A stretch of 64,000 nt of DNA from Richelia sinica FACHB-800. GTDB lineage: Bacteria > Cyanobacteriota > Cyanobacteriia > Cyanobacteriales > Nostocaceae. The stretch spans positions 24,056 to 88,055 of the forward strand of contig NZ_JACJTT010000023.1 in NCBI RefSeq assembly GCF_014698825.1, in the 5' to 3' direction. This document shows, piece after piece, positions 1-64,000 of this stretch. The notes beneath the pieces were generated by a model. The model worked only from the letters and a program-made list of their open reading frames with translations, was not told where the DNA came from and made no database searches. How positions within the stretch are numbered: position 1 is the first letter of the stretch; every line of letters starts with the position of its first letter. Position numbers and translations under genes: made by a program.

Positions 1-284
1 CCTTGGAAGGAATTGTCAGCGTTGCCGCTAAGTTTACCCCAGTTTCCGAAAAACGGGTCCAAGTGAAATTCCAACGTTCTATTGTTGGTTTACAACGATT
101 GATTGGTTATCAATCACCAGCTAGTTTTATTCAACAAATAGAATCAGGAAAGAAATTTACTGGGCTTGACCTCCAGATTAACAGCGATCGCCAACAAGGC
201 TGGTTAGATATTACATATATCGACCAGGATCTTAGAATTGGCAGAGGCAATGAAGGAAGTGTATTTGTACTGAGTAAAACATAA
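1..284 (+). CDS. PAP/fibrillin family protein, C-terminal part
   Basis: Open frame running in from the left window edge and ending with TAA at 282-284; about 93 codons are visible and the N-terminus is missing. The tail has the plastid-lipid-associated protein (PAP)/fibrillin pattern: a beta-rich segment, then DLQINSDRQQGWLDITYIDQ, and a closing DLRIGRGNEGSVFVL, where the basic and glycine residues match the usual family end. In cyanobacteria and plastids these proteins associate with thylakoids or lipid globules and are linked to photoprotection. The family call comes from the C-terminal motif only; the real start lies outside the window. Confidence 0.7.
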   Translation, partial: LEGIVSVAAKFTPVSEKRVQVKFQRSIVGLQRLIGYQSPASFIQQIESGKKFTGLDLQINSDRQQGWLDITYIDQDLRIGRGNEGSVFVLSKT

Positions 285-587
285 GTTAATCAAAAGTAAC
301 CGTTTGCGAACGACCTTATTGTATTACGGGTACTTTGTCAAGATGGTTGAATACATTTTTTCGGTATTCAGCATCAAGAAGCCAAGGAATCAAGGGAAGG
401 CAAGGGAAGTAGATCAAAAATGGAGAAATCAATACTGTTGCTGATCATCTATGACTTGTCACCTCTCCTTACTCCACAACCTGACAAATAACTTAACAAA
501 ACCACAAGCACAGACCTTCAGGTTGTAGAGTGAAATCAATCAGCCCTAAATTCATTGGCAATTGATAACTCAAAGGGAAGATACAAC
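285..587. other. Intergenic region upstream of psaE
   Basis: About 300 bases without a convincing ORF. It must hold the psaE promoter and 5' leader. A purine-rich stretch (aagggaaga, 575-583) just before the psaE ATG is a plausible ribosome binding site. No clear hairpin terminator follows the upstream gene. Confidence 0.4.
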
Positions 588-803
588 ATGGTTCAACGTG
601 GTTCTAAAGTCCGTATTCTCCGCCCTGAGTCCTACTGGTTTCAGGATGTTGGTACAGTTGCTTCTATTGACCAAAGTGGCATCAAGTACCCTGTAATCGT
701 CCGTTTTGACAAAGTTAACTACTCCGGGATCAACACCAATAACTTTGCCCTAGATGAGTTACTGGAAGTTGCTCCACCACCTGCTAAGGCAGCTAAAAAG
801 TAG
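588..803 (+). CDS. psaE: Photosystem I reaction centre subunit IV (PsaE)
   Basis: Encodes a 71-residue stromal-side subunit of photosystem I, which helps dock ferredoxin and supports cyclic electron flow. The start [17 protein letters not shown] and the core [20 protein letters not shown], then [19 protein letters not shown], are the SH3-like PsaE fold; the Ala/Lys/Pro-rich tail is also typical. I chose ATG 588 over the in-frame TTG at 555 because mature PsaE starts with (M)VQRGS and a purine-rich ribosome binding site lies just before it. The length fits cyanobacterial PsaE (about 70 residues). It lies upstream of mutM on the same strand, 209 bases apart, so probably has its own transcript. 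Confidence 0.97.
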
Positions 804-1012
804 AAATTAGGATGGTACTGAGTGCTGAGTTTAAAACATCAAAATTTCTGATGGCATCAGTAAGTTTTTGGCGATCGCCTGAATACGCAAAACATAATAG
901 TGTTGTTGCCAGGCGCATAGTGCCAATAAACTTGGTATGCTTGTTGGGTTCCTATCATTACATTGATAGGCAACAACTCTAAACTCAGCACCCAGTATCT
1001 ATAAAGCTCTCA

Positions 1013-1849
1013 ATGCCTGAACTGCCTGAAGTTGAAACAGTCCGGCAGGGTCTAAATCAACTGACCCTGAATCAAGGAATTACGGGTGGAGACGTGTTGC
1101 TAGCACGCACCGTCGCCTACCCGTTTTCTGTCGGCGAATTTGTCGCCAATCTCCAAGGCAGCGCCATTAAATCTTGGTATCGTCGCGGTAAATATCTTTT
1201 AGCTGAACTTTCTCCCCATCACGGTTGGCTAGGTGTACATTTGCGAATGACAGGTCAACTACTGTGGCTAAACTGCAATGAGCCTTTACACAAGCATACA
1301 AGGGTAAGATTGTTCTTTGGGGATCAGCAAGAATTGCGGTTTGTAGACCAGCGCACCTTTGGGCAAATGTGGTGGGTTCCCCCAGATGTGTCCGTTGAAA
1401 AAATTATGACTGGTTTAGCTAAACTAGCCGCAGACCCCTTTGCACCAGAATTCACCGTTGAATATTTAGCAACTAAACTGCAAAAGTCTCGTCGTCCTAT
1501 TAAAACAGCGTTGTTAGATCAGTCTGTAGTCGCTGGTTTAGGTAATATTTATGCTGATGAGGCTTTATTTAAAAGCGGCATTTTACCAACCACCTCCTGT
1601 CCTGATTTAAAACCACAACAAATTGAAAAGTTGCGAACAGCCATAATTCAAGTTTTAGAAGCCAGTATTGCGGTGGGTGGAACTACCTTCAGTAATTTCC
1701 TGAATGTGAAGGGCGTAAATGGTAACTATGGTGGAGAAGCTTGGGTTTACAACCGGGCTGGGGAACCTTGCCGAGTCTGTGGAAATATCATCCAACGCAT
1801 CAAGCTAGGTGGGCGTTCGAGTCATTTTTGCTCCCAGTGTCAACATTAG
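1013..1849 (+). CDS. mutM: Formamidopyrimidine-DNA glycosylase (Fpg/MutM)
   Basis: Base-excision repair enzyme that removes 8-oxoguanine and formamidopyrimidines and cuts the resulting abasic site. The protein (278 residues) starts MPELPEVETVRQGL; after Met removal, Pro is the Schiff-base nucleophile and the next Glu is catalytic. RRGKYLL near residue 60 carries the conserved lysine. The helix-two-turns-helix contains GLGNIYADEALF near residue 175, and the C-terminus is the Cys4 zinc finger (CRVCG, then CSQCQ) with the conserved GGRSSHFC. It is full length with all catalytic residues. Next to photosystem genes, a role against oxidative DNA damage is fitting, but this is inference. Confidence 0.97.
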   Translation: MPELPEVETVRQGLNQLTLNQGITGGDVLLARTVAYPFSVGEFVANLQGSAIKSWYRRGKYLLAELSPHHGWLGVHLRMTGQLLWLNCNEPLHKHTRVRLFFGDQQELRFVDQRTFGQMWWVPPDVSVEKIMTGLAKLAADPFAPEFTVEYLATKLQKSRRPIKTALLDQSVVAGLGNIYADEALFKSGILPTTSCPDLKPQQIEKLRTAIIQVLEASIAVGGTTFSNFLNVKGVNGNYGGEAWVYNRAGEPCRVCGNIIQRIKLGGRSSHFCSQCQH

Positions 1850-1958
1850 TTAAATTTAGTCTCATGATAGAAATACTCTCATAGTGACTTTGCTGCTTTC
1901 AGCCTTGGTGCAAGATACAATCCTGATAGAAGCGTTAACGAACTTGAGAGGACAAATC

Positions 1959-2174
1959 ATGGCAGTAAAAAAGGGAGATATGGTTCGCGCTGTGCGTGAA
2001 AAGTTGGATAATAGTTTAGAAGCTAAAGCTAGTGACTCTCGTTTCCCTGCTTATTTGTTTGACACTAAGGGCGAAATTGTAGATATCAAAGGTGATTATG
2101 CCTTAGTGAAGTTCGGTAGAGTGCCAACACCAAACATTTGGTTAAAGTTGGAACAACTAGAACAGTTTAATTAA
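1959..2174 (+). CDS. ndhO: NAD(P)H-quinone oxidoreductase subunit O (NdhO)
   Basis: Small subunit (71 residues) of the photosynthetic NDH-1 complex, which carries electrons from ferredoxin to plastoquinone in cyclic flow and respiration on the thylakoid. The sequence [20 protein letters not shown], then [20 protein letters not shown] and [20 protein letters not shown], matches the NdhO family along its length. An upstream in-frame start at 1884 would add 25 residues not found in the family; ATG 1959 is preceded by gagagga at 1946-1952, a good ribosome binding site. It ends about 50 bases before the mdh remnant. Confidence 0.95.
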
Positions 2175-2643
<469 letters not shown>

Positions 2644-3259
2644 TCAATTAGCAACTAGGAATAAATCTTCTTGTTGTGAATAACTGAGCCATCCTCACAA
2701 CTTCCTCAAATTGTTGCTTTAAGTTAAGACTAGATCATAATCTGGTGCCATATATCTTCTCCACTCTATATCTATAGGTAGACGAAATTAACAGTAGAAT
2801 GTCAACCTCATAAAATAGAGTAGAAACTAGATATTTTCTTTCTACGGGACTTTTTTCTGCTACAAGATCAGGGAAATATACCAAATACCCAAAAAAGCTT
2901 AATAACTAAATACTCCAGTGAACCATTAACACAATTCCAGAGTGTCTTCATGGATTGCTTTGGTCGTGTTTTATGATGTTTAATTTAAGTCACAAAAATA
3001 CAGAATATTTCATTCAAATGAGGGACAAAATGGCATCAATCATCAAACTCTTGTTATGCGGTTATCTTGCTCGCTAAGTGTATACCTGATCTCTTCGGAA
3101 ACTACTGTATAGAAATCACATTGAATAAATTTAATTATATGGATATAGAGCATAAATATAAAAAAGCTTTGCATTTTGGCTTGTTAATTACCTGTCCGAG
3201 AAATTATCCATTGGTCTTTGATTTTAACCATCAACCATTTAATTAACAATGTGAATAAG
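2644..3259. other. Long intergenic region, no gene seen
   Basis: About 615 A+T-rich bases between the mdh remnant and the phosphatase gene. I find no ORF with protein-like composition, no tRNA and no convincing terminator hairpin with a T-run. It may hold the promoter of the following gene. Confidence 0.4.
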
Positions 3260-3643
3260 ATGGATATTTTGATGAAAATTAATCAAGATTTAGCGATTAC
3301 AGGACAAATTGATTCAGAACAATTACAACAAATCCTGGATAAAGGTTATAAATCTATCCTGAATTTGCGATTTGGTGATGAAATTGGTATTTGGGAGCAT
3401 GAACAAGAAAAGATTGAATTGCTCGGCATAAATTATGTTAATTTTCCTACTAAAATAGAGGAATTAAATCAACAATCAGCCCTAGAAGTATTTAACATAA
3501 TTAATAAATTACCTAAACCTGTAGTCATACATTGTGACAACTCCCTTCGTTCTGCGACTTTAGTATTGTTATATATCGCCACTAAACAGGGTATAGAGTT
3601 TGAACAAGCTCGGCAACATGGGATTAAATTAGGCTTAATATAG
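3260..3643 (+). CDS. DUF442-type putative protein tyrosine phosphatase
   Basis: About 127 residues with the fold order of the 'beta-lactamase hydrolase-like' phosphatases: GQIDSEQLQQILDKGYKSIL, NLRFGDE, then GINYVNFPTKIEELN and the active-site loop VVIHCDNSLRSATLVLLYIA near residues 90-107. The nucleophile Cys and the Arg are separated by four residues (CX4R), as in this subfamily, rather than the classic CX5R; the usual glycine of the loop is replaced by Asn-Ser. The start is uncertain: ATG 3260, ATG 3272 and GTG 3251 are in frame; I use 3260. The substrate is unknown. Confidence 0.72.
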   Translation: MDILMKINQDLAITGQIDSEQLQQILDKGYKSILNLRFGDEIGIWEHEQEKIELLGINYVNFPTKIEELNQQSALEVFNIINKLPKPVVIHCDNSLRSATLVLLYIATKQGIEFEQARQHGIKLGLI

Positions 3644-3663
3644 ATAATCAACCCTAGGAGAAA

Positions 3664-3770
3664 GGGTGTAGGGTGTAGGTAGTAATGATTAAACTGAACT
3701 AGGGAAGGAAGTTAAAGCCGAGGATAGGAATGATCACCAATGCTTTATAACCTCACCCTATACCCTATAC
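3664..3770. repeat. Heptamer repeats in inverted arrangement
   Basis: GGGTGTA occurs twice in tandem at 3664-3677, and the complementary-type heptamers CACCCTA and TACCCTA occur in tandem at 3754-3767. Short tandemly repeated heptanucleotides of this kind are common in Nostocales genomes. The two groups could pair in RNA or single-stranded DNA. Confidence 0.55.
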
Positions 3771-3785
3771 TCAAATCCAAAAGCT

Positions 3786-4661
3786 ATGTTTCTGGTAACT
3801 GGAGCAACGGGAGGAATTGGTCGCCGAGTAGTGCGACTATTACGCCAACAAAAGAAACCTGTGCGGGTGTTTGTCCGTCTCACATCCCATTACAGCGAGT
3901 TGGAACACCGAGGCGCTGATATATTTATTGGTGATTTGCGAAGGGAAGATGATATCCAGAAAGCCTGCCAGGGAGCAAAATATATTATCAGCGCTCATGG
4001 TTCTAATGGAGATGCACTATCTCTCGATTACCGCGCTAATATTGAACTCATTGATCAGGCAAAAGAGCAGGGTGTAGAACACTTTATTTTCATATCTGTG
4101 CTGGGAGCAGACCGAGGATATGAAGATGGGCCTGTTTTTAAAGCCAAACGCGCGGTGGAACAATATCTGCAAAGTAGTGGCTTAAATTACACTATTTTAC
4201 GTCCGGCTGGATTAGCATCAAACCTGCTACCGTTGGCGGAATTATTTCGAGAATCGGGGTTGTATCTGTTGATTGGCGATCCTAAACACCGGACTTCTAT
4301 TGTGAGTACAGATGATTTAGCAAGGATGATAGTGGATTCTTTAATTATTCCTGATGCTCGTAACCAAATATTACCCGTGGGAGGCCCAGAAATTTTATTG
4401 GGAGAGCATATTCCCCAAATTTTTAGCCGCATTTTTAACAAAGAACCAATAGTCATTAATGCTCCTTTATTAGCTGTAGATGGGTTACGTGGTGTTTTGG
4501 GTTTATTCAGTTCTCAAATACCAACAGCTTTAGGAAACTACCGAACTTTGTTAGCTAATGAGTTTTTCTGTACACCTGAAGAAACTACCAATTTAGAAAG
4601 AATCTTTAACTTTCAATTGGAACCATTAGAAAAATTTTTGCGCCGCTATCTAGCAATTTAA
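3786..4661 (+). CDS. Atypical SDR, NmrA/NAD-binding family protein
   Basis: 291-residue protein with the N-terminal dinucleotide-binding motif VTGATGGIGRRVVRLLRQ (GxxGxxG, residues 4-21) and an acidic second strand region (GADIFIGDLRREDD). The segment FIFISVLGADRG, AKRAVEQYLQSSGLNYTILR and PAGL is typical of the 'NAD(P)H-binding' atypical SDRs (Ycf39/NmrA-like), where the Tyr-x3-Lys catalytic motif is degenerate. It is full length for the class. Members act as isoflavone-reductase-like enzymes, assembly factors or redox sensors, so the substrate cannot be deduced. It lies upstream of the hlyD-like gene on the same strand but 280 bases away. Confidence 0.8.
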   Translation: MFLVTGATGGIGRRVVRLLRQQKKPVRVFVRLTSHYSELEHRGADIFIGDLRREDDIQKACQGAKYIISAHGSNGDALSLDYRANIELIDQAKEQGVEHFIFISVLGADRGYEDGPVFKAKRAVEQYLQSSGLNYTILRPAGLASNLLPLAELFRESGLYLLIGDPKHRTSIVSTDDLARMIVDSLIIPDARNQILPVGGPEILLGEHIPQIFSRIFNKEPIVINAPLLAVDGLRGVLGLFSSQIPTALGNYRTLLANEFFCTPEETTNLERIFNFQLEPLEKFLRRYLAI

Positions 4662-4942
4662 TTCTTGGTCGGTTGTCAATATCAGCAATCAAGATTTAAG
4701 GGTGTAGAGGAAGGAAGAAATTTTCTGCTATTGATTTTTGATGTCGAATTGATTTGCTTTGATATTGGCAACTGTGAGATATTATTACAAATTTTCTCTG
4801 GGGGATTTTTAAAACATACTATTTATTGTATGTGCAGTCTCAAATCCTCTCTGAAAAATCATCAAATTTCCTATTTTTGTGGTCAGGGTCAATTCAAAAT
4901 CTAAAACTTATTTACATCTCACACCTGCACTATTAACACAGT

Positions 4943-6439
4943 ATGAAATATTCCCTGGCTGCAAATGCTGCTCAAGCGCGTCAAACAAAAGAGAGATTTG
5001 CTAAACCTGAAGAACAATTATCTTTCGAGTTGGGTAAGGCCGTACAGGATTTACCACCGATCTATACTAGATTATTGGCAGGTACAATTAGTGTGATAGT
5101 ATTTGGAGCGATTGCTTGGGCCCATGTCTCAGAAATAGATGAAGTGGCAACGGCCCCTGGAGAGTTGATTGCTTCTAATCAAGTTAGACCTGTCACATCC
5201 TTGGGTGAAGGCTTCATTGTCAGTGTTAAAGTCAAAGAAGGCGATCGCGTCACCAAAGATCAGGTATTAGTAGAACGTGATCCCAACTTAAAATTAGTAG
5301 ACGTAAACCGTCTAGCTAAGGCGAGTAAATTAATTGAAGATGATTTACAGCGGTTACAAGCAGAACGCACAGGTGGCAAGACTGCGGGAACCCAATTGCA
5401 AGACGAATTATTAAACTCTCGGTTGCTAGATTACAAAGCCAAACAAGCAGCGGCAGAAGCAGAAGCAAATCGCCAAAAATCAATTATTACTCAAACCCAG
5501 GTAAGATTAAAACGTCTGCAAGAAAATTTAGCGAATGCCAAAATTGTTCTTGCCAATACCCAAAACAACTTAATTAACGCGAAAAATGTCCGCACGCAAG
5601 TAGAAAGTAATTTAAATATTGCTCAAACAAGAGAAGCTAGTCTCCGCAACTTACTTCATCCTGGTGCTATTCCTAGAGTCGATTATTTAGAATCTCAGGA
5701 AAGATTGAATCGAGCTAATACTGATGTTATTCGCGCTCAAGATGAAATCACCAACTCCCAAAATCGTTTGACAGAAACACGAGATAAAGTAGCATCCTTA
5801 CAAAAAGATATAGCTGCTCAAGTTCAAGAAATTCGCCAAGCAGAAGCAGCCTATCAAGCAGCTAAAAATCAAGCTATCCGTTTAACTTCTGAACGCCAAA
5901 GCGAGATTTTATCAGCAATTAACAAACGTAAAGAAGAATTAGCAAATATTGCTGGTCAACTAGAACAAGCCAGAAAACAAGAAGCTGGAGAAACTATCAA
6001 AGCACCATTTCCAGGCATCATTTATCGCATCAAAGCTACTAAAGGCCCTGTGCAAGCTGGGGAAGAATTGCTATCAATTCTACCAGAAGGAGAAGAAATG
6101 CTCTTAGAAGTAAAAGTTCTCAATCGGGATATTGGTTTTATTCGTCAGGGAATGAAGGCAAAAGTGAAAATGGCAACTTTCCCTTTCCAAGAATTTGGTG
6201 CAATTGATGGTGAAGTTGTACAAATTAGTCCTAATGCCATTGTGGAAAAAGAATTGGGTTTAGTGTTTCCAACGAGAATCAGATTAAAGAAACACTCCAT
6301 TAATGTCAGAGGTCAAGAAGTAGAATTTACGCCTGGTATGGCTGCCAATGCAGAAATTGTCACCCGACAAAAATCAGTTTTAACCTTTATTATTGAACCA
6401 ATTACTCGCAGATTTAGCGAGGCATTTTCTGTGAGATAA
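4943..6439 (+). CDS. HlyD family membrane fusion (periplasmic adaptor) protein
   Basis: 498-residue adaptor of a type I secretion or efflux system. After a cytoplasmic N-terminus there is one membrane segment (AGTISVIVFGAIAWAHV, residues about 45-62). A half-lipoyl motif (APGELIASNQVRPVTSLGEG) follows, then a long Gln/Glu/Ala-rich coiled coil (about 120-345), the second half-lipoyl (IKAPFPGIIYRIKATKGPVQ), and a beta-barrel region (LEVKVLNRDIGFIRQGMKAK). This is the standard HlyD order and length. No ABC transporter or TolC-like gene lies beside it, so its partners are elsewhere. Nostocales have several such adaptors, some exporting heterocyst glycolipids or peptides; the substrate here is unknown. 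Confidence 0.88.
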   Translation: MKYSLAANAAQARQTKERFAKPEEQLSFELGKAVQDLPPIYTRLLAGTISVIVFGAIAWAHVSEIDEVATAPGELIASNQVRPVTSLGEGFIVSVKVKEGDRVTKDQVLVERDPNLKLVDVNRLAKASKLIEDDLQRLQAERTGGKTAGTQLQDELLNSRLLDYKAKQAAAEAEANRQKSIITQTQVRLKRLQENLANAKIVLANTQNNLINAKNVRTQVESNLNIAQTREASLRNLLHPGAIPRVDYLESQERLNRANTDVIRAQDEITNSQNRLTETRDKVASLQKDIAAQVQEIRQAEAAYQAAKNQAIRLTSERQSEILSAINKRKEELANIAGQLEQARKQEAGETIKAPFPGIIYRIKATKGPVQAGEELLSILPEGEEMLLEVKVLNRDIGFIRQGMKAKVKMATFPFQEFGAIDGEVVQISPNAIVEKELGLVFPTRIRLKKHSINVRGQEVEFTPGMAANAEIVTRQKSVLTFIIEPITRRFSEAFSVR

Positions 6440-6489
6440 TTTTTCTGTTTTAAATTCAAGGGTGCATCACTACTGACAATTTTTTTAAG

Positions 6490-6981
6490 TTAGATTCTCA
6501 GGTAATTTTTGATTTCCTGAACAATGACATCTACATCCTGTGATATATCAATGTAGATAGCTTCTTCTGCGGTTGGTGCTTCCAGGACATCAAACTGGCT
6601 TTGTAAAAGATTGGCTTTCATGAAATGGTCAATGCGATCGCACAATCTCTGCTCAATCAACTCATAACTACCTTGGAGATACACTAACTTTACCCGTGGA
6701 TCATTACAGTAGAGAATCTGACGATACCTAGCTTTGAGTGCGGAACAAGCAAGGATCACACTTTCGTCTGCTTGTAGACACTGGGCAATCCTTTCTCCCA
6801 TTGTTTGTAACCAAGGTATGCGATCTGTATCAGTCAGTGCTTCTCCCCGACTCATTTTTTCCTTAGCTACGGCTGAGTGAAATGAGTCTGCATCATGAAA
6901 TTCCCATCCCGTTGCGGCAGCAAATGCTTGACCAACAGTGGTTTTACCTGTTCCTGCAACTCCCATAATAATTACAATCAT
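6490..6981 (-). CDS. gntK: Gluconokinase
   Basis: Phosphorylates D-gluconate to 6-phosphogluconate, feeding the pentose phosphate pathway. The 163-residue protein starts MIVIIMGVAGTGKTTVGQAF with the Walker A motif (GVAGTGKT, residues 7-14), followed by WEFHDADSFHS, the GEALTDTDRIPWL lid region, CSALKARYRQIL, and the family C-terminus LLQSQFDVLEAPTAEEA. Size and motifs match GntK. I chose ATG at 6981 because Walker A normally lies within ten residues of the start; an upstream in-frame ATG at 7035 would add 18 residues. It is convergent with the hlyD-like gene. Confidence 0.93.
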   Translation of the reverse strand: MIVIIMGVAGTGKTTVGQAFAAATGWEFHDADSFHSAVAKEKMSRGEALTDTDRIPWLQTMGERIAQCLQADESVILACSALKARYRQILYCNDPRVKLVYLQGSYELIEQRLCDRIDHFMKANLLQSQFDVLEAPTAEEAIYIDISQDVDVIVQEIKNYLRI

Positions 6982-7308
6982 ATTTCTTGATAGAAATGAT
7001 GACAGAGATTCAGGTAGACCGAGTTTTTTCAACAATCAAGTAGAATGCCGATAATAGTGCTGGGAGTCGCTCTAAAAGAATTTTTGTGAAAGTTAAAACT
7101 CATTGACTTCACAAAATACATCAAAGGAATATACCCTTTATTACTAACATCCTGCCAGCCAATTATTGGCGTAAATTATTTTTCGTTAAAAGGTACTTTT
7201 TTATAGTTTTAGAAAGCTAAATTAATTAGCAAACACACATCCAAGCAAGTTTTGTCATTAATTTGTCAACAGGCAAAAATTTGGTAGATGCGAAGTTTTA
7301 ATCACTAT
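6982..7308. other. Intergenic region, no gene seen
   Basis: About 330 A+T-rich bases between two minus-strand genes. No ORF, tRNA or T-run hairpin recognised; it presumably contains the gluconokinase promoter. Confidence 0.4.
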
Positions 7309-7857
7309 CTAACTTTGCAACTTAAATTCCTGCTCAGTTCCTGTATAATTAGGCATCCAACCTTCCACAGTCGTAAAGTAACGCACTACTTTAAAATGTA
7401 AGGATACAGCAGGACTGCACCAATGCTCAATTCCCGCGGGAATATGTAGATAATCTTGTCCTTGAATTAACAACTGCACCTGTCTTCCATCAGGTTGAAC
7501 AAAACCGTAAATCATCTCCCCTGCTAATAAATAAACTGCTTCTGGTGCAGTGTGGGTATGGTAGCGGTTATAGGTAGCTATCCAGGTTTCTAATTGGGGT
7601 GAACCAGGGTGTACATTCAGCAAATCGCACCACAGATAACCATTATCTTGCTGGAGGAACTCAAACACACTGCTATGCAGTCCGACAATATAACGTTTCT
7701 CCGACTCTGTAATCACATCTTGCTCTAGCAGTTCTGGAAACAAGAGAGAGGTTCCTGGGTCATAATGTTTCAATTTAATCCCCATTGGCTCCAGTTCAGC
7801 CACTATCTCACTCAAATCCCTTTGGATACTGCCATCATCCAGTAGTAAATTTGCCAT
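7309..7857 (-). CDS. mtnD: Acireductone dioxygenase (ARD/MtnD-like cupin)
   Basis: 182-residue cupin of the acireductone dioxygenase family, which cleaves 1,2-dihydroxy-3-keto-5-methylthiopentene in the methionine salvage pathway using Fe or Ni. The metal motif HTHTAPE (HxHxxxE, about residues 98-104) and the fourth ligand in IPAGIEHWC (about residue 141) are present. The signature VRYFTTVEGWMPNYTG near the C-terminus is characteristic of ARD. Both the N-terminal domain and the cupin core are intact. No other methionine salvage gene is adjacent. Confidence 0.85.
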   Translation of the reverse strand: MANLLLDDGSIQRDLSEIVAELEPMGIKLKHYDPGTSLLFPELLEQDVITESEKRYIVGLHSSVFEFLQQDNGYLWCDLLNVHPGSPQLETWIATYNRYHTHTAPEAVYLLAGEMIYGFVQPDGRQVQLLIQGQDYLHIPAGIEHWCSPAVSLHFKVVRYFTTVEGWMPNYTGTEQEFKLQS

Positions 7858-8127
7858 AACAACATAGTAAAATATCTGTTAAGAAGAGTATACTTTAAAT
7901 TTAAATAAAAAGCCACTATTGCCGATAGACAAAGTGGTGTTTTTCAATATACAGATAGATTTTCCAAAATAATTTGCTACAGGACAAAAAATAGAAAAAA
8001 GCTGGTCAGAGATAGGAATCTTGCTATCTGACTTCCCCCTAGTTTCTTGAAAAGTGCATAAAATCTCCAGACCCGAACCTATTGAGTAATTGTCAGACAT
8101 TCATGAAGACAAAAACTGGAGAAAACA

Positions 8128-8346
8128 ATGTTTAACAAGAGTAATCACAACGAAACTTTAGCAAAACAAGCTGTTGTGGCTTTTTCCTTACTCGGTATTG
8201 TTTTAACTACTACTATAGCTCAAGCTAGTAACGCAATTGTGGTAAAAGGCACAAATTGCCACCCCGGTTCTCCCGTGGGATTGTGTTGCCCTAATGATGG
8301 TAGTTCAAGTGGCCCATATTGTCCTGAACGTCGGATTAGTCTCTAA
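8128..8346 (+). CDS. Small secreted Cys-rich protein, unknown function
   Basis: 72-residue ORF with a recognisable signal peptide (hydrophobic VVAFSLLGIVLTTTIAQASNA, residues about 16-36, with likely cleavage after AQA). The mature part is short and contains four cysteines in NCHPGSPVGLCCPNDGSSSG and then PYCPE, which could form disulfides. It is followed at once by a strong terminator, which supports a real transcription unit. No family recognised; it may be a small exported peptide or bacteriocin-like product, but there is no export or maturation gene nearby to support that. Confidence 0.6.
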   Translation: MFNKSNHNETLAKQAVVAFSLLGIVLTTTIAQASNAIVVKGTNCHPGSPVGLCCPNDGSSSGPYCPERRISL

Positions 8347-8382
8347 ACTCAAATTACCAGAATTATTTTCACCCAAAAACAC

Positions 8383-8410
8383 AAAAAAGCTCGCACCAGC
8401 GAGCTTTTTT
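8383..8410. terminator. Bidirectional Rho-independent terminator
   Basis: Perfect 12-bp inverted repeat AAAAAAGCTCGC / GCGAGCTTTTTT around a four-base ACCA loop. The A-run on one side and the T-run on the other let it work in both directions, ending both the small plus-strand gene (stop at 8346) and desB on the minus strand (stop at 8430). Confidence 0.92.
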
Positions 8411-8429
8411 GAGATGAAATAGCTGGCAA

Positions 8430-9509
8430 TTACTTCACATTTTGATGGTAAGAAGTGTAGTAAACCTTATCCCCTGTATCTGGAACAAAATGGCAACTGA
8501 TAGCAGAACGCCATAAAGACTTCCAAATTGGTTCTTCAGACCGATGATAGTAATCACCCAAAATAGGTTTAATGGCTTCCGTTGCTTTCAACAAATTGTA
8601 GTGAGGAATATTCAAAAAGATGTGATGAGCAACGTGAGTACCAATATCGTGATGGATGTGGTTAACTATGCCATAATCACGATCAATAGTGGAAATTGCA
8701 CCTTTGAGGAAAGTCCAATTATCACCACGATACCAAGGTAAATCTTGCTCTGTATGGTGTAAAAAAGTCACCAAATCTAACCAAATCACAAATACGATGT
8801 AGGGAGCAGCATAGTATTTCAGTAACCACATCCAACCCCATTGATAGGTGAGAAAACCTAGCAAACCTACAAAACCAATCCAAAGGGTAGTGCTAGTGAT
8901 GATATCCCATTTTTCTGAAGGCTTAAACAGGGGACTTCTGGGGTCAAAATGTGAACCACTTTTACCAGGAGTGCGTTGAAACAAATAGATAGGATAAGCT
9001 AGTGGCAGGAAGAGATAATATCGAACTACTTTTTGTAAAAAAGGTAATTCTTGATATTTAGATTCACTTAAAGGATACCAGCTTTCATCATTTTCCAAGC
9101 TACCTGTATTTTTGTGGTGAGTTCTGTGGCTAATTCTCCAACCGTGATAGGGAACGAGAATAGGAATGTGGGAAAGATGACCGACTAAATCATTCAGCCA
9201 TTTATGCTTAGAAAAAGATTGGTGCCCACAGTCATGACCAACTACAAATAAAGCCCAAAACATGGTTCCTTGCAGTACCCAGAAAATTGGCCAGAAGTAC
9301 CAAGAGTCTAAATAATGGGCAACTGCATATAGCAAACCAATAATGAAAATGTCCCGAAAAAAGTAATACAGTGATTTGATCACACTGGGCTGAAAACATT
9401 CAGCAGGAATAGCAGCTTTTAAATCCTGAAGAGTAAAAGGCAGTTTATCCTGCCCCAGAGATGATTCAACGCTGTTGTTCTGGTTTAACTGAACTGAGTC
9501 TAATTGCAC
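8430..9509 (-). CDS. desB: Omega-3 (delta-15) acyl-lipid desaturase
   Basis: 359-residue membrane di-iron desaturase that adds the omega-3 double bond to membrane acyl lipids, using ferredoxin, typically at low temperature. The three histidine boxes are HDCGH (about 91-95), HRTHH (about 127-131) and HVAHH (about 292-296). PYHGWRISHRTHH with TGSLENDESWYPL and NHIHHDIGTHVAHHIF are the omega-3 signatures. Four hydrophobic membrane segments flank the boxes. It is the last gene of the minus-strand desC-desA-desB set and ends at the bidirectional terminator. The 193-base gap before it suggests its own promoter. Confidence 0.93.
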   Translation of the reverse strand: MQLDSVQLNQNNSVESSLGQDKLPFTLQDLKAAIPAECFQPSVIKSLYYFFRDIFIIGLLYAVAHYLDSWYFWPIFWVLQGTMFWALFVVGHDCGHQSFSKHKWLNDLVGHLSHIPILVPYHGWRISHRTHHKNTGSLENDESWYPLSESKYQELPFLQKVVRYYLFLPLAYPIYLFQRTPGKSGSHFDPRSPLFKPSEKWDIITSTTLWIGFVGLLGFLTYQWGWMWLLKYYAAPYIVFVIWLDLVTFLHHTEQDLPWYRGDNWTFLKGAISTIDRDYGIVNHIHHDIGTHVAHHIFLNIPHYNLLKATEAIKPILGDYYHRSEEPIWKSLWRSAISCHFVPDTGDKVYYTSYHQNVK

Positions 9510-9702
9510 TGGATTTGTGATGAAATGTAATCGTAACTGAATTTTGAGGTAATCAATATCCCCACAGGGATGAAAAGATTTAGAAACTTTTATTGATAAT
9601 TGAATTGTTTAAACACAGGTGATATTGGCACTTTTTCATCACAAGTATATGAAATTAAATGCCAATATTTTAGGAAAGAATGACTAAATGAATCTGACTT
9701 TC

Positions 9703-10761
9703 CTATTTACCTGCATAATATTCATCAAAAGTCTTATAACCAACACCTGTGTAATAGAGTTGGCAGTTATCAGTAATGTCCTTCATTAATTGCCAAGAAA
9801 ACTGACACTCATCATGGAGATAAGGTTGCCAATTTTGCTTAATGCTGTCGTAAGCTAGCCGCAAATTATAGGAAGGAATAGCTGTGGAAATATGATGAGG
9901 GACATGAACATTAATATCGTGACAAAGAATTTCTATCCAACGAGGATAATCACAATGAATTGTTCCTGATAGCTGTGCTAAAGCTGCATTCCACTTGTCA
10001 GCAGGAGAAAAGGGAACATCAGCAGCAGTATGGTGAACAATTGTGAATGTACTCATCCAGAAATGATAAACCATCCAGGGGATAAACCAGTATTTAATAA
10101 ATCCCCAAACTCCAGTTGTAATAATCAAAGTTGGAAAAACTACTGCTGCAAAAATCAGCACTACAGCAACAGAAAGTTTCACACTTGCTTGGTCTTTGGG
10201 TTTAAATTTGCGTGCATCAAAATGTACTACAGCCCAATGACCAATGGAACCTATCCACCATAGACGTTTCCGCATAAAGAATTCAAACGCAGATTGTCTA
10301 TTTTTACCCCAACTTGCAAACACCTCTGGTCTGATGGGATGCCAAGCATTATCTTCTTCCAGTTTGTTGGTATGTTTATGGTGATGGTTATGTCCAATTC
10401 GCCAACTATGAAAGGGATAAATTAAGGGCATCATAAATATATGCCCTACTAAATCATTTACCCAACGACGGTTAGCAAATGAGCGATGACCACAATCATG
10501 TCCAATAACAAAAAAGCCTGTTAATGCAGTTCCTGTAAAAATCCAAGCTATAGGTAAAAGAAACCAAGGAGAAATGGCCAAAAAATAATAGCCTAACGCA
10601 GCCATTGACAAACTAAGTATGATAGTTGTCCAAGCTTTGCGGCTATTTTTCTGAAAACATTCCTTGGGCAGACTTTTGATAATATGTTTTAGTTTGATTT
10701 GGTCTTTACCAAGGTCTGTGGAGACCAGAGTTTTCTGGCTTTTAATTGCTGATGTAGTCAT
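9703..10761 (-). CDS. desA: Delta-12 acyl-lipid desaturase
   Basis: 352-residue integral membrane desaturase that introduces the delta-12 double bond into 18-carbon acyl chains of membrane lipids. Histidine boxes are HDCGH (about 87-91), HNHHH (about 125-129, within HSWRIGHNHHHKHTN) and HVPHH (about 285-289, in DINVHVPHHISTAIPSYNLR). All iron ligands are present. The start is placed at ATG 10761 (MTTSAIKSQK); an in-frame start at 10782 would add seven residues. Middle gene of the cluster, with gaps of about 275 and 190 bases on either side, so the genes may be separately regulated. Confidence 0.92.
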   Translation of the reverse strand: MTTSAIKSQKTLVSTDLGKDQIKLKHIIKSLPKECFQKNSRKAWTTIILSLSMAALGYYFLAISPWFLLPIAWIFTGTALTGFFVIGHDCGHRSFANRRWVNDLVGHIFMMPLIYPFHSWRIGHNHHHKHTNKLEEDNAWHPIRPEVFASWGKNRQSAFEFFMRKRLWWIGSIGHWAVVHFDARKFKPKDQASVKLSVAVVLIFAAVVFPTLIITTGVWGFIKYWFIPWMVYHFWMSTFTIVHHTAADVPFSPADKWNAALAQLSGTIHCDYPRWIEILCHDINVHVPHHISTAIPSYNLRLAYDSIKQNWQPYLHDECQFSWQLMKDITDNCQLYYTGVGYKTFDEYYAGK

Positions 10762-11036
10762 GAATACCTGAAAAAACAACAAACTGTACTACCAAGTCAC
10801 TAAAAATAGCAGCCTGCCGTAAAGTTTTGTAAAATCAATCTTTGGCATTATAGCAACATAAGCGACTAAATTGCATTTACAAATCCCTATTGCCAGCTAT
10901 TTTCAGATTTAGTGGAAAGATATTTTGAGGTAGGGGAAAATTTGAAAATATATTGCATATAAACAGTCAATAGTCCAAAGCCAAGGATAATAAATTGACT
11001 GTTAGACTATTGGCTATGCAACTATCGAGGATGAAA

Positions 11037-11855
11037 TTAGGATTTTCTTTCTGCTAGTTTGACATTTGTGGCTAGACCTAACAGTTGTAGTAATTGAATT
11101 GTCATCCAAGTGATATCAATCTCCCACCATTCTAAGCCATGACGGGCTGAATATTGAAAAGCATGGTGATTGTTATGCCAACCTTCACCAAAAACTAGGA
11201 GAGCAACCCACCAACAATTAGTGGATTTATCACCAGAGTCATGAGTGCGGTAGCCGAATTTATGGGTAGCACTGTTCACTAACCAAGTGCAGTGATAAAC
11301 CCAAACGATGCGGGCAAAAATACCCCACACCACAAATGACCAGCCACCCAAAAGTAACAAAATTATACCCAAAGCTATTTGGATAAATATGAAATATTTT
11401 TGTAAAAACTGATAAACTGGGTCTTCTGCAATATCTTTTGTAAACCGGGGAATTTGAGAGTGAGCGGGAGACTGATAAATCAGCCAACCAATGTGACTCC
11501 ACCAAAAACCTTTATTAGAATCATGGGGGTCGTTTTCAGTATCAGAATGTAAATGATGGATGCGATGTGTACCTACCCACTCGATCGGGCCGCCTTGACA
11601 GGCGAGTGTACCACATAGCACCAGGAAATACTCCAACCATTTAGGAGTTTGAAAACTGCGATGGGTGACAAGACGGTGAAAGCCTAAGGTAATACCTAAA
11701 CCACCACTGACCCAGTATAGGAATAATCCGACACCAACTGCTGTCCAGCTAAAGTTACTAGGTAGAAAGGCAAATAAAGCTCCGATGTGCAGTCCAATGA
11801 AAAACAGGGTATTTACCCAGTTAATTTGAGGTTTAGTTGAGGTAGCAATTGTCAT
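11037..11855 (-). CDS. desC: Delta-9 acyl-lipid desaturase
   Basis: 272-residue stearoyl-lipid 9-desaturase of the acyl-CoA desaturase-like group, which puts in the first double bond. Histidine boxes are HRLVTHRSF (about 60-65), HRIHHLHSDTENDPHD (about 97-101) and EGWHNNHHAF (about 230-235). Membrane segments lie near 15-50 and 155-190. With desA and desB it forms the desC-desA-desB order known from Nostoc and Anabaena, able to make tri-unsaturated fatty acids step by step. It is divergent from the methionine gamma-lyase-like gene across about 90 bases. Confidence 0.93.
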   Translation of the reverse strand: MTIATSTKPQINWVNTLFFIGLHIGALFAFLPSNFSWTAVGVGLFLYWVSGGLGITLGFHRLVTHRSFQTPKWLEYFLVLCGTLACQGGPIEWVGTHRIHHLHSDTENDPHDSNKGFWWSHIGWLIYQSPAHSQIPRFTKDIAEDPVYQFLQKYFIFIQIALGIILLLLGGWSFVVWGIFARIVWVYHCTWLVNSATHKFGYRTHDSGDKSTNCWWVALLVFGEGWHNNHHAFQYSARHGLEWWEIDITWMTIQLLQLLGLATNVKLAERKS

Positions 11856-11943
11856 GCAGTAACCTGAATAGGAATGGTTCAGCCTAATCTGCGTGATCCG
11901 TGAATCCGCATTTTTAGTAATGTTTTAATTTATTGAGGAAATA

Positions 11944-13173
11944 ATGAACAGCTTGGAACAGCTGCGGCAAGCAGAACAGGCACTATTAGAGATTTTTTCT
12001 GGTATTGACGCTCAGGTCAAGCATAATCTTCAACGAGTGCTAGATGCCTTTCGTCATCATCGAGTAGGTGCACACCATTTTGCAGGTGTAAGCGGTTATG
12101 GGCACGATGATTTAGGTCGAGAAACTTTAGATAAAGTATTTGCAGAGGTAATGGGTGCCGAAGCTGCGGTGGTGCGAGTGCAGTTTGTTTCGGGAACTCA
12201 CGCGATCGCCTGTGCGCTGTATGGAGTGCTTCGTCCTGGAGATGAAATGTTAGCAGTAGTCGGTTCTCCCTACGATACGTTGGAAGAGGTAATTGGCTTG
12301 CGAGGACAAGGCCAAGGTTCCCTAATTGATTTTGGCATAAAATACCGGCAATTAGAACTAACTGCCGCAGGAAAAGTCGATTGGCAAGGTTTAAGCACCG
12401 CTATTAATGAAAATACTCGCTTAGTTTTAATCCAGCGTTCCTGTGGCTATTCTTGGCGCTCTAGCCTATCCATTGCCGAAATTGAAAAAATAGTCCACTT
12501 AGTCAAACAGCAAAATCCCAACACAGTCTGTTTTGTCGATAATTGCTACGGTGAGTTTATTGAAACCCAAGAACCCACCCATGTAGGGGTTGACTTAATG
12601 GCCGGGTCATTAATTAAAAATCCTGGTGGTACATTAGTCACGGCAGGAGGCTACGTAGCCGGACGAGCAGATTTAGTAGAAGCAGCAGCCTGTCGCCTCA
12701 CTGCACCAGGGATTGGTAGTGCGGGGGGTGCCACCTTTGACCAAAATCGTCTGTTATTTCAAGGCTTATTTTTAGCACCACAAATGGTCGGTGAAGCAGT
12801 CAAGGGCACTTACTTAACAGGTTATGTATTTGACAAACTGGGATATCCTGTCAACCCTGCACCCCTAGCGCCACGAGGGGATGTGATTCAAGCGATTAAA
12901 TTGGGTTCTGCCAAAAAGTTGATTGCCTTCTGTAAAGCGATACAACAGTATTCGCCTATTGGTTCTTATTTAGACCCCGTTCCCGATGAAATGCCGGGAT
13001 ATGAAAGCCAGGTAGTGATGGCTGGGGGGACGTTTATTGAGGGGAGTACCTTGGAGTTATCAGCGGACGGGCCATTACGTGAGCCTTATATTGTGTATTG
13101 TCAGGGGGGTACACATTGGACTCATGTATCTATTGCTTTGCAAGCTGCTATTGAGGCTGTAGGGGAGACATGA
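11944..13173 (+). CDS. Methionine gamma-lyase / aluminium-resistance family PLP protein
   Basis: 409-residue PLP-dependent enzyme of the Met_gamma_lyase (PF06838) type, a divergent branch of Cys/Met metabolism enzymes. Visible features are HRVGAHHFAGVSGYGHDDLG near the N-terminus, the substrate/cofactor region VRVQFVSGTHAIACALYGVL, CFVDNCYGEFIETQEPTHVG with the PLP-contacting Asp, and the likely Schiff-base lysine in GSLIKNPGGTLVTAGGYVAG (about residue 223). Full length. Substrate specificity is unproven; some relatives are called aluminium resistance proteins on phenotype alone. It ends 14 bases before the GxxExxY element. Confidence 0.85.
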   Translation: MNSLEQLRQAEQALLEIFSGIDAQVKHNLQRVLDAFRHHRVGAHHFAGVSGYGHDDLGRETLDKVFAEVMGAEAAVVRVQFVSGTHAIACALYGVLRPGDEMLAVVGSPYDTLEEVIGLRGQGQGSLIDFGIKYRQLELTAAGKVDWQGLSTAINENTRLVLIQRSCGYSWRSSLSIAEIEKIVHLVKQQNPNTVCFVDNCYGEFIETQEPTHVGVDLMAGSLIKNPGGTLVTAGGYVAGRADLVEAAACRLTAPGIGSAGGATFDQNRLLFQGLFLAPQMVGEAVKGTYLTGYVFDKLGYPVNPAPLAPRGDVIQAIKLGSAKKLIAFCKAIQQYSPIGSYLDPVPDEMPGYESQVVMAGGTFIEGSTLELSADGPLREPYIVYCQGGTHWTHVSIALQAAIEAVGET

Positions 13174-13186
13174 GGTAAGATTTTTA

Positions 13187-13624
13187 TCACGCAGAGGCGC
13201 AGAGGCGCAGAGAGAATGATTGAGAATGAGATTTCGGGAGTTATCGTTGATGTGGCTTACAAGGTTCACACTACTTTGGGGCCTGGTTTGTTGGAGTCGG
13301 TATACGAAACGGTGATGGATGTTGAGTTAAGAAGGCGAAAATTGGAGGTGAAAAGACAGGTCATCATTCCCATCATTTATGAGGGTGTGGTTTTGGAGGA
13401 GGGTTTCCGTGCTGATTTGATAGTTGAAGACAAAGTGATTGTCGAACTAAAATCAGTGGAAACTGTCCATCCTGTACATCAAAAGCAACTATTAACCTAT
13501 CTACGCCTTGCCGATAAGAAAATCGGACTACTAATCAACTTTAACGTCCCACTCATCAAAGACGGCATCACACGCATCGTTAACAAACTCTAAAAACTCT
13601 CCGCGCCTCTGCGCCTCTGCGTGA
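13187..13624 (+). mobile_element. GxxExxY element bounded by 28-bp inverted repeats
   Basis: A 438-bp unit. The left end 13187-13214 begins TCACGCAGAGGCGCAGAGG; the right end 13597-13624 is its reverse complement with one mismatch in 28 (A at 13210-equivalent position versus G). The only gene inside (13216-13593) starts two bases after the left repeat and stops four bases before the right one, so nothing else is carried. Single related repeats occur at 17376-17405 and, in altered form, at 18331-18390. No clear target-site duplication is visible at the outer edges. It looks like a minimal mobile or repeat-amplified unit; calling it mobile is inference. Confidence 0.6.
13216..13593 (+). CDS. 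GxxExxY family protein, PD-(D/E)XK-like fold
   Basis: 125 residues matching the GxxExxY family: the name motif is GPGLLESVYE (residues about 22-31). Downstream, FRADLIVEDKVIVELKS (about 68-84) has the Asp-x-(8 to 10)-Glu-Leu-Lys arrangement of PD-(D/E)XK nucleases, followed by HPVHQKQLLTYLRLADKKIG and LINFNVPLIKDGI. All these conserved residues are present, so the gene looks intact. The biological role is not established. ATG 13216 is directly next to the left inverted repeat; no separate ribosome binding site stands out except the purines of the repeat itself (agagagaa). Confidence 0.9.
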   Translation: MIENEISGVIVDVAYKVHTTLGPGLLESVYETVMDVELRRRKLEVKRQVIIPIIYEGVVLEEGFRADLIVEDKVIVELKSVETVHPVHQKQLLTYLRLADKKIGLLINFNVPLIKDGITRIVNKL

Positions 13625-13628
13625 GCTA

Positions 13629-14828
13629 TCATTCCGGTAACTTATACTGCCCCACGATCCGCTTTGCAAACTCCGGTACGTGCGCTTCCAACTTCTCAGG
13701 ATGATTCCGCTTCACATACAGATAATTCCTGGCAAAATGTGAATCTATAGAAAATCGCCCATATTCCAAACCCTTCGGCCCGATTTTATCAATCACCACT
13801 CCCATTAATTGCGCTACCCACATTGGTAATGTCACCGCATCGTCGTATGCTTTTATCCCTTGTTGTACAGCAGGTTTACGGTTTCCTTGAGACATCACAG
13901 GCTGGGTTTCGATTTGGTCTTTCACCAATTCCAACATTTCTTTTCCGGTATCATTTCTGACTACTATCCATTGCCAGGGGTAGGGTGCGCCCATATACCC
14001 AACAACTAAATCAGCTAAGGAGTTGACATAATCAAAGCAACTCATACAGGATGGAGCAAAGATATCTTTGAGAACGTTGGTTTTCAAGCCGAAGAAAGGT
14101 ACTTTTTCTTCGGAACCATCTTCGTGTTTGAAGTGTACCCGGAAGTCTTGCATAAATTCATAGCTGACAACTGTTTCCGGGGAACGGCTGGTAGTTTCTA
14201 AGAATTTTTGCAGTCCAGCACGGGTAACGTTATCTACGCATGGTGTGCCAAGTACGTAGAGTTTTTCTAAGCCGAGTTTTTTTTCTACAGCCCTTAGTGC
14301 TTGGATTTGGCAACCTACACCGATGACTAATAACCGCTTCATCCCTGATTGTTCGATTTGTTCTAATACTGATAAGTTGGGAGATAGGGTAGGTTTATTT
14401 ACTTTAGCAGCTAGTATTTCTTCTGGGGTACGGGCGATGATGGGCATGGGTTGAAAGCGGTCTTCCTTGGTATTTTGGACACAGACTACGCCTTCCACTA
14501 AGCCACGGTTGAGCATTTCTATGGCTATGGTGCTAACTATACCTGTCCATTGTGCGCCTTCGATAGGCTGTAGTTTCCGTGCAGCCATCATTTCTTGATG
14601 CACACCAAAGTATAGTTCGTTTTCGTCTTCTAGGTTGCGGGAACGTGTATGAGTTTGAGTTTCTAGGGTGTCTATTTGTTGGGTGATGAAGGCGCAAGCT
14701 TCTTTAACGTAGTGGATATAGTAGGTGTCACATAGTCCGCATTCGCTACAAAGTTCTTTAGCGGGACGACGGCTTCCAGGTTTGAGGGCTTTGGCTTTCT
14801 TGTGTTTGCTGGAATCTATGGAGGTCAT
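13629..14828 (-). CDS. bciB: Ferredoxin-dependent 8-vinyl (divinyl chlorophyllide) reductase, BciB type
   Basis: 399-residue Fe-S flavoprotein of the FrhB family, which in cyanobacteria (Slr1923 type) reduces the C8 vinyl group of divinyl (proto)chlorophyllide in chlorophyll synthesis. It has an N-terminal cluster motif CSECGLCDTYY (about 27-37), then VGCQIQALRAVEKKLG, TPCVDNVTRAGL and APSCMSCFDYVNSLADL (about 270), whose cysteines hold further Fe-S ligands. AQWTGIVSTIAIEML and the C-terminal FARNYLYVKRNHPEK are typical. Length fits BciB. The paralogous 7-hydroxymethyl chlorophyll a reductase is similar, but chlorophyll b is not expected here. The stop lies only five bases from the end of the inverted-repeat element. 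Confidence 0.88.
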   Translation of the reverse strand: MTSIDSSKHKKAKALKPGSRRPAKELCSECGLCDTYYIHYVKEACAFITQQIDTLETQTHTRSRNLEDENELYFGVHQEMMAARKLQPIEGAQWTGIVSTIAIEMLNRGLVEGVVCVQNTKEDRFQPMPIIARTPEEILAAKVNKPTLSPNLSVLEQIEQSGMKRLLVIGVGCQIQALRAVEKKLGLEKLYVLGTPCVDNVTRAGLQKFLETTSRSPETVVSYEFMQDFRVHFKHEDGSEEKVPFFGLKTNVLKDIFAPSCMSCFDYVNSLADLVVGYMGAPYPWQWIVVRNDTGKEMLELVKDQIETQPVMSQGNRKPAVQQGIKAYDDAVTLPMWVAQLMGVVIDKIGPKGLEYGRFSIDSHFARNYLYVKRNHPEKLEAHVPEFAKRIVGQYKLPE

Positions 14829-15040
14829 ATATTTTGTTTATTTTTGTCCAATATCGCTTTTATTACGATACCGTTAGGGGTTCTGAAGTGGGTGTTTTAA
14901 GTTGGACAAGAGTTTTTGTATCAAAGTACAAATATGTAAATCAAGACCAACAGCATTATTTTTTATACACGCCAAATAATATAACTTGTATAATTATGTC
15001 TTAAAGTTCACAAACTAATTGTAAAAAAGGCACATCTATT

Positions 15041-16339
15041 GTGGGTAATTCTGATACTAAATGGTCTGCTGATGGTAAAGAAATTCCTTTTGTAGAACAG
15101 CATACAAAAACAAAACATCTACTTACCGAACAATATGTAACTGATTTAATTTATACGCTGTACGGTAGTGGGCAACGTGGAGTTACAAATTTCACTATTA
15201 TTGATGGTTTTTGTGGTGGAGGTATTTACAATGATAAAGACTCAGATAATATCTGGTTTGGTTCTCCTATTCGTTTGATTAAAGCTGTTCAAGAAGGTTA
15301 TTTCAAATCAAAAAGAACTTATCCTTTAAATGTTAAGTTTATATTTATAGATAAGAAAAAAGACCATTTAACATGTTTAAAAAATATTGCTATGTCTCAG
15401 GGAGAATTGGACAATTTATCAGACGAAAAACAGCATATTTTTAAGACAGAATTTGGTGATTTGATAATAGAGTGTGAATTTATTAATGATGAATTTGAAA
15501 ATAAAGTAAACTATTGTGTTTTGCAATCTGAAAACAGGAAGGGGCATTCTTTGTTTATTCTTGATCCCTATGGTTGGTCTGATGTTTCGATGGAGAGTTT
15601 TAGAAAAATCAATAGTCTAAAAAAATCAGAAATAATTTATACCTTTATGGTTGATTTTATCAAAAGATTTTTTTATGATCCAAAATGGCAAGCAAGAGAA
15701 ACTTTTACAAAAGTATTAGAAACAGATGGTTATTTTAATCTTGATCATTTTCAAATGCTAGATACTTTTGGAGAACAAGCAGAATTTAGAAATGATTTTA
15801 TGAAATTATTAAGGGATAAAGGTAATGCAAGCAAAATCATTACATTTGCTATGATGCCTAATAATAATGATAGAGTATTATATTACTTATTTCATATTTG
15901 TAGTCATTTAAGAGCCTTAGAGGTAATGAAAGATGGAAGTTGGAAGTTTAATAATTTAAACTATCAATATCACTATGATATTTATGGATTTGGGTTTAAA
16001 GCCGCTTTGTTTTATGAAGATAATCAATTAGAGTTAAAATTGGATATTAACCAAGATAGTCAACAATCTTGTATAACTAGATTAAGCAAGGATTTAGATA
16101 AAATTATACAAAATTCTCCAGATGGAATTACCTTTAAAGAATTATGTAATAAAACAATGGAACTCAATCCAGCAACTAGACAACAATATTTTGAATATCT
16201 CAATTTATTAAGAGATGCTAAAGAAATAGAAGTAATTAGGAAGGGTAAAAAAACAGATAGTACAAATTTACAAAATGAAGATATAATTAGAAGACCATCA
16301 CAACGTACCTTATTTAATTTACTTAATTACATATCATAA
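15041..16339 (+). CDS. tcmP: Three-Cys-motif partner protein TcmP
   Basis: 432-residue protein starting with GTG 15041. The N-terminal half (KTKHLLTEQYVTDLIYTLYG; TNFTIIDGFCGGGIYND; WFGSPIRLIKAV; VKFIFIDKKKDHL; HSLFILDPYGWSDVS) is the TcmP pattern. A glycine-rich loop after a DGF strand and an acidic FIDK strand suggest a SAM-methyltransferase-like Rossmann fold, with a DPYG in the place of a catalytic DPxx motif. The C-terminal 90 residues resemble a winged-helix segment. It is followed 40 bases later by a radical-SAM gene, the association that gave the family its name. Codon use is strikingly A+T-rich compared with neighbours, suggesting transfer. The biochemical role is unknown. Confidence 0.82.
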   Translation: MGNSDTKWSADGKEIPFVEQHTKTKHLLTEQYVTDLIYTLYGSGQRGVTNFTIIDGFCGGGIYNDKDSDNIWFGSPIRLIKAVQEGYFKSKRTYPLNVKFIFIDKKKDHLTCLKNIAMSQGELDNLSDEKQHIFKTEFGDLIIECEFINDEFENKVNYCVLQSENRKGHSLFILDPYGWSDVSMESFRKINSLKKSEIIYTFMVDFIKRFFYDPKWQARETFTKVLETDGYFNLDHFQMLDTFGEQAEFRNDFMKLLRDKGNASKIITFAMMPNNNDRVLYYLFHICSHLRALEVMKDGSWKFNNLNYQYHYDIYGFGFKAALFYEDNQLELKLDINQDSQQSCITRLSKDLDKIIQNSPDGITFKELCNKTMELNPATRQQYFEYLNLLRDAKEIEVIRKGKKTDSTNLQNEDIIRRPSQRTLFNLLNYIS

Positions 16340-16379
16340 ATTATTTTATACACAAAGATCAAAATATTATAATTCAATT

Positions 16380-17324
16380 ATGATTACTGGAACTGAAAAA
16401 ATAATAAATCCTCTGCAAAAGAGTGCATTAAACAAGAAAGGCTTATGTGACTATGTGATTAATATTGCTTCCGGTTGTTTGCATGGATGTACATTTTGCT
16501 ACGTTCCTTCAACACCAAGTATTAGAACTCAACAAAAAAAATTACATCAAAAAGGTGTGGAAAATCCTCAGCTAGACTGGGGTAAGTATTTATTCATGAG
16601 GGAAGAAGTTCCTGGAAAATTAGATCAAATATTAAAAAGAAAAAGAAAGTGGGAAGAAACACCTTCTGGTAAAGGAGTAATTTTGCTTTGCTCTGGAACA
16701 GATCCATACCAAAATAAAAAAACAGCAGAAATTACTCGTAAAACATTAGAAGTTCTAATTGAACATAAGAAAAAAGTAAGAATTTTAACTCGTGGACTGT
16801 TATGGCAAAATGATTTGGACATTTTGACTCATCCAAACATATCTCTAGGGATGAGTATTCCTTGTATAGATGATGAATTACTAAAAAGAATTGAACCACA
16901 AGCGCCTTTATCATCTGATAGATACAAAGCATTGCAAAAAGGGTATGAAGCCAAATGTCGTTTATATGTAGCTATGGCTCCAACTCCTCCTATGATGACT
17001 TTAGAAAATTTTAAGTTTAATTTAGAACAATTTATGAAAATTAACCCAGAAGTAATCTTTTGGGAACCCATTAATGCTAGAGGAACAAATGGTAAAAGAA
17101 TGTTATCCGCAGGATTAGAGTTTGCAAAATCAATTATGAGTAGGCAATCTTGGGCAGATACCTTTATTCAACAATGGAATGATATTGAAATAGCTGCTCA
17201 ACAGGTAGGATGCGTGGATAAACTACACATTTGGCCAGATCCTTCTTTAAAAGGTTTTGTTAGTAAAGAAAAAATTGATAATTGGTTATATAGACCAACT
17301 ATAGAGAAATGGAATAGCAACTAG
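16380..17324 (+). CDS. Radical SAM protein paired with TcmP (SPL-like)
   Basis: 314-residue radical SAM enzyme. The Fe-S motif lies in CDYVINIASGCLHGCTFCY (CxxxCxxC, about residues 38-45), followed by VPSTPSIRT. Next come GVILLCSGTDPYQNKKTAEI, KVRILTRG and SLGMSIPCIDDELLKRIEPQ, an order seen in spore photoproduct lyase-like and Rv2578c-like radical SAM proteins. All three cluster cysteines are present, so it should bind a 4Fe-4S cluster and SAM. It shares strand, close spacing and A+T-rich composition with tcmP, so the two are probably one operon acting together, perhaps on nucleic acid. The substrate is not known. Confidence 0.82.
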   Translation: MITGTEKIINPLQKSALNKKGLCDYVINIASGCLHGCTFCYVPSTPSIRTQQKKLHQKGVENPQLDWGKYLFMREEVPGKLDQILKRKRKWEETPSGKGVILLCSGTDPYQNKKTAEITRKTLEVLIEHKKKVRILTRGLLWQNDLDILTHPNISLGMSIPCIDDELLKRIEPQAPLSSDRYKALQKGYEAKCRLYVAMAPTPPMMTLENFKFNLEQFMKINPEVIFWEPINARGTNGKRMLSAGLEFAKSIMSRQSWADTFIQQWNDIEIAAQQVGCVDKLHIWPDPSLKGFVSKEKIDNWLYRPTIEKWNSN

Positions 17325-17375
17325 ACAAAGATAGCCCATCAGTATGGAATACTATTTATAGTACATGCTCGATTC

Positions 17376-17405
17376 CTCTCCGCGCCTCTGCGTCTCTGCG
17401 TGAGG
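17376..17405 (+). repeat. Solo copy of the GxxExxY-element end repeat
   Basis: Matches the right-hand end of the 13187-13624 element: CTCTCCGCGCCTCTGCG followed by TCTCTGCGTGA, with one change (C to T) in 28 bases. There is no second repeat or GxxExxY gene nearby, so it is a single end, left by loss of an element or spread on its own. It lies about 50 bases after the radical SAM gene. Confidence 0.8.
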
Positions 17406-17496
17406 CAAAAATAAATGTAGTTTAACATACGCTTATTAAACAATACATCAAGCAATATCTAGGTTTAGGGAACTAAACTAATTAATCGGAGAGAGT

Positions 17497-17525
17497 GCGT
17501 TAGCGTAGCTTACCGAAGGTATCGC
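17497..17525. repeat. Small dispersed repeat of Nostocales type
   Basis: 29-base imperfect palindrome beginning GCGTTAGCGTAGCTTACC and ending GGTATCGC. This resembles the small dispersed repeats scattered through Nostoc and Anabaena genomes. The ends can pair to form a hairpin. No coding function. Confidence 0.6.
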
Positions 17526-17579
17526 TCACTAAAAATAATACTATAAAATAAACTATATCAACAAAGTCTCCATATCCAA

Positions 17580-17750
17580 ATTAGTAGAGAATTTAATGTA
17601 ATAATTGAACGAGATGCTGATGGTTACTTTGTCGCATCTGTACCTAGTATTCCTGGTTGTCACACCCAAGCGAAATTTTTAGATGAACTCATGGAACCTA
17701 TTCGAGAAGCAATAGAACTATGTTTAGAAGTAGATGAAAATCAAATATAA
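17580..17750 (+). pseudogene. HicB-like antitoxin lacking a normal start codon
   Basis: In-frame text reads SREFNVIIERDADGYFVASV, PSIPGCHTQAKFLDELMEPI and REAIELCLEV, ending at TAA 17748-17750. This is the beta-alpha-beta domain of the HicB family (ERDxxGYxVAxVPxxPGCxTQ). The frame has no ATG, GTG or TTG before the conserved region; the codon where homologues start is ATT at 17580. Either a rare ATT start is used or the start codon was lost by mutation. No HicA-like partner was found next to it. Confidence 0.7.
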
Positions 17751-17817
17751 TCTTTGGAATATTTAGGCGTGCTATACTGGGAACACTAGGATATTAATAA
17801 TATAAAAAACATACTAA

Positions 17818-18021
17818 ATGCAAGCAGATAAATATCCCTTTGCTCAAGAATTGATTACTGATATTGACGGTAATATCAGAAAAGTAGTTATGGATTTTCA
17901 AGAATACCTACGGTTGCTAGAAGCACTGGAAGATGAAGGACTTATTCTAGCAATGAAAGAAGTAGAAAATGAAACCCCATTAAATTTTAATGAAGCATTA
18001 GCAGAATTAGAACAAGAGTGA
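17818..18021 (+). CDS. Antitoxin of a RelE-type toxin-antitoxin pair
   Basis: 67-residue acidic protein (KYPFAQELITDIDGNIRKVV, MDFQEYLRLLEALEDEGLIL, then AMKEVENETPLNFNEALAEL). The pattern of a short beta strand, an LLEALEDEGL helix and an ETPLxxxEAL tail is that of the small cyanobacterial antitoxins found upstream of RelE/ParE toxins, where the C-terminal helix wraps the toxin. Its stop codon TGA (18019-18021) overlaps a GTG that would start the downstream toxin. No good Shine-Dalgarno sequence is seen before ATG 17818. Confidence 0.72.
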   Translation: MQADKYPFAQELITDIDGNIRKVVMDFQEYLRLLEALEDEGLILAMKEVENETPLNFNEALAELEQE

Positions 18022-18053
18022 ATACCTAATATCTACCCAGTTTTATTAAAGAC

Positions 18054-18290
18054 TTGAAACCACTCAAAAGTACACCTTACTATGAGTCTATTAAGAGATT
18101 TGCTTTTGAAGAAGTAATTGAAATATCAACTCTTGAAGAAATAACCAATCTCAAAAAGCTTCAAGGATATGATAACGCTTATCGAATTCGCATAGGTGAT
18201 TATCGTCTTGGTGTTATTTTTGATGGTGAAACATTAATTTTTGAAAGAGTTTTACACCGTAAAGAAATATATCGCTATTTTCCTAAATAG
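18054..18290 (+). CDS. RelE/ParE-type toxin, probably N-terminally damaged
   Basis: 78 codons from TTG 18054 give KPLKSTPYYESIKRFAFEEV, NLKKLQGYDNAYRIRIGDYR and LIFERVLHRKEIYRYFPK, the RelE/ParE mRNA-interferase fold with the conserved YRIRIGDYR and HRKEIYRYFP. Homologues have extra N-terminal residues. The upstream frame does encode a fitting piece, YLPSFIKDL, but a TAA at 18027-18029 interrupts it four codons after GTG 18018, which overlaps the antitoxin stop. So the natural start seems to be cut off by a nonsense change, and either TTG 18054 gives a shortened protein or the toxin is dead. Confidence 0.62.
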   Translation: MKPLKSTPYYESIKRFAFEEVIEISTLEEITNLKKLQGYDNAYRIRIGDYRLGVIFDGETLIFERVLHRKEIYRYFPK

Positions 18291-18330
18291 AGAATTGTGA
18301 AATAGCTATCAACTACATCCTGAATAAATC

Positions 18331-18390
18331 TCTTTCTTCCTTTGCGTCTACTATTACGAGATCGCCTACCAGCGATTGCGTGAGACAAAA
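18331..18390 (+). repeat. Interrupted copy of the CTCTGCG-type repeat
   Basis: TCTTTCTTCCTTTGCGTC at 18331-18348 and TTGCGTGAGACAAAA at 18376-18390 together look like a diverged version of the 17376 repeat (…TGCGTCTCTGCGTGAGGCAAAA). About 26 bases, including GATCGCC, are inserted between the two halves. It suggests one short repeat inserted in another. Confidence 0.5.
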
Positions 18391-18637
18391 TAATATTTAC
18401 TTCATCCCCACAATAGCTAACAGACATTTATCAGGTTTTCTAAAATCCCACCCAAATTAAACATCCTTCTTCCCAAAAGCTGAATTCTATTCTTTCCCCA
18501 AGTTTCATATATACTTACGCTACTCACTCAACATTTTTAAAAATTTTCTTATCTCTGTTTATGCTTCTTCAACATAAAACTTAATTTTTTGTCATAGGTG
18601 TCTATTCCAAATTTAGGAAACTTTCTTGCAGATATGA

Positions 18638-18706
18638 CAGTCCTTAAAGAAAAGGACAAACACAGAGTTATAAAGTTATAACTCTGACAGGGACTGCAAA
18701 AGCAGT
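18638..18706 (+). promoter_or_regulatory. Structured 5' leader upstream of the secreted protein gene
   Basis: Three nested or alternative hairpins: CAGTCC (18638-18643) with GGACTG (18691-18696); a perfect 11-bp palindrome CAGAGTTATAA / TTATAACTCTG (18663-18686); and ACTGC-AAAA-GCAGT (18693-18706). The outer stem and the last hairpin share bases 18693-18696, so they exclude each other. This could be a cis-regulatory RNA, or the palindrome could be a repressor operator. The rest of the gap from 18291 to 18758 shows nothing else clear. Confidence 0.4.
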
Positions 18707-18758
18707 GCAATTCTGAAGGTAAATAGCAATAATGACTAATTGATGAGATACCAAGACT

Positions 18759-19277
18759 ATGAATAATATTGCATCCAAATCTTTAATTATGGGGACAAGT
18801 ATACTTTTATTGTCCCTATTTTCTTGTTTAAATGTTCAAGCACAAAAGACAAAAAATACAATTGAACTGAAAGTTTATAGTCAAAATGAGCGCAAACAAA
18901 ACTGTCCAGATAAAGTGATAGTAACTGAAGTTCCTCGTCCTTATCAAGAGGGTGGATTTGCTAGTGATGGTTCGGTAAATTTAAGTGAATTTGCCAATAA
19001 TATTACTATTAGTAATCGCAATAGTTTTAGCACTACATGGGTAGGAACATTAAAGCCTAAGTATAGTAAGTGTTTGGCATCTGCTGGTATTTCCAAAGTA
19101 GATGGTCAAGAATACACTGGGAATACCAACTATTTGCGATTGCATTTTTGGCAAGGCAAAGTTTACTTTCTGCTGGATTTAGCAGGTGGTTCTGATCCTA
19201 ATCAATATCCCTTGATTGTTGTGAAACAAGGGATAAAAAAAGGTAATCCTGTGTGGACTTGGGGTGGAACTGATTAA
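18759..19277 (+). CDS. Secreted protein of unknown function
   Basis: 172 residues with a signal peptide (Lys, then SLIMGTSILLLSLFSCLNVQ, cleavage probably after VQA near residue 28). The mature part has two cysteines (QNCPDK near 49; KCLASAG near 107) that could pair, plus short beta-type stretches (NTIELKVYSQ, KVIVTEVPRP, YLRLHFWQGKVYFLLDLAGG). It ends WTWGGTD. I do not recognise a family. It lies upstream of the WD40-DnaJ gene on the same strand, 78 bases apart, and has a structured leader. Confidence 0.72.
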   Translation: MNNIASKSLIMGTSILLLSLFSCLNVQAQKTKNTIELKVYSQNERKQNCPDKVIVTEVPRPYQEGGFASDGSVNLSEFANNITISNRNSFSTTWVGTLKPKYSKCLASAGISKVDGQEYTGNTNYLRLHFWQGKVYFLLDLAGGSDPNQYPLIVVKQGIKKGNPVWTWGGTD

Positions 19278-19355
19278 AAACTCATTTGTTCTTCTTCCTT
19301 GGCACTGGGACTATTTCTGAGTGATAGTTGAGTGAATAGATAATACGAATCAACC

Positions 19356-21107
19356 ATGAATTCCAATTCCTCAACAGGTGCAGCATTCATTACTACTGGA
19401 ACCCTCACTGGTGCTGGTATCTCTTCGGCTGTTGGGGGCATTGGACTAGCGGGAAGCTTTGGTGCGGTGGGAATAGGCACAACTACTTTCATGGCTGCGG
19501 GTAGTCTAGCTGGTGCGGCTGTATACGGTGCTGTGAAAGGTATAACAGAGGGAGATGCAGCATCTGTTGTTGCGATCGCAGTAGGTGCTTTTGGTGGTGT
19601 TGGATGTGCTAGTTTTGTTGGTAGTATCGGGTTTGTAGCACCAAAAGTTGGTTTAGCGTTTGGTATTGGGACAGTACCAATGGCGGGAATAGGTGCGATG
19701 GTGGGACTTGCTGCTTATGGTATTTCTAAGCTGCTAGATGAATCACAGTTTATGGAAACTCCCATGCAGGTGTTTGAACGTATGGAAGCAAAGGTTTTAG
19801 ATAGGGAATACTACAGTGCGGCATTAATGGAATTATTGGATGAAGATATTGAGCAAAAATTTGTGGCTTTGGCAGTTGAGGAGGAGTTAGAGAATCTGAA
19901 GGCTAAACTAAATATTGATGCTGTTGCCCAGGTTTTAACAAACCCTGTCAAAGTTAAATCTTCCCCTTCCATTCAAACAGAAACCCTATCTTTGACTAAT
20001 CAAATTTCTCGCAGATGGCAATGTATTAAAACTATTAAGGCCCACAGGGGTCAAGTGAATGCCCTGGCTATTCATCCCAATGGTAAAACATTTATTAGCG
20101 GTAGTGATGATAGAGAAGTACGTTTATGGGATATCACCAATGGAAAATGGCTATATACCTTCTCTGGTCAAGCGGCCGCAGTGTTAGCTGTGGCGATTAG
20201 TCCTGATGGTAAGCAAATAATTAGTGGTAGTGTAGACCGAACTATTAGTAGTTGGCAATTAGAGTCGAAACAATTTCACCGGACGTTTTTTTATTTAAAT
20301 TCTCCCTATAGCCACAACAGTTTTGTGAATGGATTAGCATATAGTGATGATGGCAAAATTATTGCTAGTGCCAGCACAGACCACACCATTAGGCTATGGA
20401 AAAGCCAAACTGGTCAAGTGAAACAAAATCTCACTGGACATAGTGAAGCCGTTTTAGCTGTGGTTATTAGCCCTGATGGTCGAGTTCTAGCTAGTGCGGG
20501 TCAAGATAAAACTGTAAGAGTTTGGAATTTACCAACGGGTAAACAGCAGTGGATTTTTACGGAACATACTGACACTGTTCACGCTTTAGCCATTACCTCC
20601 AATGGTCAAACTTTGATTAGTGGCAGCGCAGATACCAACATTAAAGTGTGGAATTTGACGACAGGTAAATTAGACCAGACTCTAATTGGACATTCAGCTG
20701 CGGTTTTGTCTGTAGCTATTCACCCAAACGGTGAGATGCTGGCTAGTGCTAGTCAAGACGGTGTGATTAAAGTTTGGAATTTATATAGAGGTGAGGTGAT
20801 GGAAACTTTAACAGGTTTCAGTCCTCTAGCTTTTAGTCCCGATGGTAAAGTTTTGATTTGTAGCGGTGTAAGCGGAACCATTAAGATTTGGAGAGCATTA
20901 CAACAGGATGGTTTACCTTTAACTGGGGAATGGTGGGAAATTTTAGGAGTGGAACCAAACGCGACTTTTGAGGATGTGAAACAGGCTTATCGCCGATTAG
21001 CAAGATTATATCACCCAGATATTAATAATTCAGCTAATGCCAAAGCTGTGATTCAAGCAGTTAATCATGCTTATCAGGTGTTTCAGGAACAATTTAAGTC
21101 TTCTTGA
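19356..21107 (+). CDS. WD40-repeat protein with Gly/Ala-rich N-terminus and C-terminal J domain
   Basis: 583 residues in three parts. Residues 1-130 are strongly glycine/alanine-rich and hydrophobic (for example GTLTGAGISSAVGGIGLAGS), like a glycine-zipper membrane-inserting region. Residues about 220-510 hold seven WD40 repeats with typical GHSxxVxxVxISPDGxxLASxSxDxTIxxW units, enough for one propeller. Residues about 520-583 are a J domain: WWEILGVEPNATFEDVKQAY, RRLARLYHPDINN with the essential HPD, and the AVNHAYQVF helix. A J domain would recruit Hsp70 (DnaK). The fusion suggests a scaffold bringing chaperone activity to a membrane or target bound by the propeller; that role is inferred. 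Confidence 0.88.
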   Translation: MNSNSSTGAAFITTGTLTGAGISSAVGGIGLAGSFGAVGIGTTTFMAAGSLAGAAVYGAVKGITEGDAASVVAIAVGAFGGVGCASFVGSIGFVAPKVGLAFGIGTVPMAGIGAMVGLAAYGISKLLDESQFMETPMQVFERMEAKVLDREYYSAALMELLDEDIEQKFVALAVEEELENLKAKLNIDAVAQVLTNPVKVKSSPSIQTETLSLTNQISRRWQCIKTIKAHRGQVNALAIHPNGKTFISGSDDREVRLWDITNGKWLYTFSGQAAAVLAVAISPDGKQIISGSVDRTISSWQLESKQFHRTFFYLNSPYSHNSFVNGLAYSDDGKIIASASTDHTIRLWKSQTGQVKQNLTGHSEAVLAVVISPDGRVLASAGQDKTVRVWNLPTGKQQWIFTEHTDTVHALAITSNGQTLISGSADTNIKVWNLTTGKLDQTLIGHSAAVLSVAIHPNGEMLASASQDGVIKVWNLYRGEVMETLTGFSPLAFSPDGKVLICSGVSGTIKIWRALQQDGLPLTGEWWEILGVEPNATFEDVKQAYRRLARLYHPDINNSANAKAVIQAVNHAYQVFQEQFKSS

Positions 21108-21574
21108 TATGCTGAAGTTAGGAGATGTGTGAGAAACACAGACAAGAGGTAACAGGTCTAGATCATTATCGATTTTGATTAGCCTTTATTCAGTAGGAAG
21201 AATCACGTAATATCTATCTGTGGGTATATTGACATTAGTCACTAATTGGCTGTTAGTGTTGCATATTTAGAAAAAACATTATAAATTGTAAACTGATAGG
21301 GGAATAAATTAATTAGTAATTTTCATCACTAAATTCAATTACGGTAGATTAATTTTTAGGTAGTTTAAACTACTACCTGACAGGGTGAAAGAAATATATT
21401 GTTGTCAATATTATGCCAGTTCCCATCTCAATTTATGGAACAAAGTCGCTTTCAACAGCAAAATCAGATTGATCATGACAATCTGGTTCATAATTATGCA
21501 AAATTCACGTTTATCGATACAAAATCATTGATAAACAATTAATTGATATTTAAGAGAGAAAAATAATCTTTGTT
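21108..21574. other. Intergenic region upstream of the invertase gene
   Basis: About 470 A+T-rich bases. No ORF, tRNA or clear terminator seen. It likely holds the invertase promoter; a purine-rich aagagagaaa at 21551-21560 precedes the ATG. Confidence 0.4.
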
Positions 21575-23083
21575 ATGATGGGCAACATCATAAATAAAGG
21601 CGCATCTACCGCCAATACACCATTATTTTCAGGAGTTATTATGGCGATGGAATTAAATGAATTAGACACAAATAAAAATATAGAAACGGCAGCTTGGCAG
21701 GCATTGGAAAATTCTATTCTTTATTACCGTGGTCGTCCTGTTGGGACTGTGGCTGCTTATGATGCTTCTGTGGAAGCGCTTAATTATGATCAATGCTTTA
21801 TTAGAGATTTTGTTTCTTCAGCTTTGCTGTTTTTAATTAAAGGTAGATTTGATATAGTCAAAAATTTTTTAGAAGAAACATTAAAATTACAACCAAAAGA
21901 AAGGGCATTAGATGCTTACAAACCTGGACGAGGTTTAATTCCTGCCAGTTTTAAAGTAGTAATTGTTGATGGTGAAGAATATTTAGAGGCTGATTTTGGT
22001 GAACATGCGATCGCTAGAGTTACGCCAGTGGATTCTTGTCTTTGGTGGCTAATTTTACTACGAGCTTATGTAATTGCTACTAAAGATTTCTCCCTAGCCT
22101 ATCAACCTGAATTCCAAACAGGAATTAGGTTAATCATGGATATTTGTTTAGCAAATCGCTTTGATATGTATCCAACGTTACTTGTTCCTGATGGGGCATG
22201 TATGATTGATAGACGCATGGGAATTTATGGTCATCCCTTAGAAATTCAAGTCCTATTTTTTGCGGCTTTACGTGCAGCAAGAGAGTTACTCGTGTGTAAA
22301 GGCAATCAAGATATAGTCAATGCTATTGATAATAGATTGCCCCTATTATGTGGACATATTCGTCAGCATTATTGGATAGATATTAATCGTCTGAATGCAA
22401 TTTATCGTTTTAAAGGTGAAGAATACGGTAAAACTGCTGTCAATTTATTTAATATTTATGCTGATTCCTTACCTTATTACAAATTAGATAAATGGCTACC
22501 CCGAACAGGTGGTTATTTAGTAGGAAATGTAGGGCCATCACAGATGGATACTCGTTTCTTTACTTTGGGTAATTTAATGGCTGTCATTTCTGGGTTATCT
22601 ACAGAAGAACAGTCTGAGAAAATCATGGTTTTAATTCAGGAAAGATGGGATGATTTAGTAGCAGATATGCCAATGAAAATCTGCTATCCTGCCCTAGAAG
22701 GTGAAGAGTATCGATTAGTCACAGGTTGTGATCCGAAAAATATTCCTTGGTCATATCACAATGCTGGTAGTTGGCCAGTGTTGATGTGGATGTTAGCAGC
22801 AGCAGCGATTAAAACCAAGAAAAAATATTTAGTAGAAAAAGCTATAGGCATTGCTTTACCAAAAGTATCTGATGATGAGTGGCCAGAATATTATGATGGT
22901 AAACAGGGTAGACTGATTGGTAAACAAGCTCGGAAGTATCAAACCTGGACTATAGCAGGTTTCTTGTTGGCAAAAGAATTAACTCTTCATCCTGAGTATT
23001 TACCATTAGTAAGTTTTGAAAAACTGCCAGCAGATTTGGTTTCTCAAGCTTGTGAACTGGAACTCAGTAGCGTAGATTCATGA
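21575..23083 (+). CDS. Neutral/alkaline invertase (GH100)
   Basis: 502-residue cytosolic enzyme that splits sucrose into glucose and fructose. In heterocyst-forming cyanobacteria such invertases support sucrose use and diazotrophic growth. The GH100 signature is clear: [99 protein letters not shown] and [11 protein letters not shown]. The catalytic Asp is expected in the [11 protein letters not shown] segment. Two adjacent ATGs (21575, 21578) and a third at 21641 are possible starts; conserved sequence begins only around residue 38, so the first 22 residues are uncertain. The gene is intact and followed by a MITE-like repeat. Confidence 0.93.
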
Positions 23084-23086
23084 ATA

Positions 23087-23164
23087 TATAGGGGGTGGCA
23101 GTGCTAAAAGTCTTTGGGTGTTTCAGTTTTAGTTAATGTCCTCACCGTCTTGTCTATGGCTATA
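23087..23164 (+). repeat. MITE-like dispersed repeat, copy A
   Basis: About 78 bp containing GTGCTAAAAGTCTTTGGGTG, then CAGTTTTAG and TTAATGTCC, ending CTTGTCTATGGCTATA. It shares this order with copies at 25841-25918 (reverse), 52459-52549 and 61529-61611. The ends resemble an inverted pair (TATAG near the start, CTATA at the end). The remaining gap to 23364 has a GAGGGGT/ACCCCTC hairpin at 23183-23202 without a T-run. Confidence 0.75.
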
Positions 23165-23364
23165 AATTCAGTTCCATGCGAAGAGGGGTCTTTAAACCCC
23201 TCGCTAGCTATCTAATATCAAGCTTTTAAGCCTCTTGTATTCCCTGTATAGATTGAGAGTGAAGACGGTGGAATATATCCCACCTATAAAAAACTAAAAC
23301 TGGGGAAATTTAAAAACCTATTTCCCATGTTGAATTAAATGCAGAAATATAGCTTGATTATTCA

Positions 23365-23610
23365 TCAACCACCATAGCGGTTACGATAATAAGCCAAAAT
23401 TTCCTTGGTGTATTGTCTAGTTGTTAAATCAGTTTCTGGTGGCCAAGTAATGGTTAAACCACTAACTTGGCTTTGATAGTAATCAAAGTGTGTGGAGGTT
23501 TGGGGGATTAAATCCACTTTTACCCCTTCTACTTGACGCAAGTGAGCAGCTATTTCCCGATATACAGCCAAAGGTAAACCGACAAATTCAATTTTTTCTT
23601 GAATTTCCAT
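23365..23610 (-). CDS. Conserved hypothetical small protein
   Basis: 81 residues: MEIQEKIEFVGLPLAVYREI, AAHLRQVEGVKVDLIPQTST, a Tyr-rich middle (HFDYYQSQVSGLTITWPP) and the basic tail YTKEILAYYRNRYGG. Composition and a likely alpha/beta fold suggest a true protein, but I do not recognise a named family. It lies 22 bases after the lipoprotein gene on the same strand, so the two are probably cotranscribed. No signal peptide. Confidence 0.7.
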   Translation of the reverse strand: MEIQEKIEFVGLPLAVYREIAAHLRQVEGVKVDLIPQTSTHFDYYQSQVSGLTITWPPETDLTTRQYTKEILAYYRNRYGG

Positions 23611-23632
23611 TCTCTACAACTCCAAACACATC

Positions 23633-24481
23633 TTAGAGTGGTGTAACCATGGAAATATCGTTATTAGCGGCAGCTGTGGTTGATGGCTTAGATTTGTCAT
23701 CCTTAATAGCAGGTGGTTCTCCTACAGTTCTAGCAACTTCAATTCCATATTGCTCTAAGATTACCACTGGCTCTGAACCTGTGTTCATTTGAATGCGTTT
23801 AATTAAAACACCATTGACCAATCTTTGTCCGGCTTGGACGTAACGGCTTGTTGGTTCATCTGGTACTTTAATGATTGCCTGGGGTTCTTTACCTATTAAT
23901 ACTACACCACTAACAAATACGGCTCTCGCTCCATCTGGTTGTGCTGGTGGGGGCAATACAGGGGCTAAGGTTGTATTAGGAACTACTTGGGGTAGATTTT
24001 TGGGACGGACAGAGATTTGTGTGGGCTTGGGTTTAGGCTTGACTAGAGTTGTAGGTGCTTTTGCTAGTTTTGTTGTTTTCTGAGGAACTTTGGCAGGAAT
24101 GGCCACTGGTAAAGGAGGCAGTTTTGGTACTACTTTGTTATTTGTAGGAGTGAAAGAAGGTGAATCTGCGGGAGTAACAATTTGGGCAAAGGGATCATTT
24201 CTGCCCTGTTTGATGGTTTTTACATAGGGGCCAGCATTAGTAGGCGTGATCAAACTTGCCACTACTGGAACAGCAGGTGCGGTAGTTTGTTGACCTGCTA
24301 CTACAGGGTTACTAAAGGATGGAGGATTGGCAGCTTGGGACTTAGCTGTTGTTTGGGGAGTTGGTGTAGGACTAGGTGTAGAACTAGCTGTGTTAGAGGC
24401 TTGTTCTGTGTCTCCTATTGTGCATCCAGCGATAGCTAGAGCTACAATTCCAGTGGCTGTAATTTGTAATGTTCTACCCAT
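23633..24481 (-). CDS. Putative lipoprotein with Pro/Thr-rich linker
   Basis: 282 residues. The N-terminus MGRTLQITATGIVALAIAGC has a lipobox (AIAGC, Cys 20), pointing to lipid anchoring in the membrane facing the periplasm. Residues about 25-180 are low-complexity Pro/Thr/Ser/Lys, including a PTPSPTPTPQTT-like run. A small C-terminal domain (ARAVFVSGVVLIGKEPQAII, GQRLVNGVLIKRI, VVILEQYGIEVARTVG) is beta-rich and recalls PilP/GspC-type domains that bind secretion partners, though this likeness is weak. It lies between sigF and the small hypothetical gene, all on the minus strand. Confidence 0.78.
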   Translation of the reverse strand: MGRTLQITATGIVALAIAGCTIGDTEQASNTASSTPSPTPTPQTTAKSQAANPPSFSNPVVAGQQTTAPAVPVVASLITPTNAGPYVKTIKQGRNDPFAQIVTPADSPSFTPTNNKVVPKLPPLPVAIPAKVPQKTTKLAKAPTTLVKPKPKPTQISVRPKNLPQVVPNTTLAPVLPPPAQPDGARAVFVSGVVLIGKEPQAIIKVPDEPTSRYVQAGQRLVNGVLIKRIQMNTGSEPVVILEQYGIEVARTVGEPPAIKDDKSKPSTTAAANNDISMVTPL

Positions 24482-24645
24482 TAGCTGTACTCAAAAGCTA
24501 TAGGAAATTTACTGATGGACATCGACTTACCTGAAATTTTCATTACAGGTGTAGTCTGTTTCCGTTATAACCTACATTTTGCCATTTCCAGAGTTATTTT
24601 TAACACTGCTAGTCCAAGAGACTGAGTTGCCATCTTTTGAGGTGA

Positions 24646-25422
24646 TCAATCTTCTGGTGTACCCATCAGTTTTTTCAATAAGTCCAACCCTTTCTTCACT
24701 CGTCGAGAAACGGTGACTACACTGATGCCTAAATGTTCTGCAACTTGTTTTTGTGTTAAATCATACAAAAATACACACTCTAAGACTTCACGGGTGCGCT
24801 GTTCTAGTTGCACTAGTGCTTGTTGCAAACGAATTTGGTCTTCTTGAGCTAGTTGGAAACTGCGATAGTGGGGGTCTGGGACTAATTCACCTAAACAAGT
24901 TGCCCCTTCTTCTCCATCTTGAATAGGAACATCTAAACTTAAGGGGGCGCGGTTAATCCAAGCTAATTTAATTTCCTGCCACTCACTCAGGGATATATCT
25001 AGGGCGCTTGCTAATTCGGCATCACTGGGTTGGCGGTTATATTTTTCTCGCCAAGAACGGGAAACTCCGATCGCTTGCTGTTGTAGTGCTAACCACCGTC
25101 GGGGAATGCGTACAGTCACACCTTTATCGCGGAGGTAGTGTTGAATTTCACCACGAATATAAGGAATGGCGTAAGAACTAAAAGCATGTCCTTTGGAGAG
25201 TTCAAATCTTTCGATCGCTCTGATTAAGCCTAGACAGCCGACTTGGACTAAATCTTCATAGCTTTCATGGCATTGATTAATCCAGTAATAAGCTTCTTTT
25301 CTGACTAATCCAAAGTTGATGTTTACCAATTGATTACGGACTACTTCGGAGCGAGTTTTTTGATATTCCCGCAGTAAGTCGTAAATTTCTTGTTTTAGTT
25401 CAGTGGTGGCGGTAGTAGGCAT
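24646..25422 (-). CDS. sigF: RNA polymerase sigma factor SigF (group 3)
   Basis: 258-residue sigma-70 family factor of the SigB/F/G type. Region 2 is seen in NFGLVRKEAYYWINQCHESY, DLVQVGCLGLIRAIERFELS and HAFSSYAIPYIRGEIQHYLR. Region 3 (ARRW-type VRIPRRWLALQQQA, RQPSDAELASALDIS) and region 4 (LEQRTREVLECVFLYDLTQK then VAEHLGISVVTVSRRVKKGL) follow. In cyanobacteria SigF controls pili, motility and cell-surface or stress genes. Start chosen at ATG 25422 (MPTTATTELKQ); an in-frame start at 25443 adds seven residues. No anti-sigma gene is adjacent. The downstream lipoprotein gene could be in its transcript. Confidence 0.88.
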   Translation of the reverse strand: MPTTATTELKQEIYDLLREYQKTRSEVVRNQLVNINFGLVRKEAYYWINQCHESYEDLVQVGCLGLIRAIERFELSKGHAFSSYAIPYIRGEIQHYLRDKGVTVRIPRRWLALQQQAIGVSRSWREKYNRQPSDAELASALDISLSEWQEIKLAWINRAPLSLDVPIQDGEEGATCLGELVPDPHYRSFQLAQEDQIRLQQALVQLEQRTREVLECVFLYDLTQKQVAEHLGISVVTVSRRVKKGLDLLKKLMGTPED

Positions 25423-25840
25423 AGCACCTTGATATTCCAGCAAGTAGTTGATGCTTTAAATCGCGATTCAAGAGCTATGTGATTGTTTTTGTCGCTTTTA
25501 CCTAGCGGGCGATCGCTTCTAGAAAGACCTTCTTGTCTTCACTAGCACTGTTGCGGCTCTATCCACAGGTCAGTTGACAATCTAGAGCAATTGAGATCAG
25601 CGATTTATAGTTCCTGATTATTTATTGAGTCTGGGGATGTTTTGTAGCTGGGTGAACTGCTACTTTAGAATCAAAATATACAATTAGCCACCAAGGAGAA
25701 AACCGCAATTGTACCTAATTTAACATAATTACTTATGATATTTACTTATATTGCGTTGGAAGTAGTTTTTATAAAGAAGGTAAAAAAAAATAAACAGTAA
25801 TAACACCCAATTCCATTTAAAGACTTAGGGTTAAGAGTTT

Positions 25841-25918
25841 TATAGCCGTAGACAAGGCAGTTAGGACATTAACTACAGCTAAAACTGAGATACCCAAAGG
25901 CTTTTAGCACTGTCACCG
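25841..25918 (-). repeat. MITE-like dispersed repeat, copy B (reverse orientation)
   Basis: On the minus strand it reads GGTGACAGTGCTAAAAGCC, TTTGGGTATCTCAGTTTTAG, CTGTAGTTAATGTCC and CCTTGTCTACGGCTATA, closely matching the other three copies. It sits between sigF and psbO, both minus-strand genes, in a 697-base gap that otherwise holds only the psbO terminator and presumably the sigF promoter. Confidence 0.75.
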
Positions 25919-26023
25919 TTCGGCTGACGCGGTAGTTGAGCGTTGTCGAAACTCACTGTGAAGCCTGTCACCATTTTGGTGTGAGGAGAAAAAGTTCACA
26001 CCTGATCCATAGTTGTTATCCCC

Positions 26024-26057
26024 ATAAAAAAACTGTCCCTATGGAAAAGGACAGTTG
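26024..26057 (-). terminator. Rho-independent terminator downstream of psbO
   Basis: On the minus strand AACTGTCC (26056-26049) and GGACAGTT (26038-26031) form a perfect 8-bp stem, followed by a T-run (26032-26025). It lies 63 bases after the psbO stop and fits strong termination of a highly expressed photosynthesis gene. Confidence 0.9.
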
Positions 26058-26119
26058 GGTTAACTATGGAAATGATACTTCAGCTTCACAGAATCTTAAT
26101 TCGTCTTGATGAAGACAGA

Positions 26120-26953
26120 TTAGGCACGACCTGGTTCTACCCGACCGTAGAAAAGACCACGAATTTTCACTTCTTTAGGTTCACCAGCACCCAAATCAGT
26201 ATCAGATGGCTGTTCACTCTCGAAGGTTCCAGCTATTTCACCTGTAGTGTTATCTACTTTTGCTACTTGTAAGGAAATCTTACCCTTCAAAATTTCTGCC
26301 CGCTTCAAGTTAGCACGCAATAAATCTTCATCATCAGCCTGTGCGGGTAGTGCAACAGCATTATCATAACCACTCACAACACCACGACCTTTGGGGTCTA
26401 GGAAGGCAGCACCACGGTATGAAGGTACTTTAAAGTTTCCTTCAAAGTCGGTGGAAGTATTGATGCTATTTAAACTGGGTTGTGTTTGAGCTACTAAATT
26501 TTTGATGGTAAAGAGGAAAGGTACTCGCTCACCACCAGGAAGTTGGACAGTGATAGCTTGGAAGTCTAGACCATCGGTTTCTACAAAGGTCAAGCTATTA
26601 TCTGGATTAATTTTCAGATCGCCTTGTACTTGGTCAATTGTAGATGTATAGCGAGTCAATAATTTACCCGCAACAAATTCAGCTTCTTGGCGTTTGTTAG
26701 CAGGTTCTTCTTTGACAAAGAAGTTGGTTGGCTCTAAGCACAGTTCTTTAATGCTATAGGATTTGCTGCTATCCAAAGGAATAGAACCACGGCTAGTTTC
26801 TGCCAATTGAGGACACTTGTTTGCTAAACCAGTGCCGCGAATTTGTTCATAGGTGAGTACATCTCTACTGCTAGAAGCGGGAGCATCACTACAAGCGGTG
26901 ATGAAACCCAAGCATAAAGCCAGGAAAGCAACAATTAAAGCGCGATACCTCAT
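26120..26953 (-). CDS. psbO: Photosystem II manganese-stabilising protein PsbO
   Basis: 277-residue extrinsic lumenal protein that stabilises the Mn4Ca cluster of the oxygen-evolving complex. The N-terminus MRYRALIVAFLALCLGFITAC is an export signal ending in a lipobox-like ITAC. The mature part starts with DVLTYEQIRGTGLANKCPQL, with the conserved cysteine pair (NKCPQL and IKELCLEP) that forms a disulfide. DGLDFQAITVQLPGGERVPF, VPSYRGAAFLDPKGRG and GYDNAVALPA are standard PsbO motifs. I chose ATG 26953; ATG 26965 is also in frame. A perfect terminator follows, and the promoter must lie in the 750-base upstream region. Confidence 0.97.
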   Translation of the reverse strand: MRYRALIVAFLALCLGFITACSDAPASSSRDVLTYEQIRGTGLANKCPQLAETSRGSIPLDSSKSYSIKELCLEPTNFFVKEEPANKRQEAEFVAGKLLTRYTSTIDQVQGDLKINPDNSLTFVETDGLDFQAITVQLPGGERVPFLFTIKNLVAQTQPSLNSINTSTDFEGNFKVPSYRGAAFLDPKGRGVVSGYDNAVALPAQADDEDLLRANLKRAEILKGKISLQVAKVDNTTGEIAGTFESEQPSDTDLGAGEPKEVKIRGLFYGRVEPGRA

Positions 26954-27706
26954 GGTCAACCTCAATGTCGGAAATTAATAGCGTTGTCAAATTGCTCTAC
27001 TAAACGAACTTAAACAGTTTCCTGTCTAGAGTCTGGAGTTTAAATTCTCGACTAGGCAACACAATACATCCAGAAAGGAGATGAGTTACTAGAACGTGAG
27101 AAGCCAGCAGTTTGGCTGTTGGTGGCATTTAGTAGCTTTTGAGCAAATGAATGGTCTCCTAGCTGCATCATTGCAAACTGTGAGTGACGCGAAGTTAGGT
27201 GGGGCTTCGCGCTGCACTTTTACCCTTGGTAAAAGCCGCATAACCCAGTTCATTTTGTATTATGTATGTATTGCCACTACATACACGTAGTTGTTAAACT
27301 AGGGAAATCAGCCAGATCATACGATTTTTTTTCACTTAAAATCAAAGCACTCTAATGGCAAAATCCCAGTCAAAACTCATTTCTTAGCTGGAATAGAGGT
27401 GATTATCTACGATAAGCCCCGTTATGAAATTCCCAAACACGTTTGAGGCAAAGGTTTTAGGGATTTTACAGGGTGAGGGTAGGGAATAGGAGTTGACAAG
27501 AGAGAATTTTTTCCGGAACGGCCTTTTGGGGTGAATAACAATTTTGGATTTGGAAGTTGAGATGGCATCTTGACTAAGGGACTCTTGCAGTGGGTGCACA
27601 CCACAAGTTCTCCTGCGTGCTTTTAAAGATTGATGAGAGACGGTAAAAGATGGGTTAATTGTCTATTTTTTCCGGTATCGTATTAGTTTTATGGAGCAAA
27701 AAGTGC
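26954..27706. other. Long intergenic region upstream of psbO
   Basis: About 750 bases between divergent genes. ORFs here are short and not protein-like. Visible items are an 8-bp hairpin CTTTTACC-CTT-GGTAAAAG (27217-27235) and, next to it, a GCGAAG/CTTCGC inverted pair (27189-27209) like small dispersed repeats. It must hold the psbO promoter and that of the next plus-strand gene. Confidence 0.4.
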
Positions 27707-28072
27707 ATGAGCAACGACCAAAACTTGCCATCAGCGGATCTGCCTAGTAAACTGCAAGCGATCGCTAGTTCTGTTCAAGATGCCGCCCAAGCTTGTCAAG
27801 GTGACATCATAGCTATTTTGTCACTACTACGGCAGTTGGAGCGTTTACACCGAGAAATTCGCGATGGAGTCTTTCAAGAAAACCTACCAGATAATCGTCA
27901 AAGACTCTATTCGTTACTGAGGGATATAGAGTCTGAGGGTGGTTGGCCTTATATTGAACGGATGAAATTACAAGCTTTTTTAAATAATCTCCTCACGGAA
28001 GAGAGTGAGAAGAATGATTTAACCAGTCATAACCATCATAATTTACGACCGGATGACTCTTTAGGATGGTGA
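27707..28072 (+). CDS. Conserved hypothetical protein
   Basis: 121 residues from ATG 27707 (MSNDQNLPSADLPSKLQAIA). It is mostly helical: QGDIIAILSLLRQLERLHRE and IRDGVFQENLPDNRQRLYSL, then IESEGGWPYIERMKLQAFLN. No signal peptide or membrane segment. I do not recognise a named family, although the pattern looks conserved in cyanobacteria. Its last 37 bases overlap the 3' end of the convergent STAND-WD40 gene. The in-frame start at 27659 would add a hydrophobic stretch and is less likely. Confidence 0.72.
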   Translation: MSNDQNLPSADLPSKLQAIASSVQDAAQACQGDIIAILSLLRQLERLHREIRDGVFQENLPDNRQRLYSLLRDIESEGGWPYIERMKLQAFLNNLLTEESEKNDLTSHNHHNLRPDDSLGW

Positions 28073-31000
28073 GGTGGAGATGGGGGAAGGATGCCTTCAC
28101 AAAGCAAGCGATCGCTCTCCTCAACTTTTCGATTATGCTGGAGATAATTATTGACCCAGCTACAACCACGCACCAACAAATCATCAAGATTGAAGTTCCA
28201 CAACATGATTGTGTTGTCATCACTAGCTGATGCCAATGTTTGACCATTAGGGCTAAAGCTAATGTTTAAGACTGGGAGACGATGACCGGTGAGGGTGTGA
28301 ATTAATTTACCCTCACGGCTCCAAATTTTCACACTTTTGTCCCTACTGGCAGTGGCTAGAAGTTCACCATTAGGGCTAAAGGTTATAGCATTGACGTTAT
28401 CGCTATATCCCTGCAACCAGGTTTTGACTAAAGTTCCATCCCTACGCCATAATTTCACAGTGTTATTCCAGCTAGCAGAAGCAATTAGCTGGTCTTGGGG
28501 AGTAAAACCCACGGCCATGACCCAGTGGGGATGGGGTGAAAAGCTTTTGAATAATTGTCCATCCCGTTGCCAGAGTTTGATAGTCTGGTCATCACTCCCA
28601 GAGGCTAAAAGTTGACCATCGGGACTGAAACTGAGACTATTTACCCATCCTTGATGTCCTTCTAAAGTTTTGAGTAGCTGACCGCGACGGTTCCAAAGTT
28701 TGATAGTTTTATCTTGGCTAGCGGAAGCTAATAATTCTCCATCGGGGCTAAAGACGATACTAGTAATGCTGCCACTATGGCCAGTTAGGGTTTTGAGAAA
28801 ACTGCCATCCCTGCGCCAAAGTTTGATAGTTTTGTCGTAGCTGCCAGAGGCTAAGAGTTTACCTTTGGGGTCAAAACTGAGACTGGAAACTTTATCTGTA
28901 TGTCCGGTTAATGTTTTGGAGAGTTGAGTGTCTTGCTGCCAAAGTTTAATGGTGCGATCGCTACTCCCAGAAGCTAAAATTTCACCATCAGGACTCCAAG
29001 CTAAACTCAGGACGTGATCTGTGTGTCCTCGTAAAACCGTTGTGCTGGGAGGGTTAAGACTCCAGAGTTTCACACTTTGATCATCGCTAGCAGAAGCTAA
29101 AAGTTGTTGGTCAGGACTAAAAGCTATATTATGAATGCGATCGCTATGTCCTGGCCAAGTTTTCAGTAAAGTTCCATCCACATTCCACAAATTCATCTTC
29201 CCATCACTGCTAGTAGCCAATTTTTGACCATCACCACTAAAACGAACACTGGCAACAGCACTTTGATGGTTCAGAACAGTTTTTTCAACCATCTTCTCAC
29301 CGCCTTTTTCTTTCCACTCCCATAACTTCACAGTTTTGTCATCACTAGCAGAAGCCAGAAAGTCTCCTTGGGGACTAAATGCTACAGAAGTTACCCTCTG
29401 TTGATGTGCGGTGAGAGTAGTGAGTAGAGTTCCATCCCGATGCCAAATTTTTACTGTCTTGTCATCACTAACAGAAGCTAGAACATCACCTTTGGGACTA
29501 AAGGCCAGGTCATTAACTCCACCTTGATGTCCAGTGAGAGTTTTCAGTAATGTACCCTCTTGACTCCACAATTGGATAGTTCCATCTTGACTACCAGTGG
29601 CAAATAACTGGCCATCGGGGCTGAAATTGACCTTGTACACCCCTATTGTCTCCGTCAGGACAGTTTGATGGGGTAAAGAGTTAAACTTGCCTGTATCGGC
29701 ATTTTTGCGCCACAGTCGTACAGTTTTATCTAAGCCAGTAGAAACTAAAGTTTGACCATCGGGACTGAAACAGATACTAGTAACAGCATCAGTATGACCT
29801 GTCAGGGTTTGTTGTAAGGAACCTTGAGCACTCCAAAGTTTAATAGTTCTATCTAGACTCACGGAAGCCAGTAGTTGACCATCAGGACTAAAGGTGACAT
29901 CCCATACTGGTTTGTTGTGTCCTGAGATGCGATTAACTTCTATCACCCCATAGACCGCTTGCTGCATAGCTGTGACAACTTGCATTCTCGTTGCTGGTTG
30001 GACTCCATCAGCCTGTTGTAGTTGTCGCCAAGCCTGTAAACTGGCTAATAAGGCATCAAAATTTTGATGAGCAGCAGATAAATTTTGACTTTGAGTTGCC
30101 ACAGCACTAATTTTGGCGTTGATTTCTGTCGGTTCATTGGGTTGATTTGTCAAAAAATCCACATATTTTTGACCATAACCTTGCCACCACAACGCCCCTA
30201 TTATTCCTGCCATCATTGCCATCATCACACCTGCAACTCTCGTTTCTTGCAGTCGTTGTGTTAAAGCTAAATTTAACTGTTCTTGGCTAAGTTGTTGAGC
30301 AAATTCAGCTTGGTCTTTTTCAAATTTAATTTTTGCTAATTCTGCAATAATGCCGTAGTTATTTTTGTGGCGGATTAATTCAACTAAATAATCATGTACC
30401 AATTGATAACTGTAGTCTATTTCTTCTTGCCATTTTAAAATTAAGCCTGATTCTACTAAGATGCTAATAATTAATTCCCAAACAGAAGATGTAAAAGACT
30501 CATGAATCTGTAACTCCTTGATTAACTGATCTGTAGTTTTAATTGGTCTTCTGCCTTTTTCGTCAGTTAATGCAAACAGTAAATGCCAAGTTATTTGTTC
30601 ATTTTCTGATCCACAATCTTGAATAACGGATTCTAACCAACGCTCAACTAATTTTTCCCAGCCGCCACAGGTTTCATATTCTTCTTGCGTAGTAATATTT
30701 TCAGCTTGTAATTGAGCGCCAACTATTTGTAATTCAATGGGATGGATTAATTCTGTATCTCCAGCTAAATCATTAACCAATTGCCATATCAACTCAGGAT
30801 TGATATCGTAATGAGTGTCTTTGGTTAATTGATAAATCACACTAACTGCATCTTGTTTAGAAAAATATCCTAGATAATAACGAATATCTTTGTCAAAAAC
30901 ATTGGTATTAATAACACTTAAATTATAAGATGACTGAGATTTATCCTGGCTTAATCTTTCTAATTCCAGCAGGCAATGTAAATAATCTTCCCGCAAAGAC

Positions 31001-32967
31001 AAAATAATTTTTACAAAAGGTAAATTTAAACATTGACATAAGAATTGATAAAATTCGTATCGTCTTTCAGAACATTGAGTATGAAAAAAAAATTCTTCAA
31101 ATTGGTCAAAAATTAAAATGACAATATACTTTCGTTCTACGGCTAACTGAATTTGCTCGATTAATATATTAGGCGTAATTGCTTGTTCAGGCGCTAAGGT
31201 TGCTTCTCCTAATACCTGATGGAGATTTTGAGCAACATTCACAACCCAATCAGTGTAAATAGAAATAGCAATAGCTAAAGGAATTCTTTCACCAATAATT
31301 TTGTCTTGTAAGGTAGGAATTAAACCAGCTTTGAGTAAGGAGCTTTTACCTACTCCTGAAGGCCCGTGAATCACTGTCAGTTTATAATCTGCACGGGTAA
31401 TTCTATTAATTAAATGATTAATATCTTGCTGTCTACCAGAAGCAGTAATTTCTGGAGGAACTGCTGCTAAACTTGGGTCGATTTGATGACGTTGGGGTTG
31501 TAATTGACTTGCACCGATGAAAGCACGAAAACCATATTGATGTTCTATTTGGATTTTTTCTTGCTTAAGTATAAAAGCTTCTGCGTAATCACCCAATTGC
31601 TCGAAGTAGAGCGATCGCAATTCCTCTACAATTTCTAAATATAAAATTGGGTCATAATGTAGCTCACAGAGCATCTTGGCCCATTCCAAATGATTAACAG
31701 CTTCTTCCCACTCACCCAAATAACGCTGAGTTTTACCAAGTAGTAAAAAGTACCAGCTTTTCCGTTGTCTGGAAACTCCTGTAGCTGTTTCTGATATATC
31801 AATAACTTTATGGGCTAATTCAGATGCCAATTGCCAATGATAATTAGCCACAGCCACCGCAGCTAAAAAACCATACATTTGGGCAATGGCAACATCATCA
31901 GTAACTTGATTTAACTCTAAAGATTGTGTAACTAATTTCTCTAAATCTTGCCAAGCTTTTAAGCGATAAAGCATTTCACATACAGGCAAGATAAACTGAG
32001 AAATTAACTCTTGTTGATCACTATTTTGGACACAAATTAAACCTTGCTGAAAACAGGATAAAGCATCTTGCCAATATTTATGATTATCCCGGCGATGAAT
32101 TTCTCCTAGCCGCCGATAACATAAACCCAGATGAAATAAAACAATTGCTTTTTTTAATAGTATGCCAGCATTATCTGTTGTACTTCCTTGTTTCCATAAA
32201 GCTAGGCTAATTTGATAATGAGAGATAGCTGAGGCAACTTGGTCATGAAGATAATCATCATATCCAAGTAAAAATTCTAAACTACCTTCTAAATCAGCAT
32301 CTAATTTAATTTGATATAATTTCCATAAATCAGTACGAGCCGCTTCTATTTCCCGGCGATTTTGACAATGAATATCAACATCAACAAGATGAGTTTCTAA
32401 AAACTTGGAAGCATCAGCAGCTAAAAGTTGATTAAATAAACATTCTGTGGCTTCTCGAATTAAACTGAGTAAATCATCTGCCTCCATTTCCACTTTAATC
32501 GTCGTTACAGCCCAACTTTTAAAATCGGGTGCTAAACGAGCCAACAAAGATAGGGTATGGTCTGGCAACCACAATACTATAGGCAAGGGAAAAGTAGCAG
32601 CGTAATTATCTCCTGCTTGATTCAGTTGCAGCAAAACATTTTCTAAGGCAATTACCGACTCTAAACCAAACACCATCACCGCAGAAATTGCCTTTTCCAT
32701 TGCTAATTCTGGATGATGAATAAATAGTTCATTAACTAAAGTATGACGAAGAGAATGTGTGTGATGAGGTAGAAAAACAAACCGAATATGCAGATGTTCA
32801 CTAATATTTTGTAATTGCTGCAATACTCGTTCACGCAGATGACCATAGTTACACCTGACCAAAATCAGCGTAAACTGACCTTGAGAGAGAGTAAGCGATC
32901 GCATCAACCTCTGCAAAGCTGAAGAATTATCATTGACTATTCCCGTGGGAAATTCCTGTTTGGTCAT
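28036..32967 (-). CDS. Giant STAND NTPase with helical repeats, TM segment and 14 WD40 repeats
   Basis: 1643 residues. The N-terminal 180 residues resemble a small P-loop-like or sensor domain without a clear motif (FTLILVRCNYGHLRERVLQQ). Residues about 200-490 are TPR-like helices (for example YRRLGEIHRRDNHKYWQDAL). The nSTAND1-type NTPase has Walker A GPSGVGKSSLL near residue 535 and Walker B VILIFDQFEEFF near 618. A hydrophobic segment MMAMMAGIIGALWW lies near 910. Residues about 1006-1597 hold 14 WD40 repeats, enough for two seven-bladed propellers. This layout is typical of signal-sensing STAND proteins, some of which act in defence or cell death. It lies 23 bases after the ATPase gene, so both form one operon. 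Confidence 0.9.
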   Translation of the reverse strand: MTKQEFPTGIVNDNSSALQRLMRSLTLSQGQFTLILVRCNYGHLRERVLQQLQNISEHLHIRFVFLPHHTHSLRHTLVNELFIHHPELAMEKAISAVMVFGLESVIALENVLLQLNQAGDNYAATFPLPIVLWLPDHTLSLLARLAPDFKSWAVTTIKVEMEADDLLSLIREATECLFNQLLAADASKFLETHLVDVDIHCQNRREIEAARTDLWKLYQIKLDADLEGSLEFLLGYDDYLHDQVASAISHYQISLALWKQGSTTDNAGILLKKAIVLFHLGLCYRRLGEIHRRDNHKYWQDALSCFQQGLICVQNSDQQELISQFILPVCEMLYRLKAWQDLEKLVTQSLELNQVTDDVAIAQMYGFLAAVAVANYHWQLASELAHKVIDISETATGVSRQRKSWYFLLLGKTQRYLGEWEEAVNHLEWAKMLCELHYDPILYLEIVEELRSLYFEQLGDYAEAFILKQEKIQIEHQYGFRAFIGASQLQPQRHQIDPSLAAVPPEITASGRQQDINHLINRITRADYKLTVIHGPSGVGKSSLLKAGLIPTLQDKIIGERIPLAIAISIYTDWVVNVAQNLHQVLGEATLAPEQAITPNILIEQIQLAVERKYIVILIFDQFEEFFFHTQCSERRYEFYQFLCQCLNLPFVKIILSLREDYLHCLLELERLSQDKSQSSYNLSVINTNVFDKDIRYYLGYFSKQDAVSVIYQLTKDTHYDINPELIWQLVNDLAGDTELIHPIELQIVGAQLQAENITTQEEYETCGGWEKLVERWLESVIQDCGSENEQITWHLLFALTDEKGRRPIKTTDQLIKELQIHESFTSSVWELIISILVESGLILKWQEEIDYSYQLVHDYLVELIRHKNNYGIIAELAKIKFEKDQAEFAQQLSQEQLNLALTQRLQETRVAGVMMAMMAGIIGALWWQGYGQKYVDFLTNQPNEPTEINAKISAVATQSQNLSAAHQNFDALLASLQAWRQLQQADGVQPATRMQVVTAMQQAVYGVIEVNRISGHNKPVWDVTFSPDGQLLASVSLDRTIKLWSAQGSLQQTLTGHTDAVTSICFSPDGQTLVSTGLDKTVRLWRKNADTGKFNSLPHQTVLTETIGVYKVNFSPDGQLFATGSQDGTIQLWSQEGTLLKTLTGHQGGVNDLAFSPKGDVLASVSDDKTVKIWHRDGTLLTTLTAHQQRVTSVAFSPQGDFLASASDDKTVKLWEWKEKGGEKMVEKTVLNHQSAVASVRFSGDGQKLATSSDGKMNLWNVDGTLLKTWPGHSDRIHNIAFSPDQQLLASASDDQSVKLWSLNPPSTTVLRGHTDHVLSLAWSPDGEILASGSSDRTIKLWQQDTQLSKTLTGHTDKVSSLSFDPKGKLLASGSYDKTIKLWRRDGSFLKTLTGHSGSITSIVFSPDGELLASASQDKTIKLWNRRGQLLKTLEGHQGWVNSLSFSPDGQLLASGSDDQTIKLWQRDGQLFKSFSPHPHWVMAVGFTPQDQLIASASWNNTVKLWRRDGTLVKTWLQGYSDNVNAITFSPNGELLATASRDKSVKIWSREGKLIHTLTGHRLPVLNISFSPNGQTLASASDDNTIMLWNFNLDDLLVRGCSWVNNYLQHNRKVEESDRLLCEGILPPSPPHHPKESSGRKL

Positions 32968-32990
32968 ATTCCCTGTGCTTTCCCAGACCT

Positions 32991-34340
32991 TCAGCTTAAA
33001 TGAGGACTACTATATCTCTGTTTCTGCCAAGTCAAGACTTGTTCTGTCTCCGCTAATGCTGGACTAATACCAAACCACCTCCCCTGACTATCACGATATT
33101 CAAATAAATACATACTGCGTAATAAACTCTGATAGTCAGCTTCTCCATTCACACTTTGCTGCTGCACCACTTCAAACAGTAATTGCCATTGATACTCATC
33201 AATTGCTAACAGTAAATCATCGCGATAATCTTTAATTACTGCCTCTAAACAATCTCTAGAAAAGGGTGGGTCTTGTCTTTGCAAACAGCTATAAAGTAAA
33301 CCCAATAAATTGCGAATATGTCCACCACTCACCCGGCACAATCTATCTAAGGTTGTGGGATGGTCAAATAATTTTGTCATTAAAGATAATCGCTCATTCC
33401 AAGGTACTTCTGGAAAAGCTCTCGCTAATAGTAACTGCCGTAATAACCACATACCTGGTTCATAATCACTCCCATCTCTTTGCCTCACCAACACCATGGG
33501 TAAAACCTTAGGAGCAATACCACCTCCTAATCGGTTTTTGAGGGTTTCATATTCATTAGAAAAAATCAATGCTAAAGGAATGGTATAAACCAGATGGCAT
33601 TTTAATCTTCTTAACTGCTCACCTCTATCAATAAATAGATATTCTGGTTGGGTACGGCCAGAGACAACCTGACGCATATCCACCCGATCTAAATTATCAA
33701 CAATAACCACCAAACCTTTTTGACCGCGTTTTTTTAACTCCTTAATTGCCCTTTCTAAAATCTCCTCATTAATTGCCTGTAAAATGCTGCTAGTGCGAGG
33801 TTCTAAATATTGTCTGAGTTGGTTCCGCATCTGGGTACTATCTTTAGTTCTGGCCGTAATTCTGGCAATACCTAAAGACAATTCTGCTTCTGCTAACTCT
33901 ATAGGTGTTTGTAAAAAATCACCAACTTCTTTAAACAAATTGACAAAAAAACTTGGTTTAAGTTTAATGCCAATTCCTTCTAAACTCACACTTACTTGAC
34001 GAGCTACACTCAACAAAATATCGCTAATATCTATATCTGCCATGTCCAGGTCTTGACTGGACTCAAAATAAACTACATGAAATCCTGCTAATTGCAGTTC
34101 GGCTTTGAGACGTTGTAATTCTGTAGATTTGCCACAACCAATATGTCCTGTGAATAATTGGCAAGTTGGTTGATCAGGAGAAATCCGCGTAATTGTTCGC
34201 TGTAATTCTTCAACAATTTTACAACCACGAACATTAGAAAAATCTATATAATACTGCCGATCCAGCGCCTCACTCATATTGAGTCCATAGCTAGGATTAC
34301 AGGCTTTATAAAAGCGCGGCAAATGAAGTGGATTGTTCAT
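32991..34340 (-). CDS. P-loop ATPase upstream of the STAND-WD40 gene
   Basis: 449 residues. Residues about 10-45 (LPRFYKACNPSYGLNMSEAL, then YYIDFSNVRG) precede Walker A in LFTGHIGCGKSTELQRLKAE (about 62-80) and Walker B in KGLVVIVDNLDRVDMR (about 215-230). Later come an arginine-bearing sensor region (FIDRGEQLRRLKCHLVYTIP) and a helical C-terminus. This is an AAA/STAND-like ATPase with an NLDR box like KAP-type NTPases. Start chosen at ATG 34340; a TTG at 34361 with AGGGG before it is possible. The tight link to the STAND gene suggests that the two act as partners. No membrane segment. Confidence 0.82.
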   Translation of the reverse strand: MNNPLHLPRFYKACNPSYGLNMSEALDRQYYIDFSNVRGCKIVEELQRTITRISPDQPTCQLFTGHIGCGKSTELQRLKAELQLAGFHVVYFESSQDLDMADIDISDILLSVARQVSVSLEGIGIKLKPSFFVNLFKEVGDFLQTPIELAEAELSLGIARITARTKDSTQMRNQLRQYLEPRTSSILQAINEEILERAIKELKKRGQKGLVVIVDNLDRVDMRQVVSGRTQPEYLFIDRGEQLRRLKCHLVYTIPLALIFSNEYETLKNRLGGGIAPKVLPMVLVRQRDGSDYEPGMWLLRQLLLARAFPEVPWNERLSLMTKLFDHPTTLDRLCRVSGGHIRNLLGLLYSCLQRQDPPFSRDCLEAVIKDYRDDLLLAIDEYQWQLLFEVVQQQSVNGEADYQSLLRSMYLFEYRDSQGRWFGISPALAETEQVLTWQKQRYSSPHLS

Positions 34341-34593
34341 GTAGATGAGATGTAGATGCAATTGATTACCCCTTTTTTGCCTGAAGATTATTCTTGAGGC
34401 TCAAAAGAGTAGAGAGCTTTTATTCACAATCAACATGGTGCAAATTACCAATTTATTAACTGATAATCTTCACCACAATTGGGACAGGATTTATGTTTTC
34501 GGTATGTACCTTAAACATATTTGAATTACCAAATTTTGCTTGTTCTCTGAAGCTGGTTTTGTATCATTTTGAATTGAGGATGTCAAGGGGAGT

Positions 34594-34633
34594 TAGGGGT
34601 CTAGGGGTCTAGGGGTGTAAGGGTCTAGGGGTA
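34594..34633. repeat. Tandem octamer repeat
   Basis: Five direct 8-base units of the type TAGGGGTC (variants TAGGGGTG, TAAGGGTC, TAGGGGTA), 40 bases in all. It is a short tandemly repeated repetitive sequence of Nostocales style. It lies in the 387-base gap between the divergent ATPase gene and ftsQ, which shows nothing else but the presumed promoters. Confidence 0.85.
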
Positions 34634-34727
34634 ACAAAGAAAGAAATTATTTACTCCTAAACTTCTTCTTGACGATTGACTATACTATGTACTCAATGAG
34701 TTAAATTAACATCATCAAGGGGTATGC

Positions 34728-35603
34728 ATGGCTGGTATAGTATCAGTTTCTCGCGCCGATTTAGCCCAGCGTCGTCAGCAATTACGTCGTCAAAGGCAGG
34801 TCAAAATATTCCAGGCTCTTTGGCGGACATTAGCTGTTACTGGACTGGCCAGTGGATTATGGTGGGGAGCAATTCAACCAATTTGGGTGCTGAAAACGCC
34901 TAAACAAATTGAAATCAAATCTGGTCAACAAGTATTACCAGAGTCAGTGATTCGATCGCTCCTAGCTTTATCCTATCCCCAATCCCTATGGCGAATTGAA
35001 CCATCAGCGATCGCTACCACTCTCCAGAAACAACCAGCGATCGCTGAAGCTACTGTTAACCGTCGTTTATTTCCACCCGGTTTAATTATCGAAATCAAAG
35101 AACGAGTACCCGTAGCAGTGGCACAAATGCCCAGGCCCGAAAAATCAACTACCAACAATAAGTCTCAAAACAATAATTCATTAGCCTTAATAGATGATAT
35201 TGGTGAATGGATACCCCTAGAAAAATACACTGCTTTGAATCCCAACATTAAATTGCCCAGCTTAAAGGTGATTGGTTCTGCAACCCAATGTCGTCCCCAC
35301 TGGAACCAAATTTATGCAGCTGTCAGTCAAAGCCCCATCCCTGTATCAGAAGTTAATTGCCAAAATCCCAACAATTTAATAGTGAAAACGAATTTAGGGA
35401 ATGTTCATCTTGGTTTGGCCGATCAAGAATTACCACAAAAAATGCAAATGCTGGGCAAAATGAGTTACTTACCCACAAAAATGAACTTGGCACACATTGA
35501 CTATATCGATCTCAAAAATATCGATTATCCAACAGTACAAATGAACTCCAAATCTAAAAATTCCAGCAGTCAAGATGCTCAAAGTCTGGTTAAGCCACGT
35601 TAA
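34728..35603 (+). CDS. ftsQ: Cell division protein FtsQ/DivIB
   Basis: 291-residue single-pass membrane divisome protein. A basic cytoplasmic N-terminus (RADLAQRRQQLRRQRQVKIF) leads into a membrane segment (about 32-55). The POTRA domain follows: IEIKSGQQVLPESVIRSLLA, then PQSLWRIEPSAIATTLQKQP, AIAEATVNRRLFPPGLIIEI and KERVPVAV. The C-terminal part (LIDDIGEWIPLEKYTALNPN; LKVIGSATQCRPHWNQIYAA; VHLGLADQELPQKMQMLGKM) corresponds to the beta domain. Overall identity of the family is low, but layout and place before ftsZ agree. Unlike compact division clusters, about 1.3 kb separates it from ftsZ. Confidence 0.9.
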   Translation: MAGIVSVSRADLAQRRQQLRRQRQVKIFQALWRTLAVTGLASGLWWGAIQPIWVLKTPKQIEIKSGQQVLPESVIRSLLALSYPQSLWRIEPSAIATTLQKQPAIAEATVNRRLFPPGLIIEIKERVPVAVAQMPRPEKSTTNNKSQNNNSLALIDDIGEWIPLEKYTALNPNIKLPSLKVIGSATQCRPHWNQIYAAVSQSPIPVSEVNCQNPNNLIVKTNLGNVHLGLADQELPQKMQMLGKMSYLPTKMNLAHIDYIDLKNIDYPTVQMNSKSKNSSSQDAQSLVKPR

Positions 35604-36219
35604 ACTATCAGAATTGGATAAAAAGCAGAGTAATAGGCAAATCTCAAGCCTCGTGATTCATTGATTCTGAATCAACACATTAATAGTACATTTGCTCTAA
35701 ATACCTTGAACTTTTGACCCTAGCTAAGAATGACTGATACATGAGAGATTGTTATTCTCAGCCATAATTTGATTAATTTAACTTCTCATCAAACCCTAAC
35801 TAAAATGGGGATTAAGTTTTAATTAAAATGAGATAGTCCGCCCTAGCAACTTCTCTCTCCCAGCTTATGTACTTTCCCAACAGTAATGATAGTCATCATC
35901 AAAATTCCGATCCCCTATAAATCTTGACTATCAGGAGAGCAAACACTCTCTATTTCAGTTACTGTTGCTTATGGGGTATTAGTGCTCACCTTTCTACCCT
36001 GACCTAGTTTTAACCAACTCAGTTGATCTGTACCTGCTGGTGTATTAACCCTACTATTGAGGTTTTTTATAAGATAGAATATTGCTTCAACACGATAGTC
36101 TGTTAATTACTATTTAATTGGTTTATAGTTGAAAATCTCTCAGTCAGTTCATTTTTACTACAGCTAAAACCCAGGTAAGCAGCAGCTAATGTTTGCGTAT
36201 CCACTGGCAATTCTCTCTC
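35604..36219. other. Intergenic region downstream of ftsQ
   Basis: About 600 A+T-rich bases with no recognised gene. Together with the doubtful ORF that follows, it forms the long ftsQ-ftsZ spacer, likely containing ftsZ promoters, which are several in Anabaena. Confidence 0.4.
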
Positions 36220-36885
36220 ATGGTGAAATCTACTAATCAGACAATTCAAACTTCAGATCACAGAGATGACATATTCACTCAAAATATGTCATCCTCGTCT
36301 GCTTTGAAGCGTCGATTTACTCTCACCATCTTCAATAGTATTGTTAACTACCAGCCACTGCCTGGGAATATCAATTCTCTACCCAAACCTATTTGCTACC
36401 CAAGCATCAACAAAAATCAATGGGAGAGGATAAAAAGTCAATTTTTTGTTATTAATATTCTCCACTTACGGTGGTTGAATGTAACAAAAAAATCCAGTTT
36501 TATGTATTTTTCTAAGAAAAAGAGTTATAGGCTATACAATAAAATCTGGAAAAATCTAGGGTTTTACATTGAAAACACCACTGCTAACTGTAAAATTGAT
36601 AACCAATGCTACCCTTCCATCATCGGATGGGGTGAAGATTGGAAAGACAAAAGATACAATGAGCCAAATTGGCACACAAGCAGTCAAGATATGAAAGTGA
36701 GGCGGAAGTTATACAGAACAATTTGCGGTAAATGTAGGTATACTTCTCTAGAATTAAACATGCCTGAAGCGCTTCAGGTAGCTGATGTCATCAAAATCCC
36801 CCTCACTGCTCATCCTAGAGCTTTAGAGGTAACAAACACAATAAATAGCCTTGCCATGAAAATGGCATTGTCCAACTATAGTTGA
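36220..36885 (+). CDS. Doubtful ORF between ftsQ and ftsZ
   Basis: 221 codons open from ATG 36220 (TTG 36193 is also in frame). The product is basic, rich in Lys/Asn/Tyr/Ser, and shows no motif I know: for example RIKSQFFVINILHLRWLNVT and CKIDNQCYPSIIGWGEDWKD. Two cysteines occur as CGKC near residue 180. There is no clear ribosome binding site. The length argues for a real frame, while composition and position inside a spacer that usually lacks a gene argue against. It may be an open frame over the ftsZ leader. Confidence 0.3.
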   Translation: MVKSTNQTIQTSDHRDDIFTQNMSSSSALKRRFTLTIFNSIVNYQPLPGNINSLPKPICYPSINKNQWERIKSQFFVINILHLRWLNVTKKSSFMYFSKKKSYRLYNKIWKNLGFYIENTTANCKIDNQCYPSIIGWGEDWKDKRYNEPNWHTSSQDMKVRRKLYRTICGKCRYTSLELNMPEALQVADVIKIPLTAHPRALEVTNTINSLAMKMALSNYS

Positions 36886-36938
36886 CTATTAGGTGAACAA
36901 CACCAGAAAAAGCCGTTTATCTAAAATTTCCGAATCCA

Positions 36939-38225
36939 ATGACACTTGATAATAACCAAGGGCTTACCTATACAAACTCCCAATCTGGGGGACAGCCAGG
37001 GTTCTCTCTCACTGTGAACTCCACAAATCCATTTAATAATACCGGCATAAACATAGGTCAAAATAACGATAATAAAAAAATTCCTGTGGAAAGCAGTCGT
37101 ATCGGTGATATTGTTCCTGGCCGAGTTGCCAATATTAAAGTGATTGGTGTTGGTGGTGGCGGTGGTAATGCTGTTAACCGCATGATTGAGTCTGATGTTT
37201 CTGGAGTAGAGTTTTGGTCAATCAATACAGATGCTCAGGCTTTGACCTTAGCTGGCGCTCCAAGCCGCTTACAAATTGGTCAAAAATTGACCAGAGGTTT
37301 AGGTGCAGGTGGTAACCCAGCAATTGGTCAAAAAGCTGCGGAAGAATCACGGGATGAAATTGCCACGGCCTTAGAAGGAGCAGATTTAGTATTTATTACC
37401 GCTGGTATGGGTGGGGGAACTGGTACAGGTGCAGCCCCCATTGTGGCAGAAGTCGCCAAGGAAATGGGCGCTTTGACTGTGGGTGTGGTAACACGTCCCT
37501 TTGTGTTTGAAGGTCGTCGTCGAACTAGTCAAGCGGAACAGGGAATTGAAGGCTTAAAAAGTCGGGTAGATACCCTAATTATTATTCCCAACAACAAGTT
37601 ATTGGAAGTGATTCCAGAACAAACACCTGTGCAGGAAGCCTTCCGCTATGCCGATGATGTCCTGCGTCAAGGTGTGCAAGGCATTTCCGATATTATTACG
37701 ATCCCCGGATTGGTCAATGTGGACTTTGCCGATGTCCGGGCAGTGATGGCAGATGCAGGTTCAGCACTGATGGGAATTGGAGTCAGTTCTGGCAAATCAA
37801 GAGCTAGGGAAGCAGCAGTTGCAGCTATTTCTTCACCCCTATTGGAATGTTCTATTGAAGGTGCTAGAGGTGTTGTTTTTAACATTACTGGTGGTAGTGA
37901 CCTGACTCTCCATGAAGTTAACGCGGCGGCAGAAACTATTTATGAAGTAGTTGATCCCAATGCCAATATCATTTTTGGAGCAGTTATTGATGACAGGCTC
38001 CAGGGAGAAGTGAGAATTACAGTCATTGCGACTGGATTTACAGGTGAAATCCAAGCACCACCTCCGCAAAATGCTGCTACACCCAGAGTTGTCACCCCTG
38101 CGACTAAGCGACCTGTACAGCAATTACCGATCAATCCTCCTGCCTCCACCCCAGAACCTAGAGAAAAATCATCTGGCTTGGATATTCCCGATTTCTTGAA
38201 AAACCGTCGCCCAACGAAAAACTAA
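36939..38225 (+). CDS. ftsZ: Cell division protein FtsZ
   Basis: 428-residue tubulin-like GTPase that assembles the Z-ring. The GTPase core begins at [20 protein letters not shown] (about residue 66). The tubulin signature GGGTGTG lies near 157, and [20 protein letters not shown] and the T7-loop region [20 protein letters not shown] follow. The C-terminus ends [11 protein letters not shown], the conserved peptide that binds partner proteins. The first 65 residues (Asn/Gly/Ser-rich) are a longer N-terminal extension of the kind found in filamentous cyanobacteria, where it influences filament bundling. Full length and intact. Confidence 0.98.
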
Positions 38226-38255
38226 TTGACTATGAATCTAAGTTTTTAGATTCTA

Positions 38256-38288
38256 TTTACAGTCTCACTCTCAATTGAGTTCTGTAAA
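38256..38288 (+). terminator. Hairpin downstream of ftsZ
   Basis: TTTACAG (38256-38262) pairs with CTGTAAA (38282-38288), with an inner ACTC/GAGT stem around TCAATT. Only a weak T-rich tail follows (GATTTTCTCT). Its position 30 bases after the ftsZ stop suggests a terminator. Confidence 0.5.
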
Positions 38289-38854
38289 CTGATTTTCTCT
38301 GTTCAATGCTTAATAAGGGAGGTGCCAGCAATTGAGTTGTCGCCCAATTTCCCCTTTTTGTTTTTGGTTTTAGTCACAAATGAACATAGAGCCGGTAAGG
38401 ATGGTTACACCTGATTTTGTCACTTTCTTCCCTCTCTGGATGGATAGCAAGTGACACTATGGCTAACGCCACTCTCCGCAAAGGACTGTGCAGTTATACT
38501 TCGACCTAGCTGTGTACAAGTCGAGCGTAGTCGAGATACAGTACATCCCAGGAGACAGGTGACAGTGTTGTAAAAAGATCATGTGAGAAACTTTTTGGTA
38601 TTAAACTTTTGAAAAATTCATAAAATTAGGAAAAAACTTAATCCCAACTATAGAAGTAATAAAAATTTATTTTTGTTGAAAGAAACTATATTATTGTATG
38701 CATTTTTTATTGAACAAATTCCTTAATTAAGAGGGAAAATCCCCCAATAGGGCATTGTAAAACTAGAGAAATTTTAGTTTGTTATTAATTTGATGCCTGA
38801 AAAATATTCCTTGATGTAATTGACAATCACATTAAGAATTTAGTTGGGGAAATT
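38289..38854. other. Intergenic region upstream of the cbiM operon
   Basis: About 570 bases without an ORF. I looked for a cobalamin riboswitch or other metal-responsive leader and could not recognise one. A segment at 38501-38540 (CTTCGACC, GTCGAGCGTAGTCGAGATAC) is a common dispersed sequence. The transporter promoter should lie in the A+T-rich 38600-38850 part. Confidence 0.4.
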
Positions 38855-39778
38855 ATGCATATTCCTGATGGATTTGTATCTGTACCAGTGGCAGCAGCTA
38901 CCAGTGTTGCGAGTATAGCTGCATTGTCTATTGCTATGGGGCGATCGCAAGTCGCTTTTGGTATTCGTCGCGCTCCCATCCTGGGGTTGACCACTGCCTT
39001 TATCTTTGCTGCCCAGATGATCAATTTTCCTGTGGCTGGGGGAACCAGTGGACATTTATTAGGAGGGACTTTAGCGGCCGTTGTCTTGGGTAGTCCTTGG
39101 GCAGGGATGTTATGTATTGCCACCGTTTTGATTATTCAAGCCGTACTCTTTGCTGATGGTGGCATTACTGCCTTGGGCGCAAATATTTTGAATATGGCAG
39201 TCATTGGGGTGTGGACTGGCTGGATATTAACCCAAACCTTACAAAGGTTGCTTGGTGGCTACAAAGGACGTTTACCAATCGCTGCGGGGATTGCCGCTGG
39301 TGTGAGTGTAGTGGTCGCAGCGATCGCTTGTGCTATTGAATTAGTCCTATCTGGCACAGCCCCTGGTACAATAGTTCTACCCTCCATCACTGGTATACAT
39401 ATTTTGATTGGTGTGGGTGAAGGCTTAATTACTGGTAGCGTCCTCACCTATCTCAGCACCACCAGACCAGACTTATTACCAGGAGATGACCAGAAGTTTC
39501 GCGGTTGGTTAGTCCCGGTGGTCAGCATTTTTCTTGTGGCTGGTGTCTTATCCCTATTTGCCTCAGCCTGGCCCGATGGTTTAGAAAGAGTGGCAGAAAA
39601 CTTAGGTTTTATCAATTTAGCAGAGCAAGTTAGGGTCAGTATCCCTACTCCCCTAGCTGAATACGGTATTGAAGGGTGGGGACAAATTGGTACAAGTATC
39701 GCTGGTTTAGTGGGGGCTACGGTTTGTTTTGTAGTGGCCTTCGGAATTGCCAAAGTTATGAAACCGAAAAATGCTTAA
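38855..39778 (+). CDS. cbiM: Cobalt/nickel ECF transporter CbiM with fused PDGLE domain
   Basis: 307-residue substrate-binding (S) membrane component. The N-terminus MHIPDGFVSVPVAAATSVAS contains the metal-binding His2 (MHIPDG motif). NFPVAGGTSGHLLGGTLAAV and QAVLFADGGITALGANILNM are typical CbiM/NikM motifs, with about seven membrane segments. The C-terminal part (about 215-307) with ASAWPDGLERVAENLGF is the PDGLE domain, which replaces a separate CbiN/NikN subunit. Metal specificity between Co and Ni cannot be decided from motifs. It overlaps cbiQ by eight bases. Confidence 0.9.
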   Translation: MHIPDGFVSVPVAAATSVASIAALSIAMGRSQVAFGIRRAPILGLTTAFIFAAQMINFPVAGGTSGHLLGGTLAAVVLGSPWAGMLCIATVLIIQAVLFADGGITALGANILNMAVIGVWTGWILTQTLQRLLGGYKGRLPIAAGIAAGVSVVVAAIACAIELVLSGTAPGTIVLPSITGIHILIGVGEGLITGSVLTYLSTTRPDLLPGDDQKFRGWLVPVVSIFLVAGVLSLFASAWPDGLERVAENLGFINLAEQVRVSIPTPLAEYGIEGWGQIGTSIAGLVGATVCFVVAFGIAKVMKPKNA

Positions 39779-40427
39779 TCTGTCTTTGCCCCTGCGCTTA
39801 CAGTTGTCCCTAGTGATGGTGATCGGGGCAGCTTTGTTAAAGCACTACGCTTGGCTAAGTTTAGGGATATATGGGGCGATCGCTGTAATTTGGGTATGGT
39901 TATTACATGCACCTGTACGAAATTTAACCCACTTACTCGGCGGGGAATTGATTTTTCTCTCCTTAGTAGCCCTACCATTGGGATGGGAACGAGCAAGTTT
40001 TTTAATGGTGCGTTCCCTGATTTGTTTAATCATCATGAATAGTTTTCTCTTAACCTTACCTCCCCACAGTTTTGGTATTGCCCTCAAAATTTTACCCTTA
40101 CCAGCACCATTAAAAGAAAATTTGCTTCTAGCAGGTCAATATTTAGAAATTTTGCTCTCCGAAGTCACCAGAATGCAGCGTAGCGCCCAATTACGAGGGA
40201 TAACAGGTGCTGCTGGCTGGCTGCGTTATACCAGTGCTGCCATGATTGGTGCTCTATATCTTCGCAGTTTAGACAGGGCAGAGCGAGTTTATACCGCCAT
40301 GGTAGCCCGCGGTTATCGGGGTCAATTACCCATTGATTCTCTCCTCAAACCAAAAGAACGCCTAACTTTGTTTGCAGCTAGTGCAATTGCCACTTCCATC
40401 ACCTTACATTCTTATTTTTCGGTGTGA
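39771..40427 (+). CDS. cbiQ: ECF transporter transmembrane protein CbiQ
   Basis: 218-residue T component coupling the ATPase to CbiM. It has four to five membrane helices and the coupling-helix motif ARG: EVTRMQRSAQLRGI (about 125-138) and YTAMVARGYRGQLP (about 175-188). The start ATG lies inside the end of cbiM and the next gene starts three bases after its stop, so the three genes are translationally linked. Confidence 0.9.
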   Translation: MLNLSLPLRLQLSLVMVIGAALLKHYAWLSLGIYGAIAVIWVWLLHAPVRNLTHLLGGELIFLSLVALPLGWERASFLMVRSLICLIIMNSFLLTLPPHSFGIALKILPLPAPLKENLLLAGQYLEILLSEVTRMQRSAQLRGITGAAGWLRYTSAAMIGALYLRSLDRAERVYTAMVARGYRGQLPIDSLLKPKERLTLFAASAIATSITLHSYFSV

Positions 40428-40430
40428 ATT

Positions 40431-41195
40431 TTGACTATTCTAGTTTCTCATCCTCAAATTCCCATTTCCCAACCCCACAGGGCTGTAGTGGAGGTGCAGA
40501 ACTTAGTTTATGCCTATCCCCACCAACAACCAACCCTCAAAGATATTTCTTTTAGCTTATGCTCAGGCGATCGCATTGCCTTAATTGGTGCCACCGGTTC
40601 CGGTAAAAGCACCCTCTTGGAAAACCTCATTGGTCTAAAACAACCCCAAAGCGGCAACATTTGGATTAATGGCATACCTGTAGAACCAAACACCTTGCCC
40701 CAAATTCGCCAGCAAATCGGTTTTAGTTTCCAAGATGCTCACGACCAATTATTCATGCCCACCATCTTAGAAGACATTACCTTTGGCCCCCGCAACTATG
40801 GTGTTTCCCCAGCCGTAGCCATTGATAAAGCCAGACAACTGTTAGCGGATTTTGGCCTAGCAGCTTATGCTCACCGTTCTGCTCACGAACTATCGGGAGG
40901 ACAAAGGCGTTTAGCTGCTCTCGCGGCGATTTTAGCCCTAGAGCCAAACATTCTCATCTTAGATGAACCAACCAATGGACTTGATCCCGCATGGCGAAGA
41001 CACCTAGCACAAGTCTTATTAAAGTTGCCAGTGCAAGTCATTTTAATCGCCTCCCATGACCTGCATTGGTTGGGAAAAGTCACACAACGGGCCTTACTCC
41101 TCTCGGATGGACAAATTCAAATGGAGCGGAATATGTCAGCATTATTGCAAGATGGGAAAACTTTAGAGCAGTTTGGCTTACCATTCGATTGGTAA
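40431..41195 (+). CDS. cbiO: ECF transporter ATPase CbiO
   Basis: 254-residue ABC ATPase driving uptake of cobalt or nickel. Walker A is GATGSGKST (about 53-61), Q-loop FSFQDAHDQLFMPTILEDIT, signature LSGGQRR (about 150), Walker B LILDEPTNGLDP and switch His in ASHDLHWL. It starts with TTG at 40431, three bases after the cbiQ stop; no other start gives the full N-terminal strand. It is the last gene of the operon; no clear terminator follows. Confidence 0.92.
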   Translation: MTILVSHPQIPISQPHRAVVEVQNLVYAYPHQQPTLKDISFSLCSGDRIALIGATGSGKSTLLENLIGLKQPQSGNIWINGIPVEPNTLPQIRQQIGFSFQDAHDQLFMPTILEDITFGPRNYGVSPAVAIDKARQLLADFGLAAYAHRSAHELSGGQRRLAALAAILALEPNILILDEPTNGLDPAWRRHLAQVLLKLPVQVILIASHDLHWLGKVTQRALLLSDGQIQMERNMSALLQDGKTLEQFGLPFDW

Positions 41196-41272
41196 GCTCA
41201 TTCCAGCTAGCAGTAGGGTAATTACAACGAATCGTGTGCAAAAGTATTGAGTTTTCGGTGTGGAAGGTGGCT

Positions 41273-42469
41273 TTAATTCATCCAAACAGCAGCCAAAATC
41301 ACTGTCATTACCGTCAAAGGTACACCAAACCGTAAATGCTCCCAAAAAGTGAGATTGTATCCTAAATTTTTTGCTGCCTCCACAACAATTAAATTTGCTA
41401 CTGACCCAAATAAAGTTAGGTTACCTGCTAAGGTTGATCCCGATGCTAATAATAGCCAAAACTGTGTATTGTCATTGGGGATCAATGGATGCAAGAGTAA
41501 TACCGCAGGCACATTAGATATTAAGTTAGATAAAATTACTGTCACACTCAAAAAGCTGAATGGGGAGTTGACAGCTTGGGTGAATGGTTGCAATAAATTT
41601 AATTTCTCTGTCACCTTGGTTAAAATAAACAGTCCAGAAAACATTACTAATAAATTCCAATCCACCTGCTGAAGAATGCGCTGGGGTTTGATCCGTCTGG
41701 TAATCAGCAGCAAACTAGCAGCCACTAAGGATGATTCGGCTAAGGGTAAACCCACGGCAAAGGCGATTAATAAGCCGATAGTAATGATGCAGCTTTTCTG
41801 GAACAAGGGTTGATAGATTCGGTCTTTAGTTATAAGTACCTGCTGGCAAGGTTGGCAAGAGCGTACTTCTGGGTATAACAGCCACAATAACCCGATTTGC
41901 ATCAATAGTCCGATTCCTGCCACTGGTGCGAGGGCACGTAAAAATTCTAGATAAGGAATTTGAGAAAAAGAGCCAATTAATATATTTTGAGGGTTGCCAC
42001 TGAGAGTGCTAACTGAACCAATGTTAGTTGCTCCTGCAAGCGCTAATAGGTAAGGAATAGGATTTAAACCCAATCCTTGAGCCAAATTGAGAGTGAGGGG
42101 TGTAAAAATTAAAGCGATGGTATCGTTGAGGAAAACGGCCGAAAGTAAGCCGCTACTGAAGGTCAGGGCTATGATTAAACCCAAAGGAGAGCGGGTAAAA
42201 CTCAACAATAAGGTCAATGCTCTGCGGAAAAAACCAGAATAGGCCAAGTTGGCATTGACTACCATCATGCTCAACAGGAAAACGATGGTATTGACATCTA
42301 TTGCCTGCCAAGCTTCTTGTAAATTCAAAACTCCTAAGCCAATGAATAGGGCAGAACCTACTAAGGCAATGGTGGCCCGGTTCATGCGTAACCCTGGAAT
42401 ATACCCTAAGGCTAAACCCAAGTAAGTCAAAGCTAAGAGGCTATAGATAGCAAATTTGTAGAGAATCAA
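41273..42469 (-). CDS. SLC13/ArsB-type permease
   Basis: 398-residue membrane protein with about ten to eleven hydrophobic segments. It has the ion-transporter superfamily repeat: SGLLSAVFLNDTIALIFTPL (about 105-125) and NLISNVPAVLLLHPLI (about 320-335), each a conserved (S/N)xxxxNDT or SNVPA motif in the re-entrant loops. AGATNIGSVSTLSGNPQNIL is the substrate-binding TNxGSxxTxxGNP motif. Members carry anions such as dicarboxylates, sulfate, arsenite or exchange Na+/H+, so the substrate is open. Start is TTG 42469, without a clear better choice. It is convergent with the cbi operon. Confidence 0.82.
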   Translation of the reverse strand: MILYKFAIYSLLALTYLGLALGYIPGLRMNRATIALVGSALFIGLGVLNLQEAWQAIDVNTIVFLLSMMVVNANLAYSGFFRRALTLLLSFTRSPLGLIIALTFSSGLLSAVFLNDTIALIFTPLTLNLAQGLGLNPIPYLLALAGATNIGSVSTLSGNPQNILIGSFSQIPYLEFLRALAPVAGIGLLMQIGLLWLLYPEVRSCQPCQQVLITKDRIYQPLFQKSCIITIGLLIAFAVGLPLAESSLVAASLLLITRRIKPQRILQQVDWNLLVMFSGLFILTKVTEKLNLLQPFTQAVNSPFSFLSVTVILSNLISNVPAVLLLHPLIPNDNTQFWLLLASGSTLAGNLTLFGSVANLIVVEAAKNLGYNLTFWEHLRFGVPLTVMTVILAAVWMN

Positions 42470-42812
42470 TAGCTAAAAAGACCTATTAACAGTGTTTTTG
42501 GCGTTGGGCATTATTGAGAATAATGAGCTAAGTTAAAGTTTGTAAAGTTTCCAAACAATTCAGTCCACAGCCAGATGTCTTCACTAGAATTTAAACTGTG
42601 TCAAGCTATGAACAAGATTGTAAAGTTACACTAGCCTTTCTGAGGAATTTGCGCTTAACTTGACGTAGTAATACATAGACTCTGACACCAAGTGGCTACT
42701 TGAGCAAAGTGAATAATTTCCGTCAGAGTACGATTCTTACGGGAAAGGTTGTTGCTTTATTGTATATATTCATCAGACAGGTGAATATCCTCATCAAGAC
42801 AGAGGAGTAATC
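42470..42812. other. Intergenic region, divergent promoters
   Basis: About 340 bases between divergent genes, no ORF or RNA gene recognised. A good ribosome binding site (gaggag, 42802-42807) precedes the plus-strand ATG at 42813. Confidence 0.4.
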
Positions 42813-43190
42813 ATGAAGGTATTTGATAATACCACAAAAAAGATTTTTTTGGCAAGTTGGGTGTCGCTCCAGCAACCAGAAACAAGTACAGTTAATGCTA
42901 CCAATCTACAAGGTCATACTTACCGCCGTTATTGGGATATTTTCCGGCCATTACGCCGCAAGATAGACAGCATTCAAGTGAGCGATCGCCTTTTTGCCCA
43001 TCGCATCTGCCAACTCATCCCGGCTCAATGCCCATTTGAACGTGATGTGAAATTATTTGGCATGACTTTATTTCACATTCCACCCATGTGCAAACTCAAT
43101 CCTGTGTATGAGGAAGTGGTGAGTTTACGTTTTCGAGCCTTGTGCTATTTAGCCGATGAATGTGGAGAAGATGTATCCCGCTATTGCTAG
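42813..43190 (+). CDS. Mo-dependent nitrogenase C-terminal family protein
   Basis: 125-residue protein of the Mo-nitro_C (PF06967) type, a cyanobacterial family named for similarity to the C-terminus of a molybdenum nitrogenase component but present also outside nif regions. The conserved order is DIFRPLRRKIDSIQVSDRLF, AHRICQLIPAQCPFERDVKL, FHIPPMCKLNPVYEEVVSLR and FRALCYLADECGEDVSRYC. Several cysteines are conserved. No nif gene is in the window, so a direct role in nitrogen fixation is unsupported. Confidence 0.85.
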   Translation: MKVFDNTTKKIFLASWVSLQQPETSTVNATNLQGHTYRRYWDIFRPLRRKIDSIQVSDRLFAHRICQLIPAQCPFERDVKLFGMTLFHIPPMCKLNPVYEEVVSLRFRALCYLADECGEDVSRYC

Positions 43191-43290
43191 TTCTTAACAG
43201 GTGAAGAAGTTTTGGATTTTGGATTTTGAATTTTGGATGATGATTGATTGCCGTTCGATCTAAAGTTGAAAATCTAAAATCTAAAATTAT

Positions 43291-45138
43291 CTAATTTCTC
43301 TTCTTTTGTTGCCATTTTTGGATGGCATCTTGAGCGTCTTCGTAGGCTCCTGTTACTTCTGGGACTAAAGTGGCAGTATCAATAGCCGCCTGGAAATCGC
43401 CTTCTGCGGCGCGATTTTTGGCTAAATCTAAGATTTTTTCACTCCATTGATTAATGGTTTTTTGGGCTAGTTCAAACCCTGGTTGTCCTGGTGGAACTTT
43501 TTTAGCAACTTCAATAGCTCGATTGTAACTAGAAGCTTGTCCTGGTCGAATTAGTCCGCTAGCGGCTTCTAATAAGGTTTTGTTACTGAGATAGACTCTT
43601 GCTTCCTGTCGCCATTGCTCAATGGCTGTTTGAGCCTGGTTGTAGAGGGAATTATCCTTGGTGATTAATTGAGCCGCAGCGATCGCACTGGCATATTTCC
43701 TTTGTTTGACACGAGATGTGGCCAAATCTAAAATCATCTGACTCCAAATTTGGATATTCTCCTGGGCCTGGGCGTACATTGGTTCACCAGGCTTGATTTT
43801 TTGGGCAGAGGCGATCGCTGTACTCAAATCACTGGCTTGATTGGCTTGGAGAGACATTTTCTCTAGCTCTAACATAGCTTGGTTGCGTTTGTTAGAGTCT
43901 GCTGTGATCTCTGGCGATGGTAGAGATTGGTTAGTGGCAGGAACGCCTGGAGGATTAGATGGCAAAGCCTGGGGCATTTGCTGAGTATTATTGGGGATCG
44001 TTTTCGATATATGCTTGAGGCGAAAAGTTGCTTGATTCCGCAGCACAAAGGTAGCAATGATACCCACTACAATCATGCTGCCACCACCCCATAAAATGAA
44101 TTGCTTCCAAATGGGAATTTCTCCTTGATGATTTTTACTAGTAGAAGGAATAAACCGCCCACTATGGTGATGGGAGAGGGAGTTACTGTCTCCAGAGGAT
44201 TTGGGAACTGTAGCTAAATTTGTGATTTTTTCCTTGGTGGGAGGTGCAGGAGTGAGGGTTGTTTCTAGTGCACTATTCGCTGACCAAGTAGGTTTGCTGC
44301 TGTCAGGAGTGGTGGATTTAGTTTCTCCTAAAGGTGGAGCAGCAACAGCGATGGCAAAACTTTCTTCTGGAAAAATCACTGCTTCTGTGTCCGGCTGATT
44401 CTCTGCTTGTAGACTGGGGAGAATCACTGGTTCCAGGAAAGGAATAAAAATCAAGGGGATTTGAATTGGCCGCCAATGGTGTTGGCACAATTGGGGTGTG
44501 CGGGAAATCAGATAGTGATCTAAATCCGCCAAGTTTTTGATGGTTTCAGAACGCAAAGCTTCTAGTAAGGCAGCTGTAAATAATCCATAACCTAGTTCGC
44601 TGCTTTCATGGGAAAATTCCTCTGGTTGGCAAGAAAGAATGGTGGCTATTTGTAGCTCTTGGGCTAATTCCATGATTTCTTGACCCACAGGAGCATCAGC
44701 TTGGGTACCAAAAGCACGGTTAATATCGAAAATCAGCAAGGGCTTCAATCCCGCTACTTGTAAGCCTTGCATCAGCGATCGCACCTCTATCCCTGTTTCT
44801 GCTACTAAGTCGGGGTTGCCTTCTATAGGCATGAGGTAATCTTTATCGTTGTAATTAACTCCATAACCACTGAAAAATAACCAGATATGGTCTTCTGGTT
44901 GCCAAGATTTAGCTGTTAATTCTTCCAGCCAAGAAAGAATGTGCTCCTTTGTGGGATATGTAGATTTATCGCTAAGTGGTGGCGAAGTGTTTGTCATCAA
45001 CAGGCAGTTTTCCGGTAAAAAGCCTGCTTCTACCACCAAAAAGTCCTTAATGGCTTCAGCATCTGCTTGAGCACAGGTTAAAGGTTGGAATAATTGATAT
45101 TGATTGATGCCAATAGCGATCGCCCAGTAATTTACCAT
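43291..45138 (-). CDS. Caspase-fold protein with substituted catalytic dyad
   Basis: 615 residues. The N-terminal 230 residues follow the C14 caspase (orthocaspase) fold: YWAIAIGINQYQLFQPLTCA, EDHIWLFFSGYGVNYNDKDY and KPLLIFDINRAFGTQ. In active members the first motif is SGHG and the second D-A-C, giving the His/Cys dyad; here they are SGYG and D-I-N, so the dyad is Tyr/Asn and proteolysis is not expected. Residues about 260-335 are a low-complexity linker, followed by a membrane segment (ILWGGGSMIVVGIIATFVL) and a C-terminal region of repeated helical units with the pattern PGxPxYxxAQxxIxxW. It may be a pseudo-enzyme acting as scaffold or decoy. Confidence 0.87.
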   Translation of the reverse strand: MVNYWAIAIGINQYQLFQPLTCAQADAEAIKDFLVVEAGFLPENCLLMTNTSPPLSDKSTYPTKEHILSWLEELTAKSWQPEDHIWLFFSGYGVNYNDKDYLMPIEGNPDLVAETGIEVRSLMQGLQVAGLKPLLIFDINRAFGTQADAPVGQEIMELAQELQIATILSCQPEEFSHESSELGYGLFTAALLEALRSETIKNLADLDHYLISRTPQLCQHHWRPIQIPLIFIPFLEPVILPSLQAENQPDTEAVIFPEESFAIAVAAPPLGETKSTTPDSSKPTWSANSALETTLTPAPPTKEKITNLATVPKSSGDSNSLSHHHSGRFIPSTSKNHQGEIPIWKQFILWGGGSMIVVGIIATFVLRNQATFRLKHISKTIPNNTQQMPQALPSNPPGVPATNQSLPSPEITADSNKRNQAMLELEKMSLQANQASDLSTAIASAQKIKPGEPMYAQAQENIQIWSQMILDLATSRVKQRKYASAIAAAQLITKDNSLYNQAQTAIEQWRQEARVYLSNKTLLEAASGLIRPGQASSYNRAIEVAKKVPPGQPGFELAQKTINQWSEKILDLAKNRAAEGDFQAAIDTATLVPEVTGAYEDAQDAIQKWQQKKRN

Positions 45139-45330
45139 CCCGCTATTTGTCGGTTGTTGTGTACTTACCTAAAATTGCGGTTGGCTTTGCTGAAATAACA
45201 AAGCTAACCTATGTCTTATAGTCTAAGTGATTTTCTACTCCCATCCATATAAAATGTAATAAACATTACATTTATCTGAGCGTAAATATCTGTAATTCAC
45301 CTTAATCCATCATCGAGGAGCTAAAAATTT

Positions 45331-45876
45331 ATGAACCAGATTTACCCTCATCAACTATCTTCGTCCATACCTCTTTCATTTATTGGCCAAATTGGCAAAA
45401 CAATCCGGACAATTCCCGGTTTAATGCTGTTGTTGTGGGCATGTCCATTATGGTTGACTACGGAAGCGATCGCCCCCCAAATTGTCCAAGCGTATACAGC
45501 AAGAGTTGACCTGACCATTGACCGATTACCAGATGAAACCTACGAAAACGTGGTCAGAAGAGCAGAAACAGCAGCCAGAGCAGCAGCCCAACGGAGTTTT
45601 GACCAAGATATTTTAGTTACACAAGTAAATGTCATTGTCTCTGCCCAGAACTATGGAGCTATCGCCCCAGTTTTGACCTTAGATGTGAGTCGGCTGCAAT
45701 GGAAAAAGCGTCCAGATCCACAAAGATGGTCAACTTATTTTAAAACTGCGCGATCGCTACTCTTCTTTGAAAAACAGCCAGTAGCACCAAATCCTATTCC
45801 CCCCACCCTCTCCAATCCCACCTCTAACCAAAAGAACAGCCCCACCCCAAAAGCTCCTGAATCCCAACCCCAATAG
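45331..45876 (+). CDS. Conserved secreted/membrane-anchored hypothetical protein
   Basis: 181 residues with a long N-terminal hydrophobic segment (IPGLMLLLWACPLWLTTEAI, about 34-53) that is probably a signal peptide or anchor. The central part, ARVDLTIDRLPDETYENVVR, RAETAARAAAQRSFDQDILV and TQVNVIVSAQNYGAIAPVLT, is well ordered; the last 40 residues are Pro/Ser/Gln-rich. I recognise it only as a cyanobacterial hypothetical type. Divergent from the pseudo-caspase gene and upstream of rpmF. Confidence 0.72.
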   Translation: MNQIYPHQLSSSIPLSFIGQIGKTIRTIPGLMLLLWACPLWLTTEAIAPQIVQAYTARVDLTIDRLPDETYENVVRRAETAARAAAQRSFDQDILVTQVNVIVSAQNYGAIAPVLTLDVSRLQWKKRPDPQRWSTYFKTARSLLFFEKQPVAPNPIPPTLSNPTSNQKNSPTPKAPESQPQ

Positions 45877-45978
45877 CTCCTGAAAATTTTTGTCGCGATT
45901 CCCCACATCAATACCATTACTAACGTCAATTGATCGCTTAGAATAGAAAGGTTGTCAAGAATCGCTATATCCGCTATC

Positions 45979-46149
45979 ATGGCTGTTCCTAAGAAGAAAA
46001 CCTCTAAATCCAAACGAGATAAACGTCGCGCTACCTGGAGACATAAAGCTGCAATTCAAGCGCAAAAAGCTCTCTCTCTCGGTAAATCAATTTTGTCTGG
46101 ACGTTCTACATTTGTTTATCCAACAGATGAACAAGAGGAAGAAGAATAA
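45979..46149 (+). CDS. rpmF: 50S ribosomal protein L32
   Basis: 56-residue ribosomal protein: [20 protein letters not shown], then [20 protein letters not shown] and an acidic tail. N-terminus and basic core are diagnostic of bacterial/plastid L32. ATG 45979 is used because L32 begins MAVPKKK; the in-frame start at 45952 would add nine residues. The zinc-binding cysteines of some L32 proteins are absent, as is usual in cyanobacteria. An inverted repeat follows at 46218-46268. Confidence 0.97.
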
Positions 46150-46217
46150 GCCTTTCCAGCAACAGTGTTGATGTCAATCATGGGGCATTGGTAAGAGGTA
46201 ATAGGCCATAGGTGATT

Positions 46218-46268
46218 GGTAAGCAAAAGGGAAAAGTTGAAAACAATATTGCTCCCTTTTACCTTACC
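46218..46268. repeat. Long inverted repeat downstream of rpmF
   Basis: GGTAAGCAAAAGGGA (46218-46232) pairs with TCCCTTTTACCTTACC (46253-46268) with one bulged base, giving a stem of about 15 pairs around a 20-base loop. No T-run follows on either strand, so it may be a processed hairpin or a weak terminator. Confidence 0.6.
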
Positions 46269-46373
46269 GCCTTCCCACAGGATAAAAATTACCAAAAAAT
46301 CGGTCTCTATCTTCCCCTCACCCCATTTGATTAATCAGCATTTAGCTCAACTTAAATTTATTTTGCTGTTGCT

Positions 46374-46970
46374 ATGCTAGGAAAATTTTTTCAACCCCCA
46401 GGAGAGGAAGATAAAAATCGCGTTCCTCCAGGCCAACATCTAGCGAAAGGCTTTCCTGTATTAACCTATGGAGCAACTCCCCAAGTCAGCATAGAAGAAT
46501 GGGAGTTTAGTGTGTGGGGTTTAGTCCAACCTGCTACATTTACGTGGGCAGATTTTATGGAACTACCTCAGCATGAATTTAGCGCCGATTTTCATTGTGT
46601 CACCCGGTGGTCAAAACTGGATGTGAAGTGGACAGGCATCAAGGTGACAGACTTCATCAAATTAATTACAATCGATGCTAAAGCTGCTCATATCATGGAA
46701 CATTGCTATGGTGGCTACACTACTAATATCTCTCTTCCCGATTTTCTCAGAGAAGAAAACTTTTTTGCCGTCAAATTATTTGGTGAACCATTACCACCAG
46801 AACATGGTGGACCCCTACGCCTAGTAGTTCCCCATCTCTATGCTTGGAAAAGTGCCAAATGGATTAATGGTTTGGAATTTTTAGAAAGAGAAGAATTCGG
46901 TTTTTGGGAACGAAATGGTTATCACCGGCGCGGGGAACCTTGGGCAGAAGAACGTTACAGCAGTATGTAA
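46374..46970 (+). CDS. Sulfite-oxidase-like molybdopterin oxidoreductase
   Basis: 198-residue protein of the oxidoreductase molybdopterin-binding (SUOX/YedY-like) fold. Visible are GVPPGQ-like RVPPGQHLAKGFPVLTYG, EEWEFSVWGLV, and DFHCVTRWSKLDVKWTG (about 73-90), where the Cys is the expected molybdenum ligand. Next are AHIMEHCYGGYTTNISL, GEPLPPEHGGPLRLVVPHLY and AWKSAKWINGLEFL, all family motifs. It lacks the heme and dimerisation domains of eukaryotic sulfite oxidase and has no signal peptide, so it is a short cytoplasmic member. The physiological substrate is unknown. Confidence 0.88.
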   Translation: MLGKFFQPPGEEDKNRVPPGQHLAKGFPVLTYGATPQVSIEEWEFSVWGLVQPATFTWADFMELPQHEFSADFHCVTRWSKLDVKWTGIKVTDFIKLITIDAKAAHIMEHCYGGYTTNISLPDFLREENFFAVKLFGEPLPPEHGGPLRLVVPHLYAWKSAKWINGLEFLEREEFGFWERNGYHRRGEPWAEERYSSM

Positions 46971-47109
46971 TTTTATCTTTACTGCTATTGAGCAAGGGAG
47001 AAAATCCGTTTTACATTGGGAATACTTTTTATGTAAATGGTGCGTTCACGACAATCTGACGCACCATTCATATTGGGGAGAATTGATGTTTTTATCCTCT
47101 CAATAATTA

Positions 47110-47790
47110 CTACTTCAACTTAAATTCCATAAATCCTGGCAAGCCAGGATAGATCATATTCCGGTCTACCACGGACAGGACTTTTTTATTAGCAGACGGA
47201 GACTTGAAACAACGGTAAACTATTTGGGCGACATCGGCTCGATGAATACTCCCAATGACATGGGTATCTTCTGTTAAAATTGCATTGCCTGTGGCTGGTT
47301 CAGAAATTAATCCACCAGGACGAATAATTGTATAGTTAAGCCCACTTTTAATTAAATGTTGTTCAGCCTTATTTTTTTCTATTAAAACTGGTTTTAATGC
47401 AGCTAAGGTTTGGGCAGGTAAAGCACTGGCACTATTGCCAGTACCAATAGATGTAACGAGAATAAATTTCTTGACTCCTGCTTTCACTGCGGCATCAATC
47501 AGGTTTTTATTGCCGATATAATCAGGTTTTACCTCATCTGCTGGAAACCCACCCACAGTGCTAATCACAGCTTGAATAGGTTCATCACCTAACATTGCAC
47601 GTTCAACATCATCAACATTCATTGCATCTCCTATGACGGTACGAATACCCAGGTCTGCAAGTTCAGCTTGAGCAGCCTCTGTTCTCAGAAGTGCTTTGAC
47701 TGGGAAATGTTGCGCTGTGAAACAATTGGCAATTTCTCTACCTACGCCGCGACTTGCGCCAGCCAGAAAAATGTAGGATGTATTGGTCAT
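47110..47790 (-). CDS. NAD(P)-binding atypical SDR oxidoreductase
   Basis: 226 residues with the N-terminal motif FLAGASRGVGREIANCF (GxSxGxG-type, about 8-24) and ALLRTEAAQAELADLGIRTV. KFILVTSIGTGNSASALPAQ, EKNKAEQHLIKSGLNYTIIR and PGGLISEPATGNAI follow the NmrA-like/SDR_a5 pattern, where the Tyr-x3-Lys is degenerate. ATG 47790 (MTNTSYIFLAG) is chosen over 47823. The same general class as the protein at 3786-4661 but not a close copy. Substrate unknown. Confidence 0.82.
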   Translation of the reverse strand: MTNTSYIFLAGASRGVGREIANCFTAQHFPVKALLRTEAAQAELADLGIRTVIGDAMNVDDVERAMLGDEPIQAVISTVGGFPADEVKPDYIGNKNLIDAAVKAGVKKFILVTSIGTGNSASALPAQTLAALKPVLIEKNKAEQHLIKSGLNYTIIRPGGLISEPATGNAILTEDTHVIGSIHRADVAQIVYRCFKSPSANKKVLSVVDRNMIYPGLPGFMEFKLK

Positions 47791-48311
47791 AGATACTGTC
47801 TTAGATAGATGCAGGATTGTCACAGATAATTAATATATCTTAGATTGATAAATATTCATAACCTAATTAATTAAAAATATTGTGGTCTTTAAAAAAAGCT
47901 TGATAAAAAAATAAAAAACCGAGACAAAATTTACTTTTTAGCTAGAATTATTGTATAGTGGTATTACTATTTAATTTAAGAAAATAGCGTAATAAAAGCA
48001 TATAACTAAAACTGGTTTTGGTCTGAAATATTAGGCACATCTTCCTTAATCATAACTGTTTCTATAAGAACAGCAGATTGTTTTATATTTTAGTTAATAT
48101 TTATTTCAATCATTGAAAGTTTTCTATTTATTTACCGAGTTTAGTAAATGTTTAAACTAATCTCTGAGGGTGGTATTTACCATAAATATCAACCTGGATT
48201 TGTGTTTTATTTTACATTTATAATTACTTACTTTTTTGCCAATCAAGGTTATAAAATTGTGTAATTTCATGGTTATAACTGACTGTAAGTATGCAATAGT
48301 TTACCGCTGTC
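47791..48311. other. A+T-rich intergenic region
   Basis: About 520 bases between divergent genes, strongly A+T-rich. No ORF, RNA gene, T-run hairpin or repeat family recognised. It holds the promoters of the SDR and WD40 genes. Confidence 0.4.
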
Positions 48312-50108
48312 ATGCAGATGGATTGGATTAGCTTACTCAAAACTCAACAAGTTGACTTCCTACAACGAGTCAAAAAACCTAAGACTGCCGATTTATCTCT
48401 ATTAGAGAGTTCAGTTAAAGGTTGTCATCGAGAAGTCATGGCATTTTGGGGTGAACCACTGGCGAAAATTTTAGAATTGTCTCGTCAGCAAGCGGAAATC
48501 ATGGCCAAAAATCCGCCCCCCATACCACCTGAATATCCTGAAGCACCGGATTGGACTATTCCTTTTCCTAAATATTTTCAGCGTCAAGCAGAAGATTATT
48601 TAGTGCGTGAGCAAATTGTAGAGCGGTTAATTACAGAACGCTTAGGTAAATTGGTAAAAAAAGTGCCGCTCGACACTTTGGAAAACATGGTGTTAGATGA
48701 TGAGGGTAATTTGCGGAGTGAAAGTAAATTTGCTTACTACTTAACAAATAATCCTCAAGTGCGGATACAAGTTCACGTAGCAGATGGTGAGAGTTTTAAT
48801 GGCATCAAAAAGGACAAAATTAAATGGTCTGTGCATCAAGAAGATGTCAAAAACTATCAAGTTTTAATTTTTCTCTGTTTGTTTTATCCATCTACGACTA
48901 AGTTAGGTTATGAAAAGCAAACTGTAATTGCTGGTTTTTTACCGACAAATAATCTAGAATTTGCTGAACCTAAACTATATTTATCTCCTAGTAATTTGTT
49001 GTATGCAGGGGGATTGAATTGGTATTTAGAATCTCTGACTACAAAAGAAAATAAATCTGCTGTCCATCATGAGAAAATATTGACAGAGACAATCCAAACT
49101 TTATCTGCCGACCATCCGCGTAAACATATTATTGGTGACTGGGAATGCTGGCAAACTTTGAGAGGACATACAAGAGGCATTAACTGTTTAGCATTCTCTA
49201 CTAGAATGTTGACCACCAAAGTTTCTGGTTGTAGAACTGCTGTGAAAACTTTGCCGATTTTGGCTAGTGGTAGTCGGGGAGAGACAAAGTTATGGGACTT
49301 AAGCAAAGGTGAGTTAATCGAAACTTTGTCAGAGTATCCCTGGACTATGTCTGGACTGGTGGATGAGGTCAATTCCCTAGCGTTTAGTGCAGATGGACAA
49401 ACGTTAGTGAGTGTGGGTGCAGATTCAACGGTGAAAATTTGGCATACTGGGGCCTTAGATTTAATTGATATTCTGCACAAGCATAATGGTGGAGTGCGCT
49501 GTGTAGCATTCACCCCAGACGGAAAGATGTTAGCGACTGGTGGTGATGATAGAAGAATTTTGTTTTGGGATTTGCGCGATCGCCAAGTAGAAACTGCTTT
49601 ATCCTTGGATGATACAGCTGCCCATTCCCTGGTCTTAAGTCAAGATGGACAAATTTTGATTACCGGCAGCTATCGGAAAATCAAAGTTTGGCGTACTTCT
49701 AACCATGATGGTAAGCCAAACCTTAAGGATAGTTATCTGCTGCACAGCTTAACAGGACATTCTCACGTTGTTAATTCTTTGGCCATTAGTGCTGATGCCA
49801 AAATTCTGGTCAGTGGGAGTCGAGATAAGACTGTGAGAATTTGGAATTTAGAAAGCGGGGAATTACTGCAAACCCTCAAAGGTCATCGAGATGGAGTGTA
49901 TGCAGTTGCACTTTGTCCCAATGAGCAAATTATCGCTAGTGGCAGTGCTGACAAAACTATCAAGCTATGGCATCTGGAATCAGGAGAACTTTTAGGTACT
50001 TTCACAGGTCATACTGATACAGTGACAGCTTTGGCATTTACAACTTCTGGGGAAATGTTAGTCAGTGGTAGCTTGGATAAAACGATCAAGATTTGGCAAC
50101 GTAGTTAA
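48312..50108 (+). CDS. WD40-repeat protein with N-terminal helical domain
   Basis: 598 residues. The first 270 residues form an unrecognised domain (MDWISLLKTQQVDFLQRVKK; CHREVMAFWGEPLAKILELS; VADGESFNGIKKDKIKWSVH; then a beta-rich VLIFLCLFYPSTTKLGYEKQ). Residues about 275-598 contain seven WD40 repeats, for example LTGHSHVVNSLAISADAKIL and GHTDTVTALAFTTSGEMLVS, giving one propeller. The first repeat carries an insertion and the fourth is degenerate. No NTPase, kinase or J domain. Propellers of this type serve as protein-binding scaffolds; the partner is unknown. A bidirectional hairpin terminator follows. Confidence 0.87.
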   Translation: MQMDWISLLKTQQVDFLQRVKKPKTADLSLLESSVKGCHREVMAFWGEPLAKILELSRQQAEIMAKNPPPIPPEYPEAPDWTIPFPKYFQRQAEDYLVREQIVERLITERLGKLVKKVPLDTLENMVLDDEGNLRSESKFAYYLTNNPQVRIQVHVADGESFNGIKKDKIKWSVHQEDVKNYQVLIFLCLFYPSTTKLGYEKQTVIAGFLPTNNLEFAEPKLYLSPSNLLYAGGLNWYLESLTTKENKSAVHHEKILTETIQTLSADHPRKHIIGDWECWQTLRGHTRGINCLAFSTRMLTTKVSGCRTAVKTLPILASGSRGETKLWDLSKGELIETLSEYPWTMSGLVDEVNSLAFSADGQTLVSVGADSTVKIWHTGALDLIDILHKHNGGVRCVAFTPDGKMLATGGDDRRILFWDLRDRQVETALSLDDTAAHSLVLSQDGQILITGSYRKIKVWRTSNHDGKPNLKDSYLLHSLTGHSHVVNSLAISADAKILVSGSRDKTVRIWNLESGELLQTLKGHRDGVYAVALCPNEQIIASGSADKTIKLWHLESGELLGTFTGHTDTVTALAFTTSGEMLVSGSLDKTIKIWQRS

Positions 50109-50133
50109 TTTCTAGTCTTGGAACTGAATGGAC

Positions 50134-50171
50134 AAAAAAGACGGAAGGAGAATTTCTCTTTACGTCTTTTT
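50134..50171. terminator. Bidirectional terminator
   Basis: AAAAAGACG (50135-50143) pairs with CGTCTTTTT (50163-50171), with a smaller inner stem around AGAATTTCT. A-run and T-run on opposite sides allow function for both converging genes (WD40 on plus, lectin on minus). Confidence 0.85.
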
Positions 50172-50215
50172 GGTTAATCCAATTAGGTAAGTTCTTCAGT
50201 ATTCAAGAATTTTGC

Positions 50216-50794
50216 TTAAGCAGAATAGAGCTTTTTCTTTTTTAGTAGTACACTCGCAGCACCAATAAGTACCAGTCCTCCCAGTGTTGCAGGTTCAGGC
50301 ACTTTTCTCTCTATAATACCGTATGTTGACTGAAAGCCTGGGCCTGCGTTTGGTAAATCGTTCCATCCACCACTACCATCACTCACCCAGTTCATTGCTA
50401 TATAATCCTCACCATCAGGAGGATAGGGAGTATTGTTTGGTTCACCTAAGGCCCAGTTTGTATAGGTTACAGGTTCTCCACTTACCCAGGCGTAGGAACC
50501 TTCTGTAACTCTATCTGTAAGTCCTATCCAATATCGGGTTGTAGCACCAAATGTACTGACGAGCCAAGCCTGTTCAGCAGCATCATTAATAGTAACCAGA
50601 TTACCACCAGCAGACTGAGCTTGAGCTTGAGCACCAGTCCATGTATCGAGAGTGGTTAAGAAGTATTCGTTTCCTCCATAGGTAAAGGTTGCAGCAGAGG
50701 CTGCACTACTTACTCCTAGAGATAAAGCGGCTGTAGCTGCTACTACAGATAAGTTCTTCATTAATGCAGAAGTGGTATTTTTGAAGCTGATCAT
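50216..50794 (-). CDS. Secreted C-type lectin-domain protein with PEP-CTERM sorting signal
   Basis: 192 residues. Signal peptide at about 13-34 (SVVAATAALSLGVSSAASAA). A C-type lectin-like domain follows: GNEYFLTTLDTWTGAQAQAQ, GGNLVTINDAAEQAWL, RYWIGLTDRVTEGSYAWVSG, WALGEPNN (the EPN-type sugar and calcium motif) and GGWNDLP (WND motif). The C-terminus has VPEPATLGGLVLIGAASVLL followed by KKKK, the PEP-CTERM signal for exosortase-dependent processing. So it is a surface or matrix lectin. Start may be ATG 50794 or ATG 50761. Confidence 0.9.
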   Translation of the reverse strand: MISFKNTTSALMKNLSVVAATAALSLGVSSAASAATFTYGGNEYFLTTLDTWTGAQAQAQSAGGNLVTINDAAEQAWLVSTFGATTRYWIGLTDRVTEGSYAWVSGEPVTYTNWALGEPNNTPYPPDGEDYIAMNWVSDGSGGWNDLPNAGPGFQSTYGIIERKVPEPATLGGLVLIGAASVLLKKKKLYSA

Positions 50795-51363
50795 GGAAAT
50801 TTTTCTCCTACTATATTTCCGTATTCAGTGATTTAACTGAATCAAAATGAATCGAGCTGACTAATCATATTTGTAGTATTAATTTTTTGGCTTTAACCAC
50901 AGTATTCACAATATATTTACTTAAATTTCATAGTTTTTTACCCATTTCTCTACAAAATCGATATTTTGCTTTATCTAAAGTTCATTTTAAATTTATAAAA
51001 TAAAGAAATATTAAATAAAATTACTGAAAAGTTAATGAGGTTTTAGCGTAGTTAGTAAGTTTGAACTTACACCAACCAAGTTAATTAGATTAGGTATAGT
51101 GATAAACTGGCATCTCATCAAGAACATCAAGACACTGTGGAGACTCTATAATAGTTAGATGCGATCGCTATATAAATAAGAAATTACCCTCCACACACAG
51201 ATTGAGTTGGAAGGTATTTGTAAGATACGCGGATTTTGATTAAGCTCTGCCGATTTTAACGGAATATTTGAAAAATGGTTGCACCCTCATACCCTCACAG
51301 GTAATTACACCCCATCCTGTACTTAAGTATATGGGGTTAATATATATTTGCTCACCCCGAGAG

Positions 51364-51404
51364 CCAAAGTCCCCCAATGGTAGTGAATGGGGGATTTTGG
51401 TTTT
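51364..51404 (+). terminator. Terminator hairpin without an annotated upstream gene
   Basis: CCAAAGTCCCCCA (51364-51376) pairs with TGGGGGATTTTGG (51388-51400), about 12 pairs, followed by TTTT. The T-run lies only on the plus-strand side, yet no plus-strand gene exists upstream in the 744-base gap (50795-51538). This hints at a short RNA transcript. Confidence 0.6.
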
Positions 51405-51478
51405 AAGGTCGAGTATCTCCCCGACTTCTCCCCTTTTTGTGAGTAAACTTTAAACAGCGAAATAAGAAAGCTCACGCT

Positions 51479-51506
51479 AGCCCTGGTTCAAAGAGCAGGG
51501 CTTTTT
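51479..51506 (+). terminator. Second plus-strand terminator hairpin
   Basis: AGCCCTG (51479-51485) pairs with CAGGGCT (51496-51502), and a T-run (51502-51506) follows. Oriented on the plus strand, 75 bases after the previous hairpin and just before the 3' end of the minus-strand Ap4A phosphorylase gene. Confidence 0.7.
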
Positions 51507-51538
51507 ACTGTAAATTATGATATGGGGTCAGGAATTGT

Positions 51539-52399
51539 TTACAGTGGAAAAGCAACTTTTTTTAAAACATTGATAGGCCCAACTTCCTTGACAAGTTGCA
51601 TTTGTTCTGAATTTCTGACTAATAAAGCACCAGCAAAACCCAGCGCGTTGACAGAGATAGAAGTAAATTCTTCAGCTGAGCGCGGTACAATTAACATCCA
51701 TTCTCTAGTTGCGAGTAAATTGTAAGCACCTGATTGGAGATTGTCATCAATTGCTTGAATACCTACCTTTTGTAATAGCTGATGGTATTTGTGCAGGGTA
51801 ATTTCTGCCTCTTCATCAGGGTTCAATATGGTAAAAGCGTGGACAAAAGGTAAACCGGGAATAGTTGCTAGAGAGTCTGCAAATTTGGCCGTTTTTAATA
51901 GTGGTGTAATGGGAATTTCTGTGTCAGCAACGGGAATGATTTGTAAATGCTTGTGTCGCTGACTTGCACCGGCAATTTTGCCCCCGTTATAAAATACTAA
52001 ACCAGGAAAATCAGCTAAACAAGCCCCCATCGCAGCAAAATCTGCTTGAGTTAGTAAGCTTTCCTGTTCTTCAAAGCAACGGGTAATAATTAGTAAATGA
52101 TGATCTACAACGTTGAATTTATTTAAAATACATACATGGGTAGGAGAGATATCAGCAACGAATAAATCTTGTTCGTAAGGTAAGAAAGGATTAAAGTCTG
52201 GACTCTGTTTTTCTGTAGCAGCTTTTTTACGGTTGAGATTAGCTAAAATTCTGACTAAAAATTTAACTCCATCCTGTTCAATCAATTCAAAATCTGTGGG
52301 GATAGATTGTAATGCCCCACATTGTAAAGCATGTTTTGTAGTTTGTTTGACACTTGTCCATAAGGTTCCTGGTGGCAGTAATATTTGCTCCTGAGACAT
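51539..52399 (-). CDS. ATP adenylyltransferase (Ap4A phosphorylase II)
   Basis: 286-residue HIT-superfamily enzyme that breaks diadenosine tetraphosphate with phosphate to ADP and ATP. The N-terminal part has FLVRILANLNRKKAATEK, then NPFLPYEQDLFVADISPTHV and LNKFNVVDHHLLIITRCFEE. The active-site motif is ASQRHKHLQIIPV (HxHxQ, about 155), with FYNGGKIAGASQ just before it. The C-terminal region (YNLLATREWMLIVPRSAEEF then SISVNALGFAGALLV) matches Apa2-type proteins. Full length. Role: control of the stress-related nucleotide Ap4A. Confidence 0.9.
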   Translation of the reverse strand: MSQEQILLPPGTLWTSVKQTTKHALQCGALQSIPTDFELIEQDGVKFLVRILANLNRKKAATEKQSPDFNPFLPYEQDLFVADISPTHVCILNKFNVVDHHLLIITRCFEEQESLLTQADFAAMGACLADFPGLVFYNGGKIAGASQRHKHLQIIPVADTEIPITPLLKTAKFADSLATIPGLPFVHAFTILNPDEEAEITLHKYHQLLQKVGIQAIDDNLQSGAYNLLATREWMLIVPRSAEEFTSISVNALGFAGALLVRNSEQMQLVKEVGPINVLKKVAFPL

Positions 52400-52458
52400 C
52401 TGTGTTTATAGTGAGGTGGTGCAAGATATTAGCATACCAACTTTTTCACCAGTGACTA

Positions 52459-52549
52459 TATAGCAGGTGACAGGGAACAGTGCTAAAAGTCTTTGGGTGT
52501 CTAAGTTGTAGTTGTAATTAATTTCCGCACTGTCTTGCCTACAGTTATA
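52459..52549 (+). repeat. MITE-like dispersed repeat, copy C
   Basis: About 91 bp beginning TATAGCAGGTGACAGG, then CAGTGCTAAAAGTCTTTGGG, and ending CTTGCCTACAGTTATA. Same order as copies A, B and D. It lies between the Ap4A phosphorylase promoter and the response regulator stop (52561). Confidence 0.75.
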
Positions 52550-52560
52550 AATGATCGTGA

Positions 52561-53217
52561 TCAACTAGAGAGATATGATAAAAATGTATTAGCGAGGATG
52601 GCAGCTTGAGTGCGATCGCGCAAATTTAATCTGTTTAAAATATTGGTAACGTGATTTTTCACTGTCCCCTCAGAAATATACAGCTTTTTGGCTATTTCCC
52701 GGTTGCTTGCACCTGTTGCAATCAAGCAGAGAACTTCTTTTTCCCTCGGTGTGAGTTCGGCTAAATTTTGGGGAACAGAAGGTTCCTCATGGGTGACATT
52801 TGCGGGGAATTGAGTTAACAGTTTTTTGACTATTCCTGGCCCAAGTTGAGAATATCCTTTCGCAACCGCACGAATTGCAACTGCTAATTCTTCTGATGGT
52901 GTATCTTTGAGTAAATAACCCATTGCACCATTTTGTAATGCGGCTTTCACATATTCTTCATCATCAAATGTGGTTAAAACTAAAATCTTAGTTTTGGGAA
53001 ACTGCTGTTGAATTTCTTTACTTGCTGCTACTCCATCCATAATTGGCATTCTAATATCCATTAACACCACATCCGGTTGGAGTTGACTAACTAATTCAAT
53101 CGCTTTTTCACCATTTTCCGCTTCACCCACAATTTCTAAATCTGTTTCCAATTCTAATAAAGCTTTTAATCCTTGACGAATCAAACTTTGATCATCAACT
53201 AATATCACTTTAATCAT
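52561..53217 (-). CDS. NarL/FixJ family response regulator
   Basis: 218-residue two-component regulator. The receiver domain has the acidic pair DD (8-9), phospho-acceptor Asp54 in VVLMDIRMP, conserved Thr (LVLTTFDDEE) and Lys in YLLKDTPSEE. The LuxR-type HTH (about 150-215) shows LTPREKEVLCLIATGASNRE and IAKKLYISEGTVKNHVTNIL. It overlaps the histidine kinase gene by four bases (53214-53217), so the pair is translationally coupled. Likely target is the divergent Spy-like gene and perhaps its own operon. Confidence 0.94.
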   Translation of the reverse strand: MIKVILVDDQSLIRQGLKALLELETDLEIVGEAENGEKAIELVSQLQPDVVLMDIRMPIMDGVAASKEIQQQFPKTKILVLTTFDDEEYVKAALQNGAMGYLLKDTPSEELAVAIRAVAKGYSQLGPGIVKKLLTQFPANVTHEEPSVPQNLAELTPREKEVLCLIATGASNREIAKKLYISEGTVKNHVTNILNRLNLRDRTQAAILANTFLSYLSS

Positions 53218-54425
53218 AATTTTTCTCTGGATAAAGGCACAGCTACAATAATTTGACAGCCATCACCTAAAGCACTGTGAATTTGAAAATTTCCATCTAC
53301 AGCTAAGGTGCGATCACGCATACTTTTTAAGCCAAAACCAGTGGAATTCTGCTGCACATCAAAACCTCTACCATTATCCTGAATAAGTAATATTAAATCT
53401 GCTTCTGTCGTAGTTAATTTTAATTCAACTGAGGATGCTTTTGCGTGTTTAGCAATATTTGTCAATGATTCCTGGACAATGCGGTAGATGGGGGTACTGA
53501 TATCAACAGGAAGGACATGTGTCAATTGGATTTGACACTCTATCATCACACCTGTAGTCCTCTGAAAATCTGTTGCTAAACTAGCAATTGCTTGCTCTAA
53601 AGATTGTCCTTGCAATGGATGGGAACGCAATGTTGAAACTGAGTGACGTACATCTTGTAAGGCTTTAGAACCCAGTTCTTTAGCAGTTTCTAAAAAAGCC
53701 AATGCCCTGGTTAAATCTGTTTTGGATAACTTTAAAGCCGTTTCTAATTGTAAATTTAGAGCTGTCAATGAATGACCCAAGGAGTCATGAATTTCTCTAG
53801 CGATACGGTTACGTTCTTCTAAGGTTGCTTGATATTCTATTTTGAGGGCATATTGGCGAAGTTTTTCATTAGCGATCGCTAGTTTTTCTCGGCTTTGTCG
53901 TTCCGATAAAATAGCATTCATTAATAATAATACAAATAATAAGCTTAAGCCAAATAAAACGGCTGATATGAACACAAAAAACCGTAATCTATCTTGAGCA
54001 ATGGGCGGAATTTTAAAGTTAGCAGAACGATGATTTAAATTGATTAAAAATAACACGAATGAGAGAGTTGTAACAACTAACCGCCCCTGTAAATCAAAAA
54101 TTAAACAACTGCGAGTTACTAACACTAAATAGAGAAACGGAAAAGAACGGGAGTTGATTCCTCCTAAAGAGCCAGTAATTAAAATTAAAATTATTTCTAT
54201 AGCTGTATATATGATTTTTATCGGCTGTCTACCCAGAGGTAATCTTAAGCCCATGAAACCAAAACACAGGAGACAAAAAATAGTTAATTCCGGTAATTTA
54301 GATGAAAACCGTGGTAATGGTGAGGGAATGACTGCCGTTAAAATGGAAATTCCCAGTAACACCCATTCTAAATATAAAAGAAATCTAAATGGATGGTTCT
54401 TAATTTGAATATATGAATTATTCAT
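53214..54425 (-). CDS. Membrane sensor histidine kinase (HisKA_3 type)
   Basis: 403 residues. Five to six membrane segments occupy about residues 15-175 (for example FLLYLEWVLLGISILTAVIP and FVFISAVLFGLSLLFVLLLM). A coiled coil follows, then HisKA_3 with the phospho-acceptor His in ERNRIAREIHDSLGHSLTAL (about 215). The HATPase_c domain has RIVQESLTNIAKHAKAS (N box) and DNGRGF with GFGLKSMRDRT. No extracellular sensing domain is present, so the signal is probably membrane-linked (as in DesK-like kinases, which sense membrane state). That is inference from layout. Confidence 0.93.
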   Translation of the reverse strand: MNNSYIQIKNHPFRFLLYLEWVLLGISILTAVIPSPLPRFSSKLPELTIFCLLCFGFMGLRLPLGRQPIKIIYTAIEIILILITGSLGGINSRSFPFLYLVLVTRSCLIFDLQGRLVVTTLSFVLFLINLNHRSANFKIPPIAQDRLRFFVFISAVLFGLSLLFVLLLMNAILSERQSREKLAIANEKLRQYALKIEYQATLEERNRIAREIHDSLGHSLTALNLQLETALKLSKTDLTRALAFLETAKELGSKALQDVRHSVSTLRSHPLQGQSLEQAIASLATDFQRTTGVMIECQIQLTHVLPVDISTPIYRIVQESLTNIAKHAKASSVELKLTTTEADLILLIQDNGRGFDVQQNSTGFGLKSMRDRTLAVDGNFQIHSALGDGCQIIVAVPLSREKL

Positions 54426-54661
54426 AAGTGATGATGAATAATGCAGGTTGTGACCCAGATAACATCTGCAAGGTAGTCTGATGTTAAACAGAAAGTTATC
54501 ACAAAATTTATCAATTGACCCTAGCTTTGATCAGAAATTAATACTAAATATGGATAATATGACTTTTGTCACGGTTTGAGTGTGACTTTCTCCTCATGTG
54601 GATGGAAGATGACAATATTTATCATGGTGGCATCAATCAAAGCCAAATCACAAGGTAAATT

Positions 54662-55165
54662 ATGAAAATCAAAACTCCCACATTTATGGCTGTAGGACTG
54701 ACCAAGTATGTGTTGTGTATTCTGACTTTGACTATTGTCGCTGCACCCCTGACAGTTCATGCACAAACTTCTTCTCCAGCACCAAATACAGAACTAAAAG
54801 AAAAAGGCCCATTTTCACGTTTGGGACTGACAGATGCACAAAAAGCGAAAATTAAAGAAATTCGTTTGAATACCCGTACCCAAATCGAAAATGTTCTAAC
54901 TCCAGAACAAAAAGAAAAATTAAAAGCTGCATATCAAGCACGCAGAGAACAAGGTCAAGGTACAGGTCAACGTTTAGGCAAACGTCAGCGTCAAGGTGGG
55001 TTAGCTAGCTTGAATTTAACTGATGATCAAAAAGCAAAAATTAGACAAATTAGAGAGTCATCAAAACAACAAATAGAAGCAGTTTTAACTCCTGAACAAC
55101 AAGCACAACTCAGACAATTGCAGGAAAATTGGAAAGCACGTCGTCAACAGCGTAACTCTCAATAA
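54662..55165 (+). CDS. Spy/CpxP-like periplasmic protein
   Basis: 167 residues with a signal peptide (YVLCILTLTIVAAPLTVHAQ, cleavage near 35). The mature part carries two LTxxQ-type repeats: LGLTDAQKAKIKEIRLNTRT with VLTPEQKEKL, and LNLTDDQKAKIRQIRESSKQ with VLTPEQQAQL. Helical, basic and Gln-rich, like Spy/CpxP/ZraP proteins that act as periplasmic chaperones or inhibit sensor kinases under envelope or metal stress. It is divergent from the kinase/regulator pair across 236 bases, a placement that suggests control by it. Confidence 0.85.
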   Translation: MKIKTPTFMAVGLTKYVLCILTLTIVAAPLTVHAQTSSPAPNTELKEKGPFSRLGLTDAQKAKIKEIRLNTRTQIENVLTPEQKEKLKAAYQARREQGQGTGQRLGKRQRQGGLASLNLTDDQKAKIRQIRESSKQQIEAVLTPEQQAQLRQLQENWKARRQQRNSQ

Positions 55166-55211
55166 TTGCCATTAGGTAACATCAATTTTCGGGAATGGGG
55201 AATGATAAGTT

Positions 55212-55736
55212 ATGAATATGATGATGCTAGCAATCGCAGCAAGTCAGACAAAACCTAATTTAGACAAGTTTTTACATCAATTAGACCAAATTACAGAGAG
55301 TCAAGGGTTAAATGTACCTCCAATCGTGAATATCGATAAAATGCGATCGCTCCCTCAAGGCACATTTGGTAGAATTTGGGCAGATTTACTGGATGCCAAT
55401 CATTTACAACCCTTTACTACAGGTACTCGTCGAAAACAACTCCATGACGGTGTTCACGTCCTCACAGGTTACGGAACAGACCCCATTGGTGAAATAGAAG
55501 CGCAAGCATTTCTCTTAGGGGCAAAATTTACAATCTTTAATCTGATGTTAGGTTTAGGACTACTGCGAATGATAGCCCAAAACCATCAAACTCAGACCCA
55601 TCAAGTTAGTTGGGAGAGAATTTGGCAAGCTTATCAACGTGGTGTTAATTCCCAATTTGACCCAGATACTTGGCAACCAGAATTACTCTGGCATCTCCCT
55701 CTCCAAGAGGTACAAGCATTATTTGCCCTAGTCTAG
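55212..55736 (+). CDS. Coq4-family protein
   Basis: 174-residue protein with the Coq4 core: RSLPQGTFGRIWADLLDANH, then LQPFTTGTRRKQLHDGVHVL and TGYGTDPIGEIEAQAFLLGA. The metal-binding motif HDxxHx11E is complete (HDGVH, then Glu 12 residues later). In eukaryotes and proteobacteria Coq4 acts in ubiquinone synthesis, including decarboxylation/hydroxylation of the ring. Cyanobacteria make plastoquinone instead, so the role here is unclear and could concern quinone binding. It lies 46 bases after the Spy-like gene and may be cotranscribed. Confidence 0.82.
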   Translation: MNMMMLAIAASQTKPNLDKFLHQLDQITESQGLNVPPIVNIDKMRSLPQGTFGRIWADLLDANHLQPFTTGTRRKQLHDGVHVLTGYGTDPIGEIEAQAFLLGAKFTIFNLMLGLGLLRMIAQNHQTQTHQVSWERIWQAYQRGVNSQFDPDTWQPELLWHLPLQEVQALFALV

Positions 55737-55811
55737 ATTAGTTTTTCTCTCTCCCCAAAACCTGCTAAAAGTTAGGAGTGTTCAAATTTAAAAACTCCTA
55801 ACTACCTCACC

Positions 55812-56051
55812 ATGTCCAAAGAATTCCCCATAGGTAGCAAAGTACGTGTTGTTGCCCTTCCACCCTACATCAAAACTGCCGATCCTATGCCGATGCTACG
55901 TCCACCTGATGTGATTCACCTGGGTGAAGAGGGTATAGTCATTGACCGTCGTCCTGGAGGGTATTGGGGTATCCGCTTTACCAGAGGTGCTTTCCTCATT
56001 GATAGTCAATACATCGAAAGCACAGAAAATTCTCCTTCTCAGCCAGAATAA
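55812..56051 (+). CDS. sipA: NblS-interacting protein SipA
   Basis: 79-residue SH3-like protein of the DUF3148 family. The signature ALPPYIKTADPMPMLRPPDV, then IHLGEEGIVIDRRPGGYWGI and RFTRGAFLIDSQYIES, is nearly invariant in cyanobacteria and plastids. In Synechococcus SipA binds the histidine kinase NblS (Hik33) and modulates high-light and nutrient responses. Full length. Follows the coq4-like gene by 75 bases on the same strand. Confidence 0.9.
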   Translation: MSKEFPIGSKVRVVALPPYIKTADPMPMLRPPDVIHLGEEGIVIDRRPGGYWGIRFTRGAFLIDSQYIESTENSPSQPE

Positions 56052-56080
56052 TCACATCTGCAACCAAGAATTGTAAACTT

Positions 56081-56668
56081 ATGTTACGAGTTAAAATTCT
56101 GGTTGACACCATGATTCACCGTCGCAATTTTATTAACATCTTTTTCGCTGTTTGTTTTACCTTCATTAGCTGGTTGCATATGACCCCTTCTGTTGAGGCA
56201 TTAGGTGGGATATTACCAACAATTAATCAACCAGCACCTGAATTTACTTTACCAACCAACACTGGTGACGGTAAGATTTCCCTCTCTGATTTTCGTGGCA
56301 AATGGGTAGTGGTTTATTTCTATCCCAAAGACTTTACGTCTGGTTGCACATTGGAAGCAAGACGCTTTCAGCAAGATTTACCCAAATACTTAGAAAAAAA
56401 CACTCAGATTCTGGGTATTAGTGCTGATGATATTGATTCCCATGCTGAATTTTGCAATTCTGAAGGTCTAAAATTTCCACTATTAGCAGATACCAATGGT
56501 GAAGTTAGTAAAACCTATGGTTCTTGGATAGGTTTTGTTTCCATGCGTCATAGTTTTATTATTGATCCCCAAGGAATTCTCCGTGATACCTTTGTTAAAG
56601 TTAATCCAGTAATTCATAGTCAAGAAGTGCTAACTCGGTTGGCAGAATTACAATCTCAACCAGCCTAA
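56081..56668 (+). CDS. Peroxiredoxin Q/BCP-like, exported
   Basis: 195-residue thiol peroxidase of the AhpC/TSA superfamily. An N-terminal segment (FINIFFAVCFTFISWLHMTP, about 16-35) looks like a signal peptide, so it acts in the periplasm or lumen. The core begins PAPEFTLPTNTGDGKISLSD; the peroxidatic Cys is in YFYPKDFTSGCTLEA (about 86). The resolving Cys found five residues later in BCP/PrxQ is Arg here (CTLEAR); another Cys in AEFCNSEG (about 127) could substitute. ATG 56081 and ATG 56111 are both possible starts. It follows sipA by 29 bases. Confidence 0.87.
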   Translation: MLRVKILVDTMIHRRNFINIFFAVCFTFISWLHMTPSVEALGGILPTINQPAPEFTLPTNTGDGKISLSDFRGKWVVVYFYPKDFTSGCTLEARRFQQDLPKYLEKNTQILGISADDIDSHAEFCNSEGLKFPLLADTNGEVSKTYGSWIGFVSMRHSFIIDPQGILRDTFVKVNPVIHSQEVLTRLAELQSQPA

Positions 56669-56783
56669 TTGATGAGCAAATGCAGCGGGCTTTCTGGCCC
56701 GCAATACAATTCTGTTACCTGACCTCACAAAAATACTGTTATGCTTAACAGCACGCTACGCGCACAGCCAGCCCTACTTAGTA

Positions 56784-58448
56784 TCAACCTGTAAATTTGT
56801 AATCAATGAAATTCAAAGGCAATTGAACTGTAAAATTTGTCCAACCTTGACTGCTGTTAACATCTATAGTTCCTTGAAGATATTCAACCATCTTTTTCAC
56901 CAATGTTAACCCTAATCCCGTTCCTTGATGTTCCCAAGGATTGTTTTTCTCTGTTCTTGCATTACTGGGATAAATTTGGTAAAAAGGTTCAAAAATTCTG
57001 GTAATTTCTTTGGTAGGTATTTCAATTCCGGAATTGCTAATAATAATTTGTAAAAAAGCATTATCAATATCAAAATTATTAACTTCCTCGTAGTTTGATG
57101 AAAAAGATTCTAAGTTCTGATTGAGTTGAACTTTAACAACAATCCATTCATTAACAGGAGTGTACTTACAAGCATTGTTTAATAATTCTGATAATATTTT
57201 GATCAAAATATTTTGATCAGAAGTAATAGATGGTAAATTAGGGGAAACCTTAACCTTGAGAGTTTGACGATTGTTGTAAGCTAGAGTATGAAATACACTA
57301 ATAATTTGTGGCAATAAATCTGGCAATTTTATAACAGTCAATTCCAATGGATAGGCATTGGCATCAATCATACGTAGATTGAGTAAATCATCCATTAAAT
57401 TGAGTTCATGCTCACATTGCTCACGCAAGATTTTCAGATAATAATCAACAGTGCCTGGTATTAATAAAGCATTGGGATTTAATACTTTTTTTTCCTGCAA
57501 GCTATTTTCTAGCAGAGACAGGGCCATTTTCATGTTTGATAACGGAGTGCGGATAGCATGGGAAGTAGTAGCGAGAAAATCTTCCCGTAGTTGGTGCAGA
57601 CGTTGCAGTTCTGCCATTTGAAATTCCAGTTGCCTGGCACGTTCTGCGGCGCGATCGCGTTCCTCTGCTAATCTCCGTTGTGTTTCATCCCGAAACACTA
57701 ATACTGCACCTGTAATCTGACCACTCTGGTCTTTCAGGGGAGTGGCACTATCCGCTACAGGAATAGTAGTTCCATCTTTAGACAATAATAAGTAATGATT
57801 CGGTAAATAAACCGTGGTTTGTTGTTGAAAGGCGGTAACAAGAGGATTTTCCCCTGGTAATTGGGTGTGTTGGTCGATTAGTTTAAATATTTCTGTTACC
57901 TCTTTCTCCCTAGCTTCTGCTAAAGTCCATCCTGTCAGAGCTTCTGCCACATGGTTTAAATATTGGACTCGCAATTGAGAATCTACAACAATAACTCCAT
58001 CTCCCATCCCTTGCAAAATAGCATGGAGAAAATGTTCATGGTCGTATCGATAAAGTGCTGTTTCAATTGCCACATATAATTCTTGCTCCTTGATGGGCTT
58101 GAGAATATAGCCAAAGGGATAGGTCAGGGTGGCTCTTTCCACCGTTAATCTATCGGAATGCCCAGTCACATAAATTACTGGAATCTGCGCTAATTTCCAG
58201 ATTTGTCCTGCTGCCTCAATGCCATCTAATTCTCCTCGCAGTCTGATGTCCATCAAGACTAAATTGGGGCGAAGTTGAAGAGCTTTTTCAATGGCATCTG
58301 CCCCAGAATCGACGATATCTAAAACCCTGTAACCTATTAATTCTAAACTTTCTTTTAAGTTAATAGCCAGAATATACTCATCTTCAACCACCAAAATATC
58401 AATCATTTTGTTTGTCTGTTTGGTTGATGATTGGCTAAATATATTCAT
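56784..58448 (-). CDS. Hybrid REC-PAS histidine kinase
   Basis: 554 residues: a receiver domain (about 15-130; VVEDEY, phospho-Asp in LVLMDIRLRG, Lys in YILKPIKEQE), a PAS domain (about 140-255; AILQGMGDGVIVVDSQLRVQ), a coiled coil, and a HisKA dimerisation domain with His in LATTSHAIRTPLSNMK (about 303), where the usual SHELRTPL is altered. The HATPase_c follows (LLNNACKYTP; GTGLGLTLVKKMVEY). It overlaps by four bases the end of the upstream PAS kinase gene (58445-58448), so that kinase probably phosphorylates this receiver in a relay. Confidence 0.92.
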   Translation of the reverse strand: MNIFSQSSTKQTNKMIDILVVEDEYILAINLKESLELIGYRVLDIVDSGADAIEKALQLRPNLVLMDIRLRGELDGIEAAGQIWKLAQIPVIYVTGHSDRLTVERATLTYPFGYILKPIKEQELYVAIETALYRYDHEHFLHAILQGMGDGVIVVDSQLRVQYLNHVAEALTGWTLAEAREKEVTEIFKLIDQHTQLPGENPLVTAFQQQTTVYLPNHYLLLSKDGTTIPVADSATPLKDQSGQITGAVLVFRDETQRRLAEERDRAAERARQLEFQMAELQRLHQLREDFLATTSHAIRTPLSNMKMALSLLENSLQEKKVLNPNALLIPGTVDYYLKILREQCEHELNLMDDLLNLRMIDANAYPLELTVIKLPDLLPQIISVFHTLAYNNRQTLKVKVSPNLPSITSDQNILIKILSELLNNACKYTPVNEWIVVKVQLNQNLESFSSNYEEVNNFDIDNAFLQIIISNSGIEIPTKEITRIFEPFYQIYPSNARTEKNNPWEHQGTGLGLTLVKKMVEYLQGTIDVNSSQGWTNFTVQLPLNFIDYKFTG

Positions 58449-61400
58449 ACCCTGCTTTTATGAAAAACAATTTTAAATTCTGCTCCTGGGAGAGAGTTAA
58501 TTTCGATACTTCCTTTTAACTGCTTAACTAAGCCTTGGACTAGGGTTAAACCTAGAGTTTGGGCCTGTTTGCTATCAAAGTCTCTAGGTAAGCCAATTCC
58601 GTTATCTTGGACAACCAGTATGTATTTATCTTCTAACTTGTCGAGTCTAATTTTAATTTTACCTTCACAATTGTTGGGAAAAGCGTATTTTAAAGCGTTA
58701 GAAACCAGTTCGTTAATAATTAAACCACATGGGATAGCCATTTCAATGTCTAAGTTCACGTGATCTACCTGGATGTCCATTTTAATTCGGCTAGTAGAGA
58801 TGTTATAGGAATAAAATAGATGACTGCTGAGATCGGTAATGTACTGAGCAAAGTCAATATGAGCGAGGTTGTCTGAGAAGTAAAGTTTTTCGTGAATCAG
58901 CGCAATAGAACCTATTCTATTCTGACTATCAAGTAAGATGGACTTGGCCTGAGCATCTTGTGTCCGTCTAGACTGCATTTGTAGCAAACTGCTGACAATG
59001 CCTAAATTGTTTTTCACTCGGTGATGAATTTCTTGGAGTAACACTTCTTTTTCTTTCAAAGAAGCCTTAATTTTTTCATCTGCTTGCTTATGCTCTGTAA
59101 TATCCTGTTGCACAGCTACCAATATCTTGCCATGTTCTAAGTCTTCAAAAACGGATGTGGTAGCTCTACACCAGAAAGGCGTACCATCTTTTTTGATGTT
59201 GTTAACTTCATAGCTGGCCTCATCATTTGTAATTACAGTATGAGCGATCGCTTGATGAACATCTGTAGGTGAAATCTCTGCTTGATGGTAGTTGAGAACA
59301 GAAACATGTTGACCAATTAATTCACCAGTATCATAACCAAATATCTGCTCAAATTTACGATTGGTGTAGACTATGACACCATCAGCTAGTCTGACTAAGC
59401 AAATACCTTCAGCCATATTCCGGGCAATAACCGCTTGTAGCTCTAACTTTTGCTGGGCGTGTTTTTGCTCCGTGATATTAACGCTATTACCAACGATTCG
59501 ATAAACTTTTCCCTGTTCGTTTCTCAGGGGGGTCAAGCTGGTAATCCACCAAGTTTCCTGTTCTTGTAAAGGGAAACATTCTTCGTAACTAATATTAGTT
59601 CCCGCATCCACACAATCTTGATAATGACGACGCACCTGGGCCGCTAAGATTGGGGGCAAAACTTGCTCAGGGGTTTTCCCTTGTAAATTACTGGTGAGAA
59701 GGCCTGTGACTCTTTCATGGGCGGGATTTAAGCCAACAAAGCGAAAATCATCATCGACCACATCAACCACAAAAATAGGCTGTCCTACCCCATCGTAGAT
59801 ACTGCGTAGAAACGTTTCTTGTTGTTGGAGGGTAACTTCGGCTCGTTTGCGATCGCTAATATCTGTGACCCGCACTAAATTCATGGTCTGACCAGCTACC
59901 TGGATTTGTTTGACAGCTAAGTTGCCCCAAAAGGAATTACCCTTTTTAGTGAGATATTCAAGTTCTTGACACCAAAACCCCCGTTGATTAATTTCAGTCA
60001 CTAGGGAGTTCAACTCCTGGGGCGTAAACTGGTTTTTCTGCAAAGTTTGGCCTTCAATGCCAATGAGTTCAGCTTTACTAGTAGCTTCAAATAGTTCTAC
60101 TGCTCGGTTATTACAATCTGTGGTCAATAAAGTTTCTGTACTGACCAAAAACAAAGCATCTGTAGATTCATTAAAAATCGCTTCCCGTAGGTCTCGGCTG
60201 CGAATAATTTCTAACTTAGTTTTTTTGATATCACTAATATCCCGCCCTTCTGGCAGCAGAAACACCACTTTACCAGTTTTATCTTTGACAGGTTTAAGGG
60301 AAAAGTCAATTGTCGCCACTTTGTCCCCAGCACCAAGAATATCAACCTGGTAACGGATAAATTCACCAGATGCAGCTTGAGCGATCGCTAATTTTAATTG
60401 CTCTTGAGTGGCTGATGAAATCTGCCACCATTTAGTTAACCAAATTGGCTGATTAATCACATCTGCCAGTTGCACACCAGCAAAATTTAAGGCTGTTTCA
60501 TTGGCTTCTAACACTATGCCTTCTGGTGTTAGTAACCCCACAAATTGAAACGTCAGGTCAAAAATAGCCCGGTATCTTTCTTCACTTTGACGTAATGCTG
60601 CTTGAGTTTTTTTATTTTGAGTAATGTCACTACTAATCCCTGTAACCACCCAGTAGTTACCATCAGCTTCATAACGTGATGTATAGGTAGCACCAATCCA
60701 ACGCAGAGAACCATCTTTGTGGTGAAAGCGAAACTCTACCTTAGCTGTGCCACCAGCATATAAACTCTCAAACAAAGGTAGGATGACTGCTTCTCTATCC
60801 TCCGGCTCAACTTGTGACATCCATAAGGTTTTATGGCTGACTATTTCCTCTGCGGTATAGCCAAAAAGAGCTTCACAGCCAGGGGATTGATAATCATATT
60901 CCCAATCTCGATTAGGGAAGAGACGAAAACTCACAATGGATGTAGCCACTGCACTATTGAGAACATCATTGAGTCGCGCTTGTGATTGACGATAGCGGGT
61001 TTCCCGATCTGAGAGTAATTTCTGGGTCAACTGTCGATTGGCGATTTCCTTTTCTAATTGTGCCGTCCGCACCTCTAGTGTCTGGTAGCAGGTTTCCATC
61101 AATCCCCCCAGTTGATTTTCGGAAGAGATTACCCCTAACACCTGCCCTTGGTCATCAATGATTGGTAAGTATTGATAGTGGCACTGACGCAATTTTTCGA
61201 TGATTGTGCCCTTATCTTGAATTTCTGTTATGTCGATGGTGACTAGAGGTTGATTAATCAACTCCACCGCGATTATCTTCTGCAAATCATGACCCTGAGC
61301 GATCGCTCTGACTAAATCTTTGGCCGTAACAATACCCACTAATTGCTGTTGTTCCATCACCAGCCCATAGCTAGTGTTTTGCTGGCTCATTTCATATATT

Positions 61401-61486
61401 ATTGCCAATCCAGTCAAATCTGATGCAATTTTCAGCCAGTCTTGCTGATGATTTGCATGAACAATATGCAAATTAGGAATATCCAT
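58445..61486 (-). CDS. CBS-multi-PAS sensor histidine kinase (HisKA_2)
   Basis: 1013 residues. Two CBS motifs open the protein (about 10-125; VGIVTAKDLVRAIAQGHDL and YQYLPIIDDQGQVLGVISSE), giving a possible nucleotide-sensing module. After a short coiled coil there are five PAS/PAC units (about 165-290, 300-420, 430-550, 560-680, 685-805), for example YQSPGCEALFGYTAEEIVSH and YTNRKFEQIFGYDTGELIGQ. The kinase core is HisKA_2 with LLQEIHHRVKNNLGIVSSLL (His near 820) and HATPase_c (INELVSNALKYAFP; VVQDNGIGLP; LGLTLVQGLVKQLKGSIEI). No membrane segment, so it is cytosolic. It forms a coupled operon with the REC-PAS kinase. Confidence 0.93.
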   Translation of the reverse strand: MDIPNLHIVHANHQQDWLKIASDLTGLAIIYEMSQQNTSYGLVMEQQQLVGIVTAKDLVRAIAQGHDLQKIIAVELINQPLVTIDITEIQDKGTIIEKLRQCHYQYLPIIDDQGQVLGVISSENQLGGLMETCYQTLEVRTAQLEKEIANRQLTQKLLSDRETRYRQSQARLNDVLNSAVATSIVSFRLFPNRDWEYDYQSPGCEALFGYTAEEIVSHKTLWMSQVEPEDREAVILPLFESLYAGGTAKVEFRFHHKDGSLRWIGATYTSRYEADGNYWVVTGISSDITQNKKTQAALRQSEERYRAIFDLTFQFVGLLTPEGIVLEANETALNFAGVQLADVINQPIWLTKWWQISSATQEQLKLAIAQAASGEFIRYQVDILGAGDKVATIDFSLKPVKDKTGKVVFLLPEGRDISDIKKTKLEIIRSRDLREAIFNESTDALFLVSTETLLTTDCNNRAVELFEATSKAELIGIEGQTLQKNQFTPQELNSLVTEINQRGFWCQELEYLTKKGNSFWGNLAVKQIQVAGQTMNLVRVTDISDRKRAEVTLQQQETFLRSIYDGVGQPIFVVDVVDDDFRFVGLNPAHERVTGLLTSNLQGKTPEQVLPPILAAQVRRHYQDCVDAGTNISYEECFPLQEQETWWITSLTPLRNEQGKVYRIVGNSVNITEQKHAQQKLELQAVIARNMAEGICLVRLADGVIVYTNRKFEQIFGYDTGELIGQHVSVLNYHQAEISPTDVHQAIAHTVITNDEASYEVNNIKKDGTPFWCRATTSVFEDLEHGKILVAVQQDITEHKQADEKIKASLKEKEVLLQEIHHRVKNNLGIVSSLLQMQSRRTQDAQAKSILLDSQNRIGSIALIHEKLYFSDNLAHIDFAQYITDLSSHLFYSYNISTSRIKMDIQVDHVNLDIEMAIPCGLIINELVSNALKYAFPNNCEGKIKIRLDKLEDKYILVVQDNGIGLPRDFDSKQAQTLGLTLVQGLVKQLKGSIEINSLPGAEFKIVFHKSRV

Positions 61487-61528
61487 CAGTATAATTTCTC
61501 CTTCAAGACCAAAAGCTGAATTTGTATG

Positions 61529-61611
61529 TATAGCAGGTGAAATTGCTAAAAGCCTTTTGGTATCTCAGTTTTAGCATGGATTATCTCCTAACAGCTTTGT
61601 CTATTGCTATA
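61529..61611 (+). repeat. MITE-like dispersed repeat, copy D
   Basis: About 83 bp starting TATAGCAGGTGAAATTGCTA, continuing AAAGCCTTTTGGTATCTCAG and TTTTAG, and ending CTTTGTCTATTGCTATA. Its two ends are inverted relative to each other (TATAGC…GCTATA). Located upstream of the CBS-PAS kinase gene, in the divergent promoter region. Confidence 0.75.
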
Positions 61612-61705
61612 TCTAGCATCGTTAGTAATTTGACCTTCTTCATCACCAGCAAAACTCAATCTGATACCATCATTATTTGATTATGAAGAATAATTAAATA
61701 AACAG

Positions 61706-62956
61706 ATGTTACTAAAAATCATGATTTTGATGGAAACCTGGACGGAAATTGCTGCCAAATTGCCAATAAATTGGAATTTATTCCCTACATGCTTACAGTT
61801 TGCCTTGTGGGGCTTGTTCTCCTTACTACTCGCAGAAGTGCTAAGAGACAGTTACCATGCTTTATGCCACCAATTTACCTGGTTAGGAAAATGGCACAAC
61901 AAACACCACATGGCCTATCGTCGTGATTTATCAATTGTGTCCCCAAAAGTCTATCAAGACTCCCAACTTTACAACGATATGGTTGAGTCGAGTTTAATGA
62001 TCATCATATTAACCATAGTGGCTGTACTGGGGCGGCAATGGGGATTATGGTTAGGAGTATTTTATGCTTCTACCTTTTTATACGGCGCATCTGTGCGGCA
62101 TTTTCAAGGCAAAATGGATACTGATTACAACCACACACCAGGGCCATTAGACACTATCCCTTCGACATTGTGGGTAAATCGTACTTATCATTGGCGGCAC
62201 CATTTTGATGATGTTAATGCCTATTACAGCGGTGTATTTCCCCTTGTAGATAAAATTTTAGGGACAAGTTTGTCATTAAAAGGTAAAAGCGTAGCTGTGA
62301 CTGGTGCATCCGGCGCTTTAGGACAAGCTCTAGTTGCAGAATTACTCAAACACAATGCCAAGGTTATAGCTTTAACGACTAATCCCGATCAATTGCTGAC
62401 TCAACCAGGGTTAAAGGTACTAGCTTGGGAATTGGGTAATGAAGAAGAATTGAAGAAAAGTTTAGAGAAAGTTGATATTTTAATTATCAATCATGGTGTA
62501 AATGTCTATAGCGATCGCACCTCCACCGCTATTCACAATTCCTATCAAGTCAACACTTTTTCCGCCTTACGTCTCATAGATATATTTGGTTCTACAGTGA
62601 CCGGGCCAGATGCTAAAGCCACCAAGGAAATTTGGGTAAATACATCAGAAGCAGAAGTATCTCCAGCCTTCAGCCCCCTCTATGAACTCAGTAAACGTGC
62701 TTTAGGAGAAATAGTCACACTCAAACGTTTAGATCGAGTTTGCGTCATTCGTAAGTTAATTTTAGGCCCATTTAAAAGTCAACTCAATCCCTACGGTGTG
62801 ATGTCAGCACCACAAGTTGCTCGTGCCATTATCTTTTTCGCCAAGCGCGACATCCGCAACATTATCGTCACCATCAATCCCCTAACTTACTTATTATTTC
62901 CTCTCAAGGAATTTAGCACTTGGTTGTACTATCGCTTTTTTAGCAAAGCGGCATAG
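61706..62956 (+). CDS. Sterol desaturase-like / short-chain dehydrogenase fusion
   Basis: 416 residues with two domains. Residues 1-190 are a fatty acid hydroxylase/sterol desaturase-type membrane domain with His clusters HALCHQ, GKWHNKHHMAYRRD and TYHWRHHFDD. Residues about 195-390 are an SDR: VTGASGALGQALVAELLKHN (TGxxxGxG), LIINHGVNVYSDRT (NHG for NAG), the catalytic Tyr-x3-Lys in PLYELSKRALG, and a C-terminal FAKRDIRNIIVTINPL. The fusion is known in cyanobacteria but has no firmly assigned substrate. The final 20 residues look membrane-associated. Start at 61706 (ATG) is kept; ATG 61724 or 61733 are alternatives. Confidence 0.88.
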   Translation: MLLKIMILMETWTEIAAKLPINWNLFPTCLQFALWGLFSLLLAEVLRDSYHALCHQFTWLGKWHNKHHMAYRRDLSIVSPKVYQDSQLYNDMVESSLMIIILTIVAVLGRQWGLWLGVFYASTFLYGASVRHFQGKMDTDYNHTPGPLDTIPSTLWVNRTYHWRHHFDDVNAYYSGVFPLVDKILGTSLSLKGKSVAVTGASGALGQALVAELLKHNAKVIALTTNPDQLLTQPGLKVLAWELGNEEELKKSLEKVDILIINHGVNVYSDRTSTAIHNSYQVNTFSALRLIDIFGSTVTGPDAKATKEIWVNTSEAEVSPAFSPLYELSKRALGEIVTLKRLDRVCVIRKLILGPFKSQLNPYGVMSAPQVARAIIFFAKRDIRNIIVTINPLTYLLFPLKEFSTWLYYRFFSKAA

Positions 62957-63057
62957 TCATTACCCCTAGTTGTAAAAACTATCCAAACATCTGCTGATTA
63001 CCGTAATTCAGCACAGCATAATATCCAAAGAAAGAGCAGCAAAAAGGAAAAAGGCTA

Positions 63058-63765
63058 ATGCTTGAAGATAACGGGTCAGTTCGTACCCTATCAGTAGATA
63101 TTGGTGGTAGCGGTGTTAAAACAATGGTATTAGACATCACTGGAAAACCATTGACAGAAAGGGGACGCTTAGAAACTCCCCAACCCGCAACTCCAGAAGT
63201 AGTTATTAATGCTATTGCTGTGTTAGCAGCAAATCAAGGTGAATTTCATCGAGTTTCTGTAGGGTTTCCTGGTGTGGTACGTAGTGGAGTCACAGAAACA
63301 GCAGTGAATTTACATAGTAGTTGGGTAGGGTTTGATTTAGCCACAGAACTATCTCACAGACTCGATAAACCTGTGCGAGTCATTAATGATGCAGATATGC
63401 AAGGACTGGGTGCTATTGCTGGTAAAGGAGTGGAATTAGTGATCACCTTGGGGACTGGTTTTGGTTCGGCATTATTTGTCGATGGCAAGTTAGTTCCCAA
63501 TATGGAAATGGGGCATCATTACTTTCGCAAAGGCAAAACCTATGAACAACAATTAGGACGTGCAGCATTAGAAAAAATTGGTGAAAAGAAATGGAATAAA
63601 CGCTTAAAAAAAGCGATTAATAGCTTGCAACATCTTTTTAACTATGATTGCCTTTACATTGGCGGTGGTGAAGCGGTACGGGTGAATCTGGAATTACCAC
63701 TCAATGTCAAACTTATCCCCAATATTACAGGATTGTTAGGTGGTATTGCTTTGTGGCGAAATTAG
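63058..63765 (+). CDS. ROK-family polyphosphate glucokinase-like protein
   Basis: 235-residue sugar kinase. The phosphate-binding DIGGSGVKTMVLD lies at residues 14-26, GFPGVV (about 74) and INDADMQGLGAIAGKG (about 112-127, with the catalytic Asp) follow, then TLGTGFGSALFVDGKL and the C-terminal YIGGGEAVRVN. The HxxFRKGKTYEQQLGRAALE segment and the missing Cys-rich ROK zinc motif match polyphosphate glucokinase (PPGK), which can use polyphosphate or ATP to phosphorylate glucose. ATG or another start at 63058 follows aaaggaaaaagg, a fair ribosome binding site. Confidence 0.87.
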   Translation: MLEDNGSVRTLSVDIGGSGVKTMVLDITGKPLTERGRLETPQPATPEVVINAIAVLAANQGEFHRVSVGFPGVVRSGVTETAVNLHSSWVGFDLATELSHRLDKPVRVINDADMQGLGAIAGKGVELVITLGTGFGSALFVDGKLVPNMEMGHHYFRKGKTYEQQLGRAALEKIGEKKWNKRLKKAINSLQHLFNYDCLYIGGGEAVRVNLELPLNVKLIPNITGLLGGIALWRN

Positions 63766-63851
63766 TGGGTAGTTGAATTGAATCATCAAGCGATCGCTTT
63801 CAATGAGAAGATGATGAGCGATCGCTATCTTTACCTATGATAAAAAACAGA

Positions 63852-63894
63852 ATAAAAAACCAAAAGCCCCCGCATGAAGAATGAGGAGGCTTGG
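63852..63894 (-). terminator. Terminator of the rRNA operon
   Basis: On the minus strand AAGCCTCC (63892-63885) pairs with GGGGGCTT (63871-63864) including one G-T pair, extended by flanking CCA/TGG, and is followed by TTTTTT (63859-63853). It lies about 11 bases after the 3' end of the 5S rRNA gene. Confidence 0.85.
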
Positions 63895-63904
63895 GAGAAG
63901 AGAG

Positions 63905-64000
63905 AACCTGGCATCGAGCTATTGTGACAATCGGCTACCCGAGAACTATCGTCGCCGCAGCAGCGTTTCACCTCTGAGTTCGGGAAGGGATCAGTGTGGT
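63905..64000 (-). rRNA. rrf: 5S ribosomal RNA, 3' part
   Basis: The reverse complement of the window end reads …GATCCCTTCCCGAACTCAGA, then GGTGAAACGCTGCTGCGGCG and ends CGATGCCAGGTT, the conserved core and 3' end of bacterial 5S rRNA. About 96 of the usual 118 or so nucleotides are visible; the 5' part lies beyond position 64000. 23S and 16S genes should follow further right. A terminator comes directly after the 3' end. Confidence 0.95.

Follow-up and report, generated by a model that had tools for sequence, protein, structure and literature searches.

A GxxExxY nuclease gene enclosed by inverted copies of a dispersed repeat: evidence for a probable enzyme/repeat pair in Cyanobacteria and other phyla

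How does a short gene come to lie between two near-identical inverted repeats, and do the gene and the repeats belong together? This question is raised by a locus in the window, the whole stretch of 64,000 nucleotides (64 kb) of Richelia sinica FACHB-800 that was analysed. A gene of the GxxExxY family (13216–13593 including the stop codon, forward strand), recognised as an open reading frame with profile matches and predicted to encode a PD-(D/E)XK nuclease of 125 aa, is enclosed by a left arm (13187–13214, forward strand) and a right arm (13597–13624, reverse strand) which is the inverted copy of the left one. The arms measure 28 nt each, are separated by 382 nt and are 96% complementary (27/28), which confirms the inverted 28-bp repeats with 27 matches described in an earlier note on this DNA; the spare bases between arms and gene number one (13215) and three (13594–13596), rather than the two and four given there. 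The left arm consists of three CRCNRAG units (CGCAGAGG CGCAGAGG CGCAGAG) and is dispersed elsewhere in the genome. The flanks that define the site are a gene of the Met_gamma_lyase family (PF06838; 11944–13173, forward strand) on the left and a gene of the FrhB_FdhB family (PF04432/PF04422; 13629–14828, reverse strand) on the right, the latter of which, we assume, may be the cyanobacterial BciB gene. The solo end which the note had placed 4–5 kb away is real: a solo arm of the same repeat family lies at 17376–17404 (reverse strand) and is the only further two-unit arm returned by a pattern search of the 64 kb window. The accompanying “split end,” taken as the stretch near 11.9 kb, matches a fragment only and is not an arm.

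The protein encoded between the arms scores 147.8 bits against TIGR04256 (cut-off 35) and 142.5 bits against PF13366 (PDDEXK_3; cut-off 22). These are its only domain matches, and no known transposase domain was found in it by the profile search. A nuclease-like fold is predicted with confidence, and this fold together with the D...E-x-K residues places the protein among the PD-(D/E)XK nucleases. The candidate catalytic residues are E27, D67, E77-x-K79 and Q91xxxY95 (own numbering of the window protein) and are unchanged across 63 GxxExxY sequences; the Asp...Glu-Leu-Lys triad previously pointed out in the gene product is present as D67...E77-x-K79. The gene is single copy in its own genome. 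Its dN/dS lies between 0.015 and 0.17 in six of seven measured pairs, which indicates purifying selection in these six, and reaches 0.67 in the seventh; an eighth pair was left out due to unequal length. No described function of the TIGR04256/PF13366 family was found in the sources searched, and none of the PADLOC defence models matches the gene. The window protein is a member of this known family, to which the link with a repeat is added here. Two scans of viral contigs yielded no confirmed relative; PMC12085832 lists a GxxExxY gene among those of an algal virus, Chrysochromulina parva virus BQ1.

The arm-gene-arm layout is found far beyond the window. The GxxExxY gene is present in 51 of 80 genomes of the order, the own genome included. 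The relatives set comprises 90 loci, with ten weak or partial rows left out, and usable flanks are available for 88 of them (L046 and L074 are excluded for flanks that are too short). An inverted repeat with a score of at least 14 spans the gene in 76 of these 88 loci and one of at least 18 in 67, whereas 88 shuffled pairs of flanks reach 13 at most. In a few of these 76 loci (L084, L107, L116, and L117), the inverted repeat is a different one located farther out. A second, named set of 80 loci covers Cyanobacteria, Chloroflexi, Planctomycetes, Lentisphaerae, Verrucomicrobia, Bacteroidetes, several proteobacterial groups and others, and is usable for 79 loci (L207 is excluded, its flank being too short). 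Here, across many phyla, an inverted repeat with an ungapped score of at least 14 brackets the gene in 64 of the 79 loci, as opposed to 2 of 672 control windows of equal geometry which were shifted by at least 800 bp within the same loci. One of the two positive control windows falls on a second pair of inverted arms, in L157; the other lies in L149. Direct repeats scoring at least 14 occur in 14 of the 88 relatives' loci and 8 of the 79 named-set loci, and an inverted repeat at this threshold is lacking around 12 and 15 genes, respectively. The two sets have five identical gene sequences in common. A swapped-flank control (mean 11.2, up to 105) was set aside in favor of the shuffles and shifted windows; its value is lost since a single site, occupied by the gene in either orientation, is common to many of the loci.

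When a permissive expression is used, unit motifs are found on both sides of the gene in the loci of 127 of 156 distinct proteins, three of which are of the ATCCTG type. The association of repeat and gene is real and general, and wider than first suspected. Most of the GxxExxY loci tested show the layout, which bears out the view that gene and repeats belong together, and although the repeats are common without the gene, the genes have a marked tendency to be flanked by them. A separate group of GNGFQE-type GxxExxY proteins (L098, L100, L102, L105, L107, and L113–L119) is without clear CRCNRAG arms; within this group, ATCCTG-type repeats accompany L114, L118, and L119, and CACGGAT-like units occur in a few further loci.

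The arms follow a common design, in which CRCNRAG occurs about three times and the sequence differs between genes. The units are spaced by 8 and then 9 bases in 60 of 92 three-unit arms of the named set (cyanobacteria included), and this spacing is likewise the commonest among the relatives. Typical arm classes are CGCAGAG (that of the window), CGCAAAG, CGCCAAG, CACAGAG, CACGAAG, and CGCAGATG. Three example arms fold with −0.2 to −8.2 kcal/mol and are without one overall palindrome. Along the protein tree, 44 changes of arm class are counted, as opposed to at least 77 in 200 shuffles (127 labelled proteins, the 29 of 156 distinct proteins without an arm class being left out), a low count for which linkage alone could be sufficient.

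Single copies of the repeat are scattered through the genome. A search with up to two mismatches to the arm core yields 54 matches in the own genome, some of them overlapping, as compared to three for the reversed pattern. The 28 repeat loci that were inspected in this genome include the unit's own two arms; among the other 26, an opposite arm is present within 900 bp (strict pattern) in L018 only, and the rest are single arms, commonly TCTCACGCAGAGRCGCAGAGRCGCAGAGAG. Such single copies are mostly intergenic: only 3 of 36 repeat sites in G015 fall within ORFs of at least 150 aa, though such ORFs cover 72% of the 20 regions counted, which were picked for containing repeats.

The abundance of these copies follows the gene and its arm class in part, with exceptions. 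Four arm motifs (A, B, C, and D) were counted in the same 80 genomes, with the arms of the units themselves contained in the totals. Among the 29 genomes without the gene, copy numbers are 0–5 (A), 0–9 (B), and 0–1 (C), as well as 0–3 for motif D, except for G049 (48) and G067 (80). Genomes labelled with a given class exceed other-class genomes in their own motif (p = 1e-4, 3e-3, 1e-3, and 7e-3 for A–D) and also exceed gene-less genomes (p = 2e-8, 2e-7, 3e-8, and 3e-4). Nevertheless, only 0–3 copies of the own motif are present in 2 of the 15 genomes labelled B, 4 of the 10 labelled C, and 4 of the 10 labelled D; the class-D label is wider than the counted D motif, as it accepts CACAGAT and CACGGAT units, and this may explain some of the zero counts. 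Other-class gene-bearing genomes exceed gene-less genomes in motif counts as well and, given this excess and the inclusion of the units' own arms, class specificity is therefore partial. In the two exceptional genomes, G049 and G067, the 48 and 80 repeats of the CGCAGATG class occur without a detected GxxExxY gene, which may have been lost or missed by the assembly, or another enzyme may be involved.

Within the family, repeat density amounts to 8.7 per Mb in 36 gene-bearing genomes vs. 0.7 per Mb in 12 gene-less genomes. Fewer than ten copies in all are found in 7 of the 51 gene-bearing genomes, and at least ten in 3 of the 28 gene-less genomes on the tree, G049 and G067 among them. The flanking-gene tree offers six independent pairs on supported branches, none of which runs opposite at thresholds of ten or more; on average 0.5 do so at a threshold of six, and six pairs are too few for significance. 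Outside the order, 50 of the 54 loci L155–L208 were used for a count in other phyla, all of their genomes being gene-bearing: 48 of the 50 genomes hold the general arm pattern and 36 hold at least ten copies, with a maximum of 401 (reversed control ≤6). In the two Chloroflexi genomes that hold loci L159 and L201, namely G084 (contigs C211 and C225) and G124 (contig C1), arms of the same orientation stand in rows, either with different classes about 45–60 bp apart or with one class about 120 bp apart.

Comparison of related genomes reveals how single repeats turn over. At one and the same intergenic spot, the arm class may differ among five related genera, and a doublet or no arm at all may be present instead. 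In the sister genera G015 and G035, where 22 and 30 sites were examined, 10 of 14 (G015) and 9 of 16 (G035) alignable sites are common to both. Eleven sites are unshared, and among the nine of these that were inspected, clear indels of 97, 135, and 160 bp extend past the arm; the 135-bp indel is a gene-less inverted doublet which was counted as two sites. The other inspected unshared sites correspond to replacement, point decay or change through another inserted repeat, and neither a clean single-arm insertion nor a target duplication was seen at the inspected sites. In the G035 and G025 orthologs of spots W2 and W4 of locus L323, another short GC-rich repeat is inserted inside the arms and splits them, such that small repeats are nested in the arm repeats. 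A gene-less doublet at about 13680–13735 of L323 (W3) has two units per arm in G015 and three in G035, and one unit was apparently lost from both of its arms jointly.

The extragenic placement of the repeats, seen in regions that were picked for them, would equally be expected of host regulatory or terminator elements, in which case the gene would be a bystander and its arms would serve its own expression. This explanation is very unlikely in view of the link in trans with both the gene and its class, the variation of class between related genera at one and the same intergenic spot and the recurrence of the arm-gene-arm layout in many phyla.

The window's site itself, between the Met_gamma_lyase-family and FrhB-family genes, was surveyed in 30 loci from the 80 genomes, 23 of which have both neighbors on one locus. 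Nine loci, including the window, contain the unit in the same orientation, and in three others (G034, G028, and G035) the gene is inverted between the arms. Decayed genes are found in G039 and G029, and no arm is present at four loci (G002, G003, G012, and G013). The remaining five loci (G014, G016, G046, G040, and G026) show what may be a stub, remnants, an incomplete arm or a palindrome lacking the gene, and a tenth gene-less case is the palindrome of G058, a genome without a GxxExxY gene. The comparison of empty and filled sites in close relatives, which the earlier note had called for, hence reveals that the unit is not always in place and that empty loci exist. No target duplication was resolved among the 23 loci compared. 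For G038, a search for an empty site at the level of its genus offered no second genome.

Grouping of loci by their flanks assigns 46 of the 90 relatives' genes to three sites with 15 (the window's site), 6, and 25 loci, and 64 of the 90 to ten flank groups, some of which are perhaps joined by repeats only. Judging from the translations of one locus each, the second site is read as lying beside ureC and the third beside valS. An ordinary transposon, with the arms as terminal inverted repeats, the nuclease as transposase and the solo arms as remains of decayed copies, would account for the inverted ends, the empty sites, the decayed copies and the gene-less arm pairs. It would hardly account for a single gene copy next to dozens of repeat matches, nearly all of which are single arms where inspected, nor for the conserved location of half of the genes at three sites (the 46 of 90 above), the purifying selection in six of seven pairs and the lack of a transposase domain, and no target duplication was seen at the window's site or in the G015/G035 comparison. 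A plain transposon is therefore unsupported, and we regard this origin as unlikely.

Disagreement between genes and flanks may point to a different kind of mobility. At the window's site, one clade with 100/100 support unites the class-A genes from G000, G001, G015, and G038, and this clade is rejected by the flanks (AU test, p = 1e-57, 12 loci). Between the sister genera G015 and G035, the flanks are 93.1% identical, the gene is 70.6% identical, and its orientation is opposite. As the flanks are alike and the genes diverged and opposite, whole units were likely swapped. Whole-unit replacement at a fixed site is the simplest reading of the gene and flank sequences; the G015/G035 conflict could possibly also result from differential loss of two old neighboring units. 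The valS site appears mostly vertical, with a Spearman coefficient of 0.64 between flank and gene identity in 210 pairs (21 loci); the coefficient at the ureC site is 0.21 in 15 pairs. The proposed spread of the unit as one piece is retained in the form of this apparent replacement of whole units at one site, and is given up in the form of a plain transposon.

Apparent unit replacement at one site, the nuclease fold and the empty sites in relatives are also features that would suit a homing nuclease gene which landed in a pre-existing dispersed repeat of other origin and function. Homing endonuclease genes are free-standing nuclease genes with empty and occupied sites, and their insertion splits the site. 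In contrast to these, the GxxExxY gene lies between complete inverted arms, and its repeat family is dispersed. A single split site should leave one half on either side, but each of the two inverted arms is complete here, which contradicts a classical homing insertion. Moreover, gene-less genomes are mostly without repeats, and the repeat therefore seemingly does not precede the gene. We give this scenario a low probability.

The two arms of a unit do not evolve independently at every site. At the valS site, the arm class differs between genera and the gene stays. Left and right arms of the same locus reach 24.5 vs. 12.9 across loci (p = 5e-5; 24 of 25 loci, L111 being left out due to a contig end), indicating that the two arms change in concert at this site. 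The nine forward loci of the window's site, a subset chosen post hoc, give 22.6 for own-locus arms vs. 17.9 (p = 0.019). With the inverted loci included, concerted arms are not seen at the window's site (p = 0.54; 12 of 15 loci, three decayed or partial ones being left out), and the 6 loci of the ureC site do not show them either (p = 0.45). A first test for concerted evolution was dropped as uninformative, since it compared same-side arms which share a flank.

The layout, the link between gene class and repeat class, the locus states, the disagreement of gene and flank trees and the concerted arms can all be read from the sequences. We consider it rather probable that the GxxExxY unit and its dispersed repeats constitute an enzyme/repeat pair, in which the nuclease would recognize and cut the repeats and repair would copy repeats or units. 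According to this model, the GxxExxY nuclease would bind the three-unit arm and cut at the arm or beside it, and repair of the break would copy single arms or the whole unit to other places. As the arms are inverted and near identical, an incoming unit could be installed in either orientation by repair through them, which would account for the flipped genes, and the tree conflict at the window's site would then reflect unit replacement. To the more far-reaching proposal that GxxExxY genes are the masters of a hitherto unrecognized class of mobile repeats across phyla, with a nuclease that recognizes the three-unit CRCNRAG arm and acts through copying of single arms, conversion of its own two arms by cutting and repair, and unit replacement at fixed sites in either orientation, we assign about even chances.

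Among known systems, REP/RAYT appears to come closest in its logic; the two enzymes are unrelated. RAYT genes are single copy and flanked by two inverted copies of REP, a short, extragenic and dispersed repeat, and enzyme and repeat types go together (PMC2817692, PMC3116915). The GxxExxY gene is likewise flanked by two inverted repeat copies, in the window as well as in most loci of both sets (76/88 and 64/79), and its repeat is likewise dispersed and extragenic in the genome. However, the enzyme is a PD-(D/E)XK protein (PF13366) and not an HUH tyrosine transposase, and the arms are non-palindromic and made of tandem direct CRCNRAG units, whereas REP is a palindrome headed by GT(A/G)G. Unlike REPINs, which are inverted doublets, almost all of the inspected copies in the own genome stand alone, and doublets are found in other genomes. 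A further difference from REP/RAYT is the apparent exchange of whole GxxExxY units at a site. The units also span a wider range of phyla than the gammaproteobacterial RAYTs treated in PMC2817692.

The link between GxxExxY genes and repeats was not found in the full-text literature as far as its searchable text extends; preprints and most subscription papers lie outside this search, and an earlier description is possible. Searches for repeat strings and for the concept returned RAYT/REP, multicopy repeats of Geobacter and unrelated work, and the link was not found in the text thus retrieved. Publications that mention the family by its name or Pfam number were not seen to connect it with repeats. 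Short dispersed repeats have reportedly been described in Nostoc-type genomes by Elhai and others. The arm repeats resemble these small dispersed repeats of cyanobacteria in being short, dispersed and present in Nostoc-type genomes; the latter are not known to have an associated enzyme.

If the proposed pairing is true, a widespread nuclease family would obtain a role and a likely DNA target, and the origin of intergenic repeats in Cyanobacteria, Chloroflexi, Planctomycetes and others would be explained. The strategy of REP/RAYT would have arisen independently with a different enzyme, and the units would represent a so far unrecognized kind of mobile genetic system. The origin of short dispersed bacterial repeats would thereby become a direct question of binding and cleavage with a known sequence.

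Two further features of the window lie to the right of the unit. At 15041–17324, a gene for a TcmP protein (three-Cys-motif partner) with a GMT-like wHTH domain adjoins a radical-SAM gene, and the TcmP protein matches PDC-M30A, a candidate defence model of PADLOC (E = 1.9e-20). The solo arm at 17376–17404 is located directly downstream of this gene pair. At 17818–18290, a RelB-like antitoxin adjoins a ParE-type toxin match which is slightly below the cut-off, and the two likely form a toxin-antitoxin pair.
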